From positions 677,751 through 741,750 of the forward strand of contig NZ_GL872413.1 in NCBI RefSeq assembly GCF_000192225.1: a stretch of DNA of 64,000 nucleotides, read 5' to 3'. The stretch comes from Capnocytophaga sp. oral taxon 338 str. F0234 (lineage in GTDB: Bacteria; Bacteroidota; Bacteroidia; Flavobacteriales; Flavobacteriaceae). This document shows, piece by piece, positions 1-64,000 of the stretch (position 1 is the first letter of the stretch; each line of letters opens with the position of its first letter). Under the pieces are notes generated by a model. That model saw only the letters and a list, made by a program, of their open reading frames with translations. It made no database searches and was not told where the DNA came from. Both the position numbers and the translations under genes were made by a program.

Positions 1-70
1 AATATTTGTTCTACAGTAAGTAAGAGAGCCTTACTAAGTTGGGGATAGTTAGTAAGCACTCATTAAGCTA

Positions 71-101
71 CAAAGGTAGTGATTCTTTTTGAAAAGACCA
101 A
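71..101 (-). promoter_or_regulatory. Bacteroidota promoter reading out of the window
   Basis: On the minus strand TACCTTTG (71-78) is preceded by TTG (99-101) with 20 nt between them, matching the -7/-33 spacing of the group's housekeeping promoters. It should drive a gene to the left of position 1. Confidence 0.5.
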
Positions 102-300
102 ATAAAATACGTCCCTTTTTATAGAAGATTTTAGGAGTGTTTTTTGTAAAGTTGCAGTATCTTTGAGAATCATAGATGCCGACATCCAGGACGACTGAGT
201 CCCTTGAAAGGGAACTACCACTACGTTGGTAGTACTAGAGGTTACTGCTCTTAGGGATTATTCTCTGAAGGTACTAAGGTAAAAATAGGAGATAAAGAGA

Positions 301-330
301 ACTCCTAATAAGGGGCAACTTATTAGGAGT
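301..330 (-). terminator. hairpin downstream of tRNA-His
   Basis: A perfect 12-bp stem, ACTCCTAATAAG with CTTATTAGGAGT, and a 6-nt loop lie 5 nt beyond the 3' end of the leftward tRNA. The following minus-strand bases are only moderately T-rich, so terminator or processing hairpin are both possible. Confidence 0.6.
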
Positions 331-335
331 GTAAG

Positions 336-410
<75 letters not shown>

Positions 411-425
411 ATTTATTTTCGGGTG

Positions 426-433
426 CAAAAGTA
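426..433 (-). promoter_or_regulatory. -7 box of tRNA-His
   Basis: Minus-strand TACTTTTG fits TAnnTTTG and ends 16 nt before the tRNA 5' end. No clear -33 TTG is seen. Confidence 0.55.
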
Positions 434-818
434 ATACTTTTTTTCTAAACAGAAAAATTTTTAACCCTAAAAAAATATAATATTAATGATTTCACCTGCC
501 AACCTTTAGTGCTTAGTATATCCATTTTGAAGCAGTCCGCCACTAAGGCACGGCAGCAAGGAGTGCTATACAAGGATAATGGCTTGGGAAACGACAAATT
601 ATTAATAACCCTACAAAGATACGATTTTTATAAAGAAAAAATCAAATAATTTTACTTAAATTTTTTTACTTTTTATTTTTATACCCTCTTTTTTATTAAC
701 TTTCTAAAACATAACAAATTGTATCTCTACAGGAGGCTATACTAATCATTAATCATTATAAATTGCCTTATTGACAAATAATTAATCATTAATCCCTAAC
801 CATTAATCATTAATTTTG

Positions 819-826
819 TATCTTTG
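819..826 (+). promoter_or_regulatory. -7 box of ychF
   Basis: TATCTTTG lies 20 nt before the ATG at 846. It rules out the in-frame ATG at 816, which would be upstream of the transcript start. Confidence 0.6.
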
Positions 827-845
827 CTCCTTAAAATTTCAAAGA

Positions 846-1937
846 ATGAAAGCAGGTATTGTAGGGCTTCCCAATGTGGGAAAATCAACCTTATTTAATT
901 GTCTATCAAATGCTAAAGCACAGAGTGCTAATTTCCCTTTTTGTACTATAGAACCTAACTTAGGGGTGGTAAATGTGCCAGATGCACGACTTGAAAAGCT
1001 TGAAGAATTAGTTTCTCCTGAACGGGTACAGCCCGCTACGGTGGAGATTGTGGATATAGCGGGCTTAGTTAAAGGAGCAAGCGAGGGAGAGGGACTTGGG
1101 AATCAATTTCTTGGAAATATCCGTGAGTGTCATGCTATTATTCATGTACTACGTTGTTTTGATAATGATAATATTGTCCATGTGGAGGGGAGTGTCAATC
1201 CTATCCGTGATAAGGAAACCATTGATATGGAACTCCAACTCAAGGATTTGGAAACAGTAGAGAAGCGTCTGGAAAAAGTCACTCGCGCGGCTAAGGCAGG
1301 AGATAAGTTGGCTCAGAAGGAACTTAACCTACTTACTCGTTATAGAGAAGCTCTTTTGCAAGGTATTTCCGTACGCACGCTTCCTCTTACAGAAGAAGAG
1401 GCCGAGCTAAGCCGAAGTTACCAGTTGCTTACAGCTAAGCCTGTCCTATATGTTTGCAATGTAGAGGAGGCTTCTGCAGTGAAAGGAAATCAATATGTAG
1501 AACAGGTCAGGCAAGTTGTTAAAGGAGAAAATGCGGAGGTCATTGTCCTTGCTGTAGCCACTGAAGCCGATATAGCAGAGCTTGAAACTTATGAAGAACG
1601 TCAAATGTTTCTACAGGATATGGGACTCTCAGAACCAGGAGCCTCTGTGCTTATCCGTGCTGCATATAAGCTCCTAAATCTGCAGACTTACTTTACTGCG
1701 GGCGTTAAAGAGGTACGTGCCTGGACAATCCCTATAGGAGCTACTGCACCCGAGGCGGCTGGGGTCATTCATACCGACTTTGAAAGAGGCTTTATTCGCG
1801 CAGAGGTAATTGCCTATCAGGACTTTATTACTTATGGAAGTGAGAGCAAAGTTAAGGAAGCCGGAAAAATGCGTGTAGAAGGTAAGGAATATATAGTTAA
1901 GGACGGTGATATCATGCACTTCCGTTTTAACGTATAA
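846..1937 (+). CDS. ychF: redox-regulated ATPase YchF (Obg family)
   Basis: 363 residues, the usual YchF length. The P-loop GLPNVGKST is at residues 8-16, switch I includes [10 protein letters not shown], the DxxG-type motif appears as [10 protein letters not shown], and the base-recognition motif is CNVEE rather than NKxD, the variation that gives YchF its ATP preference. The C-terminus (about 280-363) is a TGS domain. YchF is a cytoplasmic ribosome-associated ATPase linked to oxidative stress. The start at 846 is chosen because an in-frame ATG at 816 precedes the -7 box TATCTTTG. It is monocistronic here and followed by repeats. Confidence 0.96.
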
Positions 1938-1982
1938 AATGAAGATTGATGGGTGAAAAAATTCATTTTTCACTTTTCACTT

Positions 1983-2160
1983 ATGAGACTCTCCAAACTG
2001 TGTGCACTCGCTGGCTATACTATTCATTTTTCACTTTTCATTTTTCACTTTTCATTTTTCACTATTCACTTATGAGACTCTCCAAACTGTGGGCACTCGC
2101 TGGCTATACTTTTCATTTTTCACTTTTCATTTTTCACTTTTCATTTTATTTTGTACATTT
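1983..2160 (+). repeat. tandem 89-bp intergenic repeat, two copies
   Basis: The block ATGAGACTCTCCAAACTGTG starts at 1983 and again at 2072, each followed by GCACTCGCTGGCTATACT and T-rich TTTTCA/TTTTTCAC runs. Related single copies occur at 5641-5687 and, inverted, at 22884-22930. Frames crossing it only reflect the repeat and are not genes. Confidence 0.75.
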
Positions 2161-2161
2161 G
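2154..2161 (+). promoter_or_regulatory. -7 box of the mlaD-like gene
   Basis: TACATTTG at the right edge of the repeat block, 26 nt before the GTG start at 2188. No TTG is seen at the -33 position. Confidence 0.55.
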
Positions 2162-2187
2162 CCCCCGAATTATTTATAAATATAACA

Positions 2188-3168
2188 GTGAAATTATCAA
2201 AAGAAGCTAAAACAGCCATTATCATCCTTTTAGGTGTGGCGAGTTTTATTTTTGGATATAACTTTCTTAAATCCACCCCTCTATTTAGTACGGATAGGAA
2301 TTATCATGCTGTATTTACCCACTCAGGAGGCTTACAAACAGGCACTAATGTAACGGTAAATGGAGTCTCAGTAGGTGCTGTTAAGGATATTAAGATAGAT
2401 CCACGAACCGCTAAGATTGTTGTTAGTTTTTCCTGCAAGAAGGATTTTACTTTCTCCAAAAATAGCAAAGCTGAAATATATAGCAGTTTGCTCGGAAATA
2501 CAGGACTACAAATTCTCCCTGCCCTTGATGGTGCAACCCCAGCTCAGCCTGGAGATACCATACCCTCCAGTATACAAGCAAGCCTTATGGATGCTATAGG
2601 GGCTAACCTGGAACCTACAGCGAAAAACCTTAATAAGGTGCTTAATTCTGTGGATTCTCTCATGATTACCTTCTCTCATACTCTGGATGCTAAAGCACAA
2701 AAAGATATTAAGGAAAGCCTTGCTAACCTGAATGTTACTCTGCAGAATATGAATAAGGCTTCAGTAAGTCTTAATAATATACTAGCTTCCTCTGGGGTGC
2801 CTTTACAAAAATCACTAACCAATGTGCATACCATCTCGGAGAATTTTGTCCATCTGAGTGACTCTCTCTCTAAAATACAGGTAGGAAAGCTGGTGGCTCA
2901 TCTGGAAGGAACACTCTCTGAGGTTAATGGTCTGTTACAACAAATAGAAAAGGGCAATGGTACAATTAGCAAGCTCCTGAATGACCCTAAATTGTATAAT
3001 AACTTGCAAACGGCTACTTCTGAATTAGGGTTGCTTATGGAGGATATTCGTCTAAATCCTAAGCGCTATGTGCATATTTCTGTCTTTGGAAAGAAGAATC
3101 AAGCCTATGAAACCCCTCAAACAGTGGAACCTTCTATCTCTGAACGTGCTGAGAAGAATCAAAAGTGA
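2188..3168 (+). CDS. MlaD/MCE-domain lipid transport protein
   Basis: 326 residues. One N-terminal membrane segment (about 8-26, AIIILLGVASFIFGYNFL) anchors a periplasmic MCE domain (about 36-115, with YHAVFTHSGGLQTGTNVTVNGV). A long helical C-terminal region follows (about 150-280). MCE proteins bind phospholipids and form hexameric rings of an ABC importer in the Mla pathway. The start is the GTG at 2188; the frame is open further upstream but there it only reads through the 89-bp repeat and across the -7 box. The ATPase and permease partners, usually elsewhere in Bacteroidota, are not in the window. Confidence 0.85.
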   Translation: MKLSKEAKTAIIILLGVASFIFGYNFLKSTPLFSTDRNYHAVFTHSGGLQTGTNVTVNGVSVGAVKDIKIDPRTAKIVVSFSCKKDFTFSKNSKAEIYSSLLGNTGLQILPALDGATPAQPGDTIPSSIQASLMDAIGANLEPTAKNLNKVLNSVDSLMITFSHTLDAKAQKDIKESLANLNVTLQNMNKASVSLNNILASSGVPLQKSLTNVHTISENFVHLSDSLSKIQVGKLVAHLEGTLSEVNGLLQQIEKGNGTISKLLNDPKLYNNLQTATSELGLLMEDIRLNPKRYVHISVFGKKNQAYETPQTVEPSISERAEKNQK

Positions 3169-3215
3169 GAAATTCAAAATGAGCCATGAATCACAATTGG
3201 CATAATTATTAACCA

Positions 3216-4520
3216 TTGATAGCTTCTATAGTATTTATCCTATTAGCTTCGGCAAGTATCAGTTTCTTTGTAAGAAACATGCGTAGGCTTCGCCGTAATA
3301 TTCGCTTAGGAACAGTAACAGATACTACTGACCATAAGCGTGAGCGGCTTATGCGTATGCTTCGCTTAGCTTTAGGACAAGGGAAAATGGGGGTACGCCC
3401 AATAGCGGGAGTACTTCATCTCTTCGTATATATAGGTTTTGTGGTAATTAATCTGGAGATGTTGGAGATTGTAATAGATGGTATTTTTTCCACGCATCGT
3501 ATATTTAGCTTTTTGGGTGCCTTCTATAATATACTAATTGCCACTTTTGAAATCTTAGCCTTATGGGTCATTATAGGGGTTACCGTATTCTATATCCGAA
3601 GGAATCTCCTTTCTATTTCTCGTTTTCATAAGCGGGAACTTTTAGGAGCACCTCGCCGAGATGCTAATAGAATCCTCTGTGCCGAAATGGTAATGATGCT
3701 CCTCTTTTTGGGGATGAATGCTTGTGATTCACTTTTGCAACTCAGAGGGATAACTCCTTATGTTAAGGCAGGCGCTTTTCCTGTAAGTCAGTGGGTAGCG
3801 ATGCTTTTTTCCTCCCTTTCCACTCCCACGCTTATAGTTATGGAGCGTAGTGCATGGTGGTTACATATTATAGGGGTATTTGCCTTTCTTAACTACCTTT
3901 ACTATTCCAAGCACTTGCATATTCTTTTAGCATTCCCTTATACTTACTATGCCCCTATAAAGCCTAAAGGGGCTTTGGATAACCTTTCTACCGTAACTAA
4001 GGAAGTCCAGCTGATGCTGGGTACTATAGAAGAGACCTCACAGGAGGAGGAAGCTACGCCTACTTTTGGCGCTTCGGATGTTTTCCACCTAAGTCGTGTG
4101 CAGCTTCTTAGTGCGTATGCCTGTACCGAATGCGGACGTTGTACGGATGAATGCCCTGCTAACCAAACAGGCAAGCTTCTCTCTCCCCGAAAAATTGTTA
4201 TGGATACTCGGCGTAGAGTGCAACAGGTGGGTGAGAATATAGAAACTAATAAGGGTACCTTTGTCCCTGACGGAAAGCAACTCTTAGGAGATTATATTAC
4301 TCCAGAGGAACTCTGGGCATGTACTACCTGTGCCGCTTGTGTGGAGGCTTGCCCTATGGAGATAAGCCCCCTTTCTATCCTTGTGGATTTGCGCCGATAT
4401 ATAGTCATGGAACAATCGGCTGCTCCTGCCTCCCTCAATAAGATGATGACCCAGATGGAAAATACCTCCTCTCCTTGGGGCTATAACCCTACTGAAAGAG
4501 AAAAAGTATGGAAGGAGTAA
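3216..4520 (+). CDS. membrane (Fe-S)-binding protein, HdrC/NarI-like
   Basis: 434 residues. The N-terminal half has about five hydrophobic segments like a nitrate reductase gamma/HdrE-type membrane domain. The C-terminal half carries two 4Fe-4S motifs, CTECGRCTDECP (from C303) and CTTCAACVEACP (from C369). Such proteins pass electrons between the quinone pool and a cysteine-rich (CCG) partner of the HdrB type. In flavobacteria that partner usually follows directly, but here oxyR comes next. The only start near the membrane segment is TTG at 3216, because an upstream in-frame ATG at 3186 is cut off by TAA at 3210. The substrate is unknown. Confidence 0.8.
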   Translation: MIASIVFILLASASISFFVRNMRRLRRNIRLGTVTDTTDHKRERLMRMLRLALGQGKMGVRPIAGVLHLFVYIGFVVINLEMLEIVIDGIFSTHRIFSFLGAFYNILIATFEILALWVIIGVTVFYIRRNLLSISRFHKRELLGAPRRDANRILCAEMVMMLLFLGMNACDSLLQLRGITPYVKAGAFPVSQWVAMLFSSLSTPTLIVMERSAWWLHIIGVFAFLNYLYYSKHLHILLAFPYTYYAPIKPKGALDNLSTVTKEVQLMLGTIEETSQEEEATPTFGASDVFHLSRVQLLSAYACTECGRCTDECPANQTGKLLSPRKIVMDTRRRVQQVGENIETNKGTFVPDGKQLLGDYITPEELWACTTCAACVEACPMEISPLSILVDLRRYIVMEQSAAPASLNKMMTQMENTSSPWGYNPTEREKVWKE

Positions 4521-4589
4521 GGATAGAAAAATAGAAGGTATTTCTGCAAAACTTTTTACCTTTTTCTTTTATCTTTCCTCTTTTTTTAC

Positions 4590-4597
4590 TACTTTTG
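4590..4597 (+). promoter_or_regulatory. -7 box of oxyR
   Basis: TACTTTTG fits TAnnTTTG and lies 25 nt before the oxyR ATG. Confidence 0.6.
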
Positions 4598-4622
4598 CCC
4601 AGAATCCCAAATTACTTGTCTT

Positions 4623-5588
4623 ATGACAATCATACAATTTCAATATATTTTGGCGGTAGCTCAATATAAAAATTTTAGTATAGCAGCCGAGAAATGTTTT
4701 GTAACTCAGCCTACGCTGAGTATGCAGGTGCAACGCTTAGAGGAAGAATTAGATGTACTTATCTTTGATCGTGCCAAAAAGCCTATTCGAATAACCGAAG
4801 TAGGAGAGAAGATACTAAGACAAGCCGAGAGTATTGTGAATGAATCCGAACGAATTAAGAGCATTATCGCTCAGCATAAGGGATTTATCGGAGGAAAATT
4901 CCACTTGGGGATTATCCCTACAATAGCACCAACCCTGCTACCTATGTTTCTTAATAACTTTATTAAAAAATATCCCAAGGTGGAACTCAAGGTGGAGGAA
5001 ATGACCACGCGAGAGTGTATCCGTGAACTTAATGAAGGAAGTTTGGACGTGGCTATTGTAGCGACTCCTTTAGGAGAGAAGAACCTTATAGAACGCTTCC
5101 TGTATGATGAACCTTTTGTAGCCTATATCCCTAATGAAAAGTATCATTTACAGGAAAATCAGAAAATTGAAGTTTCTGACCTTAATATAAAAGAAATGCT
5201 TATGCTTCAGGATGGACACTGTTTTAGGGAAAGTGTTTTAAATATTTGTCAGGAGAACGGCTCTTTGAATAGGTTTAGGAATAATATGATTGAGATAAAA
5301 AGTGGTAGTTTTGAGACGCTTATAAGGTTAGCCAATGAAGGAATGGGAATGACCTTACTTCCCTATCTGCATACTTTAGACCTTAATGAGGGAGAAAAGA
5401 AAAACTTACATTACTTCAAAGAACCTTCCCCAGCCCGAGAAATAAGCCTCCTTTATCATAGGAATGAGTTGAAGATAAATATTATAGATGCTCTTTATAA
5501 TGTGATTGCAGGCGTGATAAGGGGTGCCATTACCTTTGAAAACCTCAATATCATTGACCCAATACTTAAAAGAAAAGGTAAAAAGTAA
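4623..5588 (+). CDS. oxyR: hydrogen peroxide-sensing LysR regulator OxyR
   Basis: 321 residues. An N-terminal winged HTH (about 1-60, FSIAAEKCFVTQPTLSMQVQ) is followed by a LysR substrate-binding domain. C200 in GHCFRE and C209 in LNICQE match in spacing and context the two redox cysteines of OxyR (C199/C208 in E. coli), which form a disulfide on peroxide exposure and switch on peroxide defence. It has its own -7 box and stands alone; no katA, ahpC or dps is adjacent. Confidence is high because the cysteine pair is conserved. Confidence 0.92.
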   Translation: MTIIQFQYILAVAQYKNFSIAAEKCFVTQPTLSMQVQRLEEELDVLIFDRAKKPIRITEVGEKILRQAESIVNESERIKSIIAQHKGFIGGKFHLGIIPTIAPTLLPMFLNNFIKKYPKVELKVEEMTTRECIRELNEGSLDVAIVATPLGEKNLIERFLYDEPFVAYIPNEKYHLQENQKIEVSDLNIKEMLMLQDGHCFRESVLNICQENGSLNRFRNNMIEIKSGSFETLIRLANEGMGMTLLPYLHTLDLNEGEKKNLHYFKEPSPAREISLLYHRNELKINIIDALYNVIAGVIRGAITFENLNIIDPILKRKGKK

Positions 5589-5640
5589 AAGGCAAATGAG
5601 ACCATTTCTCATTATTCATTTTTCGTTTTTCACTTTATAG

Positions 5641-5687
5641 ATTCGCTCACGCGACTTTTCAAGTTCCAAGTATTCGCTTGACTATAT
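5641..5687 (+). repeat. copy of the dispersed intergenic repeat
   Basis: TTCGCTCACGCGACTTTTCA and then GTATTCGCTTGACTATATTT align with the blocks at 1983 and 2072 and with the inverted copy at 22884-22930. It is followed by the same TTTTTCAC-type tract. Confidence 0.6.
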
Positions 5688-5751
5688 TTTTCACTATTCA
5701 TTTTTCGTTTTTTACTTATTCTGGGGTGGACACTTCTCAATCCTTTTTTTC

Positions 5752-5782
5752 TTGACATAGCTACAAAAAAGTTGTACCTTTG
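5752..5782 (+). promoter_or_regulatory. orphan promoter facing the 3' end of ppx
   Basis: TTG (5752-5754, within CTTGACAT) and TACCTTTG (5775-5782) are separated by 20 nt, one of the best promoter matches in the window. It reads rightward into ppx antisense, and no plus-strand gene follows. It may drive a small or antisense RNA, or be left over from a lost gene. Confidence 0.5.
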
Positions 5783-5842
5783 CACTGCCTTTAGGACAAA
5801 GTAAAAATCCCTCATTACTTATTACTCACTGTTTATTTTTCA

Positions 5843-6733
5843 CTATTCACTATTCACTAAATAGAGTTGTCTTACAATTCCATCAGCGAGTCCTACTTTA
5901 GGGACAAGGATATGATGTATCTTTGCCCATTTCATAGCTTTGATATATATTTGTAGAGCAAGAGGAATAACATCGGCACGGTCAGGATTCATTTCCAACT
6001 CTCGGATACGTTCCTCATAAGAGAGTGCACTTACTTGAGTGAGAAATTCCTCTAAGAAATGTAAGGTGAGAGGGCTATCTTTCTTCTTTCCTGAAGTTTT
6101 AAATATTTTATTAATATTTCCACCTGAACCTATAGCCTCTATTTCCTTAAGTCCTTTAGTATAGGTCTGGATCCATTCTTTTACTTTATCCCATAGCTTA
6201 TCGTCTGCTTTTCCTTTGAGCAAGCGTACTCCTCCGATAGGGAAGGACTTGGCAGCGCGTATAGTTCCTTGAGTATATACAGTGAATTCCGTACTTCCTC
6301 CTCCCACATCTATATATAAGTAATTCTTGTCTCCTTCTATAAGGGTGTGTAAGTCAGTATTAGCAATGATAGCAGCTTCCTCAGCGCCATCAATAATCTC
6401 AATAGGGATACCAGTTCTCAGGGCGATTTGCTGAGTAATTTCCTTTCCGTTGGTTGCTTCCCTCATAGCAGAGGTGGCACAAGCACGGTATTTTTCTACT
6501 CCTTGTACCCTCATCAGTAGGCGATAGGCTTCTATTGTATCACTTAGGCGGGCAGCATTCTCTGAGCTTATTTTACCTTGTTCAAATACATCCGCACCCA
6601 AGCGAATAGGCACCCTCACAAGGCTCCCCTTCGAGAAGAGAGGTACCTTCCCTTCTTCTTCTAAAACGTTAGCGATAAGTAGGCGTACCCCATTGGAACC
6701 AATGTCAATACCTGCAAATTTTCGTATATTCAT
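5843..6733 (-). CDS. ppx: exopolyphosphatase (Ppx/GppA family)
   Basis: 296 residues of the ASKHA phosphatase fold. Visible motifs are the N-terminal phosphate loop AGIDIGSNGVRLLIANV, CATSAMREATNG, and the second phosphate motif DVGGGSTEFTV. This is the short catalytic form without the C-terminal HD domain. It should hydrolyse polyphosphate and/or pppGpp in the cytoplasm. The promoter is 6751-6781. Whether polyphosphate or pppGpp is preferred cannot be told from the sequence. Confidence 0.88.
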   Translation of the reverse strand: MNIRKFAGIDIGSNGVRLLIANVLEEEGKVPLFSKGSLVRVPIRLGADVFEQGKISSENAARLSDTIEAYRLLMRVQGVEKYRACATSAMREATNGKEITQQIALRTGIPIEIIDGAEEAAIIANTDLHTLIEGDKNYLYIDVGGGSTEFTVYTQGTIRAAKSFPIGGVRLLKGKADDKLWDKVKEWIQTYTKGLKEIEAIGSGGNINKIFKTSGKKKDSPLTLHFLEEFLTQVSALSYEERIRELEMNPDRADVIPLALQIYIKAMKWAKIHHILVPKVGLADGIVRQLYLVNSE

Positions 6734-6750
6734 GACGTTCTATTATGCTG

Positions 6751-6781
6751 CAAAGCTACAATAATTAACTTAAAAAAACAA
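6751..6781 (-). promoter_or_regulatory. promoter of ppx
   Basis: Minus-strand TAGCTTTG (6751-6758) and TTG (6779-6781) are separated by 20 nt. It sits just before the ppx ATG and next to the hemB terminator. Confidence 0.6.
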
Positions 6782-6785
6782 AAAT

Positions 6786-6817
6786 AAAATCCTCCTGTAG
6801 AATTACAGAAGGATTTT
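6786..6817 (-). terminator. terminator of hemB
   Basis: The stem AAAATCCT-C-CTGTA / TACAG-A-AGGATTTT has one internal mismatch. On the minus strand it is followed by a long T-rich run, so it is a good intrinsic terminator 30 nt after the hemB stop. Confidence 0.8.
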
Positions 6818-6846
6818 GAAAAAATTAAGTAGAATGAAAAAGAAAT

Positions 6847-7833
6847 TTATAACAATTTGACAACGTCCTTAGCAAAATAGGAGGCAATAAGATCGGCTCC
6901 TGCGCGCTTAATAGCGTAGATTTGCTCAAGCATGATGGCATCGTGGTCTAACCATCCTTTTTGAGCAGCGGCTTTTATCATTGCATATTCTCCAGATACC
7001 TGATATACGGCTACAGGGATATTCACTGCATTCTTTACCTCACGCACTACATCCAGATATACAATGCCCGGTTTTACCATGACCATATCTGCCCCTTCTT
7101 CCACATCCATGGCTACCTCTTTGAGAGCTTCCAAGCGATTGGCAAAATCCATTTGATATGTTTTCTTGTCCTTAGGAATCTCTTTCAAATCCACAGGGGC
7201 ACTATCCAAAGCATCACGGAAGGGACCATAGAGAGCAGAGGCATATTTAGCAGAATAAGCCATAATTCCTGCGTTTTGATAGTTATATTTGTCAAGGAAG
7301 AGGCGAATTTGTTCTATGCGCCCATCCATCATATCACTGGGAGCTACCCAGTCCGCCCCGGCTCTTATATGAGAAAGACTCATCTGAGCAAGTACAGCTA
7401 CTGTACTATCATTCTCTACAATCCCATTCTTGATGATTCCATCATGCCCATACTGAGAATAGGGGTCAAGGGCTACATCGGTCATTACCAACATATCAGG
7501 AGTAGCTTCCTTAACGGTTTTGATGGCTCGTTGCATGAGCCCATCCGGATTCAGAGCTTCAGTACCTTGATTGTCCTTAAGGTTATCGGGAACTTTTACA
7601 AAAAGTAATACAGACTTGATCCCTAAGCTCCAGAGTTCTTTTACTTCTTTGGATAGGATATCCAAACTGTATCGGTAATAGTCTGGCATGGAGGGAATCT
7701 CTTCCTTCACGCCCTTTCCTTCTACGATAAAGAGGGGAACGATAAAATCATTAGGGGTTACAGTAGTTTCCCTTACAAGGGAGCGAATCGTTTCATTAAC
7801 ACGGAGTCTGCGGTTTCTTCTTAATATATTCAT
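6847..7833 (-). CDS. hemB: delta-aminolevulinate dehydratase (porphobilinogen synthase)
   Basis: 328 residues. It condenses two 5-aminolevulinate molecules to porphobilinogen in haem synthesis. The two active-site lysines are visible: K196 in AYSAKYASALYGPFRDA and the Schiff-base K254 in MVMVKPG. In the metal loop (119-132, DVALDPYSQYGHDG) the zinc-binding cysteines of the E. coli type are replaced by A, D and other residues, which marks the Mg-type, zinc-independent class. Other haem genes, hemD and hemE, lie 2 kb to the right on the same strand. Confidence 0.97.
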   Translation of the reverse strand: MNILRRNRRLRVNETIRSLVRETTVTPNDFIVPLFIVEGKGVKEEIPSMPDYYRYSLDILSKEVKELWSLGIKSVLLFVKVPDNLKDNQGTEALNPDGLMQRAIKTVKEATPDMLVMTDVALDPYSQYGHDGIIKNGIVENDSTVAVLAQMSLSHIRAGADWVAPSDMMDGRIEQIRLFLDKYNYQNAGIMAYSAKYASALYGPFRDALDSAPVDLKEIPKDKKTYQMDFANRLEALKEVAMDVEEGADMVMVKPGIVYLDVVREVKNAVNIPVAVYQVSGEYAMIKAAAQKGWLDHDAIMLEQIYAIKRAGADLIASYFAKDVVKLL

Positions 7834-7896
7834 CTTCTTTAATTATTAATTAAAAGTGAATAACTATGGTGTTTTTACAGTTCTTTTTTTCTTGTG

Positions 7897-7904
7897 CAAA
7901 GGTA
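7897..7904 (-). promoter_or_regulatory. -7 box of hemB
   Basis: Minus-strand TACCTTTG, 63 nt before the hemB ATG. Confidence 0.5.
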
Positions 7905-7946
7905 CGTTTTTTTTGTTAAAAATGAAATTATATTTACTGGATTTTG

Positions 7947-7954
7947 TACTTTTG
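7947..7954 (+). promoter_or_regulatory. -7 box of the outer-membrane barrel gene
   Basis: TACTTTTG, 17 nt before the ATG at 7972. It is divergent from the hemB promoter. Confidence 0.55.
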
Positions 7955-7971
7955 CCCTTAAAAAATAGTTT

Positions 7972-8658
7972 ATGCGATTTTATATGCTCTGTATAGGATT
8001 TCTTTTGAATATGATAGCTTATGCACAAAAGGATTCTTTGGAGGTAGATACAAAATATTTAGAAGATCAGTTCAATATGGGGATTACCTATAATTGGCTT
8101 GTTTCCAAACCTTCGGATATGAAACAACATAGCTTCTCTCGGGGACTCTTTGGAGGATATCAGCGAGATATTCCCTTGAATAAGGCTCGGAACATAGGAT
8201 TGGCGGCAGGGATAGACTATACTTATAGCCTTTCTTATATTAATTTGCAAGCACAACGCATAGGAGAACAAGTAGTGTATGATATTATATCTATCAAAGA
8301 TAAGGGAGTAGATGATTGTTACTATGAACAACATTCAGTAGGGTTCCCCATAGAATTCCGTTGGCGTACTTCTACCCCTTATTCTCATAAGTTCTGGAGG
8401 GTATATACAGGAATCAAGCCTTCGTATGTATTTGCTTCACGCTATAAGCTAAAAAGTGATACAGATTCTTATAGTTTTTCTGACCCTAACCTCAAGGGAT
8501 ATATGGACTGGAAATTATATATAGCAGTAGGGCATAATACATGGAATGTATATATTCAGTATGCACTTCGTCCTCTATTTAAGGGAGAGAAAACTCAAAA
8601 TGGACAGAATATACAAAGTAGTGTGCTAAATATTGGACTTATTTTTTATATTTTGTGA
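7972..8658 (+). CDS. predicted outer-membrane beta-barrel protein
   Basis: 228 residues. A signal peptide is visible (residues 1-18, ending AYAQ). The rest alternates short amphipathic strands (NIGLAAGIDYTYSLSY, YTGIKPSYVFASRY, LYIAVGHNTWNVYIQYAL) and ends with a hydrophobic-aromatic strand (VLNIGLIFYIL), as in small Bacteroidota porin/PorT-family barrels. I cannot place it in a named family or give a substrate. It is monocistronic, with its own promoter. Confidence 0.6.
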   Translation: MRFYMLCIGFLLNMIAYAQKDSLEVDTKYLEDQFNMGITYNWLVSKPSDMKQHSFSRGLFGGYQRDIPLNKARNIGLAAGIDYTYSLSYINLQAQRIGEQVVYDIISIKDKGVDDCYYEQHSVGFPIEFRWRTSTPYSHKFWRVYTGIKPSYVFASRYKLKSDTDSYSFSDPNLKGYMDWKLYIAVGHNTWNVYIQYALRPLFKGEKTQNGQNIQSSVLNIGLIFYIL

Positions 8659-8665
8659 TTTTTCT

Positions 8666-8695
8666 TTGTTATTCCAAATAAAACATTTACTTTTG
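8666..8695 (+). promoter_or_regulatory. promoter of mscL
   Basis: TTG (8666-8668) and TACTTTTG (8688-8695) are separated by 19 nt; the ATG follows at 8721. Confidence 0.6.
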
Positions 8696-8720
8696 CGCCA
8701 TAAATTTAATAAATTTGATT

Positions 8721-9095
8721 ATGGGATTTTTAAAAGAATTCAAAGAATTTGCTGTAAAAGGCAATGTGATTGATTTGGCAATAGGGGTGATCATTGGGGG
8801 TGCTTTCGGAGCCATTGTTTCTTCTTTAGTTGCCGATGTGATTACACCACTGCTACTTACTCCAGCTTTCAAGGCTACAGGTGCTGAAAACTTGCAAGGA
8901 CTTGTTTGGAAAGGAGTAGCGTATGGAAAATTCTTAGCTGCCGTGATTAATTTCTTGTGTGTAGCTTTCGTATTGTTTATGTTGGTCAAAGGAATTAATA
9001 GGTTCAAGAAGAAAGAAGAGTCAGCCCCAGAGGCTCCAGCAGGACCTACCCAAGAGGAGCTTTTGACAGAAATCAGAGATCTACTGAAAAAATAG
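8721..9095 (+). CDS. mscL: large-conductance mechanosensitive channel MscL
   Basis: 124 residues. The N-terminal GFLKEFKEFAVKGNVIDLAI and TM1 (IGVIIGGAFGAIVSSLVADV) are hallmark MscL sequence. TM2 spans about residues 70-92, and the cytoplasmic tail ends in a charged helix (EELLTEIRDLLKK). The homopentamer opens under membrane tension to release solutes on hypo-osmotic shock. The ATG at 8721 is preferred over the TTG at 8715. It is followed by a strong terminator. Confidence 0.97.
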   Translation: MGFLKEFKEFAVKGNVIDLAIGVIIGGAFGAIVSSLVADVITPLLLTPAFKATGAENLQGLVWKGVAYGKFLAAVINFLCVAFVLFMLVKGINRFKKKEESAPEAPAGPTQEELLTEIRDLLKK

Positions 9096-9123
9096 TTCTT
9101 TATTAGTAAAATACGTAAGAATT

Positions 9124-9142
9124 GCCCTTCGTTGAGAAGGGC
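9124..9142 (+). terminator. terminator of mscL
   Basis: Stem GCCCTTC/GAAGGGC, loop GTTGA, then TATTTTTATT: a classic intrinsic terminator. Confidence 0.85.
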
Positions 9143-9186
9143 TATTTTTATTATAAATATTTTAGGTAGGTTTGGAAAAATAGCAC

Positions 9187-9194
9187 TACCTTTG
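9187..9194 (+). promoter_or_regulatory. -7 box of the sirtuin gene
   Basis: TACCTTTG implies an unusually long leader of about 120 nt before the ATG at 9319. No riboswitch is recognised in that leader. Confidence 0.45.
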
Positions 9195-9318
9195 CAGTGA
9201 ACAAAAGAGTTTTATTTCTTCAATAGATTAGGTATTACAATATAGTATAAATAACCCTAATATTATAAGAAGATAACTACAGAGGGTGATATTCTAGAAA
9301 AACTATTAAATAAAATAA

Positions 9319-9999
9319 ATGCAAAAAGTAGTTGTACTTACGGGTGCGGGAATTAGTGCCGAGAGTGGTATTAGTACTTTCCGTGATTCAGGAGGACTTT
9401 GGGAAGGTTATGATGTTAATGAGGTGGCTACTCCTGAAGGCTTCGCTGCGAATCCTACCTTAGTGTTGGATTTTTACAATGGGCTTCGCCGCCAGCTCAG
9501 GCAGGCGGTTCCTAATGAGGCTCATCGCCTATTGGCGCAATTAGAAAAACGATATCATGTAGTGATTATTACACAAAATGTGGATGACTTGCACGAGCGT
9601 GCAGGAAGTCATAACATTATTCACCTACATGGAGAACTACTTAAAAGTCGGGGAGTGGATGACCCTAACACCACTTTCCCTTGCCCAGGAGATATTCATC
9701 TGGGAGATAAAAGCCCCTCAGGAGCACAACTTCGCCCTCATATAGTATGGTTTGGCGAAGAAGTCCCCATGTTGGAAAAGGCTATTGCTGAGGTATATAC
9801 AGCAGATATACTAATGATTATAGGTACATCCCTACAGGTATATCCTGCAGCAGGTCTTATGGATTATGTTAAGGAAGGAACTCCTATTTTCTATATAGAC
9901 CCACATCCTTCCCTCCATAGTAAGGGAGATCTTACTGTAATAGCCCAAAAAGCCTCCACAGGGGTAGCAAAGGCAATTGAACTAATTAGGACTCCTTAA
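9319..9999 (+). CDS. cobB: NAD-dependent protein deacylase (Sir2/CobB-like)
   Basis: 226 residues, class III sirtuin layout. It has [15 protein letters not shown] (9-23), [13 protein letters not shown], the catalytic His in HLHGEL, and the NAD site [13 protein letters not shown]. The four zinc cysteines of the small domain are absent (only one Cys in TTFPCPGD), which I recall as common in Bacteroidota sirtuins. The acyl-pocket motif YxxR of desuccinylases reads YNGL (Y53, L56), with R57 and R58 following, so acid-acyl specificity may be changed. It ends in a 14-bp tail-to-tail overlap with hemE. Confidence 0.88.
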
Positions 10000-11011
10000 A
10001 GCATTTTACAGCTTCTACAAAAGCACGGGCATTTTCAACGGGGACATTAGGGAGAATACCATGTCCAAGATTGGCTATATAGTGATCCTTACCAAAGGCT
10101 TGTATCATCCGGTGCGTTTTTTGACGTATTTGTTCAGGGGAAGCCAAGAGCCATGCAGGGTCAAGATTCCCTTGGAGTACCTTTTTGCCACCGGTGAGCC
10201 TGCGGGCTATCTGTGGATTACAAGTCCAATCCACGCCAAGAGCGGAAGCACAGCTCTTGCTCATCTGCTCAAGAGCAAACCAACAACCTTTAGCAAAAAT
10301 AATGGTGGGAGTAGGGGAGAGTGCCTCTAAAATCTGTAGAGTATATTGCCAGGAAAAATCCTGATAATCCTCAGGGGAAAGTACTCCTCCCCAACTATCA
10401 AAAAGTTGTAAAGCATCGGCACCGGCTTTTACTTTTTCTTTGAGATAGAGAATAGTAGTATTTGTAATCTTCTGTAATAAAGAATGTGCCAACTTAGGAT
10501 TAGAAAAGCAAAAGGATTTGGCTATGTCAAAAGTTTTAGACCCTTTTCCCTCTACAATATAGCAGAATATAGTCCAAGGAGCTCCTGCAAAACCTATTAA
10601 GGGAACCTCATCCATGAGTCGTTCTTTGGTAAGGTGAATGCCTTGCAGAACATATCCTAATGAATGAGAAATGTCAGGGATTTGTACCTTCTCTATATCC
10701 TTAGCCGAGCGAATAGGAGAGGGGAGAAAGGGACCTACCTGTTCTTTCATTTCTATTTCTATGCCCATTGCTTGAGGGACTACTAGAATATCACTGAAAA
10801 GTATAGCGGCATCTACCCCTACGATTTCCACAGGTTGGGTGGTAATCTCAGCTACCAATTCGGGAGTACGGCATCGGGTGAAAAAGTCATACTTATCACG
10901 CAAAGCCCTAAATTGGGGTAAATAACGCCCCGCCTGACGCATCATCCATACAGGAGGTCGCTCAGTAATTTCGCCTTTTAAGGCTCTTAAAAAAAGGTCA
11001 TTTTTTATCAT
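9986..11011 (-). CDS. hemE: uroporphyrinogen decarboxylase
   Basis: 341 residues. It converts uroporphyrinogen III to coproporphyrinogen III. Signature motifs are [16 protein letters not shown] near the N-terminus and [16 protein letters not shown] in the middle; the Asp binding the pyrrole NH groups lies in [11 protein letters not shown]. The start chosen is ATG at 11011, where [11 protein letters not shown] matches the family; the frame is open further upstream only because it overlaps hemD. The ATG lies inside the last codons of hemD (14-bp overlap), so translation is probably coupled. Confidence 0.96.
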
Positions 11012-11675
11012 TCTTAGTTTTTTTAAATATATTAATACAACATTCCTGAACACTCTCAATGGTAGGAGTCTTAGCAAGATAACTATTTATCTCCTTTGGG
11101 AGTGCTTTTTGTGTAGTGCTCCCTATACAGAAAATGTGCTCATCCCTAAAGTGATTTACTTGCAAGAAACTCTCCACTGCTGAGGGACTGAAAAAGAGAA
11201 TGCCATCAAAAAGTTTTTCTACTTTTATGGGAGTGAGTAGGGTACGGTAAGTAAGGATCTCTTGAAACTTTATCTTATTCTTTTTCATTATATTAGGAAG
11301 CGTATCCAGGCGCCTGTCTCCACAGAAGAGAGTAAAGGAGGCTTCTTGGTATTGATCTATTAAATAAGAACCTAATTCATGAGCATATTCAAAAGAAGCG
11401 ATAACATTCCAATGATTATTCTTTAAGAGTTTCTTTGTTTTTTCTCCTACACAGAAGGCTTTTTTTGAGGAAATAATCTTATAAATAGGATTTTCTATTA
11501 AGGAGAGAAAAGCATTTTGGCTAGTGAAAAGGTAGAAATCAGAGGGCTGAAAAGGAGGAATATCCCTCTGAGGGATTATTTCTATGAAACTCATTGCCTC
11601 CACTGAGAATCCTGCTTGAGAAAAAAGCTGTATCTGGTAAGGGGATAATTGTTTGGTAGAGAGCAAATGAACCAT
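10998..11675 (-). CDS. hemD: uroporphyrinogen-III synthase
   Basis: 225 residues. The family diverges in sequence, but the pattern fits HemD: an N-terminal [19 protein letters not shown] (substrate cleft), [37 protein letters not shown] and [10 protein letters not shown]. It closes hydroxymethylbilane with inversion of ring D. It is the first gene of a two-gene operon with hemE, under a -7 box at 11690-11697. hemC is not adjacent. Confidence 0.88.
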
Positions 11676-11689
11676 ATAGTTTTTGAGGG

Positions 11690-11697
11690 CAAAAATA
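11690..11697 (-). promoter_or_regulatory. -7 box of hemD-hemE
   Basis: Minus-strand TATTTTTG, 14 nt before the hemD ATG. Confidence 0.5.
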
Positions 11698-11812
11698 ATA
11701 AATATTTATGAATTGTACGGAAGAGTTCATGCTTATTTAACAGTTTAAAGGTTGAAAAAATATTATTTATCAACAACATTTAAAAAAATATACAAATAAT
11801 CAATTAATTCCG

Positions 11813-11820
11813 TAACTTTG
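11813..11820 (+). promoter_or_regulatory. -7 box of the NlpC/P60 gene
   Basis: TAACTTTG, 19 nt before the ATG at 11840. Confidence 0.6.
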
Positions 11821-11839
11821 CACTTTAAAAAGTAAATCT

Positions 11840-12493
11840 ATGAAAAAAATATTCCTTCTTATATCAATTTTCTTCTTTGCTGCTGGAATAGGGCGGCAAG
11901 CAGAGGTGAAGTCACAGAACCGTCCAGATCGTCCCCTTGTGGATAATCCTTCTTATATGGAAGGAGGTAAGGATGAAGTGCTTATTGCAGCAACTGATTT
12001 TGGGAATATCTCCAGATATGAAAAAAGAGTGATAGATGAAGTAGGTGAGCAAAAGGGATTTAGAAGTTCTGGATACGCTAAGCCTAATATGGATGCTTTT
12101 TCAGGAGAAGAACGTATTGTAACACTTATTGACTCAGCATACTCTTATATAGGAACCCCTTATAAGGCAGCAGGGGCTACGCGTAGTGGTATGGATTGTT
12201 CGGGATTTGTCAGTACAGCATTTGGCGCCATAGATATAAACTTAAGTCGCTCCTCTACGGAAATGGCTACGCAAGGTAAGGATATTCCACTGAATCAAGC
12301 CACTGTGGGAGATTTACTTTTTTTCAAGACTACCCGTAAGCGCAATCGTATAAGTCATGTAGGGATTATTGTGGAGGCAGGAGATGATATCAAATTCATA
12401 CATGCCTCTACTTCACAAGGAGTTATGGTCTCAAGCCTTTCTGAACCTTATTGGCAACGTGCTTATACCAAAGCCAGTAGAGTACTTAAATAA
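11840..12493 (+). CDS. NlpC/P60 cell-wall endopeptidase
   Basis: 217 residues. A signal peptide (1-18) and a linker precede a C40 peptidase domain (about 95-217). The catalytic Cys is in SGMDCSGFVS, the His in ISHVGIIVE, and the third polar residue in KFIHAST. It should cleave the peptide stem of peptidoglycan, typically gamma-D-Glu to diamino acid. It lies 36 bp upstream of serS and may be co-transcribed. The domain call is secure; the exact bond cut is inferred. Confidence 0.88.
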   Translation: MKKIFLLISIFFFAAGIGRQAEVKSQNRPDRPLVDNPSYMEGGKDEVLIAATDFGNISRYEKRVIDEVGEQKGFRSSGYAKPNMDAFSGEERIVTLIDSAYSYIGTPYKAAGATRSGMDCSGFVSTAFGAIDINLSRSSTEMATQGKDIPLNQATVGDLLFFKTTRKRNRISHVGIIVEAGDDIKFIHASTSQGVMVSSLSEPYWQRAYTKASRVLK

Positions 12494-12529
12494 TTCTTTC
12501 TATAAAAATTACAACTTAAAACTAACAAA

Positions 12530-13801
12530 ATGTTACAAATCAGCTATATACGTGATAATAAAGATAAAGTAATTAATGGACTCAAAAAGCGTCATTTCTC
12601 TGAAATAGAACTTATTGAAAAATCTCTTGACTTAGATGAAAAACGTCGTGCTACTCAGGCGGAACTTGACCAAGTACTCGCCCAAAGCAATAAGCTATCT
12701 AAGGAAATAGGAGTTCTGATGAAGGAAGGGAAAAAGGAAGAAGCTCAGAAGGCTAAAGAAAAGACAGTTCAGTATAAGGAGCTGACAAAGAATCTTAGTA
12801 CAACACTTGATGAGGTAACTGAGCAACTTACTCAAATCCTTTATCGTATTCCTAATGTGCCTAATGAGATAGTCCCTCAAGGAAAATCAGCAGAGGATAA
12901 CCTTACGGTATTCCGATCTGGAGAAATTCCTCATTTGTTTGAAGGAGCGCTCCCTCACTGGGAATTAGCAAAAAAATATAATATTATTGATTTTGAGTTG
13001 GGAGTAAAACTCACAGGGGCAGGATTCCCTGTGTATAAGGGAAAAGGAGCCAAATTACAAAGAGCACTTATTTCTTATTTTCTGGATAAGAATACTTCTG
13101 CAGGATATCAGGAGTATCAAGTACCTCACATGGTTAACGAAGCATCAGGTTATGGTACAGGACAGCTTCCTGATAAGGAAGGACAGATGTATCACGTACA
13201 GCTTGATAACCTTTACCTTATTCCTACAGCAGAAGTGCCTGTAACCAATATTTTCCGTGATACACTTCTTTCAGAGAATGACTTACCTATATGTTGTACG
13301 GCTTATACTCCTTGTTTTCGTAGAGAAGCAGGTAGTTATGGGGCACATGTAAGAGGTCTCAATCGCTTGCATCAGTTTGATAAGGTGGAGATTGTTCGTA
13401 TAGAACATCCAGACCGTTCCTATCAAGCTCTTGACCAAATGATAGAGCATGTTAAGGGAATCTTAAACGAACTAAAACTCCCCTATCGTATCTTACGCCT
13501 CTGTGGAGGAGATTTGGGCTTTACCTCTGCTATTACCTATGATTTTGAGGTATATTCCACTGCACAAGAAAAATGGCTGGAAATTAGTTCTGTATCTAAC
13601 TTTGAGACCTTTCAAGCGAACCGACTTAAGCTCCGTTTTCGTAATGGTGAAGGAAAACCGCAGTTAGTACATACACTTAATGGTAGTTCACTTGCCTTAC
13701 CACGTGTATTGGCAGGTATTTTGGAAAATTATCAAACCCTCGAAGGAATTGTTATTCCAGAGGTATTACGTAAGTATACAGGGTTTGAGATTATTGATTA
13801 G
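12530..13801 (+). CDS. serS: seryl-tRNA synthetase
   Basis: 423 residues, normal length. The N-terminal antiparallel coiled coil (about 28-105), which contacts the tRNA-Ser variable arm, is followed by the class II catalytic core. Motif 2 reads CFRREAGSYGAHVRGLNRLH and motif 3 is SSLALPRVLAGILENYQ. It charges tRNA-Ser in the cytoplasm. It is followed by a bidirectional terminator. Confidence 0.98.
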   Translation: MLQISYIRDNKDKVINGLKKRHFSEIELIEKSLDLDEKRRATQAELDQVLAQSNKLSKEIGVLMKEGKKEEAQKAKEKTVQYKELTKNLSTTLDEVTEQLTQILYRIPNVPNEIVPQGKSAEDNLTVFRSGEIPHLFEGALPHWELAKKYNIIDFELGVKLTGAGFPVYKGKGAKLQRALISYFLDKNTSAGYQEYQVPHMVNEASGYGTGQLPDKEGQMYHVQLDNLYLIPTAEVPVTNIFRDTLLSENDLPICCTAYTPCFRREAGSYGAHVRGLNRLHQFDKVEIVRIEHPDRSYQALDQMIEHVKGILNELKLPYRILRLCGGDLGFTSAITYDFEVYSTAQEKWLEISSVSNFETFQANRLKLRFRNGEGKPQLVHTLNGSSLALPRVLAGILENYQTLEGIVIPEVLRKYTGFEIID

Positions 13802-13823
13802 CTTCATTTTGCATAGTTTTATA

Positions 13824-13859
13824 AAAAAGAGGTGAAACTTACGAATTTCACCTCTTTTT
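13824..13859. terminator. bidirectional terminator serS/gpmA
   Basis: Perfect 14-bp stem AAAAAGAGGTGAAA / TTTCACCTCTTTTT with an 8-nt loop, between converging serS and gpmA. It is A-rich on one arm and T-rich on the other, so it can act in both directions. Confidence 0.85.
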
Positions 13860-13920
13860 ATTTCTATAGAACAGGGATGGAAATACACCTGTTTTATTGG
13901 TATTTAATGAGTTATGGCAA

Positions 13921-14667
13921 TTATTTTGATTTTCCTTGATTGGCTACACTGTTAATAGCAGCAGCAATAGCATCTTGATCACCTAAGTAATAATGCTTGA
14001 TGGGCTTAAGGTCAGTATTAAGTTCATATACCAAAGGTACCCCTGTGGGGATGTTGAGTTTCAGGATTTCTGCCTCTGAGAGACTGTCCAAATACTGTAC
14101 TAAGGAACGTAAGCTATTTCCATGAGCAGCAATAATCACACTTTTCCCTTCTTTAATGGCAGGGGCAATATCACTAAACCAAAGGGGAAGCATACGATTA
14201 TAGCAATCCTTCAGGCTTTCTCCTGCTGTTTTTTCCTCTTTTGTTAAGCCATTATAACGGCGGTCATGTGAGGGGTGTCGCTTATCACTTTCTTCAAGTA
14301 AGGGAGGTTGTACATCATAGGAGCGCCTCCATAGGAGTACCTGATCTTCTCCATATTTAGCAGCAGTTTCTGCCTTGTTAAGCCCTTGTAAGGCACCATA
14401 ACTCTTTTCATTGAGTCGCCAACTCTTATAGGTGGGTATCCAAAGTTCACCCATTACCTCTAAAGCATTGTTAAGGGTCTTGATAGCCCTTTTAAGCACA
14501 GAAGTATAAGCTATATCAAAAAGGAATCCTTCTTCTTTAAGAATACGTCCTGCCTCACGTGCCTCTTGAACTCCTTGCTCGGTGAGGTCTACATCTTGCC
14601 ATCCTGTGAATAGGTTAAGCTTATTCCACTCACTTTGTCCATGGCGCAAAAGTACTACTTTATACAT
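13921..14667 (-). CDS. gpmA: 2,3-bisphosphoglycerate-dependent phosphoglycerate mutase
   Basis: 248 residues, the family length. The phospho-histidine motif is [10 protein letters not shown] at the N-terminus. [15 protein letters not shown], the [11 protein letters not shown] substrate loop and the second catalytic His in [12 protein letters not shown] are all present. It interconverts 3- and 2-phosphoglycerate in glycolysis. It has its own -7 box (14715-14722). Confidence 0.97.
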
Positions 14668-14714
14668 ATTATATGGAATTAATAAGTTATTTTATAAATA
14701 TTGGTTTAAAAAGA

Positions 14715-14722
14715 CAAAGTTA
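14715..14722 (-). promoter_or_regulatory. -7 box of gpmA
   Basis: Minus-strand TAACTTTG, 48 nt before the ATG. Confidence 0.5.
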
Positions 14723-14742
14723 CAAAAAAAATATGGGATTCC

Positions 14743-15525
14743 TTAAAAATCTTTCTTTTTTATTTTTCTTAATATCATACAGATGATACCCGTAACCCAG
14801 AGGCAAAGAGAACCTAAGGAAGTCATAATCCCTGTTGTAGAACCAAAAAAAGACTTGAAAAAAGCACTAGTATACCCCATAAGAGCAGAGATATCCAATT
14901 TCAGAAGAATGAGAATACGAGAAAGATCTATAGGGTTTGCCAGAATCATTACTAAGGAGAAAGTATCCAAAGGATATTGGCGAAATACCATGAAACAGAT
15001 AAGGAATATACCATCAAATATCACAGCCATAAATAACCATGTGAAGATAGCTAAACTGAAGCCTTTAATCTTATTTTCATGATAAAGTCCGATAAGATAG
15101 GAAAAACCTACAAAAATAAAACTTAAGAATACTCCTGTGATAATGAGCATAATAAAGTTAAATATTTCTGAGGAAAGAAATAATCCATAGAGTAAGAAAG
15201 GAATTCCCAGTCCTATGATAAGGCTTAGGGAAAGAGATAAGGAAATTCCTAAATATTGTCCTAAAAAAATATGCTTTCTTGGAATAGGCTGCGCCAATAG
15301 AAGCTCTATGAATTCTCGAGCATTATAATAGTACATAATTCCAAATACAGTAGAAATTAACGGAATAAGAATGATAATCACATTCATTAATGTAATAATT
15401 GATTTGGAAAGATCATTGTTGAGGAAGAGCAGTATACTACTAAGGAGAAGGTAGAACCCAAAGTAAAAATAGGTCCAGCTGCTACGGATAAGGTCAAAGA
15501 AAGTATATCGGATAATTTTAATCAT
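14743..15525 (-). CDS. nosY: NosY-type ABC permease
   Basis: 260 residues with six hydrophobic segments of the ABC-2 type. It overlaps the start of its membrane anchor by 8 bp with the end of nosF. In nos clusters NosFY with NosD forms an ABC machine for maturing the copper-sulfide CuZ site of nitrous oxide reductase. It is the last gene of the leftward operon. The symbol rests mainly on position, since ABC-2 permeases diverge strongly. Confidence 0.8.
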   Translation of the reverse strand: MIKIIRYTFFDLIRSSWTYFYFGFYLLLSSILLFLNNDLSKSIITLMNVIIILIPLISTVFGIMYYYNAREFIELLLAQPIPRKHIFLGQYLGISLSLSLSLIIGLGIPFLLYGLFLSSEIFNFIMLIITGVFLSFIFVGFSYLIGLYHENKIKGFSLAIFTWLFMAVIFDGIFLICFMVFRQYPLDTFSLVMILANPIDLSRILILLKLDISALMGYTSAFFKSFFGSTTGIMTSLGSLCLWVTGIICMILRKIKKKDF

Positions 15526-16228
15526 ATTTTTCGTTTTTTAAAAGTTCAGCAATAGCTTCTTGAAAGTTTGCTTTGCCTGTTGTGGTAAGGAGTTCTTGAG
15601 GAGTACCTCTGAAATAGATATTTCCTTCCAAGATAAATAGAATCTCATTGGAAAGTTCCTCTATAAAGCTTAGAATATGAGAGGTAATAAGGATGGTTTT
15701 TCCTTTTTCTTTCTCTTTTAAAATGAGTCTCTTCAAAGCCAAAATAGCAATAGGGTCAAGCCCAGAGGTGGGTTCATCTAATACTAAGTAAGGTACATCT
15801 ACCATAAAGGTGAGGATAAGGTTTACCTTTTGCTTAGTCCCTCCAGAGAGGTTCCCCAGAGGCTTATTAAGGTGCTTTTGTAAGCCAAAAAGTTCTATGA
15901 GTTCTTGGTCATTACAAGGGAGCTTCTTGATATTTTTAATCATGGTGATAAGCTCTTTTACCTTAAGGTTATTAGGGAAGTTAGCAATCTGAGGCAAGTA
16001 GGAGATTTGTTCTCTGTAAGTCCATTGTCCCTTAATGGACTTACCATTAAAGAGAATATCTCCTTTTGTGGGGACTACCATGCCTAAAAAGCTCTTCATT
16101 AGGGTTGTTTTCCCAGATCCGTTAGGCCCCAGGATAGCAATAATACCCCCATCTTTAATAGTGAAGCTTACGCCTTTGAGCACTTCTAATTTACCATATT
16201 TCTTATGTACATCTTTAAATTCGATCAT
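15518..16228 (-). CDS. nosF: NosF-type ABC transporter ATPase
   Basis: 236 residues. Walker A is LGPNGSGKTTLM, the signature is NLSGGTKQKVNL, Walker B is YLVLDEPTSGLDP, and the switch His is in ILITSHI. It pairs with NosY (8-bp gene overlap) and follows nosD, so it should energise NosDFY in maturation of nitrous oxide reductase. It is cytoplasmic and membrane-associated. Confidence 0.9.
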   Translation of the reverse strand: MIEFKDVHKKYGKLEVLKGVSFTIKDGGIIAILGPNGSGKTTLMKSFLGMVVPTKGDILFNGKSIKGQWTYREQISYLPQIANFPNNLKVKELITMIKNIKKLPCNDQELIELFGLQKHLNKPLGNLSGGTKQKVNLILTFMVDVPYLVLDEPTSGLDPIAILALKRLILKEKEKGKTILITSHILSFIEELSNEILFILEGNIYFRGTPQELLTTTGKANFQEAIAELLKNEKYD

Positions 16229-16261
16229 ATCTGTAGGTGTAGGGAATGAGTGGAATAAATA

Positions 16262-17506
16262 TTATTTTTTTCCTCTAACAAAAGGTTGCATACGAGGAGA
16301 TTCATCTATAAGGTTTTCAGGAGTAAATGCAGGGGCTACTTTCTCAGAGAAATTCATAATATCAATGAACAAACTACGTAATAACACGATGCTCTCAGGA
16401 GTTCGGTTACTGATATAGGAAAAGAGTTTCACAGGGCGATAAGGAACATCGCCTACGCCATCTTTGTTTAGATCATAACCTGTATAATCGCTCCAATAGT
16501 TGTTGCGAAACTTGTTGTCATTCACATTGTTATCATAAGCTACGTCAAAGGTATTGTTCAAGAAGTTATTATCCCAGAAATCGTTCTGGTAACAGCCACC
16601 AAGGATGCGAATACCCCACCCATTTCTGGTAAAGGTATTCTCACTATATTTCATACGGGTACAGTTCTCTCCATTAATACCAATAGTATTACGATAGAAG
16701 GTATTCCCTATAAGTTCGGAATCATAGAGTTCTTTTAGGAGTATGCCATAGGAAGAAGCTCCCCAATTATCTTTGAAAATATTCTCGGTCATCTTCACTC
16801 GTTTGGAGAACATTACGGCTGCGCCAGCTCCATTTCTGGCAAACTTATTTTTATGATATTCGTTATCATTGGAGAACATAAAATGCAGCCCATAACGAAG
16901 GTTACCATGGCAGTAATTCCCTTCAATATAGGACTTGGAGGAGAATTCAATATAAATGCCATCACGGCAATTAGCAGCCTCGTTTCCAAGGATGTTAATA
17001 TTATTACAACTCCAAAGATGAATAGCATTACCTGAGTTATATTGTTCTTTAGCGTTGGAAGAAACCTTATTATTCTTTATAGTACCATCTTTTCCTTTGA
17101 GAAGCATGATTCCAAAGCAAACATGTTCTAATATGTTATCTTCTATTAGAAAATTCTTACTTTTATCTATGCGAATAGCGGCTTGTTCATCGGTAGCTCT
17201 GAAGGGTACGTTAGCTATGCGAAAGCCTTTAATAGTTACCTTATCGGCATGTACTTTTAAAATATTTCCTTTGAATTGACCATTGATAAAGGGTCTGTCC
17301 TTACCAAGAAGTGTAAGAGGCTTATCTATAAGAACGTCATTTTCATTGTAGGTACCTTTCTCTACAAGGATAGTATCATTCTCCTTAGCAGAAGCAATAG
17401 CCTTGGCAATACTATGGAAAGAGCATTCAGGACATACTCGTATGGTTTGTGCCTTCAAAAAAGGAGAAAAGCAAATAAGAAAAGGGAATAGTATTTTTTT
17501 TAGCAT
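16262..17506 (-). CDS. nosD: nitrous oxide reductase maturation protein NosD
   Basis: 414 residues. A signal peptide (1-19, ending LKAQ) precedes repeated right-handed beta-helix (CASH) turns, seen as N-rich repeats such as IRIDKSKNFLIEDNILEHV, GTIKNNKV and KMTENIFKDN. NosD is the periplasmic partner of NosFY in CuZ assembly. The C-terminal tail is basic and typical of Bacteroidota versions. It lies between nosL and nosF on the same strand. Confidence 0.93.
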   Translation of the reverse strand: MLKKILFPFLICFSPFLKAQTIRVCPECSFHSIAKAIASAKENDTILVEKGTYNENDVLIDKPLTLLGKDRPFINGQFKGNILKVHADKVTIKGFRIANVPFRATDEQAAIRIDKSKNFLIEDNILEHVCFGIMLLKGKDGTIKNNKVSSNAKEQYNSGNAIHLWSCNNINILGNEAANCRDGIYIEFSSKSYIEGNYCHGNLRYGLHFMFSNDNEYHKNKFARNGAGAAVMFSKRVKMTENIFKDNWGASSYGILLKELYDSELIGNTFYRNTIGINGENCTRMKYSENTFTRNGWGIRILGGCYQNDFWDNNFLNNTFDVAYDNNVNDNKFRNNYWSDYTGYDLNKDGVGDVPYRPVKLFSYISNRTPESIVLLRSLFIDIMNFSEKVAPAFTPENLIDESPRMQPFVRGKK

Positions 17507-17529
17507 AGTTTTAAGTGAGGGTCAATATA

Positions 17530-17991
17530 TTAGTGCTCATGCATATTATGATGTCCTTCAGTGTGTTGGTGAGATTCGAATTTGGCTTTAATGCCTTGCC
17601 AATCATATAAATCACCTCCTTTTTCTTCTTGAATTTTTTGGGCTTCTTCACGGGAAGAAAAAGCAGCTAAGTGTGCTCCCATTGGGCTTTCTATCTCTTT
17701 AGAGATAAGGTAAGTAGCCTTAGTTGCATCAATAAGATTGCCTTCGTGAAGATAGTCACATACCAAGTATAAGGCTACTTTGTCCTCTTGAGGAGCTTGA
17801 AGCATACATTCTATAGCATCATACTTAAAGGCTTTGGATTTCTGGGTAACTACTTCGGAAGCAAATTGTGGACTTACAATGGTCATTTTACAGAAAGCAC
17901 ATTCTTCCTTACCATAGTCAATAGGTTCTGCTTTTGGAGAACAAGCAACCATGAGAAAAGCAGAACTTAAGAATAAAAATACTTTTTTCAT
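17530..17991 (-). CDS. nosL: copper chaperone NosL (lipoprotein)
   Basis: 153 residues. It has a lipoprotein signal with lipobox MVAC (Cys17). The Cu(I)-binding motif CAFCKM follows in YGKEECAFCKMTIVSPQFASEV. NosL delivers copper to apo-NosZ at the outer face of the membrane or in the periplasm. It ends with a His-rich tail (HQHTEGHHNMHEH), which may bind metal. A hairpin at 18058-18106 separates it from the upstream gene. Confidence 0.93.
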   Translation of the reverse strand: MKKVFLFLSSAFLMVACSPKAEPIDYGKEECAFCKMTIVSPQFASEVVTQKSKAFKYDAIECMLQAPQEDKVALYLVCDYLHEGNLIDATKATYLISKEIESPMGAHLAAFSSREEAQKIQEEKGGDLYDWQGIKAKFESHQHTEGHHNMHEH

Positions 17992-18057
17992 TTTTTTTAG
18001 TAGATTAGTTAATGTATTGTAGATAAGGTGGTTAGTTTTGTATTCTAAGATAAATAA

Positions 18058-18106
18058 AAAATCATCTTAGCCTTGAAGGAATTCCTCTTGAAGCCAAGAT
18101 GATTTT
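18058..18106 (-). terminator. intra-operon hairpin before nosL
   Basis: ATCATCTT (18061-18068) pairs with AAGATGAT (18096-18103), extended by A/T pairs; on the minus strand it ends in TTTTTTATTT. It could be a partial terminator lowering nosLDFY relative to nosZ, or a stabiliser of upstream mRNA. Confidence 0.6.
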
Positions 18107-18117
18107 CTTTAAAAAGA

Positions 18118-18729
18118 TTATGCTACTTTACACTTATTGCATTTTTTAGCTACACAGAAAGCTACTAAGGCAAGTATGGCAGCCAATACCATAGCGTATG
18201 TACCATAGCTGGGGTATGATTCTGCATAGAAATTCAAGAGCTCTTTGCCTCCAAAGAAAGGAGGTTGGTAAGCCATACCAGGGATTTTAATTTGAGCGGT
18301 TTCACTCAAGTTATGACCATAGTCATACTCCCATTGGTAGAAATCATACATACCTAATACTCCCAATACACCCATTAAGGCAGCCCATGCAAGGTAAAGG
18401 ATTCTCTTACCAGCAAAGGCGATAATTAATCCCAATACGAGCATACCACCAATAATCCAAGGGAAGTACTTGAATTCCCAAAAATCCTCTGCATGGATAT
18501 GCTTCATTCCTATATAGTGATTAAGAATATTGATATTATCAATAGTATGTATAGAAAGATCAGTCTCTTGGGCGGAAAAACTACTTTTTCCATTAATATC
18601 ACTAATCCAGATATACATCTTTATCCCTTCTGGATATTGAGGGGCATCTAACTTAATTTTCCAAATGGGGAAAAGAAAAAGAAATAGTAGCAAAAGAGAG
18701 GCTACCACCATTAATATTCGTGCTTTCAT
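18118..18729 (-). CDS. unnamed membrane protein of the nos cluster
   Basis: 203 residues with hydrophobic segments at about 4-22, 92-107, 112-130 and 178-194, and a non-cytoplasmic loop (about 25-90) containing HYIGMKHIHAEDFWEF, a His/Met-rich patch that might bind copper. The C-terminus has a basic cysteine pair, KKCNKCKVA. It sits between nosZ and nosL. I recall comparable proteins in clade II clusters of Bacteroidota, but no function is established. A role in copper delivery or NosZ maturation is inference from position. Confidence 0.7.
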   Translation of the reverse strand: MKARILMVVASLLLLFLFLFPIWKIKLDAPQYPEGIKMYIWISDINGKSSFSAQETDLSIHTIDNINILNHYIGMKHIHAEDFWEFKYFPWIIGGMLVLGLIIAFAGKRILYLAWAALMGVLGVLGMYDFYQWEYDYGHNLSETAQIKIPGMAYQPPFFGGKELLNFYAESYPSYGTYAMVLAAILALVAFCVAKKCNKCKVA

Positions 18730-18801
18730 TGTATTTTTTAATTTTGTAGAAAAGGCTGATAAAAGAATACCAGCCTTTTTGGTTATTTAAGTTAAGTGTT
18801 A

Positions 18802-20766
18802 TTAATCACCACCCAAACTCCATTTAAGAGGAGTATTGGCATTAGCAGCAGATACACGAAGGTATCCTTGCATTTCTTGGTGAAGGGCAGAACAGAAGTC
18901 TGTACAGTAGAAAGGCCATACCCCTACTTTGGTAGGTTTCCATACGAGAGTTTCTGTTTGTCCGGGCATGATAAGAAGTTCTGAATTTTGAGCTCCCAAT
19001 ACAGCGAATCCATGAGGAATATCCCAGTCCTGTTCTACGTTAGTTACGTGGAAATATACAGTATCTCCCACTTTAATACCTTCAATGTTATCAGGAGAGA
19101 AGTGGCTACGTACACAAGTCATATATACATGCACGGTGTTGCCTTCTCTTACCACTTTAGCATCCGCATCGGAACGAGTTACATAAGGATGATGATTGTC
19201 CTTAAGTGAATAGATTTTGAGCTGTTGATCTTTGATTTTTGATGCAGCAATACCTTGTGCATAGTGAGGTTCTCCGATGGTTGGGAAGTCCAAAAGAAGT
19301 TCCATTTTGTCACCAGAGATATCAAACAATTGAGCAGATTGGCAAAGTTCAGGTCCTGTAGGAAGGTAACGATCTTTGGTAATCTTGTTCATAGCTACTA
19401 AGTATTTACCGTAAGGCTTGCGAGAGTCTCCACCAGGAATCATAAGGTGTCCAGGAGAGTAGTAAGTAGCATGTCTGTCTAATACTTCCCAAGTTCCCAC
19501 TTTCCATTTTACCACTTCAGAGGAGATAAAGAAAGTAGTATAAGCATTGCCTTTGTCATCGAACTCAGTATGCAAAGGACCAAGTCCAGAACTCTTAACA
19601 ACACCTGCTACTACTGCATCCATTTTGATAGTAGGAATACCGTATTTTTCTCCATCAAAAGCTTTGTCTTCAATAGCTTTGAGCATCTTAGAGAAAGAGT
19701 GTACAGTAAGTTCAGAAGCCAATTTACCATTACCTACAATATATTCCCCTGTTGGGTCAACATCCACTCCGTGAGGAGATTTTGGTGTAGGAAGAAGGTA
19801 TACCAATCCTGGGAGCTGAGAAGCATCAAGAATTTTTACAGTTTCTATTACTTCACTCTTACCTGTGTGCGTATCATCACTGTATGTATTGTGGTAGTGA
19901 GGAGCTTTCATTTCGGTAAATTTACCTTGTTTGATATAATCCTCTGCCACTTTCCAGTTGATAGCAGCTACATAGTCATAGTCGTTTTGGGAGGCTTCTA
20001 CTTCAAGGAGGGTATTTGCTTCTTCAGTGTTATAAGTAGTGAAGAATACCCAACCGTGAGATTTTCCCTTACCAGAGTGTGCTAAGTCATAGTTGAAACC
20101 AGGCATGAGTACTTGAAACTCAACATTCATTTTCCCTGTTTCAGGATTTACTTTAACGAAAGAGATAACCCCTTTGAATTTACCTTTGTAATCCTTAATA
20201 GCTACGTCCTCCTGAGGAATAGGCACAGAGAAACGAGTTCCTCCTACAATATACTCAGTGTTTTCTGTAACGAAAGTAGAAGAGTGGTTACCTGCTGCAT
20301 TAGGAAGTTCCAAGATTTCTTCTGTTTCAAAAGTCTTAAGGCTAATGCGAGCTACACGAGGAGTGTTATTAGCATTGATGAAGATCCAACGTCCGTCCAC
20401 TTCTCCATTAGTTTGAGAAAGGTCAGGGTGGTGAGAGTCATCCCAAGGAATAAACCCATGGCTAGTTTCCAAAAGGGGTTTGGTTTCTTCATTGTAACCA
20501 TACGCCTTTTCAGGGTCTTGTGAGAACACAGGAGTTACTTTGAGTAGGCGTCCGGAAGGAAGTCCGTAAGTGGCAAGCTGTCCACTGAATCCTCCAGAGA
20601 GGAACGCATAGTACTCGTCATATTGTCCTGGGGCTACATATACCCGAGAGGCAGCGTCCGAAGCACCCATAGCTCCTGACTTATTACTATTGCTATTATT
20701 GCCATTTCCACAACTGGCAACAAGCGCTCCAGCAACTGCCAAAGATAACAATTTGCTTGTCTTCAT
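18802..20766 (-). CDS. nosZ: nitrous oxide reductase, clade II (Sec-dependent)
   Basis: 654 residues. The N-terminus is a Sec/lipoprotein-like signal (VASCGNG) rather than a twin-arginine signal, which marks clade II. A seven-bladed propeller carries CuZ histidines, for example in HGFIPWDDSHHPDLSQ and GNHSSTF. The C-terminal cupredoxin domain has the CuA motif FYCTDFCSALHQEMQGY. It reduces N2O to N2 in the periplasm. It follows a cytochrome c gene and precedes the nosL-DFY maturation genes. Confidence 0.97.
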   Translation of the reverse strand: MKTSKLLSLAVAGALVASCGNGNNSNSNKSGAMGASDAASRVYVAPGQYDEYYAFLSGGFSGQLATYGLPSGRLLKVTPVFSQDPEKAYGYNEETKPLLETSHGFIPWDDSHHPDLSQTNGEVDGRWIFINANNTPRVARISLKTFETEEILELPNAAGNHSSTFVTENTEYIVGGTRFSVPIPQEDVAIKDYKGKFKGVISFVKVNPETGKMNVEFQVLMPGFNYDLAHSGKGKSHGWVFFTTYNTEEANTLLEVEASQNDYDYVAAINWKVAEDYIKQGKFTEMKAPHYHNTYSDDTHTGKSEVIETVKILDASQLPGLVYLLPTPKSPHGVDVDPTGEYIVGNGKLASELTVHSFSKMLKAIEDKAFDGEKYGIPTIKMDAVVAGVVKSSGLGPLHTEFDDKGNAYTTFFISSEVVKWKVGTWEVLDRHATYYSPGHLMIPGGDSRKPYGKYLVAMNKITKDRYLPTGPELCQSAQLFDISGDKMELLLDFPTIGEPHYAQGIAASKIKDQQLKIYSLKDNHHPYVTRSDADAKVVREGNTVHVYMTCVRSHFSPDNIEGIKVGDTVYFHVTNVEQDWDIPHGFAVLGAQNSELLIMPGQTETLVWKPTKVGVWPFYCTDFCSALHQEMQGYLRVSAANANTPLKWSLGGD

Positions 20767-20862
20767 AAAACAATTTTTATTAAATATTATATCCTTAAAG
20801 TTTGATTAGGTAAAGCCTATTTAGTTTTATAAGAACTAAGACAGACTTTTAACCTAAATGTA

Positions 20863-21390
20863 TTATTCAATAGTACGGAAATATTCCAAGATGGCTCTAG
20901 CTTGTTCCTCACTAAGGTGCTGATTAGCCATAGGAGCTCCATTGGCTTCCACTAAGAGTTGCTTAGCAATGGGGTCTTTAGCAACCATTTCCTCTGGGTT
21001 AAGGATCATGTTCATTACCCACTCAGGAGAACGTCTCTCGAGAATTCCTTTAGGAGCAGGACCTATGAATTTCTTAGTAGGTTTATGGCAAGCAGTACAG
21101 TTGAGCTTATAGAGTTCCTCTCCCTTTTGAGCAAGAACTTTGTCTACACTAGCTCCCAAAGGAGGGTTTACACTCTTTACAGGACCTATTCCTTTGTTAT
21201 TCAGATCCACTCCTCCTCCTGCAGGGGCAGGGGTCTCGGCAGGAGTTGTTGTATTCTCTGGGGTAGCAGTTGTTGTGCTTTGGTTACTTCCTTCAGAGGT
21301 TGTAGTCCCTTGTCCAGAGCCTGACCCTCCATTACAGCTTGCAATACTTAAGGCAATTAAAGCTGCAAAAGTTAGTTTTAAAAGTTTCAT
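20863..21390 (-). CDS. c-type cytochrome lipoprotein, likely electron donor to NosZ
   Basis: 175 residues. A lipobox (SIASCNGG) is followed by a low-complexity S/T/P/G linker (about 20-65), then a single-haem class I domain with CTACH and a likely Met ligand in GAPMANQH. The C-terminal helix is EEQARAILEYFRTIE. It is the first gene of the nos operon. Clade II clusters often encode small cytochromes c that carry electrons from the quinol side to NosZ; that role is inferred from position. Confidence 0.85.
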   Translation of the reverse strand: MKLLKLTFAALIALSIASCNGGSGSGQGTTTSEGSNQSTTTATPENTTTPAETPAPAGGGVDLNNKGIGPVKSVNPPLGASVDKVLAQKGEELYKLNCTACHKPTKKFIGPAPKGILERRSPEWVMNMILNPEEMVAKDPIAKQLLVEANGAPMANQHLSEEQARAILEYFRTIE

Positions 21391-21418
21391 TAAAATTTAA
21401 TTTAGTATTTTTATGCCA

Positions 21419-21426
21419 CAAAGATA
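21419..21426 (-). promoter_or_regulatory. -7 box of the nos operon
   Basis: Minus-strand TATCTTTG, 28 nt before the cytochrome ATG. No TTG at -33 and no obvious Fnr-type palindrome at the right distance, so an activator is likely but unidentified. Confidence 0.5.
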
Positions 21427-21688
21427 CATCTTTTTTTGAAAAGAAAATTACATATATGTATTTTTTTCTAAAAAGTCAAAATAAGTGAAATATAATAGAT
21501 ATATTACACAAAATAAATAAATTATAATGATAGAAAAATAAAAGATAATAACTTTATATTTAACAAAACGGTTGTATTTTAATGTTTATTTATGAAATTA
21601 ACCGGTTCAAAAAGGAAATTATTCTCAAAAAAAAGTAGGAAAAAGTCTTTTTATTTTTCAGATAAGGAAAAATTTCTGAAACTCTTTT

Positions 21689-22825
21689 TTAAAAGAGCTT
21701 CTTTTCCTTCATAACTTTTTGGTATACATTCTCATACATGGGTATAATTTTCCTTTCGTCAAAGCGAGAAGCCTCCTCGAAGGCTTGTTTTTTGAACCGA
21801 GCAAGTGTTTTTCTGTCTTTTAGGATAATAAGAGCATTATCCACCATGGACGGTATGTCTCCCACATCGCTAAGGAAGCCTGATATGCCTTGCTTATTCA
21901 CTTCAGGGATACCTCCTGCATTACTTGAGATTACAGGGACTCCCTCTGCCATAGCCTCTAAGGCAGCGAGCCCGAAACTTTCTGTTTCAGAAGGAAGTAT
22001 AAATAAATCAGAAGAACAGAGAATGTCATTTACTTCCAGATAATTACCAAGAAAAGTAACATAATTCTGGATCTCTAACTGATGTGCTAAAGCCTGGGCA
22101 TTCTCTCGATCAGGACCATCGCCTACCATGATGAGTCTTGCTTTCTTGTAAGGAAGAATTCTGTGAAAGATACGTACTACATCACAAGCTCTTTTGACTT
22201 TTCTAAAGTTACTTACGTGAGTGATAATTAGTTCATCGGGATTGGCAAGCATGGCACGATGGCAGGTTTTAGGTTGTTTTTTCCTTTTTTCTATGTCAAT
22301 GAAATTAGGAATAACGGAAATATCCTTTTGGATATCAAATAGTTCATAGGTATTCTTGCGTAAGCTCTCTGAGACAGAAGTTACTGCATCGGAGGCGTTG
22401 ATACTGAAGGTAACAGCTGTCTTGTAATAAGGGTGATTTCCTACCAAGGTGATATCTGTACCATGTAAGGTGGTGATAATAGCTACTTTAAGTCCTTCTT
22501 TGTGTAGTATTTGTTTTGCCATATAGGCTGTGTAGGCATGAGGAATAGCATAATGGGCATGTATGATATCAATATTATATTCACGCACCACCTCAACCAT
22601 TTTACTGGAAAGGGCTAGTTCATAAGGCTGGTAACGGAATAGCGGATATTCCTCCATGTACACTTGATGAAGATGAATATTCTTATGGAAAGAAGATAGC
22701 CGCACAGGCTGTCCATAAGTAATAAAATGTATCTGATAGCCCTTTTGTGCGAGGGCAACTCCTAATTCAGTGGCAACCACACCACTTCCTCCAAAAGTAG
22801 GGTAACAAACAATAGCAATATTCAT
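21689..22825 (-). CDS. bshA: N-acetyl-alpha-D-glucosaminyl L-malate synthase
   Basis: 378 residues of the GT4 fold. MNIAIVCYPTFGGSGVVATE and HFITYGQPVR at the N-terminus, HAHYAIPHAYTA, and SETESFGLAALEAMAEGVPV near the C-terminus are characteristic of BshA. It joins GlcNAc and L-malate in the first step of bacillithiol synthesis, the low-molecular-weight thiol of many Bacteroidota and Firmicutes. bshB and bshC are not in the window. Confidence 0.93.
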   Translation of the reverse strand: MNIAIVCYPTFGGSGVVATELGVALAQKGYQIHFITYGQPVRLSSFHKNIHLHQVYMEEYPLFRYQPYELALSSKMVEVVREYNIDIIHAHYAIPHAYTAYMAKQILHKEGLKVAIITTLHGTDITLVGNHPYYKTAVTFSINASDAVTSVSESLRKNTYELFDIQKDISVIPNFIDIEKRKKQPKTCHRAMLANPDELIITHVSNFRKVKRACDVVRIFHRILPYKKARLIMVGDGPDRENAQALAHQLEIQNYVTFLGNYLEVNDILCSSDLFILPSETESFGLAALEAMAEGVPVISSNAGGIPEVNKQGISGFLSDVGDIPSMVDNALIILKDRKTLARFKKQAFEEASRFDERKIIPMYENVYQKVMKEKKLF

Positions 22826-22883
22826 AATCTATTTAGGTAAAAAGTAAAGTCGCATGAGTGAGCAGGAAAGTGAAAAACAAAAA

Positions 22884-22930
22884 ATATAGTCAGCGAGTGC
22901 CTACAGCCTGAAAGGTCGCATGAGGCGAGG
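22884..22930 (-). repeat. inverted copy of the dispersed intergenic repeat
   Basis: Its reverse complement contains ATGCGACCTTTCAGGCTGTA and GGCACTCGCTGACTATAT, aligning base for base with most of the repeats at 1983, 2072 and 5641. A partial second fragment (GTCGCATGAGTGAGC) lies at about 22849. Confidence 0.65.
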
Positions 22931-22957
22931 AATAGGGGAAATCTATTACCTGTTACC

Positions 22958-23980
22958 TTAAAAGTTGTATCTAGCTTGTGCTGTAACATGCATATCAGCA
23001 AAGTCCTTTCGCAAATATTTATAATAAGCAGCAATGCCTATCATGGCAGCATTATCGGTACAGTATTGGAATTCAGGGATGAATACTTCCCAAAGGTCTT
23101 TCTTTGCATAGTGCTGTAGGGTAGCTCTCAGGGCAGAATTAGCAGAAACACCTCCTCCTATAGCTATCTGCTGAATCCCTGTCTGGGAAACAGCCTTCTT
23201 GAGCTTGCGCATAAGAATTTCAATTATTGTATATTGTACAGAAGCACAGATATCAGAAAGATTCTCTTGAATAAAATTAGGATTTTCCTTTACATTTTTC
23301 TGTATAAAATATAGGACGGAGGTTTTCAGTCCTGAAAAACTAAAATTTAGTCCTTCTACCTTAGGAAAAGGGAAGGAAAAAGCATGAGGATTTCCTTCTT
23401 TGGCATATTTATCTATCAAGGGACCCCCAGGATAGGGAAGTCCCAATATCTTGGCAGTTTTATCAAAAGCTTCTCCTGTGGCATCATCTTGAGTTTCTCC
23501 GAGAATCTCCATGGAAAAATAGTCGTTAACTTTGAGTATCTGGGTATGTCCTCCGCTGATGGTCATGGCAAGGAAAGGAAAAGAAGGTTTCTTATTTCCT
23601 TCTTTATCAATAAAATGAGATAGAATATGTCCTTGCAGATGATTGACCTCTACCAAGGGGATGTCTAAGGAAAGAGCTAAGGATTTAGCAAAGGAAACTC
23701 CCACAAGGAGAGAGCCTTGCAGACCAGGACCTCGTGTAAAGCCAATGGCTGAAAGTTGTTCTTTAGCTACATGGGCTCGTGCTAAAGCTTGATGTACTAC
23801 AGGGATAATATTCTGTTGATGAGCACGGGAGGCAAGCTCTGGCACCACTCCCCCATATTCCTGATGAATCTTCTGACTGGCAATTATATTGGAAAGGACT
23901 TTTTCTCCACAAAGTACAGCAGCAGAGGTATCATCACAGGAGGATTCTATGGCTAATATATAGGGTTTTTTAGATGTCAT
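22958..23980 (-). CDS. tsaD: tRNA threonylcarbamoyladenosine synthase subunit TsaD
   Basis: 340 residues, ASKHA fold. Visible are ILAIESSCDDTSAAV at the N-terminus, the metal histidines in VNHLQGHILSHF, and AIGGGVSANSALR near the C-terminus. With TsaB, TsaC and TsaE it makes t6A37 in ANN-decoding tRNAs. It is divergent from tamB, with no partner genes nearby. Confidence 0.97.
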   Translation of the reverse strand: MTSKKPYILAIESSCDDTSAAVLCGEKVLSNIIASQKIHQEYGGVVPELASRAHQQNIIPVVHQALARAHVAKEQLSAIGFTRGPGLQGSLLVGVSFAKSLALSLDIPLVEVNHLQGHILSHFIDKEGNKKPSFPFLAMTISGGHTQILKVNDYFSMEILGETQDDATGEAFDKTAKILGLPYPGGPLIDKYAKEGNPHAFSFPFPKVEGLNFSFSGLKTSVLYFIQKNVKENPNFIQENLSDICASVQYTIIEILMRKLKKAVSQTGIQQIAIGGGVSANSALRATLQHYAKKDLWEVFIPEFQYCTDNAAMIGIAAYYKYLRKDFADMHVTAQARYNF

Positions 23981-24086
23981 TTTATTAAAATTAAGAAAAA
24001 TAGTGCTTTTTTCGCAAATAAAAGATAAATTCTTCTCTTTAGATAAAATTCTTGAGGTTATTCAGTGAGAGAAGAGAAATTTATTG

Positions 24087-24094
24087 TACTTTTG
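24087..24094 (+). promoter_or_regulatory. -7 box of the tamB operon
   Basis: TACTTTTG, with the GTG start at 24155. Confidence 0.55.
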
Positions 24095-24154
24095 CCCCAA
24101 AAATTGTCTTGGTAAAAGCAAGGCAAAAGTACTAAAAAAATAGACAAAACGAAG

Positions 24155-27100
24155 GTGACTCAAAAAATTTTTCGTATATTTAAAAATATCGTAAAAATTA
24201 TCTGTTATATTCTGATTTTTGTATTCTTACTACTGATGATCCCCTCCGTACAGACAAAGTTGGCATCGGTGGTTATGAATCGCATCAATGCGGACTATAA
24301 TGTGGATATACATATAGAAAAACTCTCAGTAAGCCTTACGGGAATGGTGAATCTTGAGCAAGTACTTATCCGTGACTATCAAAAAGATACACTTATCTCT
24401 GCACAGGAGATTCGTACTCCCATACTGAACCTAAGGCAACTGATGAAGGGAAACTTGTATTTTTCCACTCTTGAAACCGATAGGCTTTTCCTTGATATGA
24501 AAACCTATAAAGGGGATACTCTTTCTAATTTAGATATATTTGTTTCTCGTTTTGATAGTGATACTCCACCAAGTAAGGAACCTTTCATCATGAGAGCCAA
24601 TACAATAAAAATTAAGAATGGGCGTTTTCGGGTAAGTGATTACAATACTGAGAATACTAATGCTGTACTCACCGAGATAGATGGACTGACGGCAACGATC
24701 CATGACTTTGATATTTTGGATTCCGATATAAAGCTACAACTTAAGAACGGAACATTTCTCTTTGATAACCACCTGAAGGTGGATGACCTCTCAACCTCTT
24801 TCCAGTATTCGGATTCACTTATTTCTTTAGATAAACTGCTTCTTAAAACGCCTTTCTCTCAGGTAGATGCCGATATTAGTTTTATAGCAAATCAAGGTAG
24901 TTTCTCTAACTTCCTTGATAAGGTAGGTATACAAGCCTCTATGAGAACTTCTTATATCAGTACGAATGACATCAATGGTTTTTATGATGGATTCGCCATG
25001 GAGCGGACACTTGAGGTAGAAGGAGAGCTTAGTGGGTCGCTTAATAATTTGTCAGTAAAGAATGTACATTTGTATCATGAAAATACGGCTATTGAGGGAG
25101 AGAATATCCTTATAAAGAATGCCTTCAATAAGGAGAAAGATTTTGTGTTCTGGGGAGATTTTCCTCATTTTGCTTCCGTATATTCGGACTTAGTAGGACT
25201 TATGCCGAACCTCTTAGGAAAGAACCTTCCAGAGGAGCTACGAGATTTCGGTTTCTTTGAAGGAGAGGCTGAGTTCACCTATACAACCAAAGATCTCCTT
25301 GTGGATGCCGATATATTTACCCAAAAAGGGGATTTTATTATAAGTGGTTCTTTCTTTGATATAGCACACCCTCAAAGGACTAATTATAAGGGAACTCTGG
25401 AGACATACCAATTACAATTAGGAAACTTACTAAAAATCTCTCAAATGGGAAAACTCTCTGCAGCTATCCAATTTGTAGGTAAGGGACTGAGTGCTAAAAG
25501 TTTGGAAAAACTATCTCTTCAAGCTACTGTTCATTCAGTGCTTTATGATAACTATCTTTATAAAAATATAAAGTTAGATGCAGAGTATTTCCGTAAAAGA
25601 ATCAAAGCAACAGCTTCCATAGGAGATGATAATCTTAAGATGGACTTTAAGGGAATGGCTGATATTACTTCCTCAGAAAAGGCGAATTACGTGCTCTCTG
25701 GAGAAATGAAACATGCAGACTTGAAGGCGTTAGGCTTTATTAAGAAGGATTCTATTGCTAAGGTAAAAGGAAATATAGATCTGGATATTACAGGAAATAC
25801 GCTGGATAACATGGTTGGAAAGGTAGTCCTTAAGAATGCTTCCTATCAGAAAAACTCACAAATATATGATTTTGCTGATTTCTCCATTGAGATTCAGAAA
25901 GATACTACAAGCCTTCGCACAATTACTTTGGAATCACCCGATATTATCTCAGGAAAAATACAAGGAGAATTTAAGTTCTCTCAAGTAGGGCATATATTAA
26001 TCAATACATTGGCTTATGGTTTTGATAATTATAAACCTTTCAAGGTAATGAAAGGACAATATCTTACCTTTGATTTTAAGATATATAATAAGATTATAGA
26101 AATCTTCCTCCCAGAACTTTCTTTAGCACCGAATACTTTTATTCGCGGTAAATTAGTGGGGGATGATAATGATTTTAAGATAAACTTTCGTTCTCCTTAT
26201 ATCAATATATCTAACTATTCTCTCAAGGGGATTAATTTTGAATATGATAAGAAAAACCCCTTGTATAGATCTCTCTTGCAGATATCTAGTATTGGAAATC
26301 CTTACTATAAGCTGGAGAAATTCAATATGCTCAATACCTCTACTACGGATACATTATTCTTTCAGACAGAATTCAAGGGCGGGAAGAACTCTCAGGATGA
26401 TTATACCCTTAAGTTCTATCATACCATTAATGAAAAACGAGAATCCGTTATAGGACTTAAGCAGTCCACCATTTATTTCAAGGGAAATGAATGGCTTATG
26501 GATAATACTAAGGAGAATAAACTCATTTTGGATAGAAGATTGGACTCCATTCAGATCCAGAATTTTAATTTGCATCATAAAGATGAATCCATTGTCCTTA
26601 ATGGGAGAATTGTAAAGAAGGATTATAAGGATCTTCATCTGATTTTTGACAAAGTAGATATAAATAAGATAACTCCTGAACTGGAGGGATTGGACTTAGA
26701 TGGTATCCTAAGCGGACATCTGTCACTCATTCAGCAGAAGAATAAATATTATCCTACCTCTGACCTGATTATAAAGGGATTCATGTTAAATAAGTATGAT
26801 TTAGGAGACCTACAAGCTATGATTGAGGGAAATGAGGACTTGTCGTCCTTCAATACCAACTTAGAATTTGTCAATGGCTTAGGAGAAGGATTTCATACTT
26901 GGGGAGATATCTTTATAAAGAATGGAGGCACGTATCTTAATCTTACTTCACAAATTGATAAGCTGAACTTAAAACCTTTTGCTCCACTTGCCAAAGATAT
27001 TCTTTCTAATCTTAGGGGAAATATCTCAGGAAAGGCACAGATAACAGGACAAGTCTCCATGCCAAAAGTGGAAGGAACACTTTCCCTTGATAATACAGGA

Positions 27101-28534
27101 ATGGGTGTCCCTTATCTGAATATTGATCTTGACCTCTCTCCTAATGCTCAAATATTATTGCAAGATAATAATTTAATATTCAGTGATATAATACTTACAG
27201 ATAAGGTATATAGAACGCAAGCGCTCCTTACTGGAAAGATTTATCATCGCAACTTTAGTGATTGGTTCTTAGACCTCCATTTTGATACTAAGAATAAGCG
27301 TTTCTTAGTGCTCAATACTCAGGCTAAGGATAATGAACTCTTCTATGGAACTGGGTTTATCATTGGTAAAGCAAGCATAACAGGAAATGTTAATGACCTT
27401 ACCATAGGGGTGAAGGCAGTAACAGGAGAGGGAACTAAATTTAAAATTCCTTTAAGTGATACTCAAACGGTCGGAGATGATTCTTTTATTACATTTACCT
27501 CTAAGGAAAAAGCGAATAACCAACAAACCCTTTCAAAAACCTATCAAGGGCTTGAAATGAATTTTGATTTGGATGTTCTTCCTTCAGCAGAAATTGAAAT
27601 CATCGTAGACCCAAAGAATAATTCAAGCCTTATAGGGCGTGGTGCGGGAACAGTTCTTTTAGAAATAAATACCAATGGTAAGTTCAATATGTGGGGGGAC
27701 TTTATCACAACTACAGGAGAGTATAACTTTAAGTATGAAGGCTTGATTGATAAGAAATTTAAGGTACTCCCTAATGGTTCTATCTCATGGAATGGAGACC
27801 CCATGGGGGCAACCTTACAAAACCTAAAAGCTGCCTATACTCTTTATGTAAATCCCTCTGTTCTCTTGGATTCCAATCAATACAATAGGAAGATACAAAC
27901 TCAAGTGGTGATAAACTTACAAGGAGATTTGTCACACCCTCAAACGGTTTTTGATATTACTTTCCCTGATAGTAGTCCGAGCCTGGTCTCTGAACTGAAT
28001 TATCGCCTGGAGGATTCTGATAAGAAACAGCTACAAGCTTTCTCTCTCTTGGCACAAGGGAACTTTATGAGTGATGCTACTGCAGGGGAAAAACTGTTAT
28101 CTTACAATATGCTGGAGACTGCAGCAGGTATTTTTAATCAATTGCTATCGAGTGATGATGATAAGCTTAACTTAGGGGTAAGCTATGAGAGTGGTACGGT
28201 AACCCCTGAAAGAACTTACAATAGCTCTGACCGATTAGGAATTACCGTCTCTACTCAAGTGACGGATCGGATATTCTTTAATGGAAAGTTAGGAATTCCT
28301 ATAGGAGGAGTTACTCAAACGGCTGTAGCAGGAGATTTTGAAGTCCAATTCCTTCTAACTAAGGACGGTAGGCTTAGTGCTAAGATATTCAACCGTGAGA
28401 ATGAATTACAACAATACCTTATTGATAAAATAGATTACTCTCAAGGGGTAGGACTTACTTATAAGGTGGATTTTGAAACCTTTAAGCAACTGATACAGGG
28501 AATCTTTGGAAGTAAGGCAAAGAATAAGCAATGA
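24155..28534 (+). CDS. tamB: translocation and assembly module protein TamB
   Basis: 1459 residues. One N-terminal membrane segment (about 16-34, ICYILIFVFLLLMIPSV) is followed by a very long periplasmic beta-taco and, at about 1080-1450, the DUF490/TamB C-terminal domain (EINTNGKFNMWGDFITTTGEYNFKYEG region). TamB spans the periplasm and supports outer-membrane lipid transport or autotransporter assembly with TamA/BamA. The start is GTG at 24155. Its TGA overlaps the prmC ATG (ATGA), so translation is coupled. Confidence 0.93.
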   Translation: MTQKIFRIFKNIVKIICYILIFVFLLLMIPSVQTKLASVVMNRINADYNVDIHIEKLSVSLTGMVNLEQVLIRDYQKDTLISAQEIRTPILNLRQLMKGNLYFSTLETDRLFLDMKTYKGDTLSNLDIFVSRFDSDTPPSKEPFIMRANTIKIKNGRFRVSDYNTENTNAVLTEIDGLTATIHDFDILDSDIKLQLKNGTFLFDNHLKVDDLSTSFQYSDSLISLDKLLLKTPFSQVDADISFIANQGSFSNFLDKVGIQASMRTSYISTNDINGFYDGFAMERTLEVEGELSGSLNNLSVKNVHLYHENTAIEGENILIKNAFNKEKDFVFWGDFPHFASVYSDLVGLMPNLLGKNLPEELRDFGFFEGEAEFTYTTKDLLVDADIFTQKGDFIISGSFFDIAHPQRTNYKGTLETYQLQLGNLLKISQMGKLSAAIQFVGKGLSAKSLEKLSLQATVHSVLYDNYLYKNIKLDAEYFRKRIKATASIGDDNLKMDFKGMADITSSEKANYVLSGEMKHADLKALGFIKKDSIAKVKGNIDLDITGNTLDNMVGKVVLKNASYQKNSQIYDFADFSIEIQKDTTSLRTITLESPDIISGKIQGEFKFSQVGHILINTLAYGFDNYKPFKVMKGQYLTFDFKIYNKIIEIFLPELSLAPNTFIRGKLVGDDNDFKINFRSPYINISNYSLKGINFEYDKKNPLYRSLLQISSIGNPYYKLEKFNMLNTSTTDTLFFQTEFKGGKNSQDDYTLKFYHTINEKRESVIGLKQSTIYFKGNEWLMDNTKENKLILDRRLDSIQIQNFNLHHKDESIVLNGRIVKKDYKDLHLIFDKVDINKITPELEGLDLDGILSGHLSLIQQKNKYYPTSDLIIKGFMLNKYDLGDLQAMIEGNEDLSSFNTNLEFVNGLGEGFHTWGDIFIKNGGTYLNLTSQIDKLNLKPFAPLAKDILSNLRGNISGKAQITGQVSMPKVEGTLSLDNTGMGVPYLNIDLDLSPNAQILLQDNNLIFSDIILTDKVYRTQALLTGKIYHRNFSDWFLDLHFDTKNKRFLVLNTQAKDNELFYGTGFIIGKASITGNVNDLTIGVKAVTGEGTKFKIPLSDTQTVGDDSFITFTSKEKANNQQTLSKTYQGLEMNFDLDVLPSAEIEIIVDPKNNSSLIGRGAGTVLLEINTNGKFNMWGDFITTTGEYNFKYEGLIDKKFKVLPNGSISWNGDPMGATLQNLKAAYTLYVNPSVLLDSNQYNRKIQTQVVINLQGDLSHPQTVFDITFPDSSPSLVSELNYRLEDSDKKQLQAFSLLAQGNFMSDATAGEKLLSYNMLETAAGIFNQLLSSDDDKLNLGVSYESGTVTPERTYNSSDRLGITVSTQVTDRIFFNGKLGIPIGGVTQTAVAGDFEVQFLLTKDGRLSAKIFNRENELQQYLIDKIDYSQGVGLTYKVDFETFKQLIQGIFGSKAKNKQ

Positions 28535-29376
28535 TACTCACAACACTTAAAAATCAATTCCTTCAGGAACTTATCCAGTATGATGTAACAGAGAGAAATA
28601 GTCTATTTTTCATTACTATTGAAGAGTGTTTGGCAATCAATAAAGCAGATTATTTTCTCTATAGAGAAAGAGAACTCTCCATAGAACAGATAAATAAGGT
28701 AGCAAAAGTACTGAGTGAGCTTAAGAAAAATGTCCCTATACAGTATATTTTTCATAGAACTTACTTCTATGGAATGTCTTTCTTTGTTAATGATAATGTG
28801 TTGATTCCCAGACAAGAAACTGAGGAATTAGTGGAATGGATATTGCGGGAAACCCCTAAGAATACCCCCTTACAAATTCTTGATATAGGCACCGGTAGTG
28901 GAGTTATAGCAATTGCCCTAAAAAAATACTTGCCTGAGGCTACAGTTTTTGCTTTGGACATAAGTGAAAAAGCTCTTGAAGTAGCTCAAAGGAATGCTAA
29001 AGAGAATAAGGTTTCTGTTCACTTCTTACAGGAAGATATTCTAAAGGTAACACACTTAGGACGGATTTTTGATATTATTGTTTCCAATCCTCCTTATGTA
29101 AGGAATTCAGAAAAAAGAGAAATAGCGCTTAATGTTTTGGAACATGAACCTCATCTGGCACTATTTGTCCCTGATGATAATCCTTTGCTTTTCTATGAAA
29201 AGATAGCAGAATTAGCCCATCAACATTTGTCCAAGCAAGGAAAGTTATTTTTTGAAATGAATCAATACTTAGCAAAAGAAATGATACAAATGCTTAATAG
29301 GAAAGGATTTAGAAAAGTAGTATTACAAAAAGATTTATCAAATCATGATAGAATGATTTTAGCAACTATTGAATGA
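28531..29376 (+). CDS. prmC: release factor glutamine N5-methyltransferase
   Basis: 281 residues. A helical N-terminal release-factor-binding domain precedes a Rossmann methyltransferase. The SAM loop is ILDIGTGSGVIAIAL and the catalytic SNPPYV is near residue 188. YIFHRTYFYGMSFFVNDNVL and IPRQETEELVEW match PrmC. It methylates the GGQ glutamine of RF1 and RF2. It begins on the ATGA shared with tamB. Confidence 0.96.
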   Translation: MILTTLKNQFLQELIQYDVTERNSLFFITIEECLAINKADYFLYRERELSIEQINKVAKVLSELKKNVPIQYIFHRTYFYGMSFFVNDNVLIPRQETEELVEWILRETPKNTPLQILDIGTGSGVIAIALKKYLPEATVFALDISEKALEVAQRNAKENKVSVHFLQEDILKVTHLGRIFDIIVSNPPYVRNSEKREIALNVLEHEPHLALFVPDDNPLLFYEKIAELAHQHLSKQGKLFFEMNQYLAKEMIQMLNRKGFRKVVLQKDLSNHDRMILATIE

Positions 29377-29380
29377 AAAT

Positions 29381-30466
29381 ATGAAAAATATGAATGCAAA
29401 TATAATTGCTCAGGGAATCCTTAAAGCCGTAGGAATGATTGTAGGAGTATTCCTCCTATGCTTGGGAATTTACAAGCTACAGAATGTAATTATCTATGTT
29501 ATATTGGCTTCTGTGCTTGCCTTAATAGGACGTCCCATAATACAATTCCTAAAGAAAAAATTAAAGTTTAAGAACACTTGGGCAACCATTACCTCTATAG
29601 GGCTTATTATGTGTTTTTTTATAGGACTTATGAGTTTATTTATTCCTATGTTAATTACGCAAGGGAAGAATTTGGCTTCTATTGATTTCCAGGCGTTGAA
29701 TGATAATATTCTTCTCTTTTTGGATAATATTCTTCTTTCTTTAGGATTTACGAAATTGGAATCCAATATAACGAATATCCCCGAATTGCTTAATATGCAG
29801 GATGTCTCCTCAGTGGTTAATGGTTTTATTGAGATTATCAGTAACTTAGGCATGGGACTCTTTTCGGTCTTCTTCATTGCTTTTTTCTTTATGAAGGATG
29901 GAACGGCTATTAGTAACTCCTTTTTAAGTTTGGCAGATCCTAAGCGATTGCCTAAGATTAAGAAAACACTGGAGGAGATTAAGAACTTACTTTCTCGTTA
30001 TTTTGTAGGATTATTTTTGCAACTAACCGTTATCTTTGTACTTTTAACCATTGTGCTGCTTATCTTTGGGGTAGGGGATGCTGTGATTATAGCTTTCTTG
30101 TGTGCACTGCTGAACCTAATTCCCTATCTGGGACCTATCATAGGGGCTGTGGTAATCTCTGTACTTACTATTTCTAATTTTATGGATGCGGATGTACAAA
30201 GCGTAATACTCCCTAAAACTATCTATGTGCTTATAGGATTTCTTATTACTCAACTAATTGATAATGTGTTCAGTCAGCCAATCATTTTTTCTAATTCAGT
30301 AAAATCCAATCCTTTGGAGATATTTTTGATTACCTTAATTAGTGGAACTCTTTTCGGGATTGTAGGGATGGTTGTGGCAATTCCTGCTTATACTGTACTC
30401 AAGGTCATTCTTAAGGCAGTTTTTCCTAATAATAAATTTGTTCAAATGCTTACTTCTAAAATATAA
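29381..30466 (+). CDS. AI-2E/PerM family transporter
   Basis: 361 residues with about eight hydrophobic segments, including the paired N-terminal helices and the C-terminal signature region IAFLCALLNLIPYLGPIIGAVV. Members export small molecules or ions (autoinducer-2, Na+/H+); the substrate here is unknown. ATG at 29381 is chosen because the frame's earlier TTG lies inside prmC. It ends 1 nt before the next gene, so it is in an operon. Confidence 0.88.
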   Translation: MKNMNANIIAQGILKAVGMIVGVFLLCLGIYKLQNVIIYVILASVLALIGRPIIQFLKKKLKFKNTWATITSIGLIMCFFIGLMSLFIPMLITQGKNLASIDFQALNDNILLFLDNILLSLGFTKLESNITNIPELLNMQDVSSVVNGFIEIISNLGMGLFSVFFIAFFFMKDGTAISNSFLSLADPKRLPKIKKTLEEIKNLLSRYFVGLFLQLTVIFVLLTIVLLIFGVGDAVIIAFLCALLNLIPYLGPIIGAVVISVLTISNFMDADVQSVILPKTIYVLIGFLITQLIDNVFSQPIIFSNSVKSNPLEIFLITLISGTLFGIVGMVVAIPAYTVLKVILKAVFPNNKFVQMLTSKI

Positions 30467-30467
30467 A

Positions 30468-31652
30468 ATGCTGAACTACAGAATATTATATTCCGATGTA
30501 CAGGCTTTTATACAGAGGAATCTGAAAGTTAATATTCCAAATCTCATTCTGAAAAAATCTCCTTTTGAGGGGATTACCTCTGCAGAATTAGCCACCCAGA
30601 TTGAGGGAAAAGCAAGAAGTAGAACGAAACTTCCTCTCTGGTATGCTACAGAGGGGATTTATTATCCGGCTAAGCTATCCTTGGAGCAAGCCTCTTCTGA
30701 AGCTACAGCTTGTTATAAAGCCTCTTTGGTTAGTGGAAATTTGCTTGATGCCACAGGAGGCTTCGGGGTGGATGATTATTTCTTCTCTCAGCGATGCAAA
30801 AGTGTTACGCATTGCGAACTTCAGAAGGAACTCTCTGAAATTGTGCAGCATAATTTCAAGCTATTACAAGCCAAGATTCACTGTGTAAGTGAGGACTCAT
30901 ATAAGTATCTTTATGATAAGGGATTTTTCTTTGATGTGATTTATTTAGATCCTTCAAGGCGAGATAACCAGAAGAGGCGAATTTTCCTCTTAGAGGATTG
31001 TTTACCCAATGTCCCTGATACTTTGGATTTTCTTTGGCAATATACCGATACCCTCTTGATAAAAACCTCTCCTATGCTGGATATCACTCAGGCACTTATT
31101 CAACTTCCACAAACCGCTCAAGTACACATCGTAGCTGTAGAAAATGAGGTTAAAGAACTTTTGTTCTTATTAAAGAAGGAAAGAACCAATACACTTGTTA
31201 GAATGGTTAATATGTGTGCTTATCGTTCAGATATATTCTCTTTTTATCTGTCACAAAAACAAAAAGCAGTGGTGGGATTTTATGGGACAGAAGGAAAATA
31301 TTTGTATGAGCCCAATGCTTCTATTCTCAAGGGAGGAGCTACTGATTTACTTGCTCAAGAGTATGGGCTTATGAAGGTAGCGCCTGATTCTCATTTACTT
31401 ATAGGAGAAAATTATCTGCTTGATTTTCAAGGACGTATTTTTAGGATAAAAGAGAAAATACCTTTTTCCAAAACAATGGTAAGGCAAAGTGCAATCTCTC
31501 AGGCAAATATTACTATACGAAACTTTCCTCTCTCTGTTGAGCAGATTCGTAAGCAATTCCATATCAAGGAAGGTGGAAATCTTTATCTGTTCTTCACCAC
31601 AACCTCAGAAGCGGAAAGAATAGTTATTATTTGTGAAAAACCCTTTGGATAA
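30468..31652 (+). CDS. SAM-dependent methyltransferase with THUMP-like C-terminus
   Basis: 394 residues. The SAM-binding loop is LLDATGGFGVDDYFF and a catalytic-type motif is VIYLDPSRRDNQKR. The C-terminal part (about 300-394) resembles the THUMP-like domain of Bacteroidota class I methyltransferases of unknown target, likely an RNA. The start ATG at 30468 follows the perM stop by 1 nt; the frame is open upstream only as overlap. It ends the tamB-prmC-perM operon. Confidence 0.85.
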   Translation: MLNYRILYSDVQAFIQRNLKVNIPNLILKKSPFEGITSAELATQIEGKARSRTKLPLWYATEGIYYPAKLSLEQASSEATACYKASLVSGNLLDATGGFGVDDYFFSQRCKSVTHCELQKELSEIVQHNFKLLQAKIHCVSEDSYKYLYDKGFFFDVIYLDPSRRDNQKRRIFLLEDCLPNVPDTLDFLWQYTDTLLIKTSPMLDITQALIQLPQTAQVHIVAVENEVKELLFLLKKERTNTLVRMVNMCAYRSDIFSFYLSQKQKAVVGFYGTEGKYLYEPNASILKGGATDLLAQEYGLMKVAPDSHLLIGENYLLDFQGRIFRIKEKIPFSKTMVRQSAISQANITIRNFPLSVEQIRKQFHIKEGGNLYLFFTTTSEAERIVIICEKPFG

Positions 31653-31675
31653 TTGCCGATAAAATTGTAACTTTG
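31644..31675 (+). promoter_or_regulatory. promoter of the ABC permease gene
   Basis: TTTG (31644-31647) and TAACTTTG (31668-31675) are separated by 20 nt. The ATG follows only 8 nt after the -7 box, so the mRNA should be nearly leaderless. Confidence 0.65.
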
Positions 31676-31683
31676 CACAAGTT

Positions 31684-32937
31684 ATGAAACAGTTACGCCT
31701 TATTATTTTCCGTGAATACCTCACTAAGGTACGCAATAAATCTTTCTTACTGATGACACTCTTAAGTCCATTAGCAGTGATTGCTTTGTCCTTATTAATT
31801 GCTTACCTTACTCAGTTGAACAATGCAACCCAACATCATGTTGATATTTTGGATGAGAGTGGTTACTTTGAGCAAGTTTTTGCTCAAGAGAAGGGAATCA
31901 CTTATACTTACACTACCGAGGGTCGTTTGGAACAGCTCAAAAAAGTATCCGAAGAGAAACAAGTATATGGATTCCTGTATATAGATAAGAGAGCAAACCA
32001 TTTTCAGTTCTTCAGTGAAGAGTCTCCAAGCCCTTCCTTTATAGAAAAATTACAACAAATTATAGAGCAAGGTCTTTTCCTTCATAATCTACAGCAGGAG
32101 AATATCAATCCTTCACAGATAGCCAATGCTAAAGAGAATGTTTCCATTACTTTACTAAATTATTCGGGAGATAGGAGTTCTCAGATGGCAAGTTGGCTTC
32201 GGCTTATTTTTGGAGGAACAGCGGGTTATTTGCTAATGATGTTTATCATTGTTTATGGAAATATGATTATGCGCAGTGTCATAGAGGAAAAGGTAAATCG
32301 CATTGTTGAAGTGATAGTCTCTTCTGTAAGACCCCATACCTTGCTCTTAGGAAAGATAATAGGGACCTCTTTGGTGGGGATTACTCAATTTCTTATCTGG
32401 CTCCTCTTGGGAATATTGCTTTTGTCACTATTACCCTCTCTACAAGGAACTGCTGGGGCTACTTCCAATCCTCATATAATAGCAGATTTACTCAAGGAAC
32501 TAAGCCTTTTGCCTTTGGTAAAACTATCTATTTGTTTCTTCTTATACTTTATTGGAGGGTATTTGATATACAGTTCCTTTTATGCTACTATAGGAGCTGC
32601 TGTGGATAGTGAAACAGATACACAACAATTCCTTCTTCCGGTACTTTTCCCTTTGATATTAGCCATTTATATTGGCTTCTTTACAGTAATAGAAGACCCT
32701 CATGGAAGCGTTTCTGTCATATTCTCTCATATACCACTGACCTCTTCAGTGGTAATGCTCATGCGTATCCCCTTCGGGGTATCATGGGGAGAGATTATAC
32801 TTTCCTTAGTACTATTATACGGTTTCTTCTTCCTTGCCCTATGGGTGGCAGCCAGAATCTATCGCATAGGAATCCTTTCCTATGGAAAGAAACCTTCTTA
32901 CAAAGAACTTCTCAGATGGCTAAGGATGCCTAATTAA
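31684..32937 (+). CDS. ABC-2 type permease (NatB-like)
   Basis: 417 residues. One membrane segment near the N-terminus (22-42) precedes a large extracytoplasmic domain (about 45-175) and five or six C-terminal segments. MRSVIEEKVNRIVEVIVSSVRP is the family signature for sodium/drug exporter permeases. No ATPase gene is adjacent, so its partner is encoded elsewhere. It is followed 9 nt later by the VanX-type dipeptidase gene. Confidence 0.85.
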   Translation: MKQLRLIIFREYLTKVRNKSFLLMTLLSPLAVIALSLLIAYLTQLNNATQHHVDILDESGYFEQVFAQEKGITYTYTTEGRLEQLKKVSEEKQVYGFLYIDKRANHFQFFSEESPSPSFIEKLQQIIEQGLFLHNLQQENINPSQIANAKENVSITLLNYSGDRSSQMASWLRLIFGGTAGYLLMMFIIVYGNMIMRSVIEEKVNRIVEVIVSSVRPHTLLLGKIIGTSLVGITQFLIWLLLGILLLSLLPSLQGTAGATSNPHIIADLLKELSLLPLVKLSICFFLYFIGGYLIYSSFYATIGAAVDSETDTQQFLLPVLFPLILAIYIGFFTVIEDPHGSVSVIFSHIPLTSSVVMLMRIPFGVSWGEIILSLVLLYGFFFLALWVAARIYRIGILSYGKKPSYKELLRWLRMPN

Positions 32938-32946
32938 ACTATTTTT

Positions 32947-33630
32947 ATGAATATTAATTATCTGATGTATAGTAGGGGAGTGTGTATCCTTATAACCTTT
33001 CTTATGATGGGGAATATCCATATAGGAGCTCATACTTTTCCTAAGGATAGCCTTCCAAGAGTGAAATCTGTTAAGGATATTCATACCAAGTTTGTGAATA
33101 TAGAACAGCTTTCTTCGGATTTTGTATTGGATATGAAGTATGCCACCACTGACAATTTTCTCAAACAAAAGGTGTATGATTGCCCTAAATGTTATCTTAG
33201 GAAAGCTACTGCTAAAGCACTATTGGAGGCACAGAAGGATTTCATAAGAAGAGGGTATGCAATTAAGATATTTGATTGTTATCGCCCTCTTTCTATCCAA
33301 AAGAAGATGTGGAAAATCCTACCAGGCACCCATTATGTGGCCAATCCAGCTAAGGGCTCTAAGCATAATCGGGGAGCTGCTGTGGATATTACTTTAGTAG
33401 AACTTAAAACAGGAAAAGAACTCAATATGGGGACACCTTTTGACTTCTTTGGAGAAAAAGCACACCATAGCTATACTAAGTTGCCTAAGGAGGTCTTAGA
33501 GAATCGTAAACTACTTAAGGAGGTAATGAATAAGTACAATTTTAAGTCTATTTTCTCAGAATGGTGGCATTATGAATACCGTCCTGAAATGACCTCTCCT
33601 GTAGAAGATATCTCTTGGGAATGTCCTTGA
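32947..33630 (+). CDS. D-Ala-D-Ala dipeptidase (VanX/DdpX family)
   Basis: 227 residues. An N-terminal hydrophobic stretch (about 8-28) is probably a signal peptide, so the enzyme should act in the periplasm. The zinc site of the M15D family is complete: SKHNRGAAVDITL (His and Asp ligands) and EWWHYEY (catalytic Glu, third His). In periplasmic form it more likely recycles peptidoglycan D-Ala-D-Ala than confers glycopeptide resistance; no vanHA genes are present. Confidence 0.9.
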   Translation: MNINYLMYSRGVCILITFLMMGNIHIGAHTFPKDSLPRVKSVKDIHTKFVNIEQLSSDFVLDMKYATTDNFLKQKVYDCPKCYLRKATAKALLEAQKDFIRRGYAIKIFDCYRPLSIQKKMWKILPGTHYVANPAKGSKHNRGAAVDITLVELKTGKELNMGTPFDFFGEKAHHSYTKLPKEVLENRKLLKEVMNKYNFKSIFSEWWHYEYRPEMTSPVEDISWECP

Positions 33631-33725
33631 GAGAAGAGTGAGAAGCTAATAAAGATTTTAAAAAAACATTATAGTAAGCATAAATAATTCTTAAAACAGA
33701 GTTATTCAAAAAAAAATGCTTAATT

Positions 33726-33742
33726 TTGGCACGATATTTTAT
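33726..33742 (+). promoter_or_regulatory. sigma-54-like promoter of the ompH pair (weak)
   Basis: TTGGCACGATATTTTAT matches the -24 half (TTGGCACG) of sigma-54 promoters exactly, but the -12 GC is TA here. It ends 15 nt before the ATG at 33758. No TAnnTTTG is seen in this gap. Confidence 0.35.
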
Positions 33743-33757
33743 AGTCTTTAAAGTGCC

Positions 33758-34546
33758 ATGAAAAAAAGATTTTCTTTTTCATTATTTTTGTTGTGCTTAA
33801 GCTTTCCACTGTTTGCACAGAAAGCAACACGGATAGCTTATGTGGATATGAATTATATCCTTAATAACATGGACGAATATAAGGTAGCCAGTGAACAACT
33901 TAGCCAAAAGGTGGCTCAGTGGGAGAAAGATATTGAACAGAAGCAAGCCGATATAAAAAGCCGTGAGGAAAAGCTTGAAGCTGAAAAGCCCCTCCTTACC
34001 TCTGAGATGGTCAAAGATAGAGAGGAAGAAATTCAAGTATTACAACAGAACTTGGATGATTATAAGCAAAAACGATTTGGAGCCGAAACAGGGGATTATA
34101 TCACACAACGTTGGAAGCTCATCCAGCCTATCCAAGACCAAGTGTTCAATATAGCACAACAGATAGGAAAAACAAGAAAATATGATTATATTTTTACCTC
34201 AGACGATGCAGCCTCTATCTATGCAGATGAGAAAAATGATATTACCAAGATAGTTCTGCGATTGCTCAAGAGAAAAGATAATGCAGAGGACAGGAATAAA
34301 GAAATAAGTACTTTGCTTAAGGAAAACCTTAACTTTGAGTACAAAGATGAAAGACAGCGTAAAGTAGAAGAACGTGAGAAAAAATATAAAGAAAGCCTTG
34401 ATAAGCGACAGAAAGAAAGAGAACGTATCAAGCAAAAACAATTAGAAGAAAAACAAAAAAGAGAACAAGAACGTGCTCAAGCAATAGAAAAGAAAAAAGC
34501 AGAAAAAGCACAACAACAAAAGCAACAAACAAATAATAATAAATAA
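33758..34546 (+). CDS. OmpH/Skp family periplasmic chaperone (long form)
   Basis: 262 residues. After a signal peptide (1-21, ending LFAQ), ATRIAYVDMNYILNNMDEY begins a Skp-like domain with a long coiled coil. A further K/E/Q-rich helix (about 195-262) extends the usual Skp length of about 160-180. Skp trimers hold unfolded outer-membrane proteins. It lies 16 bp upstream of a second ompH; in many Bacteroidota these follow bamA, which is absent here. Confidence 0.9.
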   Translation: MKKRFSFSLFLLCLSFPLFAQKATRIAYVDMNYILNNMDEYKVASEQLSQKVAQWEKDIEQKQADIKSREEKLEAEKPLLTSEMVKDREEEIQVLQQNLDDYKQKRFGAETGDYITQRWKLIQPIQDQVFNIAQQIGKTRKYDYIFTSDDAASIYADEKNDITKIVLRLLKRKDNAEDRNKEISTLLKENLNFEYKDERQRKVEEREKKYKESLDKRQKERERIKQKQLEEKQKREQERAQAIEKKKAEKAQQQKQQTNNNK

Positions 34547-34562
34547 TTTAACACATAGAAAA

Positions 34563-35096
34563 ATGATAAAAAAAATTAGAAATTGGGTAATTACAGCTGC
34601 ATTTATCCTTGGAGGAACAACTATCGCTATGGCACAAGTCAAAATAGCTCATATTGATTCTCAAAAGCTCCTTAAAGAAATGCCTGAAATGAAGGCTGCT
34701 CAAGCGCAGTTACAAAAATTGGAACAATCCTATACCAATGATATCCAAGCTTCTGTAAAAGAATATCAAAAGAAAGTAGAAGAATTCCAACGTAAGGTAA
34801 ATGCTCTTACTGAAGCTCAACTTAAAGAAAAACAAGCAGAACTTGAAAAGGAACAAAGAGCCTTGGAGACTATGCAAAATAATATCCGTCAAGCACAACA
34901 AACCGCTGCTGAAGAATACCAAAAGAAGAGCCAAACCTTAATAGAACCTATTATGGAAAAAGCTAAAAAGGCTGTACAGAAGGTAGCTAAGGCACAGGGT
35001 TATCAGTATGTATTGGACTCCGCTACAGGAGCAGGAGTGATTGTAGCTGAAGGTAAAGACCTGTTCAATGATGTGAAAAAAGAATTAGGATTTTAA
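34563..35096 (+). CDS. OmpH/Skp family periplasmic chaperone
   Basis: 177 residues, standard Skp length. A signal peptide (1-24, ending AMAQ) is followed by VKIAHIDSQKLLKEMPEM, then a coiled coil (about 45-125) and the returning beta segment GYQYVLDSATGAGVIVAEG. It is co-transcribed with the long form just upstream. It is expected to trap unfolded outer-membrane proteins in the periplasm. Confidence 0.93.
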   Translation: MIKKIRNWVITAAFILGGTTIAMAQVKIAHIDSQKLLKEMPEMKAAQAQLQKLEQSYTNDIQASVKEYQKKVEEFQRKVNALTEAQLKEKQAELEKEQRALETMQNNIRQAQQTAAEEYQKKSQTLIEPIMEKAKKAVQKVAKAQGYQYVLDSATGAGVIVAEGKDLFNDVKKELGF

Positions 35097-35145
35097 TATG
35101 ATTCAATGATTAACGCTTACGATAAGCATTAACCTATTACCATTA

Positions 35146-35180
35146 AAAAGTGCTTACAGTTTTGGGCTGTAAGCACTTTT
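35146..35180. terminator. bidirectional terminator ompH/PiT
   Basis: A perfect 14-bp stem AAAAGTGCTTACAG / CTGTAAGCACTTTT with a 7-nt loop lies between converging genes. Confidence 0.85.
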
Positions 35181-35204
35181 CTATTATAATCATTGGTTAT
35201 TATT

Positions 35205-37469
35205 CTAAATCTCCTTGTATTGGTCTTTGAAGTTCTTAAACAGTGTCATTAGGTTAATGATAGAACGAATCAATACCCGTGTTTCCAATAACAAACTGAA
35301 ATAAAGTTTGGTATTCTTGGGGCTGGACTCAGTGGTACGAATGTCGCGAATCTGTTTCTCTATCAGCTCAGAAATCTCATCCTTAATAGCATTTACATCC
35401 TTGATAAGCTGTGTTGTAGAATTGGAATACATGGAGATATTAAGGATTTCTAATATCTTCTGGAATTGGCGGTGCATTTTCTCAGAGATGGTCTTCAGGT
35501 TACGTATGTGATTGTATTTTAGCTTTTTGTGATTGTTATCCACATGAGTATAGCTAGTGTCCGCAATAAAGCTGATAGAGTTGGACATACTATGGAGGTA
35601 GTCCAAGATTAGAATATAGAACTTACTGGAAGTTACAGAACTATCATCAATGGAGCGGATAAAGTAATAAATATCACTTTTCAGATCTTCTATATCGGAG
35701 GAGAGAGCTTTGGCTTTCTTCTTACAAACTTTTAATCCCTTATGATTCTCTACCGCTAAGTTATCTATCACTTCATTGTAGAGTTCATCAATGGTTTGTA
35801 CGGCTCCTGCAATATTCTGGGAGCTAATTTTCATAATCCCACTGATGGTAATAAGGTCTTCTTTATTAAAACGTTTCTTCTGAGCCTCTTTCTCTTTTCT
35901 TTGTCTTTTCCGATAAGCAATAGCATTTCTAACGACCAGATAACCTACAAGGAATATCATGGTAATTAGGGCATAAATTTCCCCATAGAAGAGAATAGCA
36001 GCGATAATAAGCCCCATAACAAAGGCAGCGCCAGCGGTAATAAACCACCCTCCAATAACATTGAACACACCTGCTACGCGAAATACAGCAGATTCTCTCC
36101 CCCAAGCCCTATCAGCAAGTGAAGTACCCATAGCTACCATGAAGGTAACATAGGTAGTGGAAAGGGGAAGTTTGAAGGAAGTGCCTACAGCAATAAGGCT
36201 ACTGGAGACTACCAAATTGGTTGCTGCACGAATGACATCATAAGCAGGCTTGTCGTATGAGGAATCTTCTCTTTCTAAGGGTTTCTCAAAACGACTATTT
36301 ATACGTTCTAATATTTTCTTGGGAATAAATTCTTCCAACACAGAGGTAATCCATACACTGAAACGGACAATGCCACGAGAGAGCCCTGTAGCTTCAAATC
36401 TTTCTTTTCCAGTACTTTGCTGAGAGAGTTTCATCTCGGTTTGCATGACATGCAAAGTTTTCTTAGAGAACCATAAGGTAAGAATCATTAACAGACCAGC
36501 CAGCAGTAAGAATATCTGAGGAGTCTGTGCATTCTCTCGTAAAGCTTCCATCGTTAAGGAATGGTTGGGGGTTCCTGCAGCCTCCCATAGTTGAAAGGAA
36601 TCCCAAGCAGCGACAGGGACTCCAATGAAGTTAACCAAGTCATTCCCTGCAAAAGCCATAGCTAAAGCAAAAGTTCCTGAAAGAATAATTACCTTCCAGA
36701 TGCTTACCTTACACCAATAGAGTATTTGCCCTAAGAAAGCAAAGAAAATAAAAAAGCACCCCAGAAGAAGAGAGGTGTGGGTCTCTACCCATTCTAATTG
36801 CTCCTTATGAATAAAAGAAAGTCCTCCTAATCCTTTGATGATTAGAAAGTAACTTAAGGCAGTAAGGGAAATTCCTCCTACAATACCACTAAAGTAGCGC
36901 ATCCTCCTCTCAAAATTAAAGGTAAAGATAAGGCGTGTGATAAATTGTATAAAGGAACCTACTACAAAAGCAATGAATACCGACATAAAGATGGCTGAAA
37001 TTACCTGCCCTACCTTGCCTGTATTGATATAATCCGTTACAGCATCTATTACATGAATAATCCTATCATTGACCTTTAATTCCTTGACAAAAGCAACCCC
37101 TACAGAAGCTCCTAAAAGTTCAAAAACAATGGAGATAGTCGTGGAAGTGGGTAAGCCTATATTATTAAAGAAGTCTAAAAGAACAATATCTGCTAACATG
37201 ACGGAGGCAAAGATAACCATCAGTTCTTCAAAATAGAACATCTCCGGATTAAAGATACCTTTCTTGGCGATTTCCATCATTCCATTGGAGAAGATAGCTC
37301 CTATTCCAACCCCTATACTTGCCACTATCATAATAGTGCGAAGTTTGGCAGCACGTGAACTCACTGCGGAATTAAGAAAGTTCACCGCATCATTGCTCAC
37401 CCCTACAGTAAGGTCAAAAGTGGCTAAAACAAAAAGTGCAAAAAGGGTAAAGATATAAACCTGTTCCAT
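35205..37469 (-). CDS. inorganic phosphate transporter (PiT family) with PhoU-like tail
   Basis: 754 residues. The two PiT signatures are DLTVGVSNDAVNFLNSAV (N-terminal) and MAFAGNDLVNFIGVPVA (middle); a third conserved site is SFKLPLSTTYVTFMVAMGT. About twelve membrane segments reach residue 530, followed by a cytoplasmic helical region (about 545-740) resembling PhoU. It imports phosphate by ion symport. The fusion-length form, common in Bacteroidota, suggests built-in regulation by the PhoU-like part. Confidence 0.92.
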   Translation of the reverse strand: MEQVYIFTLFALFVLATFDLTVGVSNDAVNFLNSAVSSRAAKLRTIMIVASIGVGIGAIFSNGMMEIAKKGIFNPEMFYFEELMVIFASVMLADIVLLDFFNNIGLPTSTTISIVFELLGASVGVAFVKELKVNDRIIHVIDAVTDYINTGKVGQVISAIFMSVFIAFVVGSFIQFITRLIFTFNFERRMRYFSGIVGGISLTALSYFLIIKGLGGLSFIHKEQLEWVETHTSLLLGCFFIFFAFLGQILYWCKVSIWKVIILSGTFALAMAFAGNDLVNFIGVPVAAWDSFQLWEAAGTPNHSLTMEALRENAQTPQIFLLLAGLLMILTLWFSKKTLHVMQTEMKLSQQSTGKERFEATGLSRGIVRFSVWITSVLEEFIPKKILERINSRFEKPLEREDSSYDKPAYDVIRAATNLVVSSSLIAVGTSFKLPLSTTYVTFMVAMGTSLADRAWGRESAVFRVAGVFNVIGGWFITAGAAFVMGLIIAAILFYGEIYALITMIFLVGYLVVRNAIAYRKRQRKEKEAQKKRFNKEDLITISGIMKISSQNIAGAVQTIDELYNEVIDNLAVENHKGLKVCKKKAKALSSDIEDLKSDIYYFIRSIDDSSVTSSKFYILILDYLHSMSNSISFIADTSYTHVDNNHKKLKYNHIRNLKTISEKMHRQFQKILEILNISMYSNSTTQLIKDVNAIKDEISELIEKQIRDIRTTESSPKNTKLYFSLLLETRVLIRSIINLMTLFKNFKDQYKEI

Positions 37470-37620
37470 TCTTTTGTATTTTGGTGCAAATATCCGATTT
37501 TTTTATGAGAATTATGCTATAAAAGAAGAAGTTTTTTAAGGAATAATGGGGCTGTCTTGGAGAAGTCAGAAGTTCTATTGGATAATAAGAAGTGATCTTG
37601 AGGTACTAAATAAAGAAAAA

Positions 37621-37651
37621 GGGGAGGCTATCCTTTTCAGAAAGCCTCTCC
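37621..37651 (-). terminator. terminator of the porin gene
   Basis: GGGGAGGCT pairs with AGCCTCTCC (one mismatch). On the minus strand it is followed by CTTTTTCTTTATTT, 14 nt after the porin stop. Confidence 0.8.
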
Positions 37652-37664
37652 TCTTAGGAATTCC

Positions 37665-39008
37665 TTAAAATTTTGCTGAAAATATTTCTGGATTGATGTT
37701 GAGGCTACACCAGAACCAATCTTGGTAGCTGCGAGCGTTGGGAGTATTTTTGAGCGCTTTCGCTCCATCATTAGCAAAGTAAGTAGAGTACCCTACTTGC
37801 AATCCAATGAAGGATTGTAGTTTTAGGTTGTACACAAGGTCTATTTCACTGCCGAGACTATTGTGTTTCTTATCAGTTTTAAACTTAGCAGCGGGCGCAA
37901 AAAAGTGATAGGTAGCACTGAGGTTACTCTTTTCTCCAGTGCGTACATTGGCAGTAAGATAAGGATTAAGTAAGCCTACATTAGGGGTGAATCCTACATA
38001 ATAATAGTCCATAAAGCCATAGAACTTGTGGTTAGTACCACTGAAAGGATTGAAGGCTTTATCCTTGCCGGAGGTATCATCAGAAGCATTTCCACTGAGA
38101 TAATCTACTCCAGCAGTGAGTCCAAAGGAAGGGGTAACCCTATAACCTACATTTGCAGCGAGTAAGAAAGCACTCTTTTTAGCACCACTAGCATTTTTAC
38201 CTGTTTGCATATAGGCGGAAGCACTATAGCTTAACGGGTTGCTTTTGCCAGTATAATATGCTCCAAACGTTTGCATATTTTGGTCGGCACTGTTATCTGT
38301 ACGATATCCTAAATTAGCAAACAAGAATGATAGCTGTTGTGCTTCACTAATACTGTAATGGGCATGGAGGGCTTCTAAGTGTTGGTAGTCTTGTCCAGCC
38401 CCTGGGGTAAAGTGTTGCCCACTGGGGGTATTTACGTTCAATAATGCTGTTGCATTGCCCGACTGGTTGTAAGCAAAGAAACTGCGAAGAGTCCATTGTT
38501 CAGAAGGCATCCAGTTGAGATTCACAGCATCATGACTACGACCGGCAGGGTGCCAATCAAGTGACCCGAAGATACGATCATCATCTAAGGCGATTACCTG
38601 CCTACCAATCTTAGCATTGAGTGTATTGGCAAGTGGGAAAGCCGCATACGCTTCAAAGACCGACATGCCTCCTGTTCTATCCACCGCTTGTATTTGAGGG
38701 GCTTGTCCCCAAACGTTTACGTTCTGCAGAGAAACGTATAGATGCAAACGATCACTGTGCTTGTAGTCAAAGTTCAGTCGCAATCGGTTATTAGTGAGAA
38801 TAGCAGGGGCTTCTCCCTCTTGTAAAGGGCGATAGGCACCATTGCGATACTCAAGACGCGGGCGTAATTGAGCGGAAAGAGTGAAAGCATTTTGTGGCTC
38901 TGTATCCAAACCTTCTGTGGTAGAAATCTCTTCCTGTGCTTTCACTAGATTGGGACACAGAATAAAACCAATGCCCAATGTTGTGATAGATAAAAAATTA
39001 ACTTTCAT
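37665..39008 (-). CDS. alginate-export-type outer-membrane porin
   Basis: 447 residues. A signal peptide (1-24, ending VKAQ) is followed by a barrel of the alginate_exp/porin type: FTLSAQLRPRLEYRNGAYRP, RLRLNFDYKHSDRLHLYVSL, NAKIGRQVIALDDDRIFGSL. It ends in a Phe-containing strand (FSAKF). It is divergent from nrfHA and shares a symmetric promoter region with it, so it may be the nitrite/nitrate entry channel. That is inference; true alginate export is unlikely here. Confidence 0.75.
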   Translation of the reverse strand: MKVNFLSITTLGIGFILCPNLVKAQEEISTTEGLDTEPQNAFTLSAQLRPRLEYRNGAYRPLQEGEAPAILTNNRLRLNFDYKHSDRLHLYVSLQNVNVWGQAPQIQAVDRTGGMSVFEAYAAFPLANTLNAKIGRQVIALDDDRIFGSLDWHPAGRSHDAVNLNWMPSEQWTLRSFFAYNQSGNATALLNVNTPSGQHFTPGAGQDYQHLEALHAHYSISEAQQLSFLFANLGYRTDNSADQNMQTFGAYYTGKSNPLSYSASAYMQTGKNASGAKKSAFLLAANVGYRVTPSFGLTAGVDYLSGNASDDTSGKDKAFNPFSGTNHKFYGFMDYYYVGFTPNVGLLNPYLTANVRTGEKSNLSATYHFFAPAAKFKTDKKHNSLGSEIDLVYNLKLQSFIGLQVGYSTYFANDGAKALKNTPNARSYQDWFWCSLNINPEIFSAKF

Positions 39009-39089
39009 AATATGTCATATTTATAATTTTTGAAATTAATATAGTATTTTTATTTAGAATGAAAATAAAATACTGTAAATGATGTTCTT

Positions 39090-39128
39090 GCGTTGCAAAA
39101 TTAAAAATTTTTTTTAATTTTGCAACGC
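39090..39128. promoter_or_regulatory. symmetric face-to-face promoter pair, nrfH/porin
   Basis: An 18-bp perfect inverted repeat, GCGTTGCAAAATTAAAAA (39090-39107) and its complement (39111-39128), has a 3-nt centre. Plus strand: TTG 39093-39095, 19 nt, TAATTTTG 39115-39122 (to nrfH). Minus strand: TTG 39123-39125, 19 nt, TAATTTTG 39096-39103 (to the porin). Both promoters use the same DNA. Confidence 0.7.
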
Positions 39129-39163
39129 AGATATATTAAAAAGTTTAACTATATATAGTATAT

Positions 39164-39769
39164 ATGACAGTATCCAATAAAGAAACTCCAGTTAATAAGA
39201 ATCGCTTTTTTCGGTTCCTTATTCCTGCGTTAGTAGGAATACTGATAGGACTTAGTGGGTATGTATTTTATATCTCTAAGGCTCATTCCTACCTGTCCGA
39301 CGATCCTAATGCGTGCGTAAACTGCCATATTATGAAACCTGAGTATGCTACATGGTCTCATTCCTCACACGGACGTAATACCGTGTGTAACGATTGTCAT
39401 GTACCTCATGATAATGTGTTTCGCAAGTACTATTTCAAAGCTAATGATGGGCTTCGCCATGCGACCATGTTTACTTTTCGAATGGAACCCCAAGTAATAA
39501 AAATGCATGCTCCAGGACAAAAGGTAGTACAAGAGAACTGTATCCGTTGCCACAGTACTTTAGTCAGTGAAGTACAAGCGGGTGAGGTAACTGCCCCTAT
39601 GGCACATGCCAATAATGGTAAATTGTGCTGGGAATGCCATCGTGAGGTGCCACACAGCCGTGTACGTGGACTTAATGCTACTCCTGACGCTCCTGTACCT
39701 ATTATTGATGACATGAGCGCTAATATCCCCGATTGGCTACAAGAAATAGCCACTAAAAGTAAAAAGTAA
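39164..39769 (+). CDS. nrfH: cytochrome c nitrite reductase small subunit NrfH
   Basis: 201 residues. One N-terminal membrane anchor (about 15-35, FLIPALVGILIGLSGYVFYI) is followed by four CxxCH haem sites: CVNCH, CNDCH, CIRCH and CWECH. NrfH oxidises menaquinol and passes electrons to NrfA on the outer face of the inner membrane. The gene lies 25 bp upstream of nrfA. Confidence 0.96.
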   Translation: MTVSNKETPVNKNRFFRFLIPALVGILIGLSGYVFYISKAHSYLSDDPNACVNCHIMKPEYATWSHSSHGRNTVCNDCHVPHDNVFRKYYFKANDGLRHATMFTFRMEPQVIKMHAPGQKVVQENCIRCHSTLVSEVQAGEVTAPMAHANNGKLCWECHREVPHSRVRGLNATPDAPVPIIDDMSANIPDWLQEIATKSKK

Positions 39770-39794
39770 CACTAAAAATGAAATTATAATTTAT

Positions 39795-41267
39795 ATGATG
39801 ATGAAAAAGAAACATTGGTTAATTGCAGGTATATTGGCAATAGTTACCTTCTTATTAGGACTACTAGCAAGTTCAATAATGAATAGATCAACGGAAGCTA
39901 AAATAATTGCTAAAGAAGGTAATAACCTTGCCGATCAAGAGTGTCGTAATGAACTGTATGCACCGTTCTATCCTCGCGAGTATGACTCTTGGGCAGCTAC
40001 TGCCGATACCACTTTTCATTCTAAGTATATGAGCAGTCAAGATGACGATATGCTTGAGCAACGTCCTGAAATGGTCATACTTTGGGCAGGTTATGCATTC
40101 TCTAAGGAATACAATGCTCCGCGCGGACACATGCATGCCATTGAGGATGTTACCAAAATCCTCCGTACGGGTGCCCCTACCGATTCTACACATTCTCCCC
40201 AGCCAGGTACTTGCTGGACTTGTAAAAGCCCTGATGTACCTCGCCTAATGAAGAAAGTAGGATTGGAAGCTTATTATAGTGCTCCTTGGGACAAGTGGGG
40301 TAGTGAGATCGTAAACCCTATTGGTTGTGCTACTTGTCACAATACCAAAACAATGAGTCTTGCTATTTCTCAGCCTGCTCTTGTTGAGGCTTTTGCTCGC
40401 CAAGGTCGCGATATTAATAAGGCTACTCACCAAGAAATGCGTTCACTTGTATGTGCTCAGTGCCACGTAGAGTATTATTTCAAAGGAGATAAAAAATATC
40501 TTACCTTCCCTTGGGATGAGGGAAAAGCAGTGGAGGATATGGAGAAATATTATGATGAATCCGGTTGGACAGATTATGTCCACAAAATAAGCCGTACTCC
40601 TATTATCAAGGCACAACACCCTGACTTTGAAATTTCACAATTTGGTATCCACGCACAACGTGGTGTATCCTGTGCTGACTGTCACATGCCTTACAAAACC
40701 GATGGCGCTGTGAAATTCTCTGATCACCAAATTAGCAGTCCCTTACGTAACGTAACAGCAAGTTGCCAAACTTGCCACCGTCAAAGTGAAAAAGAATTGG
40801 TTAAAAATGTTGAAGACCGTCAAAATGCTGTATTCTCTTTGCGCAACCGTTTAGAAAAGCAATTGGCTAAGGATCACTTTAAAGCCAAATTCTTATGGGA
40901 TAATGGTGCTACTGAAGAACAAATGAAACCTATTTTGGCTTTGTTACGCAAATCTCAATGGCGTTGGGACTATATCACCGCTTCCCATGGTGCTGCTTTT
41001 CATGCTCCAGTAGAAGCTATGCGTGTACTTAGTGACGGTATGACTTTTGCTATGCAAGCCGAAACTGATATGGATAACCTCACTAACAAACTGAATATTA
41101 AAGCAGCTTTCGTAATGCCTGATATCAGCACTAAAGCCAAAGCTCAAAAAGAAATAGGTTTGGATATGGAAAAAGAAAAAGCTGCTAAGAAACGCTTCTT
41201 GGAGACAATCGTCCCTAAATGGATAGAAGAAGCCAAAAAAGAAGGTCGTTTAGTAACTCAAAAGTAA
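39795..41267 (+). CDS. nrfA: ammonia-forming cytochrome c nitrite reductase NrfA
   Basis: 490 residues. After a signal/anchor (7-25) there are five haem sites: the diagnostic active-site CWTCK plus CATCH, CAQCH, CADCH and CQTCH. The catalytic Tyr/His region is seen in ISQFGIHAQRGVSCADCHMPY. It reduces nitrite to ammonium with six electrons in the periplasm. ATG is possible at 39795, 39798 or 39801. It is followed by repeats and a strong terminator-like hairpin before resB. Confidence 0.98.
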   Translation: MMMKKKHWLIAGILAIVTFLLGLLASSIMNRSTEAKIIAKEGNNLADQECRNELYAPFYPREYDSWAATADTTFHSKYMSSQDDDMLEQRPEMVILWAGYAFSKEYNAPRGHMHAIEDVTKILRTGAPTDSTHSPQPGTCWTCKSPDVPRLMKKVGLEAYYSAPWDKWGSEIVNPIGCATCHNTKTMSLAISQPALVEAFARQGRDINKATHQEMRSLVCAQCHVEYYFKGDKKYLTFPWDEGKAVEDMEKYYDESGWTDYVHKISRTPIIKAQHPDFEISQFGIHAQRGVSCADCHMPYKTDGAVKFSDHQISSPLRNVTASCQTCHRQSEKELVKNVEDRQNAVFSLRNRLEKQLAKDHFKAKFLWDNGATEEQMKPILALLRKSQWRWDYITASHGAAFHAPVEAMRVLSDGMTFAMQAETDMDNLTNKLNIKAAFVMPDISTKAKAQKEIGLDMEKEKAAKKRFLETIVPKWIEEAKKEGRLVTQK

Positions 41268-41300
41268 TGATGAATTACAAATGACAATGTAGGGGCGAAT

Positions 41301-41400
41301 GGCAATTCGCCCATAAAACAAAATTTGCCTATATAACAAAAGGTAATTTGCCCATAAAACAAAAATTGTCTATATAGCAAGAGGCAATTTGCCCATATAG
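41301..41400. repeat. 41-bp tandem repeat, about 2.4 copies
   Basis: GGCAATTCGCCCATA at 41301, GGTAATTTGCCCATA at 41342 and GGCAATTTGCCCATA at 41383 give an exact 41-bp period. Most of each unit (CCCATAAAACAAAA, then TATATA) is shared. A related unit is at 62685-62755. It is not a CRISPR, since there are no unique spacers. Confidence 0.75.
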
Positions 41401-41411
41401 GCAATAAATAC

Positions 41412-41446
41412 AAACTTTGCCAAAGTCTCAAACTTTGGCAAAGTTT
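41412..41446. terminator. long perfect hairpin after nrfA
   Basis: A 15-bp perfect stem AAACTTTGCCAAAGT / ACTTTGGCAAAGTTT with loop CTCAA. The T-run is short, so it may be an intra-operon hairpin rather than a full terminator before resB-ccsA. Confidence 0.6.
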
Positions 41447-41546
41447 CTCATTAATAATATTTATTTTCATAATGACCCCTTAATTTATAATCTCTTTTGC
41501 AGATTGTTCCTCTTAGGAAGTTTTGGGGCTTTCTTTTCACTAACAA

Positions 41547-42752
41547 ATGAAGCAATATCCTTTCGCTGTTCTCGTAGCATGTGTATCCCTTATGATAGGG
41601 TTGGTACTACAACTCACCTTAGGGAGTATTAGCAAAAGCTGGTTTAGCTTTCCTTACAATGTGATAGAGGGCTTTGCCTTTGTGGTACTCACTACGGCTG
41701 TATATTTTATCTGTAGGAAAACGAACTTTATTGTACGCTTCTCTTCAGCACCTTTTGCTATTGTTACAGTCGTAACCCTTGGGACGCTCACTATCGGGTT
41801 AGGAAGTATCAATGTAAATCCTTAAGAAGTGGCTCATAGCTTCGTGGGCAAATTGGGCTTAGAGGATCTTACCAAAACGTGGTACTTTGGCATCATCTTC
41901 CTATTGGCACTGATGAATCTTTGGTTCTCTATCCTTAAGCGATCGATGGTATACCAACGAAAGAATATCCCTTTCCTCCTCAATCATTTTGGCTTATGGC
42001 TTACGATGTTCGCAGGTATATTGGGACAAGGTGATATTGTACGTCTCAAGATGAACTTATACAAGGATAAGCCCGAATGGCGTGCCTTTACGGAGGATAA
42101 CCAAATAGTACAACTCCCTCTTGCTTTAGAACTCAAGGAGTTCAGTATAGATATTTACCCTAATAAACTCTTCGTGATAGATTCCACAGGTTCAGCTTTA
42201 CCTAAGGAAAAACCACAGGGTTTTATGCTTGAGAAAGACGAGGAGAGTACCACATTACTTCACTGGAGGATTACCCTACACCAATATCTTGAAAAGGCAA
42301 TTCCAAATACCGATAGCACTTATGTGAATCATACTATGTGGGGAGCGACTAATGCAGCTAAAGTAACTGTAGAAGACCTTCGTACTCATCAGAAGAAAAC
42401 CGATTGGATATCAGCAGGGAATTTCCAATTTTCACCGCGTGCTATTGATTTGGACAAAGAACATACCTTAGTGATGGCACCCCCTGAGGCTCGCAAATTT
42501 CAATCAAAAATATTGGTGTACCAAAAAGGGAAAAATGAGATCCTGGAAGAGAAAATAGAGGTAAATCATCCTATCAAAGTAGATAGATGGCGCATATACC
42601 AGGTCAGTTATGATGAACGCATGGGACGTTGGTCAGAGCTCAGTGTCGTAGAGCTTATCTCTGACCCTTGGCTACCCTTAGTTTATGTTGGTATTTTCCT
42701 ACTTATTGCAGGAGGTGTAGCAATGCTCTTTGAGGTAAAAAATAAAAAGTAA
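41547..42752 (+). pseudogene. resB: ResB-like cytochrome c biogenesis protein, in-frame TAA
   Basis: Two open segments in the same frame: 41547-41822 (92 residues, three hydrophobic segments, ending GLGSINVNP) and 41829-42749 (308 residues starting at GTG; two N-terminal segments, a large periplasmic part, a C-terminal anchor IFLLIAGGVAMLFEV). Only TAA at 41823-41825 separates them (CCT TAA GAA GTG). Read through, they make one protein of about 402 residues of the ResB type, which with CcsA attaches haem to apocytochromes c (system II). A CAA to TAA change is the simplest cause; reinitiation at GTG giving two chains is possible. Confidence 0.75.
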
Positions 42753-42818
42753 AAAGTAAAAGGATTAGAGTTCTTAATCTATTCATAATGACAAATCATT
42801 AAAAATTAATCATTAATA

Positions 42819-43613
42819 ATGTGGTCTTATTTTGATATAGTAACCTATTTATCAGTAGCCTTGTGGCTATTAGGAGGGGTGCTTATTTATAGCAAAAACA
42901 GAGCCTTCAGAAAGATAGGGGTTATCGGTCATTTGGTGGCTACCTTAGGGGTAGGGGTTTTTATTGTGGCTCTTTGGCAAAGCTTAGAGCGTCCACCCTT
43001 ACGTACCCTTGCTGAAACACGTATTTGGTATGCCTTCTTTATGGGGCTTATAGGCTATGCTATCTACTTGCTCTATCGCCAAAAGTGGATGCTTAGTTAC
43101 TCGGCTGTAATGGGGATTGTGTTCGTAATGCTTACCTTCACTCACCCCGACACGATGAACAAAGCCCTGATGCCTGCCTTGCAGAGTGTATGGTTTATCC
43201 CACATGTTATCGTATATATCTTTGCTTATGCGATGCTGGGTATGGCTTCACTCACCGCTTTCTACGGCATCTATCGCTATAGAAAAGGACGAGAGGTACA
43301 TTCAGTATTCTTAATAACCGACCAGCTCATTAAGGTCGGCTACGTATTTCTCACCTTTGGCTTGCTCTTTGGAGCATTATGGGCTAAGGAGGCTTGGGGG
43401 CACTATTGGACGTGGGATCCTAAGGAAACATGGGCTTTTATCACATGGCTTGGCTATTTAGTGTATCTTCATCATAAGTACAATCACAAAGAAAAGAAAC
43501 CTTTTCAGAGCTTTGTAATTGTAGGAGTTGCTTTTCTTCTTCTGCTAATATGTTGGTTTGGTGTGAACTACCTACCTACAGCACAGATGAGTGTACATAC
43601 ATATTCAGGATAA
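42819..43613 (+). CDS. ccsA: cytochrome c biogenesis protein CcsA (system II)
   Basis: 264 residues with about eight membrane helices. The haem-handling WWD motif is WGHYWTWDPKETWAFITWL, with conserved flanking histidines (VWFIPHVIVYIFAY; YLHHK). With ResB it exports haem and ligates it to CxxCH motifs, here those of NrfH, NrfA and the nos cytochrome. It is the last gene of the nrf unit and overlaps menC tail to tail by 9 bp. Confidence 0.93.
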   Translation: MWSYFDIVTYLSVALWLLGGVLIYSKNRAFRKIGVIGHLVATLGVGVFIVALWQSLERPPLRTLAETRIWYAFFMGLIGYAIYLLYRQKWMLSYSAVMGIVFVMLTFTHPDTMNKALMPALQSVWFIPHVIVYIFAYAMLGMASLTAFYGIYRYRKGREVHSVFLITDQLIKVGYVFLTFGLLFGALWAKEAWGHYWTWDPKETWAFITWLGYLVYLHHKYNHKEKKPFQSFVIVGVAFLLLLICWFGVNYLPTAQMSVHTYSG

Positions 43614-44636
43614 GGAGGATGTAGGCTTGTACCAGAGTTTTCCTTTTTCTACTTTCAGAGAACTTGGAAAATTGTTGGTATAGAGACTTCCTGTGCCCAA
43701 ACCTTGTGGAATATTAGTCTTTAGGGTGAAAGTCCATTGAGCAATAGCAGAAAGCCCTACGTTTCCCTCAAGGGCTGAGGTAACCCACCAATCTATGTTT
43801 TCTTTTTCTGCAAGAGAAATCCATTCTTCACTACCTTTGTACCCGCCTATGAGTGAAGGCTTTAGGATAATATAGGCAGGTTTTATCCATTGAAGCATCT
43901 CTTCTTTCCGATAAGGGCAAACAATACCTATGAGTTCCTCATCCAAGGCAATGGGTAGGGGAGAGGTTTCACAAAGGTGAGCCATCGCCTCATACTGTCC
44001 TGCCCGAATAGGTTGTTCTATGGAGTGGAGCTGTAGGTCAGAAAGCCGTTTGAGTTTTTCCAAGGCATCGAGGGGCGAGAAGGCACCATTAGCATCTACC
44101 CGAAGTTCTATGTCAGAAGGTGTGTATTCCTGACGAATGCCTTTAAGGAGGTCATATTCTGTCTCAAAATCTATAGCCCCAATCTTCATCTTGATACAGT
44201 GGAAGCCTTGAGAGAGTTTTTCTCGTATTTGTTGCTGCATGAAGTTCTTATCACCCATCCATATGAGCCCATTGATGGGGATCGCCTCCTTCCCCTCTGT
44301 GAAGGCTGAGGGAAAAAGCACTCCTTCCTCTTGGGCTTCTAGTGAACGGAAAGCCTGCTCCACTCCAAACTGGATAGAGGGGTAGCTCTTGAGTTGTTCC
44401 CAAAGGATATCTTTGCCTAAGGAAATATGATTACAAGTCCATAGAAGTTTGCTGTGTTGGTAATCGGACAGGTTGTCTATACTTAGACCTGGCAGCGGAC
44501 TACATTCGCCTATACCATGACGTCCGTTATCTTCTATGGTCAGCAGCCAAGTAGGTTTCTCGGTTAGTACCCCACGCGAGGTACCCGCAGGTCGCTTGAA
44601 CTGTAGGGTATATTTTTGATAAGTAGCTTTCATCAT
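43605..44636 (-). CDS. menC: o-succinylbenzoate synthase
   Basis: 343 residues of the enolase superfamily. The catalytic and metal residues are visible in order: KMKIG (KxK), VDANGAF (Asp), SIEQPI (Glu), ALDEEL (Asp) and ILKPSLIGG (Lys). MenC dehydrates SHCHC to o-succinylbenzoate in menaquinone synthesis, and menaquinone is the electron source of NrfH. The substrate is assigned from family resemblance; a dipeptide epimerase is the main alternative. Confidence 0.82.
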   Translation of the reverse strand: MMKATYQKYTLQFKRPAGTSRGVLTEKPTWLLTIEDNGRHGIGECSPLPGLSIDNLSDYQHSKLLWTCNHISLGKDILWEQLKSYPSIQFGVEQAFRSLEAQEEGVLFPSAFTEGKEAIPINGLIWMGDKNFMQQQIREKLSQGFHCIKMKIGAIDFETEYDLLKGIRQEYTPSDIELRVDANGAFSPLDALEKLKRLSDLQLHSIEQPIRAGQYEAMAHLCETSPLPIALDEELIGIVCPYRKEEMLQWIKPAYIILKPSLIGGYKGSEEWISLAEKENIDWWVTSALEGNVGLSAIAQWTFTLKTNIPQGLGTGSLYTNNFPSSLKVEKGKLWYKPTSSLS

Positions 44637-44655
44637 TGTTTTTACAAATTAGCAA

Positions 44656-44663
44656 CAAAATTA
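44656..44663 (-). promoter_or_regulatory. -7 box of menC
   Basis: Minus-strand TAATTTTG, 20 nt before the menC ATG; divergent from the gldB promoter. Confidence 0.5.
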
Positions 44664-44686
44664 GTGATTTTTCCGATAAAAATTAT

Positions 44687-44694
44687 TATTTTTG
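44687..44694 (+). promoter_or_regulatory. -7 box of gldB-gldC
   Basis: TATTTTTG, 19 nt before the gldB ATG. Confidence 0.5.
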
Positions 44695-44712
44695 CCACTG
44701 AATTTTTAGAAG

Positions 44713-45666
44713 ATGAAATATTTCTATTTTTTATTTATAACACTAAGTCTTATCCTATTAGGATGTAACCGTACTGAAAGGAAGATAGCTCAAATTCCTA
44801 TGGAAGTGAAGGTATTACGAATTGATTCTATTTTTTTTCATACCCCTGCTAAAGAATTCGTTCAAATAAAGGCTAAATATCCTCTTTTTTTTCCTGAAAA
44901 TACTACAGATGAAGAATGGCTTGAGAAACAGGCAGATTCTTTACAAAGGGCGCTCTTCTCGGAAACAGAGAGAACTTTCGGAGATTTCTCTCAAGAGAAG
45001 AAAGAAATTAAGCGTATTTACCAGCATATCAAGTATTACTTTCCTCATTTTAAATCTGTTAAGGTAGTTACCGTAACCTCTGATGTGGATTATTCTTCTC
45101 GAGTGATATATGCAGACAGTTTACTGGTCATAGGTCTGGACAATTATTTAGGAGCGAAACATCCCTTTTATGTGGATATTGATGGATATATAGCACAGGA
45201 AATGGATAAAAAGTATCTCCCCGTGGATGTGGCTTTAGCTTTTGCTCGAGCAATCATTCCTCCTGAGCGGAATGCTACTTTCTTGGATGCTATGGTATAT
45301 GAAGGAAAAATACTTTACTTAGCACAACGTTTCTTACCTTCTATGCAAGAGAAAGATATATTAAAATATACTCAGGAAAAATACCAATGGGCACAGGAGA
45401 ATGAGGCTCAAATATGGCGGTATTTTATAGAAAATCAACTCCTATATAGTACCGATAGAAAGATACTTAGCAGATTTATCGATATAGCTCCTTTCTCCAA
45501 ATTTTATTTAGAATTGGACAACCAATCCCCTGGAGGTGTAGGACGATTCATAGGGCTTTCTATTGTGAAACAATATATGGAAAAACATCCTGAGGCTCTC
45601 CAAAAATTAGGATTAATTTCTACGGAGGAACTCTTTAAAAAGGCAAATTATAAACCTAAAAAATAG
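44713..45666 (+). CDS. gldB: gliding motility lipoprotein GldB
   Basis: 317 residues. It has a lipoprotein signal with lipobox ILLGCN (Cys18). The body (VKVLRIDSIFF, AKYPLFFPENTTDEEWL, YADSLLVIGLDNYLG, IPPERNATFLDAMVYEGKIL) matches GldB of gliding flavobacteria, a conserved envelope lipoprotein needed for gliding and type IX secretion-linked adhesin movement. It is directly followed by gldC, the standard order. Gliding in Capnocytophaga agrees with this. Confidence 0.94.
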   Translation: MKYFYFLFITLSLILLGCNRTERKIAQIPMEVKVLRIDSIFFHTPAKEFVQIKAKYPLFFPENTTDEEWLEKQADSLQRALFSETERTFGDFSQEKKEIKRIYQHIKYYFPHFKSVKVVTVTSDVDYSSRVIYADSLLVIGLDNYLGAKHPFYVDIDGYIAQEMDKKYLPVDVALAFARAIIPPERNATFLDAMVYEGKILYLAQRFLPSMQEKDILKYTQEKYQWAQENEAQIWRYFIENQLLYSTDRKILSRFIDIAPFSKFYLELDNQSPGGVGRFIGLSIVKQYMEKHPEALQKLGLISTEELFKKANYKPKK

Positions 45667-45669
45667 AAA

Positions 45670-46002
45670 ATGAATCATACTTCTGAAATAAATTTGAAAG
45701 TAGAACTGGATGAAAACCGTGTCCCTGAACGGATCCTTTGGGATGCTCCTGATGGAGGGATCTCCCGCCAAGAAGCAAAAGCTATGTTTCTGGCAGTATG
45801 GGATCATAAAACCAAAGAAGCCCTCCGAATAGATCTGTGGACAAAGGATATGCCCCTGGATGAAATGAAGGTTTTTTTTTACCAAACATTTCAAACTATG
45901 GCAGATACTTTCTATAAAGCGACACAAGACCAAAAAATGACCGACACTATGCGTGATTTCTGTGAATATTTCGCTGAGAAAATGGAAATTACTAAAAAAT
46001 AA
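45670..46002 (+). CDS. gldC: gliding motility protein GldC
   Basis: 110 residues without a signal peptide, so cytoplasmic. LKVELDENRVPERILWDAPD is the typical GldC start, followed by EALRIDLWTKDMPLDEMKVF. In Flavobacterium it is partly dispensable and may stabilise GldB. The gene begins 3 nt after the gldB stop. Confidence 0.95.
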   Translation: MNHTSEINLKVELDENRVPERILWDAPDGGISRQEAKAMFLAVWDHKTKEALRIDLWTKDMPLDEMKVFFYQTFQTMADTFYKATQDQKMTDTMRDFCEYFAEKMEITKK

Positions 46003-46014
46003 TTATGAATTAAG

Positions 46015-47007
46015 ATGAAAAGTAAACTAAAAATAGGAGTTCTAGGAGCTGGACATTTAGGAAAAATTCATTTGAAACTCCTTAGTCAATCTCAAAGATA
46101 TGAACTCATGGGCTTTTATGACCCAGACAGAGAACAAGCCCAAAAAGTAGTAGAGGAGTTTGGCTATACCTATTATGATAATATAGACCAACTCATTCAG
46201 GCAGTGGAAGTAGTGGATATTGTAACTCCTACACTCTCTCATTATGAGTGTGCTATGAAGGCTATTGAGGCGAACAGACATCTTTTTATTGAAAAGCCAA
46301 TTACCAGTACCGTAGAAGAAGCAGAGAAAATTTTTCACCTATTAGAGAAAAAGCATCTTAAAGGACAGGTAGGACATGTAGAACGTTTTAACCCTGCCTT
46401 TCTTTCTGCTAAACATTCTATTGAAAACCCTATGTTCATTGAGGCACATCGGTTGGCTGAGTTCAATCCAAGAGGAACAGATGTCTCCGTAGTACTTGAC
46501 TTGATGATTCATGATATAGATGTGCTCCTGAGTGTAGTACAATCCCCTGTAAAACACATAGAAGCCAGTGGAGTGGCGGTCATTAGTAAGTCCCCCGATA
46601 TTACCAATGCTCGTATTGAGTTTGAGAACGGATGCGTGGCAAACCTTACGGCAAGTCGTATCTCCATGAAGAACATGCGTAAGAGCCGTTTCTTTCAGAA
46701 GGATGCTTATATCTCAGTGGATTTCTTGGAGAAAAAAGTGGAAGTAGTGCGCATGAAGGATGCTCCTAAGGAACCTAATGAATATGATATAGTTCTCCAG
46801 AATGCTGAAGGGGAACGTAAGCAGATATACTTTGAATATCCAGAGGTACTCCCTTCCAATGCAATCCTTAACGAATTAGAAACCTTCGCCGATGCTATTG
46901 AGAATGATACCACTCCTATTGTAACGCTTCTACAAGGTACTGAAGCCCTCCGACTTGCTAAGAAAATCGTGGCTAAAATAGAGGAAAATTTTAAGTCTTT
47001 CCATTAG
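46015..47007 (+). CDS. Gfo/Idh/MocA family oxidoreductase
   Basis: 330 residues. The N-terminal Rossmann motif is GVLGAGHLGKIHLK; the conserved IEKPIT motif carrying the catalytic-type Lys lies near residue 93. The C-terminal alpha/beta domain contains VVLDLMIHDIDVLLSVV, where the His is a likely catalytic residue. It acts on a sugar-type or related substrate with NAD(P); the substrate is unknown. It is probably in the gldBC transcript (12-nt gap). Its stop codon lies inside a terminator loop. Confidence 0.85.
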   Translation: MKSKLKIGVLGAGHLGKIHLKLLSQSQRYELMGFYDPDREQAQKVVEEFGYTYYDNIDQLIQAVEVVDIVTPTLSHYECAMKAIEANRHLFIEKPITSTVEEAEKIFHLLEKKHLKGQVGHVERFNPAFLSAKHSIENPMFIEAHRLAEFNPRGTDVSVVLDLMIHDIDVLLSVVQSPVKHIEASGVAVISKSPDITNARIEFENGCVANLTASRISMKNMRKSRFFQKDAYISVDFLEKKVEVVRMKDAPKEPNEYDIVLQNAEGERKQIYFEYPEVLPSNAILNELETFADAIENDTTPIVTLLQGTEALRLAKKIVAKIEENFKSFH

Positions 47008-47016
47008 GAAAGACTT
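46993..47016 (+). terminator. terminator overlapping the stop codon
   Basis: AAGTCTTTCC / GGAAAGACTT, a perfect 10-bp stem with loop ATTA, then TTCTTCTC. The left arm is the last coding sequence and the TAG lies in the loop. Confidence 0.8.
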
Positions 47017-47084
47017 TTCTTCTCATTTTTCTTAGGGTATATAGATGTACTTTGGGAGAGGCTGATGTTTTCCCTAAGGAAGTA

Positions 47085-47951
47085 TTATTTTTGGTTTAGT
47101 TCCTCAAAAAATGCCTTCAGCCTATGTTTTCCTACTTTCATTGGCGCTACCGAATCCATTGCCATTACGGTGAAAACGAATTCTATAGTGCCGTAAGCAC
47201 TTTTAGGCAAGAGATATTTGCCTATTTTCAAAACGGACTTCCGTACCCAATCAGGCAAAAAACTGACCTTCACAGGCTTATGTAACACCTCGAAAGCCAA
47301 AGCAGCGATTTCATACTGGGTGAACACCTCAGCCCCTCCTACATTCACTTCCTTTTCGGAGCTCTCTAATTGCGCTACACACACCTGGGCTAAATCCTCA
47401 CCGTGAATAGGATTCATGACGTATTGTCCTTTGCTAAACAGACGTATTTTGTCCTCTTTTGCCATCTTGAAAAAGGTGGCTATATCGCTATAGAAAGCCG
47501 AGGGTCGCACAATACAGTAGTCCATCCCACTGGTTTTAAGAGCCTCTACAAAACGCTCTTTGGCAGCCCCAATGGCAATAGGACGTAGTGCTTCGCCGTT
47601 TAATACGGAAATATATACGAACTTACGTACCCCCGAGCGCAGTGCTTCGTCAAGTAAGTTTTTGTTAGCTGCATAATCTACTTGCTCGTAGGTGAGTTTG
47701 TCTTTCTGCCGAGTAATTCCGACAGCGGAAATCACTTGGGTAACCCCCTTGCACACACCGAGTAAAGTATTGGGTTTTGTTACCTCAGCCTCGACTACTT
47801 CTAATAATGGGTGGGTAAGTAAGGCGGGCGCTATTTTTGACTTATTGCGCACTACAATGCGGGTAGGATATTCTTTTTTTAAGAGTTCAGTTAATATAAA
47901 CTGACCTAAATAACCGGTCGCTCCGGCTAATAATATTTTTTCTGTTTTCAT
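47085..47951 (-). CDS. NAD(P)-binding SDR, second copy of tandem unit
   Basis: 288 residues, atypical SDR (NmrA/DVR-like). The dinucleotide loop is GATGYLGQ, with VRNKSK for cofactor choice, the YISVLNGEAL strand and VRPSAFYSD. It is nearly colinear with residues 1-287 of the next upstream gene: their starts are 1,333 bp apart. Substrate unknown. It is the last gene of a leftward five-gene run. Confidence 0.85.
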   Translation of the reverse strand: MKTEKILLAGATGYLGQFILTELLKKEYPTRIVVRNKSKIAPALLTHPLLEVVEAEVTKPNTLLGVCKGVTQVISAVGITRQKDKLTYEQVDYAANKNLLDEALRSGVRKFVYISVLNGEALRPIAIGAAKERFVEALKTSGMDYCIVRPSAFYSDIATFFKMAKEDKIRLFSKGQYVMNPIHGEDLAQVCVAQLESSEKEVNVGGAEVFTQYEIAALAFEVLHKPVKVSFLPDWVRKSVLKIGKYLLPKSAYGTIEFVFTVMAMDSVAPMKVGKHRLKAFFEELNQK

Positions 47952-47955
47952 TGGG

Positions 47956-49284
47956 TTAATCTTCTGCTAAGTCTAAAAAGTCTTCGAAATATTCCTCAAA
48001 GGAATCAAACATGGGCGTAGGTTTGTCGATTTCAAAGGCCCCCTTATCATTGCAATAAACCTCTGCTTCGAAGACCTTCGCATCTTTTAGGCGTACCCTA
48101 TTAGAAACTTTATATAAGGTTAGGAACTCGTCCACCTCGTAATGTAGTACGATAAAATCCTCTGAGAGATGTAAGTCCTCTCTTAGTTGTTTAGTTAGTT
48201 CCACAATAGGATAAGATATACTGTCTTTTTCTTTGTAAATACCATTGATATACACATCGCCATAGTTGCAAGAACCACATTCTGAAAGAAAATTTACATA
48301 TACTTCAGGAAGCAATATGCCCAATTCCTCTTCTATATGCTTAATTTCTTCAGCATTAGCCCCTAGAGAATACTCAAATTCTCCACTCTGTTTTAATCGT
48401 TTTAGATAATATCTATCAGCTGATGAATTTATAGATTCAAAAAACGCCTTTAACCGATGCTTACCTACTTGCATAGGAGCTACAGCATCCATTGCCATAA
48501 TGGTAAGGAAAAATTCTATAGCACCATAGATACTTTTAGGGAGGAGGTATTTGCCCATTTTTAGGATCAAACGCCGTACCCAGTCAGGTAAATAACTTAT
48601 ATTAGCTGGCTTATGTAGTACCTCAAAAGCCAAACGAGCCATCTCTGTTTGTGTAAAAATCTCAGCTCCTCCTACATTGACTTCCCGTTCATAACCCTCC
48701 AATTGGGCGACACAGACCTCGGCTAAGTCTTCCCCATGAATGGGATTCATAGCATATTGTCCTTTGCCAAATAGGCATATTTTGTCCTTCTTCGCCATTT
48801 TCAAAAAGACAGTCATATCGCTATAAAAACCACTGGGGCGTATGATACAGTAGTCTAATCCACTGGCCTTAAGCGTATCTACAAAGCGCTCTTTAGCCGC
48901 TCCAATGGCTATATGTCGCATGGCTTCTCCCTTGAATACGGATACATATATGAACTTACGTACGCCTTCGAGCAAGGCTTCATCGAGTAGGTTCTTGTTG
49001 GCTTGGAAGTCTACTTGCTCATAGGTGAGTCCATCTTTTTGGCGGGTAATCCCTACAGAAGAAATCACCTTATGCACCCCTTTACATACCCCTTGTAAGG
49101 TGTCAGGTTGTGTTACCTCTGCTTCCACTACCTCCAATAGTGGGTGTGTGAGTAGGGCAGGGGAGAGCTTCGATTTGTTGCGTACCACAATGCGGGTCGG
49201 GTATTCTTCTCTTAAGAGTGCAGCCAGTATATACTGACCTAAATAGCCGGTTGCTCCTGCTAATAATATTTTTTCTGTTTTCAT
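47956..49284 (-). CDS. SDR-SUKH fusion protein
   Basis: 442 residues. Residues 1-287 are an atypical SDR (GATGYLGQ, VRPSGFYSD) like the downstream paralogue. From about residue 292 (DRYYLKRLKQSGEFEYSLGA) to the end it is a SMI1/KNR4 (SUKH) domain nearly identical to the separate gene at 49289-49753. The SUKH start codon ATG is altered and the SDR stop lost, so the two genes read as one. SUKH proteins are often immunity proteins against polymorphic toxins. The fusion arose by tandem duplication. Confidence 0.85.
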   Translation of the reverse strand: MKTEKILLAGATGYLGQYILAALLREEYPTRIVVRNKSKLSPALLTHPLLEVVEAEVTQPDTLQGVCKGVHKVISSVGITRQKDGLTYEQVDFQANKNLLDEALLEGVRKFIYVSVFKGEAMRHIAIGAAKERFVDTLKASGLDYCIIRPSGFYSDMTVFLKMAKKDKICLFGKGQYAMNPIHGEDLAEVCVAQLEGYEREVNVGGAEIFTQTEMARLAFEVLHKPANISYLPDWVRRLILKMGKYLLPKSIYGAIEFFLTIMAMDAVAPMQVGKHRLKAFFESINSSADRYYLKRLKQSGEFEYSLGANAEEIKHIEEELGILLPEVYVNFLSECGSCNYGDVYINGIYKEKDSISYPIVELTKQLREDLHLSEDFIVLHYEVDEFLTLYKVSNRVRLKDAKVFEAEVYCNDKGAFEIDKPTPMFDSFEEYFEDFLDLAED

Positions 49285-49288
49285 TTGT

Positions 49289-49753
49289 TTACTCTTCTTC
49301 TTCCCCTAAAGCTAAAAAATCTTCAAAATATGCATCAAAAGAATCAAACATAGGGGTTGGTTTATATATTTCAAAGATGCCCTTATCATTACAGCAAACC
49401 TCTGCTCCAAAAACTTTAGCATCTTTTAGGCGAATTCTATTAGATACTTTATATAGCGTTAGAAACTCATCTACTTCGTAGTGTAGTACAATGAAATCCT
49501 CCGAGAGATGCAAATCCTCCCTTAGTTGCTTGGTCAGTGTTACAACGGGATAGGATATGCTACCCTCTTCTTTGTAAATACCATTGATGTAAACATCTCC
49601 ATAATTACACGACCCACATTCCGATAGAAAATCTACATATACTTCAGGGAGTAATATGCCTAATTCATCTTCTATATGCTTAATTTCATCCGCATTAGCA
49701 CCCAGAGAGTACTCAAATTCCCCACTCTGTTTTAATCTCCTCAGATAATTCAT
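49289..49753 (-). CDS. SMI1/KNR4 (SUKH) family protein
   Basis: 154 residues, cytoplasmic, acidic. ADEIKHIEDELGILLPEVYV and DFLSECGSCNYGDVYINGI show the SUKH helix-strand pattern with the LP motif. A second copy is fused to the preceding SDR in the array, and its stop lies 1,333 bp from this one. Function could be immunity to a secreted nuclease-type toxin, but no toxin gene is seen nearby. The family call is fairly sure, the role is not. Confidence 0.75.
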   Translation of the reverse strand: MNYLRRLKQSGEFEYSLGANADEIKHIEDELGILLPEVYVDFLSECGSCNYGDVYINGIYKEEGSISYPVVTLTKQLREDLHLSEDFIVLHYEVDEFLTLYKVSNRIRLKDAKVFGAEVCCNDKGIFEIYKPTPMFDSFDAYFEDFLALGEEEE

Positions 49754-49765
49754 ATTATTAATTAT

Positions 49766-50380
49766 TTAATTGAATAGTTTGTGTTTCTTTATTTGTTTTC
49801 CTTTTCTCAGTAGGTAAGCGTGATAAGCACTGGGGATATCGTTCTGCCATTTAGGGAGTAACAAAATGATAAGAATGACATCTAATTGTGAGAAAAGCCC
49901 CCAATAGATTGCCAAGAGTAAAGAGAAACCTCCATAACCAAAGCCTATAAGCGAGATAAAAGCCACTAATAAGCATACACCCCACAGCTTGGAAAGAAAA
50001 GCGTGTGTACAAGTTTCTTTGCCGAACCGCCAAAAACTCACACCATAGCAGAGTCCTTCCATTACAAAAAGGGCAATGATTTCATACCGATAGGCAGCTA
50101 TCAAGGTAGGATTCAGGTGATAACACACCACGCCCACACACAGCCAAAATATCAAATCCGTTTGACTATCCATTCGCCGCATTGCCACGGTGCATACTCC
50201 CATATAGCGTGCAATAATCCCATCGAAAATATCCGATAACAATCCTAATACAATAAAGACTACTATCCATAGTCTTGCTGTAGGTTCTTCTACTTTATAT
50301 GCCACCCACAAGATGGTAGGGGCTAATAAAAACCGAAATAGTATCAGTAAATAGGGTAATTTGTTTAATAGCATTTTCAT
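49766..50380 (-). CDS. CDP-alcohol phosphatidyltransferase family protein
   Basis: 204 residues, about six membrane helices. The family motif DGx2ARx8Gx3Dx3D is seen as FDGIIARYMGVCTVAMRRMD followed by SQTD, with Met in place of the third Gly. It should transfer a phosphatidyl or similar group from a CDP-lipid to an alcohol in the inner membrane; the acceptor is unknown. Its ATG shares one base with the stop of the upstream gene (TAATG). Confidence 0.75.
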   Translation of the reverse strand: MKMLLNKLPYLLILFRFLLAPTILWVAYKVEEPTARLWIVVFIVLGLLSDIFDGIIARYMGVCTVAMRRMDSQTDLIFWLCVGVVCYHLNPTLIAAYRYEIIALFVMEGLCYGVSFWRFGKETCTHAFLSKLWGVCLLVAFISLIGFGYGGFSLLLAIYWGLFSQLDVILIILLLPKWQNDIPSAYHAYLLRKGKQIKKHKLFN

Positions 50381-50670
50381 TATTCAAACACAATTCTTCC
50401 TACGATTTTAGCGCCTTCATAGACCTCCATTTCTTTCAGTTCGTCCAAAATAGGGTGAGGGGCGTGGTCAAACAAGAATCTCACTTGGCATAAAGCACTG
50501 TATTCATCCTCTTTTATTGGCTTGTCAAAGGTAATCACGATACTCCAATTGGGCTGATCCAGTTGCGCAATATGAGTGGTGGCATAATAGACTTCACCCG
50601 TAGGAGGGTGTTGCCGTCCGCTTTCTTCTTTAGTAAGAAAGTGAATGATACCTGTTCTTTGTTTTTGCAT
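50380..50670 (-). CDS. small EF-Tu beta-barrel-like protein
   Basis: 96 residues. GIIHFLTKEESGRQHPPTGE, then WSIVITFDKP, FLFDHAP and EGAKIVGRIVFE resemble the third (beta-barrel) domain of EF-Tu, present as small stand-alone proteins in Bacteroidota. Function unknown. It is coupled by TAATG to the next gene. Confidence 0.5.
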   Translation of the reverse strand: MQKQRTGIIHFLTKEESGRQHPPTGEVYYATTHIAQLDQPNWSIVITFDKPIKEDEYSALCQVRFLFDHAPHPILDELKEMEVYEGAKIVGRIVFE

Positions 50671-50747
50671 AACTGAAAGGTGTTTTTACTCCACAAAAGT
50701 AGGTATTTATTTGCTAATAACCAAATTAGGAGATAGGTGTTAGGGGC

Positions 50748-51554
50748 TTAGGTTCCACTGAAAAATAGTTTTTTCTCTTTCACTAATATATATACCATTA
50801 GTACAGCGAATAAGCCTGTTTGTATCAGTTTGCTATCGGGGTGGGTGGCGAAGATTTCGTTGGAAACATTGGCTACCAAATGGAACAATATGGCTACCAG
50901 CACGTTGCGCCCCGATTTGTAATACAGCCAGTTGATGATAAACACAAAGGCAAACAGACTCACGAAAAAGTTGGCTGTATAGAGCCACCCCTCGGCTTGT
51001 ACATTGCTTTGGTAGTAGTCTTTTACAAAGAACAAGGGCAAATGCCACAACCCCCAATACACGGTAAAGATGAGCGATGAGGTGAAAAGCGTCCACCTGC
51101 TACGCAAAGCATCAGTGCCGTAAGTATGCCAAGCCAATTCTTCGACCACTGGCGCCAAACAGAGCACAAACCAAGCGTTGAAAGGAGCTGAACTGAAACT
51201 AGGCTCTCCCGAAATGTAAAACTGGTCGAGACTATGTCCTAAATCGAGCGAAAGTAGCTGTGCCACGACAATGGAAAGGGGTGGAAACAAGAGGGTAATC
51301 CAAAAATAGCGGTTGGTGAGCAAATTTCTACCTATAAAACGCGTTTTGAGGTCGGATAAGAGCTCCTTATTGCGTGTAAAGAGGTAGGTAGCCACGCCCA
51401 TAGGCGCTAACAAACCTGCCAATTCAAAAAAGCCTGTCCAAAAAGCATTAGGTGCTTTTGGCTGGTGACTCCAATAAGCCACCACAAACCACAATACCCA
51501 AGGAATCACAAGGGAAAGGGTAAAAAACAAAATAGGGTGATTATATTTTTTCAT
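50748..51554 (-). CDS. CPBP family intramembrane metalloprotease
   Basis: 268 residues, about seven membrane helices. The glutamate motif is VVEELAWHTYGTDALR (EExxxH instead of EExxxR), the second motif is YWGLWHLPLFF, and the third is LFHLVANVSNE. Such proteins are CAAX-type proteases or bacteriocin self-immunity factors. The R to H change probably marks a subfamily rather than loss. Substrate unknown. It is downstream of the TonB receptor, separated by 48 bp. Confidence 0.8.
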   Translation of the reverse strand: MKKYNHPILFFTLSLVIPWVLWFVVAYWSHQPKAPNAFWTGFFELAGLLAPMGVATYLFTRNKELLSDLKTRFIGRNLLTNRYFWITLLFPPLSIVVAQLLSLDLGHSLDQFYISGEPSFSSAPFNAWFVLCLAPVVEELAWHTYGTDALRSRWTLFTSSLIFTVYWGLWHLPLFFVKDYYQSNVQAEGWLYTANFFVSLFAFVFIINWLYYKSGRNVLVAILFHLVANVSNEIFATHPDSKLIQTGLFAVLMVYILVKEKKLFFSGT

Positions 51555-51590
51555 AAGTAAAAAGTGAATAATGAATAGTGAAAAGTGCCT

Positions 51591-51603
51591 GTGCGGCTCG
51601 CAC
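51591..51603. repeat. short palindromic element
   Basis: GTGCGGCTCGCAC overlaps the end of the TonB receptor gene. Close relatives are GTGCATCTTGCAC at 61225-61237 and GTGCGACTCGCAC at 61838-61850. Confidence 0.45.
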
Positions 51604-53942
51604 TAGAATTCTATTTTATAACTGATATTAGGAATCACCAAAGTAGCTTTGCTGAGCTCAATCGCGCCGGTTTGGTAATTGTAATTATGGTCGATATAGA
51701 TAGGCGCACCGAGTACATTCTTCATTTGGAAAGAGAACACGCTACTGCTCTTGCGGTGGTTGATGCGGTAATTCACAGTAAGGTCGGCGTAGGTAAGGGT
51801 GCGGAATTGCTCGCTAAAAGCCCGACTTTCATCGTATATTACGCGTTTTTGGGCTAACGATTGGCTTTCCAAAATCGGACTGTAACGCTCACCTCCGGTT
51901 ACACTCACACGCGCATTCACATCGAGCACCTTGCGGTTATTGGCGAAATAGAATTCTTTACCAAAGAGGGCATTCAGTACAAAACCTTTGTTATAGCGCG
52001 TATTACGCCACACATTATCACCCGCTTTGTATTCGGATTTGAAGATAGAACCCGTGATAAGGTAATAATAATTATCACCCAAAAAGCGCTCCAAAGTAAG
52101 GTCGATACCATAATTGCGCCCTTTGGTATTATTCACAAGTGCTTTGTTGAGATACAACGCCCGTCGCAAATTGATAAGTGAGTAGCTAGTACCCTCTTCC
52201 CCTGGTATATTCCACAGATATTGATAATAGGCTTCGGCTTTGAAACGCAATTTATCGGTAAGCATCCAGTCGTAACCTAACACAAAATGATGTGCATCGC
52301 TAAGTTTCAAATCCTTATTTACAGCTACGCCTCCTACCTCTATCATATACACATTCAAATCTTCTCCTTGAGAGTGTTTGCCATAACCAAAGCTCAAACT
52401 GTGTTTATCGGAAAGTTTCCAAACCAATCCTGCCCTACTTTCAAGAGAGAGTTCTTTACTCAAACCAAAATAGTGAGTGCGCAATCCCACGTTAGCCAAA
52501 AGTGAAGGCGATAGCTGGTATTTGAGTTGAGCATAGCCTTCGGTAAGATGCGTGTTGCCTGCCGAATTGACGATACGTGCATAAGTGGAAGGCACATAAT
52601 CCTGTGCAGCGCTGAGGTTATACTTGTAGAAAAGTTGTTTAGATGAAATCCCTACTTTTAAAGTAGCCAAAGGAGAGAGTTTATGAGTGAGCGAGGTCGC
52701 CAAAGTGAGTGTGCCGTTTTGTTTTTTAAGTCGGCTATCGGGGGTGAACACAGAAGCATCATCGGAAAGGTAATCGGTGCTAATACGGTCATCAGTACCC
52801 GAAAAAGCGACGTGTGATTCTACAAAACTGCACTCGCCAGCGGTGATTTGGTGGCGCAACCCTACTGTACCCACATAAGTATCCCAATTGTTATTCACGC
52901 GGTCGATATCAGTTTTCCAGTCGGTTGGGGAGTTTAAAGCATCTTTATGAGTGTTGTCAATCCCCCCGATACCCCAAAGAGAGAATGTACCTGCTTTTTC
53001 GGTAGGGAAATTTAGTTTAAACGAAAAATCTTGGTACTTAATATGCTGACCGGTTTTATTGATTTTCAAATCATTGAGTAATCCCAAAGCAGAATAGCGA
53101 TAGTTAAAAAGATAAGAAGAGCCTTTGGCGCGTGAAAGCGGACCCTCAGAAGCAAAGTCGAGCCCTAATACGCCCACTTGTGCCGTATGCTCGTAGCGGG
53201 AAGTGTTACCAGTGCGCATTTTCACATCAAAAACAGCTGCGAGCGCATTGCCGTACTCGGCAGGGAAAGCCCCTGTAAGAAAATCGGAATTGCCAATTAC
53301 CTGATTGCTAAAAAGCGTAATGAGTCCGCCCCCGATGACATTCCCCCCAGAAAAATGCTGAGGTGAAGGGATTTCCACTCCTTCCAATCGCCATTGCACA
53401 CCTTGGGGTGCATTCCCGCGTACGACGATAGAGTTGTCCTGCAAGTTACCCGTAGAGACCCCTGCAAAGGCAGAAGCCAAACGCGCAGGGTCGCTAAGCC
53501 CGCCAGCATAGCGCTGTGTTTCCTCTACTGAAAAAGTACGAGCACTTACAGTAGCCATAGGGTTGAGTGCTTTCTCTTTATGGATGCCAGCTACCACTTC
53601 TACTCCTTCCATTTCGGTAATGGCTTCCTTGAGAGCGATATTGAGCACTACTTCCTTGGCTGAGGTGAGCATCACCTCGGGAATCACAAGACTTTCGTAG
53701 CCTATATATGAAATTTGTAGTGCAACCCTACCTAACGGAAGATTGGAGAGTGTAAAATTACCCGCCTCATCGGTAGTAGTGCCGATAACGGGATCGGAAT
53801 GTTGCACTATTACAGTAGCTCCCAACAGAGGTTCATGGGTGCTTTGGTCAAAAACTTTTCCCTTGATAGTTTGAGTAAAATTCTGCCCATGAGCTATAAA
53901 AGGCACTAATAAAAATAGGATAATGTTCAAAAAAGTTTTCAT
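51603..53942 (-). CDS. TonB-dependent outer-membrane receptor
   Basis: 779 residues. A signal peptide (1-19, ending AHGQ) precedes a carboxypeptidase-regulatory-like domain (about 25-110, IKGKVFDQSTHEPLLGATVI), then the plug (VRGNAPQGVQWRLEGVEIP, GAFPAEYGNALAAVFDVKMR) and a 22-strand barrel ending in NISYKIEF. It imports a ligand across the outer membrane with TonB energy; the ligand is unknown and no SusD gene is adjacent. The ATG at 53942 is chosen because the upstream extension would cross the -7 box at 53967-53974. Confidence 0.92.
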   Translation of the reverse strand: MKTFLNIILFLLVPFIAHGQNFTQTIKGKVFDQSTHEPLLGATVIVQHSDPVIGTTTDEAGNFTLSNLPLGRVALQISYIGYESLVIPEVMLTSAKEVVLNIALKEAITEMEGVEVVAGIHKEKALNPMATVSARTFSVEETQRYAGGLSDPARLASAFAGVSTGNLQDNSIVVRGNAPQGVQWRLEGVEIPSPQHFSGGNVIGGGLITLFSNQVIGNSDFLTGAFPAEYGNALAAVFDVKMRTGNTSRYEHTAQVGVLGLDFASEGPLSRAKGSSYLFNYRYSALGLLNDLKINKTGQHIKYQDFSFKLNFPTEKAGTFSLWGIGGIDNTHKDALNSPTDWKTDIDRVNNNWDTYVGTVGLRHQITAGECSFVESHVAFSGTDDRISTDYLSDDASVFTPDSRLKKQNGTLTLATSLTHKLSPLATLKVGISSKQLFYKYNLSAAQDYVPSTYARIVNSAGNTHLTEGYAQLKYQLSPSLLANVGLRTHYFGLSKELSLESRAGLVWKLSDKHSLSFGYGKHSQGEDLNVYMIEVGGVAVNKDLKLSDAHHFVLGYDWMLTDKLRFKAEAYYQYLWNIPGEEGTSYSLINLRRALYLNKALVNNTKGRNYGIDLTLERFLGDNYYYLITGSIFKSEYKAGDNVWRNTRYNKGFVLNALFGKEFYFANNRKVLDVNARVSVTGGERYSPILESQSLAQKRVIYDESRAFSEQFRTLTYADLTVNYRINHRKSSSVFSFQMKNVLGAPIYIDHNYNYQTGAIELSKATLVIPNISYKIEF

Positions 53943-53966
53943 GCTGTTTGCTTTTGAAATTTGGTG

Positions 53967-53974
53967 CAAAAGTA
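53967..53974 (-). promoter_or_regulatory. -7 box of the TonB receptor
   Basis: Minus-strand TACTTTTG, 24 nt before the ATG. No -33 TTG is seen, consistent with activator dependence, possibly the adjacent AraC protein. Confidence 0.5.
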
Positions 53975-54184
53975 CAGCAGAAAACAAGAGGCATCGCCCA
54001 AGCGTGAGGGAATAGACGCATTTTTTAATGGTTAATGTTTAGTGATTAATGATTAATTGGTAGTGAAGTAAGGGGTTAGGGAGGTTTTATTCGTCGGAAG
54101 AATTGTGCGGGGTGGATGGGTCTGAGGTTGCGAAAAGAGGGATGAGCGTGAAGGTTTGGACATGCTAAACTATGCTTCTCGCGC

Positions 54185-55357
54185 CTAATTCACAAATTCA
54201 CTCGGTGTTTTACCCGTAATTTTCTTAAACACTTGATTGAAAGATGATTTAGAGTTAAAGCCCGCTTCATAGGCAAGCCCCAGAAGATTAAAATTCTTAT
54301 CAATGTCTTTCTTTGCCAAAGCGATAAACTCTTCGACACGATAGCTGTTCACAAAGTCATAAAAATTCTTTCCTTCGTACTGATTAATGATTTGTGAAAG
54401 GTGATTTGGTGGTACACCTAACATTTCAGCCAATTGTCCTAAAGAAAGCTTCGACTCTAAATAAGGCTTTTTATTTTTCATTAAATCCAATAACTGTTGG
54501 TGTAGTTTCCTTGCATCTTCCGCTTTCAATCCCGATTTGTGGTATTCAGGAGTTTTGGGGAATGGAGAAGGTTCAATATAGTCTGAATTGTCAGATTGGT
54601 CGGGTAAGGCTAAATTCTTTATAAAAAACTTTTGTTTTTCAACACTAAAAATTCCCTGATACCGTATGCCCCAGAAGCCAATAAACCCTATAAGCAAGAC
54701 AAAGAGACCTAAGAAAATAAGTTCTATATTAACTCCTAATGTAACTTCTAACAGAAATTGCACTATATATCCCACTATCATCACAGAGAAAATCAGTCCA
54801 AACCCAAGGAGCAACAGTCGTAGCCACTGTAGGCTGATACCTTCGTTATAGGCAAATTGCTGACTTATCATCTGTTCATATTGATTGATTTTCTGATAAG
54901 CCAATACTGAATAGATCACACTCACCACTACAAAAGCTATAAATGAAAGCGTAAATAACCATTGATAGGAGCTATGATAATCGGCTTGGTCTATTATTGT
55001 TTTCTCAGTAGCGGAGTAACCAAAAAGGAAAGGAAACATCAGTATGTAGGTAAGTATAAAAGGCAAAAAGTGCAAGCTGTCCCACCAGTAAAGTCGTTGC
55101 GGTTGGCGTAGGTTAGTAACCACATAGAGATATACAAAAGGTGCAAACAAAAGGGGGAAAGGGTGTGTAGCTCCTACTAAATGAGGATATTGTTCCCAAT
55201 ACCCTAAATAGTGTAGATAGTAGTTTAATAAATAGATACCAATAGATACCAACCATACTCCTAGTATATTGTCGGATAGACTTTTATGGGACTTGCTAAA
55301 CAATAATGTTGATAGGAAGAAACTCAAGAAAATACCAATTGTAAAAAGACTACTCAT
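54185..55357 (-). CDS. membrane-anchored AraC-family regulator
   Basis: 390 residues. The N-terminal part (about 1-235) has seven or eight hydrophobic segments. The C-terminal AraC DNA-binding domain (about 285-390) contains SLGQLAEMLGVPPNHLSQII and VAYEAGF-like LAYEAGFNSKSSFNQVFKKI, ending GKTPSEF. This 7TM-AraC layout senses an envelope or small-molecule signal and regulates neighbours. It is immediately upstream of the TonB receptor on the same strand, its likely target. Confidence 0.87.
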   Translation of the reverse strand: MSSLFTIGIFLSFFLSTLLFSKSHKSLSDNILGVWLVSIGIYLLNYYLHYLGYWEQYPHLVGATHPFPLLFAPFVYLYVVTNLRQPQRLYWWDSLHFLPFILTYILMFPFLFGYSATEKTIIDQADYHSSYQWLFTLSFIAFVVVSVIYSVLAYQKINQYEQMISQQFAYNEGISLQWLRLLLLGFGLIFSVMIVGYIVQFLLEVTLGVNIELIFLGLFVLLIGFIGFWGIRYQGIFSVEKQKFFIKNLALPDQSDNSDYIEPSPFPKTPEYHKSGLKAEDARKLHQQLLDLMKNKKPYLESKLSLGQLAEMLGVPPNHLSQIINQYEGKNFYDFVNSYRVEEFIALAKKDIDKNFNLLGLAYEAGFNSKSSFNQVFKKITGKTPSEFVN

Positions 55358-55445
55358 TTTTTTAATTTACTAATTTGTTAATTAGTTTAGTTTCATTGAT
55401 AATTGCTAAATAATTCAATGTATGAAAGTATAAAATAATTACAAA

Positions 55446-56159
55446 TCAACTCAAATTTCTCTTAAGTTCACTTAACGAATGCTTTTGAAAGCCATCTATA
55501 GTAAAATTGTCCTCTGATAACCATTGTTCAAAGGCTTGACGATTGCCTTTCCATTCTTTATCTATCATAGAGAACCATGCCGTATCACGCGTGCGACCTT
55601 TATAAACAATTGCTTGCCGAAAGGTACCCTCATAGATAAATCCCAACCGTTGTGCTGCATATCGTGAGGGAGCATTCAGTGCATCACATTTCCATTCATA
55701 ACGGCGGTATCTTAAGGTTTCAAATACATACTTTGCCAATAAATATTGAGCTTCAGTTGCCATTCGGGTACGTTGGAGTGCTTTAGAGAAAATAACCGTA
55801 CCTACTTCTATTACGCGGTTTTTGGGGTCAATCTGCATTAAGGCAAATGTACCAATAGCCTTTCCTCCTTTTTTGTCCATAATAACAAAATAATAAGGGT
55901 CAGTGGAGGCTTCTTGCTTCATAAGTAAAGCTAATAACTCTTCCTTATTGGCTACAGGAGAGGAAGACAGATATGTCCAGTCCTTAAGCTCAGCGTATGG
56001 TTTGCCATAAAAATAATATAGGTCGCTGAGATGTTTTTCAGCAGAGAGGTGCTCCAGTATGCAATATTTTCCCTCTAAGCGTTGTATTTTAGGGGATTGT
56101 CCTTCCTTATAATCAGGAAGAGACTCGCCGATAGGTTGTTGGAATTCGTTATAAGTCAT
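55446..56159 (-). CDS. GNAT N-acetyltransferase (RimJ/RimL type)
   Basis: 237 residues. The GNAT core is at about 40-200: GTFALMQIDPKNRVIEVG, KALQRTRMATEAQYLLAKYV (acetyl-CoA loop), RYEWKCDALNAPSRYAAQRL, GFIYEGTFRQAIV. The substrate is unknown; relatives acetylate ribosomal proteins or amino-acid-like compounds. It stands alone between a regulator and a barrel protein. Confidence 0.87.
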   Translation of the reverse strand: MTYNEFQQPIGESLPDYKEGQSPKIQRLEGKYCILEHLSAEKHLSDLYYFYGKPYAELKDWTYLSSSPVANKEELLALLMKQEASTDPYYFVIMDKKGGKAIGTFALMQIDPKNRVIEVGTVIFSKALQRTRMATEAQYLLAKYVFETLRYRRYEWKCDALNAPSRYAAQRLGFIYEGTFRQAIVYKGRTRDTAWFSMIDKEWKGNRQAFEQWLSEDNFTIDGFQKHSLSELKRNLS

Positions 56160-56242
56160 GGCTATTGTTGTATTATTTCTTTCTTAAACAGAGATAAATA
56201 GCGATTTTGTGATAAAACATTAATTAGGTTGTATTTTCCTTA

Positions 56243-56854
56243 TCATTTCTTCTTATCTTTCCATACATCAAGATTGAAGTAATATAGGATCCCTATTTGA
56301 TACACTACATTTTTCGGGTCATATCGGAAAGGATATTCGTTGGTATTTGCTTTAGTAACACTCCAAAAACCTCCTTTTATACGTCCTTCTAAGGAAAGTT
56401 GCTCAGTAATTCGCAGTTCAAGCCCCATGAAGCCCGTTAGGTCTATCATTCGTTGCTCAGGGATATGAGAATCTCTGCTTAGAACAAAATCTACAGAGCC
56501 CCCGCAGTCCAAGCGCATTGCAGAGAGAAAGTTAAAACTCATTACATAGCCTAATGATAGGTAAGGGATAGAATAGACGGCGTTAATATTTTTTTCAGAG
56601 TATTCGTATTTGCCTCCTTGTCCTGAATAAGTGAGCTCAAACTTAGCGGCAAGAAAATTATAAACATAATCGGTATATACTAATCCGGCATAGGGTTTTT
56701 GGGTGGGATTATATTCACCATCCCCTCTAATGGATAAATTAGCAAAGTTCAGTCCTCCCCGAAATCCTAAGCTACTACTACGCACCCATGATTCTTCTTG
56801 TGCTGAGATAGGTATCCATATAAGCAGTAAAACTAAATAAGTAAGTCTTCTCAT
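56243..56854 (-). CDS. predicted outer-membrane beta-barrel protein
   Basis: 203 residues. A signal peptide (1-18, ending ISAQ) is followed by GFRGGLNFANLSIRGDGEY, a typical start of Bacteroidota porin/PorT-type barrels. Alternating aromatic strands (YAGLVYTDYVYNFLAAKFEL, PYLSLGYVMSFNFLSAMRL, VYQIGILYYFNL) follow. Function unknown. It has its own -7 box at 56922-56929. Confidence 0.65.
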   Translation of the reverse strand: MRRLTYLVLLLIWIPISAQEESWVRSSSLGFRGGLNFANLSIRGDGEYNPTQKPYAGLVYTDYVYNFLAAKFELTYSGQGGKYEYSEKNINAVYSIPYLSLGYVMSFNFLSAMRLDCGGSVDFVLSRDSHIPEQRMIDLTGFMGLELRITEQLSLEGRIKGGFWSVTKANTNEYPFRYDPKNVVYQIGILYYFNLDVWKDKKK

Positions 56855-56921
56855 AAAAAAGTTGTTAATCTTCCAATAAGTCGTTTACATATTTGTATAG
56901 GTTTGATTTAGTATGATTGTG

Positions 56922-56929
56922 CAAAGATA
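56922..56929 (-). promoter_or_regulatory. -7 box of the barrel gene
   Basis: Minus-strand TATCTTTG, 67 nt before the ATG. It is followed to the right by the palindrome AATTTGCAAATT (about 56935-56946), a possible operator. Confidence 0.5.
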
Positions 56930-56980
56930 CAATTAATTTGCAAATTAGTTGTGTCTTTGTGTTTTAAAAATAGCAATGTT

Positions 56981-57082
56981 ATGGAATTACAAGCTGGAAA
57001 AAGCTATCGTGTGAAAAGGGAGGTTTTTAACTTTCAAGTGATTTCTTGTATAGCTGCTACAGCAAGTGATGGATAAATAATG
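56981..57082 (+). CDS. possible 33-residue ORF
   Basis: An ATG frame encoding MELQAGKSYRVKREVFNFQV and 13 more residues, ending TAA. The N-terminal part looks protein-like (basic, amphipathic). There is no good promoter and no recognised family. It could be a gene remnant or chance. Confidence 0.2.
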
Positions 57083-57087
57083 AAAAA

Positions 57088-58050
57088 CTAAGCCTTGTAT
57101 TTTCCTCTTTTCCATATTTCTATGGAATTGATAATATTCTGCCAAAGGATGTAACAACCAGGTCCTACAGTGGAGAGCGGATGTAAGTAAGTGGCGGCTA
57201 TCCAGATAGCAAAGGCGGTATTCTTCTGTCCTAAAGCCTGTCCTGCCTCAATAGAAGAAGCAAAAAAACGACCTATTAAGCGTCCTACAGCATATTGTAA
57301 AAGGCATAGTACTAATCCTGAGAAAGCGATGAGTAATAGGAAAGATATGCTTGTTTGTGCATGGAAGATATTCTTGAGAGTCGTGCCAGTAACAATCATT
57401 AGTGAGCATCCCCAGAGGTAAAAGGAAAGGTCAGGGATATGTATGAGCCATTGGTGGAAGCGATGGAGTAGGGGGAGGCTCTTAGTAAGGAGTGCCAATA
57501 ACATAGGAACCACCAATACTAAACATACCTTCTGCATTATGATTGAGAAGGCACTCCAAAAGGTCATTTGCGAAGCAGGTTCTATCAGAGGGAAACATAC
57601 GGGGATAAGTAGTGCACAGAGGAGATTGGAAAGAAAGGTATAAGTGGTCATCTGTTCTAAATTACCCCCGAGCTTGAGGGTTACTACAGCTGCCGCAGCA
57701 GCACATGGACTTATAATACAAGCAAGTATGCTCTCTAAAAGGATCAGTTCCTTTCCAATGATATGTAAAAAAAGAATCGCCACTACAATACCCGATACAA
57801 AAAGTAACTGAAAAACAGCTGTCCAGAAGTGCCATTGTACAGGGGCTAATTTCTTGAAATCTACTTTGCAAAAGGTAACATACAGTATAAGGAACATGAA
57901 CAGAGGCAATATACTGTCAAACACAGGAGCAAGCCTTTGTGAGAGTCCTTCCAAAGCCTCCACATAGTAGAATACTAAGTATGCCACCGCTCCTATCCCC
58001 ATGGAGAGAGGGAGGGTCCAATTCTTTATAAAACGAATAAACTTAGACAT
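57088..58050 (-). CDS. bile acid:sodium symporter-like (BASS) transporter
   Basis: 320 residues, about nine or ten membrane helices. SPCAAAAAVVTLKLGGNLEQ and QALGQKNTAFAIWIAATYL resemble the two crossover regions of the BASS fold. The substrate is unknown and could be an organic anion. ATG at 58050 is chosen because the TTG at 58065 lies almost at the transcript start predicted from the -7 box at 58074-58081. Confidence 0.7.
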   Translation of the reverse strand: MSKFIRFIKNWTLPLSMGIGAVAYLVFYYVEALEGLSQRLAPVFDSILPLFMFLILYVTFCKVDFKKLAPVQWHFWTAVFQLLFVSGIVVAILFLHIIGKELILLESILACIISPCAAAAAVVTLKLGGNLEQMTTYTFLSNLLCALLIPVCFPLIEPASQMTFWSAFSIIMQKVCLVLVVPMLLALLTKSLPLLHRFHQWLIHIPDLSFYLWGCSLMIVTGTTLKNIFHAQTSISFLLLIAFSGLVLCLLQYAVGRLIGRFFASSIEAGQALGQKNTAFAIWIAATYLHPLSTVGPGCYILWQNIINSIEIWKRGKYKA

Positions 58051-58073
58051 AGGTAAATTAGGCAATCAGAGGG

Positions 58074-58081
58074 CAAAAGTA
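58074..58081 (-). promoter_or_regulatory. -7 box of the BASS-like gene
   Basis: Minus-strand TACTTTTG, 23 nt before ATG 58050. Confidence 0.5.
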
Positions 58082-58281
58082 ATGAAATAATAAGAAATGA
58101 GCAATGATTAAGAAATAAAAAATAAAGCTGTCTGAAAAGAGGATCTACTTCTAAGAACCTTCTTACAGTCTCATGTATTCCTCAATTCTAAGGGGTTAGA
58201 ATAAGGTGTTTAATATATACTGAGACCTCGAAAATATCAAAGAAAGGTTATTAATATTCGTCTAATTATTTTTTAGTAGTT

Positions 58282-58313
58282 TTTGTGTAATCCAAAAAAT
58301 AGATGTACATTTG
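58282..58313 (+). promoter_or_regulatory. promoter of the 58340 gene
   Basis: TTTG ending at 58285 and TACATTTG (58306-58313) are separated by 20 nt. Confidence 0.6.
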
Positions 58314-58339
58314 TAATGCAAATTAATTTTTACTCTTAA

Positions 58340-59227
58340 ATGAAAAAAGCTCTTCTCTTTTTTGTTCTCTCTCTACTAGTAGGGATCGCCTTGGCTGCTC
58401 TTTACCTCTTCCTTGTTAGGAGATTTACCAGCAGTTATGATAGGGATATATCTATGCTTTTTTCCCCAATTCCCTTTCTATTAGGAGTATGGATATTCTA
58501 TTCTTTTGCTTATAATCAGAAAATAATAGGTATCCTTGCTATCATCTGTACGATTGCTTTCTTCCGGTTTATGATGGGTATTTTGGGAGTTACTTTTTCT
58601 AAAGTATATGAAGGGTTAACAGTGCCTAAAGTCTATAAAAACTATCATTACATATCAGACTATAGAATATTGCATGCAGAAGGAACAAAATACCTTGTGA
58701 GACTTCCTGAAGATCTTCATCACTTTGTAGAAGGTATCTACCTCAACCCTCAGAACGAACTAGTTATCTATGATAAATCAAGACCTATTGACCACGACAA
58801 ACCATCTGTTATTGACTATATGGAGAAATACAATTCCTTAGGGGAGCGTATGCAAGAAAATGATACAATAGAAATACAACAAGACATTCCTAATATTTTT
58901 GATGGAAATTCACAGCGCTTCTCTAAAAAAGAAGAAACTCTTAAACGTACATATATCAATCCTTTGTATGTAGAAAGTTATAAAAGAAAAGGAGGTGAAT
59001 ATGAAACTATTTTGTATTTTGATATAAATACCCTCCCTTATACTTTTAGATTTAAAACAAAATCCTCTTACATCAAAAATCAAAAAGAACTTTCAAAAAC
59101 CCCTACAACCTATTATACAAATGACACTGAAACAATAGAGTCTTTTGGCACTATCAGTGTATATACTAATAAGCATCTTCGCTATCAACTGCTACAAATA
59201 AAAGATGATATCTATATGGTAAAATAA
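58340..59227 (+). CDS. membrane protein of unknown function
   Basis: 295 residues. Three hydrophobic segments (about 5-25, 38-55, 60-80) precede a soluble domain of about 200 residues rich in Tyr, Lys and Asp (KVYKNYHYISDYRILHAEGT; LRYQLLQIKDDIYMVK at the end). No family is recognised. It has a good promoter and is followed by another unknown gene on the same strand 24 bp later. Confidence 0.6.
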   Translation: MKKALLFFVLSLLVGIALAALYLFLVRRFTSSYDRDISMLFSPIPFLLGVWIFYSFAYNQKIIGILAIICTIAFFRFMMGILGVTFSKVYEGLTVPKVYKNYHYISDYRILHAEGTKYLVRLPEDLHHFVEGIYLNPQNELVIYDKSRPIDHDKPSVIDYMEKYNSLGERMQENDTIEIQQDIPNIFDGNSQRFSKKEETLKRTYINPLYVESYKRKGGEYETILYFDINTLPYTFRFKTKSSYIKNQKELSKTPTTYYTNDTETIESFGTISVYTNKHLRYQLLQIKDDIYMVK

Positions 59228-59251
59228 TAACAAGCTTAGATAAATCAACTT

Positions 59252-60316
59252 ATGAAAGAACAAGTAAGAAACCTTTTCAATAAAGCACAAGAAAACTACC
59301 CTACACTTAAAGCCTAAATAGAGGCGCAAGTAGTGCGTTGGTTTTGGGCTGCAGGAGGCGTGGGACTCTTTTCTTTAGAGCCTTTTTATTTTGAAGAACA
59401 CAATTTTCCCAAGAGTAAAATTCTAAAAGAAACCCCTGAAAAGACCGATGATAAATACTTGTATGGCGTGAATGCCAACGACGAAATTATCGTAGGACGC
59501 TCTTATATTGGATGTGGAGACGAATGTTACGAAGATTTCTATTTCCGTGAAGAAAACCAGATTATCTGTTATCACTTTAATCCTTATGTTAAGAAAGAAT
59601 GTTTAAGTGTAAACATATTCATCTATAAGGATGGACTCTTACAATCAATCCACTCCGCTTACTCCGCTTTCGATAATAGTAAAACTTGGAGAGAAAAGAC
59701 TATGTATTATGAGGGGGATAAACTCATTCGTCAGGAGGAAAAAGGATTAGATTATTATTTAAAACCCATTGATTATACCCTTCTCTATACCTATGATATG
59801 CTGGGAAAACTCAATAGTATTACTAGCGAAACCGGCTATGTGTGTTATCAGAAGAAGGATAAGAAAATCAGTTATAAAGCTCTCTCGGAAAAAGCTGCGG
59901 AACGCTACTATGCACTATTACTGCCTACCATTAAGGCATATCCTGTGAAAGAGCCCTTGTACTGCATCAACCTATCGTTTGACTACCAAAACATACTACC
60001 TACAAGGATAGGCTTTGGTACTGAAAGCGAGAGACAAGAATATCAAAAGTATGGCAAAGAGGCAAAACATTACCTTTGGAACACTGCCGAGTATGCTCAT
60101 ACTATAGATATAGAACCCAACGAAGAAGACGCTGCTCTCTTTGACCTTTTCAACCAAGAAACCGAGATGCAAGAAAAGAGCAGTGCCGCCACGAAGCTAT
60201 TAGTCGTTTGTGCCAAACGCATCAAAGAAGACTGGGCATCACTGGGTATTCCCTCTTCCGATGACTTTGTTGTGGTAGTAAGCGATGAAGAAGAATCTTT
60301 TTTAAAGAAAATATAG
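59252..60316 (+). pseudogene. unknown gene interrupted by in-frame TAA
   Basis: ATG at 59252 opens 21 codons (MKEQVRNLFNKAQENYPTLK, A), then TAA at 59315-59317. The same frame continues without another stop to 60316, with a possible GTG restart at 59333 (327 residues). The joined protein would have about 354 residues; replacing TAA by CAA gives an unbroken helix, LKAQIEAQVVRWFW. No known domain is seen; it is acidic and probably cytoplasmic. It may be a recent nonsense allele or express the 327-residue part. Confidence 0.6.
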
Positions 60317-60344
60317 AGTTCAGGTATCAGGTTTTAGGTATTAG

Positions 60345-60379
60345 TTTTGTCGCAAAAAAACACTTTTTTTGCGACAAAA
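60345..60379 (+). terminator. hairpin after the 59252 gene
   Basis: TTTTGTCGCAAAAAAA and its exact complement (16-bp arms) flank CAC. The T7 run is inside the right arm. It lies 28 nt after the stop and could terminate on either strand. Confidence 0.65.
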
Positions 60380-60395
60380 TAACAGCTTATTTTAT

Positions 60396-60572
60396 ATGGA
60401 AAGCACTGATAAAGATTATCAAAATGCGCGAGGAATATTGAGAAATGGCTTTTTGGTAGAAATTCAATCGCCCGAAACCACCAAATTTGAGGTGTGTAAT
60501 AGTGCTTAACCTTACTTTGCAAGCCTTATCGGATTGTATAATCCTAATGCTGATATAGAAAAATATGAATAA
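60396..60572 (+). pseudogene. small unknown gene interrupted by in-frame TAA
   Basis: ATG at 60396 encodes 37 residues (MESTDKDYQNARGILRNGFL, then VEIQSPETTKFEVCNSA), then TAA at 60507-60509. The frame goes on for 20 more codons (PYFASLIGLYNPNADIEKYE) to a second TAA. Read through, it would be a 58-residue protein. CAA to TAA would again explain it. No family is recognised, so it might also be a remnant of a longer gene. Confidence 0.4.
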
Positions 60573-60588
60573 CACACACTATCTTTTA

Positions 60589-60596
60589 TACCTTTG
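60589..60596 (+). promoter_or_regulatory. -7 box of the Crp/Fnr gene
   Basis: TACCTTTG, 31 nt before the ATG at 60628. Confidence 0.55.
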
Positions 60597-60627
60597 CACC
60601 ATATAAGCAAATTATTAACTAATTTTT

Positions 60628-61206
60628 ATGACCCTACAACAGCATTTTGCTAAATACATTTCCGGAGAAACCGAACAAATAGAAGCCCTTTGTGCGCTTT
60701 TTAGCTTGCGTACCCTCAAAAAGAAAGAGTATCTTTTGCGAGAAGGAGAAACTTGCAGGTTTGAGGCTTTTATCACTAAAGGACTTTTGCGCACTTATCA
60801 CATCGACCGCAATGGCAATGAGCAAGTGCTTTTCTTTGGCGCTGAAGACTGGTGGGTAACCGATTTTGATAGCTTTATGCACCAAACGCCCTCTCGGCTC
60901 TATATCCAAGCCTTAGAAGATAGTGAACTGCTCATCATCACTCCCGAAGACAAGCGGTATGCCTTTGAGCATATCCCTATTACCGAGCGACTTTTTAGGC
61001 TGATGACCCTCCGCACCCATATCGCCCTACAGCGCCGTATGATTGATGCCCTTAGCAAAACCGCCGAAGAGCGTTACCACGACTTTCTGAATCAATACCC
61101 TAAGATTGCACACCGGCTTACTAATATACAAATAGCAGCTTATCTGGGGGTAACCCACGAGTTTGTAAGCAAAATCAGAAAAAGAATTAGCAAATTTACC
61201 AATTAG
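60628..61206 (+). CDS. Crp/Fnr family transcriptional regulator
   Basis: 192 residues. An N-terminal cyclic-nucleotide-binding-type barrel (about 10-120: KKKEYLLREGETCRFEAFIT, GLLRTYHIDRNGNEQVLFF) is followed by a dimer helix and a C-terminal winged HTH with recognition helix NIQIAAYLGVTHEFVSKIRK. There is no cysteine cluster for Fe-S sensing, so it is not an oxygen sensor of the Fnr type. The next two promoters each carry TTGAACTA(C/G)TTCAA, a fitting Crp-type operator, making it the likely local activator. Confidence 0.9.
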   Translation: MTLQQHFAKYISGETEQIEALCALFSLRTLKKKEYLLREGETCRFEAFITKGLLRTYHIDRNGNEQVLFFGAEDWWVTDFDSFMHQTPSRLYIQALEDSELLIITPEDKRYAFEHIPITERLFRLMTLRTHIALQRRMIDALSKTAEERYHDFLNQYPKIAHRLTNIQIAAYLGVTHEFVSKIRKRISKFTN

Positions 61207-61224
61207 CAAATTGGCAAATTGCTT

Positions 61225-61237
61225 GTGCATCTTGCAC
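61225..61237. repeat. short palindromic element
   Basis: GTGCATCTTGCAC, related to GTGCGACTCGCAC at 61838-61850. Both are preceded by AATTAGCAAATTG-like sequence. Confidence 0.4.
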
Positions 61238-61240
61238 TTA

Positions 61241-61285
61241 TTGAACTACTTCAATGCAAAACCCCTCTTCACTGCCGTACCTTTG
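61241..61285 (+). promoter_or_regulatory. Crp-type operator and promoter, site 1
   Basis: TTGAACTACTTCAA (61241-61254, one mismatch from a perfect palindrome), 23 nt, then TACCTTTG (61278-61285). There is no -33 TTG. The operator centre falls near -41, as for a class II activator. Confidence 0.65.
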
Positions 61286-61312
61286 CACCGTGAAATTAAA
61301 CGTTGTAAAAGT

Positions 61313-61702
61313 ATGGCAGTTTTTATATTAATACTCGGCATTATCCTCTTTAGTGTACTCTTTCGCAAACGCGAAGAGCATTGGCTTCCTTTTGGTAAAG
61401 ACCATATTTTGCGAAAATTCAAGCAAGGCGGTCGTACCTTTATCTACGAGCAAGCCTCTTTTGAGGCTTCGCAAGAAACGGTGTATTACCTTTTCCAGTT
61501 GGTGTACGAACTCACTAAGCGCAAAGGTTTTTCGCAGTACAAATACGACCTATACGACTTTTCGTATAACATCTTTTGTTATGAAGAAACAACCCTAAAA
61601 ATATTCCGCTACGAAACCTATATCTATCTTATTCGCTGCACCGAGCCTATAAGTATTGAAGAATTTGAAAAAATAAACCCGTATGTTAAATTAGAAAATT
61701 AA
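61313..61702 (+). CDS. small membrane-anchored protein of unknown function
   Basis: 129 residues. An N-terminal membrane segment (2-17, AVFILILGIILFSVLF) and a soluble part with FIYEQASFEASQETVYYLFQ and LKIFRYETYIYLIRC. No family is recognised. ATG 61313 is chosen because the longer frame from 61211 would start upstream of the -7 box. It is probably activated by the upstream Crp/Fnr protein. Confidence 0.65.
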   Translation: MAVFILILGIILFSVLFRKREEHWLPFGKDHILRKFKQGGRTFIYEQASFEASQETVYYLFQLVYELTKRKGFSQYKYDLYDFSYNIFCYEETTLKIFRYETYIYLIRCTEPISIEEFEKINPYVKLEN

Positions 61703-61765
61703 TATGATGTTAGAAAAGCGTGTATAATAAAAAAGGAATAAGTTTTTCTATATACTTTGCACTTA

Positions 61766-61810
61766 TTGAACTAGTTCAATGTTTTTCGCCCCTAACCCGC
61801 CGTACCTTTG
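61766..61810 (+). promoter_or_regulatory. Crp-type operator and promoter, site 2
   Basis: TTGAACTAGTTCAA (61766-61779, perfect palindrome), 23 nt, then TACCTTTG (61803-61810). It has the same geometry as site 1, and the flanks are shared (TTGCACTTA before, TG after). Confidence 0.7.
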
Positions 61811-61837
61811 CACCCGAAAATAATTAGCAAATTGTTC

Positions 61838-61850
61838 GTGCGACTCGCAC
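61838..61850. repeat. short palindromic element
   Basis: GTGCGACTCGCAC in the leader of the following gene; see 51591 and 61225. Confidence 0.4.
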
Positions 61851-61899
61851 CAACAACACTCAAAACAGTAATAATCAAGAAAATCAAAAAACAGAAGAA

Positions 61900-62679
61900 A
61901 TGATGACACAGAAATCTCAAAAACAACAAGTAACCGAGCTTTTAAAAGCTATTGAAACAGGTGCCGCTGAGCCCGTAGGCTATATCAATGCCGAGCATTA
62001 CAAACAACACAACCTCGCCATTGCCGATGGTTTGGCTGGCTTCGGGGCTACCTTGCAAGCACTACCTGCTGGCTCTGCCCGCGTGAATACCGTGCGTGTA
62101 TTCCAAGATGGCGACTATGTATTCGCTCACACCGATTACAACTTCTTTGGCGATAAGATAGGCTTTGATATCTTCCGCTTCGAGAATGGCAAAATCGTGG
62201 AACACTGGGACAACCTACAAGCCAAACCTACCCAACCTAACCCCAGCGGTCGCACAATGACCGATGGTACTACTGAAGTGAAAGATTTGGATAAGAATGA
62301 AGCTAATAAAACGCTTGTCCGCAACTTTGTAGAGGATATTTTGGTCAATGGCAAAATGGAAAAGCTCGCAGGGTATTTCGATGGCGACAATTATTTGCAA
62401 CACAACCCACAAATACCTGATAACCTTTCAGGCTTGGGCAGTGCGTTGCAGGCTATGGCTAAACAAGGTATCACGATGAAGTACGACACCATTCACAAAG
62501 TACTAGGCGAAGGTAACTTTGTGCTTGTAGTAAGCGAAGGACATTTGGGCGGCGTACATTCTTCATTCTACGACCTTTTCCGCGTAGAGAACGGCAAAAT
62601 AGCAGAACATTGGGACACTATCGAGCCTATTGCTAAAAAAGAAACGTGGAAAAACCAAAACGGCAAGTTTGGGTTTTAA
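61900..62679 (+). CDS. two-domain SnoaL/NTF2-like protein
   Basis: 259 residues made of two similar SnoaL-like halves: about 5-115 (EHYKQHNLAIADGLAGFGAT, FRFENGKIVEHWDNLQ) and about 130-250 (DNYLQHNPQIPDNLSGLGSA, FRVENGKIAEHWDTIE). Single-domain relatives are small hydrolases or isomerases, often in stress gene sets with SDR enzymes. The substrate is unknown. It is probably regulated through operator site 2. The start could also be ATG 61903. Confidence 0.85.
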   Translation: MMTQKSQKQQVTELLKAIETGAAEPVGYINAEHYKQHNLAIADGLAGFGATLQALPAGSARVNTVRVFQDGDYVFAHTDYNFFGDKIGFDIFRFENGKIVEHWDNLQAKPTQPNPSGRTMTDGTTEVKDLDKNEANKTLVRNFVEDILVNGKMEKLAGYFDGDNYLQHNPQIPDNLSGLGSALQAMAKQGITMKYDTIHKVLGEGNFVLVVSEGHLGGVHSSFYDLFRVENGKIAEHWDTIEPIAKKETWKNQNGKFGF

Positions 62680-62684
62680 TATTA

Positions 62685-62755
62685 TAGAGGCAAATAGCAA
62701 TTCGCCCATATAGTTTCATCAGTCATTAGTAAAAGTAAATAGTAATTTGCCTCTA
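62685..62755. repeat. inverted repeat related to the 41-bp repeat
   Basis: TAGAGGCAAAT (62685-62695) pairs with ATTTGCCTCTA (62745-62755). Inside, GCAATTCGCCCATATAG matches the units at 41301-41400. It may also terminate the upstream gene. Confidence 0.6.
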
Positions 62756-62770
62756 CTAATGACTTTTTTG

Positions 62771-62778
62771 TATCTTTG
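62771..62778 (+). promoter_or_regulatory. -7 box of the YbjT-like gene
   Basis: TATCTTTG, with TTTG 21 nt upstream (62746-62749). The leader is about 50 nt. Confidence 0.5.
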
Positions 62779-62830
62779 CACCCTATACAGCACAACAAAT
62801 TACCTCTTAACTCTTATCTCTTACCTAAAA

Positions 62831-63469
62831 ATGAAAGCCCTTATCATCGGTGCTACAGGCGCCACTGGAAAAGATTTAGTAACACAACTTTTAACCGACG
62901 ACACTTATAGCGAGGCGCATTGCTTCGTGCGCGAACCTTTAGCCCTCACCCACCCCAAGCTACACGCTCACGTGGTCAATTTCGATACCCCCGAGGCGTG
63001 GGCTGACTTACTTCAGGGTGATGTAGCTTTCTCTTGTTTGGGCACCACCTTAGCCGTTGCAGGTAGCAAAGAAGCACAATGGCGCGTGGATTACGACTAT
63101 CAGTACGCCTTTGCCCAGCAGTATAAAGCCAATGGGATACCTACTTTTGTACTCGTCTCGGCTGCAGGGGCTACAACGCAATCTAAACTGTTCTACAACC
63201 GTATGAAAGGACAGTTAGAGGATGCAGTGAAAGCCCTTGGTTTCTCACGCTTGCTCATTTTCCAACCCTCAGTATTAGTGCGCAAAGGGTCAGATAGAAA
63301 AGGTGAGCAATTTGGACTCAAAATGATTGTTCTCCTCAACAAAATAGGACTCTTCAAACGTTACCGCCCTATGCCTACCGAAATATTAGCCGAAAAAATG
63401 TTATCGGCTGTACACAAGTCCCCTAAAGGAACTTTCACCTTTGTTTTAGATAAAATTTTTGAGATATAA
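62831..63469 (+). CDS. NAD(P)-binding atypical SDR (HTATIP2/YbjT-like)
   Basis: 212 residues. MKALIIGATGATGKDLVTQL is the dinucleotide loop, followed by CLGTTLAVAGSKEAQWRVDY, VLVSAAGATTQSKLFYNRMK (YNRMK as the Yxx(x)K-type site) and LLIFQPSVLVRKG. Likely an oxidoreductase or NADPH sensor of unknown substrate. ATG 62831 is chosen because the frame's earlier start precedes the promoter. It ends the Crp/Fnr-SnoaL cluster. Confidence 0.85.
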   Translation: MKALIIGATGATGKDLVTQLLTDDTYSEAHCFVREPLALTHPKLHAHVVNFDTPEAWADLLQGDVAFSCLGTTLAVAGSKEAQWRVDYDYQYAFAQQYKANGIPTFVLVSAAGATTQSKLFYNRMKGQLEDAVKALGFSRLLIFQPSVLVRKGSDRKGEQFGLKMIVLLNKIGLFKRYRPMPTEILAEKMLSAVHKSPKGTFTFVLDKIFEI

Positions 63470-63473
63470 TAAA

Positions 63474-63504
63474 TTGGTAAATCAGTAAATTATTTCTAAC
63501 TTTG
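63474..63504 (+). promoter_or_regulatory. promoter of the AAA ATPase gene
   Basis: TTG (63474-63476) and TAACTTTG (63497-63504) are separated by 20 nt. Confidence 0.6.
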
Positions 63505-63533
63505 CCTTCTCTAAGTTCAATAGTAAAAAGAAT

Positions 63534-64000
63534 ATGAAAATAAAAGAGATAACACTTCGAAATTACAAACGTTTTGTAGAACAAAAAACTATTTTTTTTC
63601 ACAAAGATGGAGAGATAAATGATATGACCCTTATCGTAGGGAATAATGGTACAGGGAAAAGTTCTCTGTTACAAGCTATTGTAATGATGATAGCCCCTCT
63701 TACACGTGATCACTTTAGTGTAGAAGATATCGATTGGAGTGGTTTTGAATACCGTTTTATACAAAGCGGAGGACGTATGCCTTTAAAGGTAGAGGTTACT
63801 ATTGACTTTTCAGAAGAAGAACTCAATGAAACAGTTCTTTATGCTGAAAGACTTAAGAAAATGGGGAATAAGTTAGATCTCCCTAATAAAAATGAGACAG
63901 TCAACATTTTTTTTGATTATAAAAAAAAGAAGCCTATTGTTAGAGGTAAGGGAGGAGGAAATCTTTTTCAATTCTTTGGGCATCAATACGCTAAACAACT
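63534..64000 (+). CDS. AAA family ATPase, 5' part only
   Basis: ATG at 63534 opens a frame that continues past the window end (at least 155 codons). MKIKEITLRNYKRFVEQKTI is the typical start of RecF/SMC/OLD-like ATPases, and Walker A is IVGNNGTGKSSLLQAIV. The rest (HFSVEDIDWSGFEYRFIQSG) is not diagnostic. Such ATPases often belong to defence modules (OLD, Gabija, Septu types), but the partner genes are outside the window. Confidence 0.85.
   Translation, partial: MKIKEITLRNYKRFVEQKTIFFHKDGEINDMTLIVGNNGTGKSSLLQAIVMMIAPLTRDHFSVEDIDWSGFEYRFIQSGGRMPLKVEVTIDFSEEELNETVLYAERLKKMGNKLDLPNKNETVNIFFDYKKKKPIVRGKGGGNLFQFFGHQYAKQ

Follow-up and report, generated by a model that had tools for sequence, protein, structure and literature searches.

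Two superimposed, divergent predicted promoters in a palindrome between nrfH and a porin gene of Capnocytophaga

When considered together with its neighbouring genes, the perfect palindrome that lies between nrfH (plus strand) and a porin gene of the Alginate_exp family (minus strand) in the 64-kb stretch of Capnocytophaga DNA analysed here (the window) is probably made up of two Bacteroidota-type housekeeping-σ promoters occupying the same ~33 bp, one on each strand. The porin gene (PF13372, 447 aa) occupies positions 37665-39008 of the minus strand, and its outer-membrane product gave no match to PDB sequences up to an E value of 0.1. On the plus strand, nrfH, which encodes the small subunit of cytochrome c nitrite reductase (TIGR03153), extends from 39164 to 39769, with nrfA (39795-41267) as the next gene; further along the same strand are a gene for a ResB-like protein (PF05140, 41829-42752), probably acting in cytochrome c biogenesis, and one for a cytochrome c assembly protein (42819-43613; PF01578, with TIGR03144 below its cut-off). 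Among the named genomes in the matches listed, the closest nrfH is that of C. leadbetteri (86% identity).

Housekeeping promoters of Bacteroidota carry, as known from work on Bacteroides, a TTG at -33, located ~19-20 nt upstream of the -7 element, and the window has such a TTG on both strands. The predicted nrfH promoter consists of TTG at 39093-39095 and, 19 nt further, the -7 box TAATTTTG at 39115-39122. Read on the minus strand, the predicted porin promoter has TTG at 39125-39123 (CAA on the plus strand), again 19 nt, and TAATTTTG at 39103-39096 (CAAAATTA on the plus strand); a separate scan upstream of the porin gene recovered this same reverse promoter, also with a spacer of 19. Both -7 boxes conform to TAnnTTTG, which in Flavobacterium psychrophilum spans -12 to -5 according to the accessible part of the source (PMC9723704), thus placing the predicted starts at ~39127 (plus) and ~39091 (minus), 36 bp apart. 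The -33 element of either promoter is immediately adjacent to the -7 element of the other, because TAnnTTTGCAA reads TTGCAAAnnTA on the other strand. An earlier note on this DNA had proposed a -33/-7 promoter with 19-nt spacing on each strand, and both are indeed present in the form TTG-N19-TAnnTTTG. Its description of the two as face-to-face has to be corrected, since the predicted transcripts run apart and the pair is therefore superimposed and divergent rather than facing. In relatives, the forward arrangement TTG-N19-21-TAnnTTTG is found at 18 of 20 nrfH genes, and the reverse -33 reads CAA on the plus strand in 7/10 species with a divergent porin and CGA in the other three. A scan for σ70 promoters returned no match at the palindrome, as expected from a consensus that differs from the Bacteroidota one.

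The perfect inverted repeat covers 39089-39129, with arms of 19 bp each (39089-39107 and 39111-39129) around a 3-nt centre; the 18-bp palindrome noted previously at 39090-39128 is thus a real inverted repeat, the extent of which had been given too short. With loops of at most 5 nt considered, no other perfect inverted repeat in the window is as long, and its length exceeds chance expectation: arms reached at most 13 bp in 25 first-order Markov simulations of 64 kb, and none of 5000 simulations with the composition of the 155-nt intergenic region reached 19-bp arms (longest, 15 bp). No second copy of the arms occurs in the own genome (2.55 Mb, 29 contigs) with up to three mismatches allowed, and a mobile element or repeat family is ruled out by this single-copy status. 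The own genome also holds no second palindrome of the strict promoter pattern (TTGCAAAnnTA-N4-20-TAnnTTTGCAA), a search too strict to detect a looser operator. Long perfect inverted repeats also occur in the window at 60345-60379 (arms of 16 bp) and, downstream of nrfA, at 41412-41446 (arms of 15 bp); both are probably hairpins.

Gene order in Capnocytophaga provides a natural experiment, since nrfH and the porin or a porin homologue are both found in all 20 genomes searched (the homologues in G005, G009 and G011 are 34-37% identical) in several arrangements. The porin gene is directly divergent from nrfH in 10 of them. In G002, G018 (L110) and G015 (G015:C148) it shares the strand of nrfH, lying upstream in the first and ~4 kb downstream in the other two; in the remaining seven it is away from the nrfH locus. 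The reverse -7 element is intact (6/6 positions) in all 10 species with a divergent porin versus none of the 8 scored species without one. With the -33 included, the reverse promoter totals 8-9/9 in the divergent species, against 1-5/6 for the -7 and 2-8/9 overall in the others, with the reservation that the non-divergent G001 (-7 of 5/6 plus -33 of 3/3, 8/9 in total) equals the lowest divergent species. Scoring covered 18 of the 20 genomes, G005 and G011, both without a divergent porin, being left out because no forward TTG-N17-21-TAnnTTTG was found there, so that the occurrence of a forward promoter among scored species (18/20 overall) partly reflects how they were chosen. The association of reverse promoter and gene order has a Mann-Whitney p of 0.0002 with kinship ignored; on the NrfH+NrfA tree, gene order changes only about four times, which leaves low power, and the independent pairs on well-supported branches agree in three of three cases (sign test, p 0.25). 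A strict reverse promoter precedes 7/10 divergent porins, including that of the window, the exceptions (L114, L116 and L119) failing because their -33 reads TCG. Among the relocated porins, L111, L112 and L120 (3/10) are preceded by a separate strict TTG-N19/20-TAnnTTTG, and the other seven have none in the 330 nt read. Taken together, this contrast supports the proposal of two superimposed promoters over that of a regulator operator. The mirror promoter is apparently kept only as long as both genes need it, and species with a relocated porin offer a ready control for the coupling of two genes by one polymerase site.

A comparison position by position leads in the same direction. The earlier note had asked whether relatives with the same gene order share the palindrome, and the mirror TTGCAAAnnTA / TAnnTTTGC(A or G)A is present in 10/10 divergent species; perfect 19-bp arms are found in the window only. 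Eight of the nine consensus positions are symmetric in all 10 species, and the ninth, the second T of TTG, in seven. Outside the consensus, the first free position (n) is symmetric in 10/10, beyond what a promoter needs, the second in 3/10, and the five outer spacer pairs examined in 1-6/10; two A/T-rich flanking positions are symmetric in 9/10 and 8/10 divergent species, as well as in 7/7 non-divergent ones. This pattern appears to fit selection on two promoters better than selection on the dyad as such. Only in the window does the symmetry also include the spacer and the next 4 bp on the outside, an extension that promoters do not require. There, the right flank (CAACG) resembles that of relatives and the left one (TGCG) does not, which suggests that the left arm may have been rewritten from the right arm by template switching.

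The strict pattern is not confined to this locus. Within Capnocytophaga it occurs at 12 sites in 9/20 genomes, against none for the backward control; nine of the 12 sites have a centre of 11 or 12 nt, and seven of these nine are the nrf-porin site, which is the sole strict site in 4/7 genomes that carry it, the other three having one extra site each (two with a 4-nt centre). Across 299 Flavobacteriaceae genomes, 31 contain the pattern versus 8 for the backward control, and outside Capnocytophaga 28 genomes have one site each. All 13 of the latter sites with a 12-nt centre (L079, L080, L082, L083, L085-L089, L095, L097, L098 and L100, around positions 1501-1534) adjoin an HxlR-type gene from which a reductase gene diverges. 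This assignment comes from Pfam for three of the HxlR proteins and three of their partners, one of them partial (in L082, the reductase frame is incomplete), and from sequence resemblance for the rest. Ten of the 13 have TATAGT in their spacer. The interval between HxlR regulator and reductase genes thus seems to be a recurrent place of superimposed symmetric promoters in Flavobacteriaceae. The other 15 sites (14 examined, as G301 has no locus) are of mixed context, lying between convergent genes, inside reading frames or between divergent genes, and none of the three sites outside Capnocytophaga with the 11-nt centre of the window's own site is divergent. L084 and L099 (around 1501-1533), both between convergent genes, are probably hairpin terminators, and L091 lies inside a frame. 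It is therefore important to stress that the pattern alone is no proof of promoters.

Three other readings of the palindrome deserve consideration. The earlier note had also suggested the site of a dimeric regulator, in which case the palindrome would be an operator for nrfHA, perhaps also for the porin, and its likeness to promoters secondary. A long perfect dyad is the kind of sequence that regulators often bind, the first free position is symmetric throughout the divergent species, and the HxlR-adjacent sites, most of them with their TATAGT spacer, show superimposed promoters next to regulator genes. Nevertheless, the eight scored species in which the porin has moved keep the nrfH promoter and lose the dyad (reverse -7 below 6/6 in every one, G001 coming closest), the spacer is mostly asymmetric, as is the unconstrained second free position (7/10), and an operator might be expected at further sites, yet the own genome contains a single strict match and the nrf site stands alone in most of the genus genomes that have it. 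The operator reading consequently appears quite improbable to us, and the suggestion of a dimeric-regulator site is not borne out. It is unlikely, too, that only the nrfH promoter is real, with the reverse half a by-product of template switching and the porin transcribed from a start elsewhere. Symmetry that takes in the spacer and the outer 4 bp, by which the window differs from the nine other divergent species, is just what copying of one arm would give, but the reverse -7 is intact in all 10, including a separate clade with an asymmetric spacer, and in the window and six other divergent loci the 330 nt ahead of the porin start contain no other strict promoter (the remaining three divergent loci have no strict porin promoter at all within this distance).

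Least probable of all, and in our view hardly to be expected, is a transcribed hairpin acting as a bidirectional terminator, attenuator or small RNA. The repeats at 60345-60379 and 41412-41446 do look like hairpins, and two sites of the same pattern (L084 and L099) lie between convergent genes; the genes at the palindrome, however, diverge, and both predicted starts are located within the outer arms, with the result that neither transcript would carry the whole hairpin. Instead of the 3' stem and T run of an intrinsic terminator, the site has divergent gene starts and no terminator-like call, and its best Rfam match, at 24.8 bits, stays far below the gathering score of 90. An RNA family was accordingly rejected, the only hits being sub-threshold microRNA look-alikes.

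If the palindrome does hold two superimposed promoters, RNA polymerase would bind the ~33-bp site in either orientation and never in both together, since simultaneous occupancy looks sterically impossible. The nrfHA genes and the porin gene would then compete for one polymerase-binding site, which would couple their basal initiation. As polymerase clears promoters quickly, a balanced competition is likelier than mutually exclusive expression, and a coupled basal output is the likelier effect to expect of the shared site. Geometry, uniqueness, conservation with gene order and the helical phasing of a conserved box nearby are observed properties of the locus; that both predicted promoters are used and that binding is exclusive, we infer. 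Regulatory input would be separate, with a respiratory activator at this box (39051-39072) recruiting polymerase in the nrfH orientation; once bound, it would favour nrfH and could hinder the porin. A doubtful but conceivable extension is a switch of direction, in which polymerase, with no activator present, binds in both orientations and gives basal porin and nrfHA transcription, and an activator at the box imposes the nrfH orientation, the porin being blocked or out-competed. If true, one protein would invert the output of one 33-bp promoter.

The conserved box, TATTTAGAATGAAAATAAAATA on the plus strand, reads TATTTAGAATnAnnATAAAATA in the window and is a candidate activator site for nrfHA, with its centre at about -65 from the predicted nrfH start; it also lies ~30 bp inside the predicted porin leader (about +30). 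It is matched at 20/20 nrfH promoters in 14-19 of 19 positions, these being the best matches per 110-nt stretch, for which 14/19 alone is about what chance gives in other upstream regions. The distance from the start of the box to the nrfH -7 box is 64-67 nt in 14 cases and 76-77 nt in six, with none in between (for G005, the -7 consensus was relaxed). The two distances differ by a full helical turn, the spacing to be expected if an activator has to face polymerase. Since the box is kept at nrfH with or without the porin, it is assigned to nrfHA and is likely the site of an nrf regulator.

Loci with a similar 22-bp, TATTTAGAATnnnnATAAATTA-like box include, besides 39051-39072 of the window, L171, L186, L235-L241, L245 and L249-L251. 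A multiheme cytochrome c gene, presumably that of alternative complex III, as its neighbour suggests, has such a box 65-66 nt before its -7 element at 14 of 21 loci (13 genomes); the other seven, where only the C-terminal part matched the query, yielded none. The box lies 65-67 nt before the -7 of cydA at 7/10 loci, the three more distant cydA homologues (L242-L244) having none at the expected distance, and 75-76 nt before the -7 of nqrA at 4/20, which rules out a box ahead of all nqrA genes. These targets were themselves found by pattern search, so that G002, G010 and G018 are not independent tests of them. In the own genome, the box stands ahead of nrfH, of the multiheme cytochrome gene and, more weakly, of nqrA, and no cydA match was found. 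The box may therefore be regarded as the mark of a candidate respiratory regulon in Capnocytophaga, and we know of no earlier description of such a regulon in this genus. A wide regulon is not apparent from a genus-wide search with two mismatches (57 matches versus 26 for the backward control). Among 20 further matches, six lie ahead of the multiheme cytochrome gene and 14 have no consistent target; another pattern search yielded mostly background among the matches listed. As for the regulator, HcpR (PMC13370916) and RprY (PMC6032018) were considered, and the accessible parts of these two sources contain no motif letters for comparison.

Warman et al. reportedly described in 2021 bidirectional bacterial promoters that arise from DNA-sequence symmetry. 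As set out in the accessible part of Middlemiss et al. 2023 (PMC10268837), the -10 elements of such promoters overlap, their starts are 7-25 bp apart (mostly 18), and those on chromosomes are mostly located between divergent genes. The nrf-porin site resembles them in having one polymerase-binding region, two directions and near-symmetric elements. It differs from the type outlined in that text (PMC10268837) in that the whole promoter is mirrored and each -7 meets the opposite -33: its -7 boxes (39096-39103 and 39115-39122) are separate, and its predicted starts are farther apart (36 bp) than that range. Overlapping divergent promoters between opposite units are likewise known from the conjugation genes of the B. 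subtilis plasmid pLS20 (PMC4207663), which represent, to go by the title, a Gram-positive plasmid switch with DNA looping. Compared with ordinary Bacteroidota promoters, with which it shares the TAnnTTTG -7 (PMC9723704, accessible part) on both strands and the TTG 19 nt upstream, the nrf-porin site is distinguished by a second complete copy that runs in the opposite direction over the same DNA. Close counterparts are the Flavobacteriaceae pairs of HxlR and nitroreductase or quinone oxidoreductase genes, with superimposed TTGCAAAnnTA-N12-TAnnTTTGCAA and divergent starts; there, the site adjoins a regulator gene and mostly has TATAGT in its spacer, and the nrf-porin site lacks both. No superimposed promoter in Bacteroidota was recognised in the literature among the matches listed. 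The palindrome would be a mirror image of a full promoter in Bacteroidota, with -33 and -7 interlocked across the strands, the known kind elsewhere being that with overlapping -10 elements.

The presence of the porin gene beside nrfH is itself informative. The porin is at the nrfH locus in 13/17 closer Capnocytophaga, and in at least 6 of 25 loci outside the genus (L019-L022, L037 and L039) a homologue in the same orientation immediately precedes nrfH; this count may be too low, since the flanks of seven of these loci extend over ~1.5 kb only. In Bacteroides thetaiotaomicron, the alginate-export protein BT1414 and nrfAH-ccs, five genes in all, fall 30- to 36-fold in low iron, and the BT1414-BT1418 operon is predicted by the authors to answer to the Crp-like regulator BT1413, as stated in the accessible part of PMC10434189. 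An alginate-export family protein thus belongs to the nrfAH-ccs locus there as well, with the difference that BT1414-BT1418 form one operon (PMC10434189, same part) and the porin and nrf genes of the window diverge. In G018, the porin gene is located directly 3' of the cytochrome c assembly gene, a gene set that resembles BT1414-BT1418 as presented in that text (PMC10434189). Gene order and the co-regulation published for B. thetaiotaomicron (PMC10434189, accessible part) support the earlier suggestion of a link between porin and nitrite respiration. This link is well supported by association, short of functional proof, and the recurrence of the porin speaks for an outer-membrane component of nitrite ammonification.

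Elsewhere in the window, at 47085-49284, two adjacent minus-strand genes have near-identical beginnings (MKTEKILLAGATGYLGQ..., compared by eye over the first 60 residues), and this pair is perhaps a tandem duplication.
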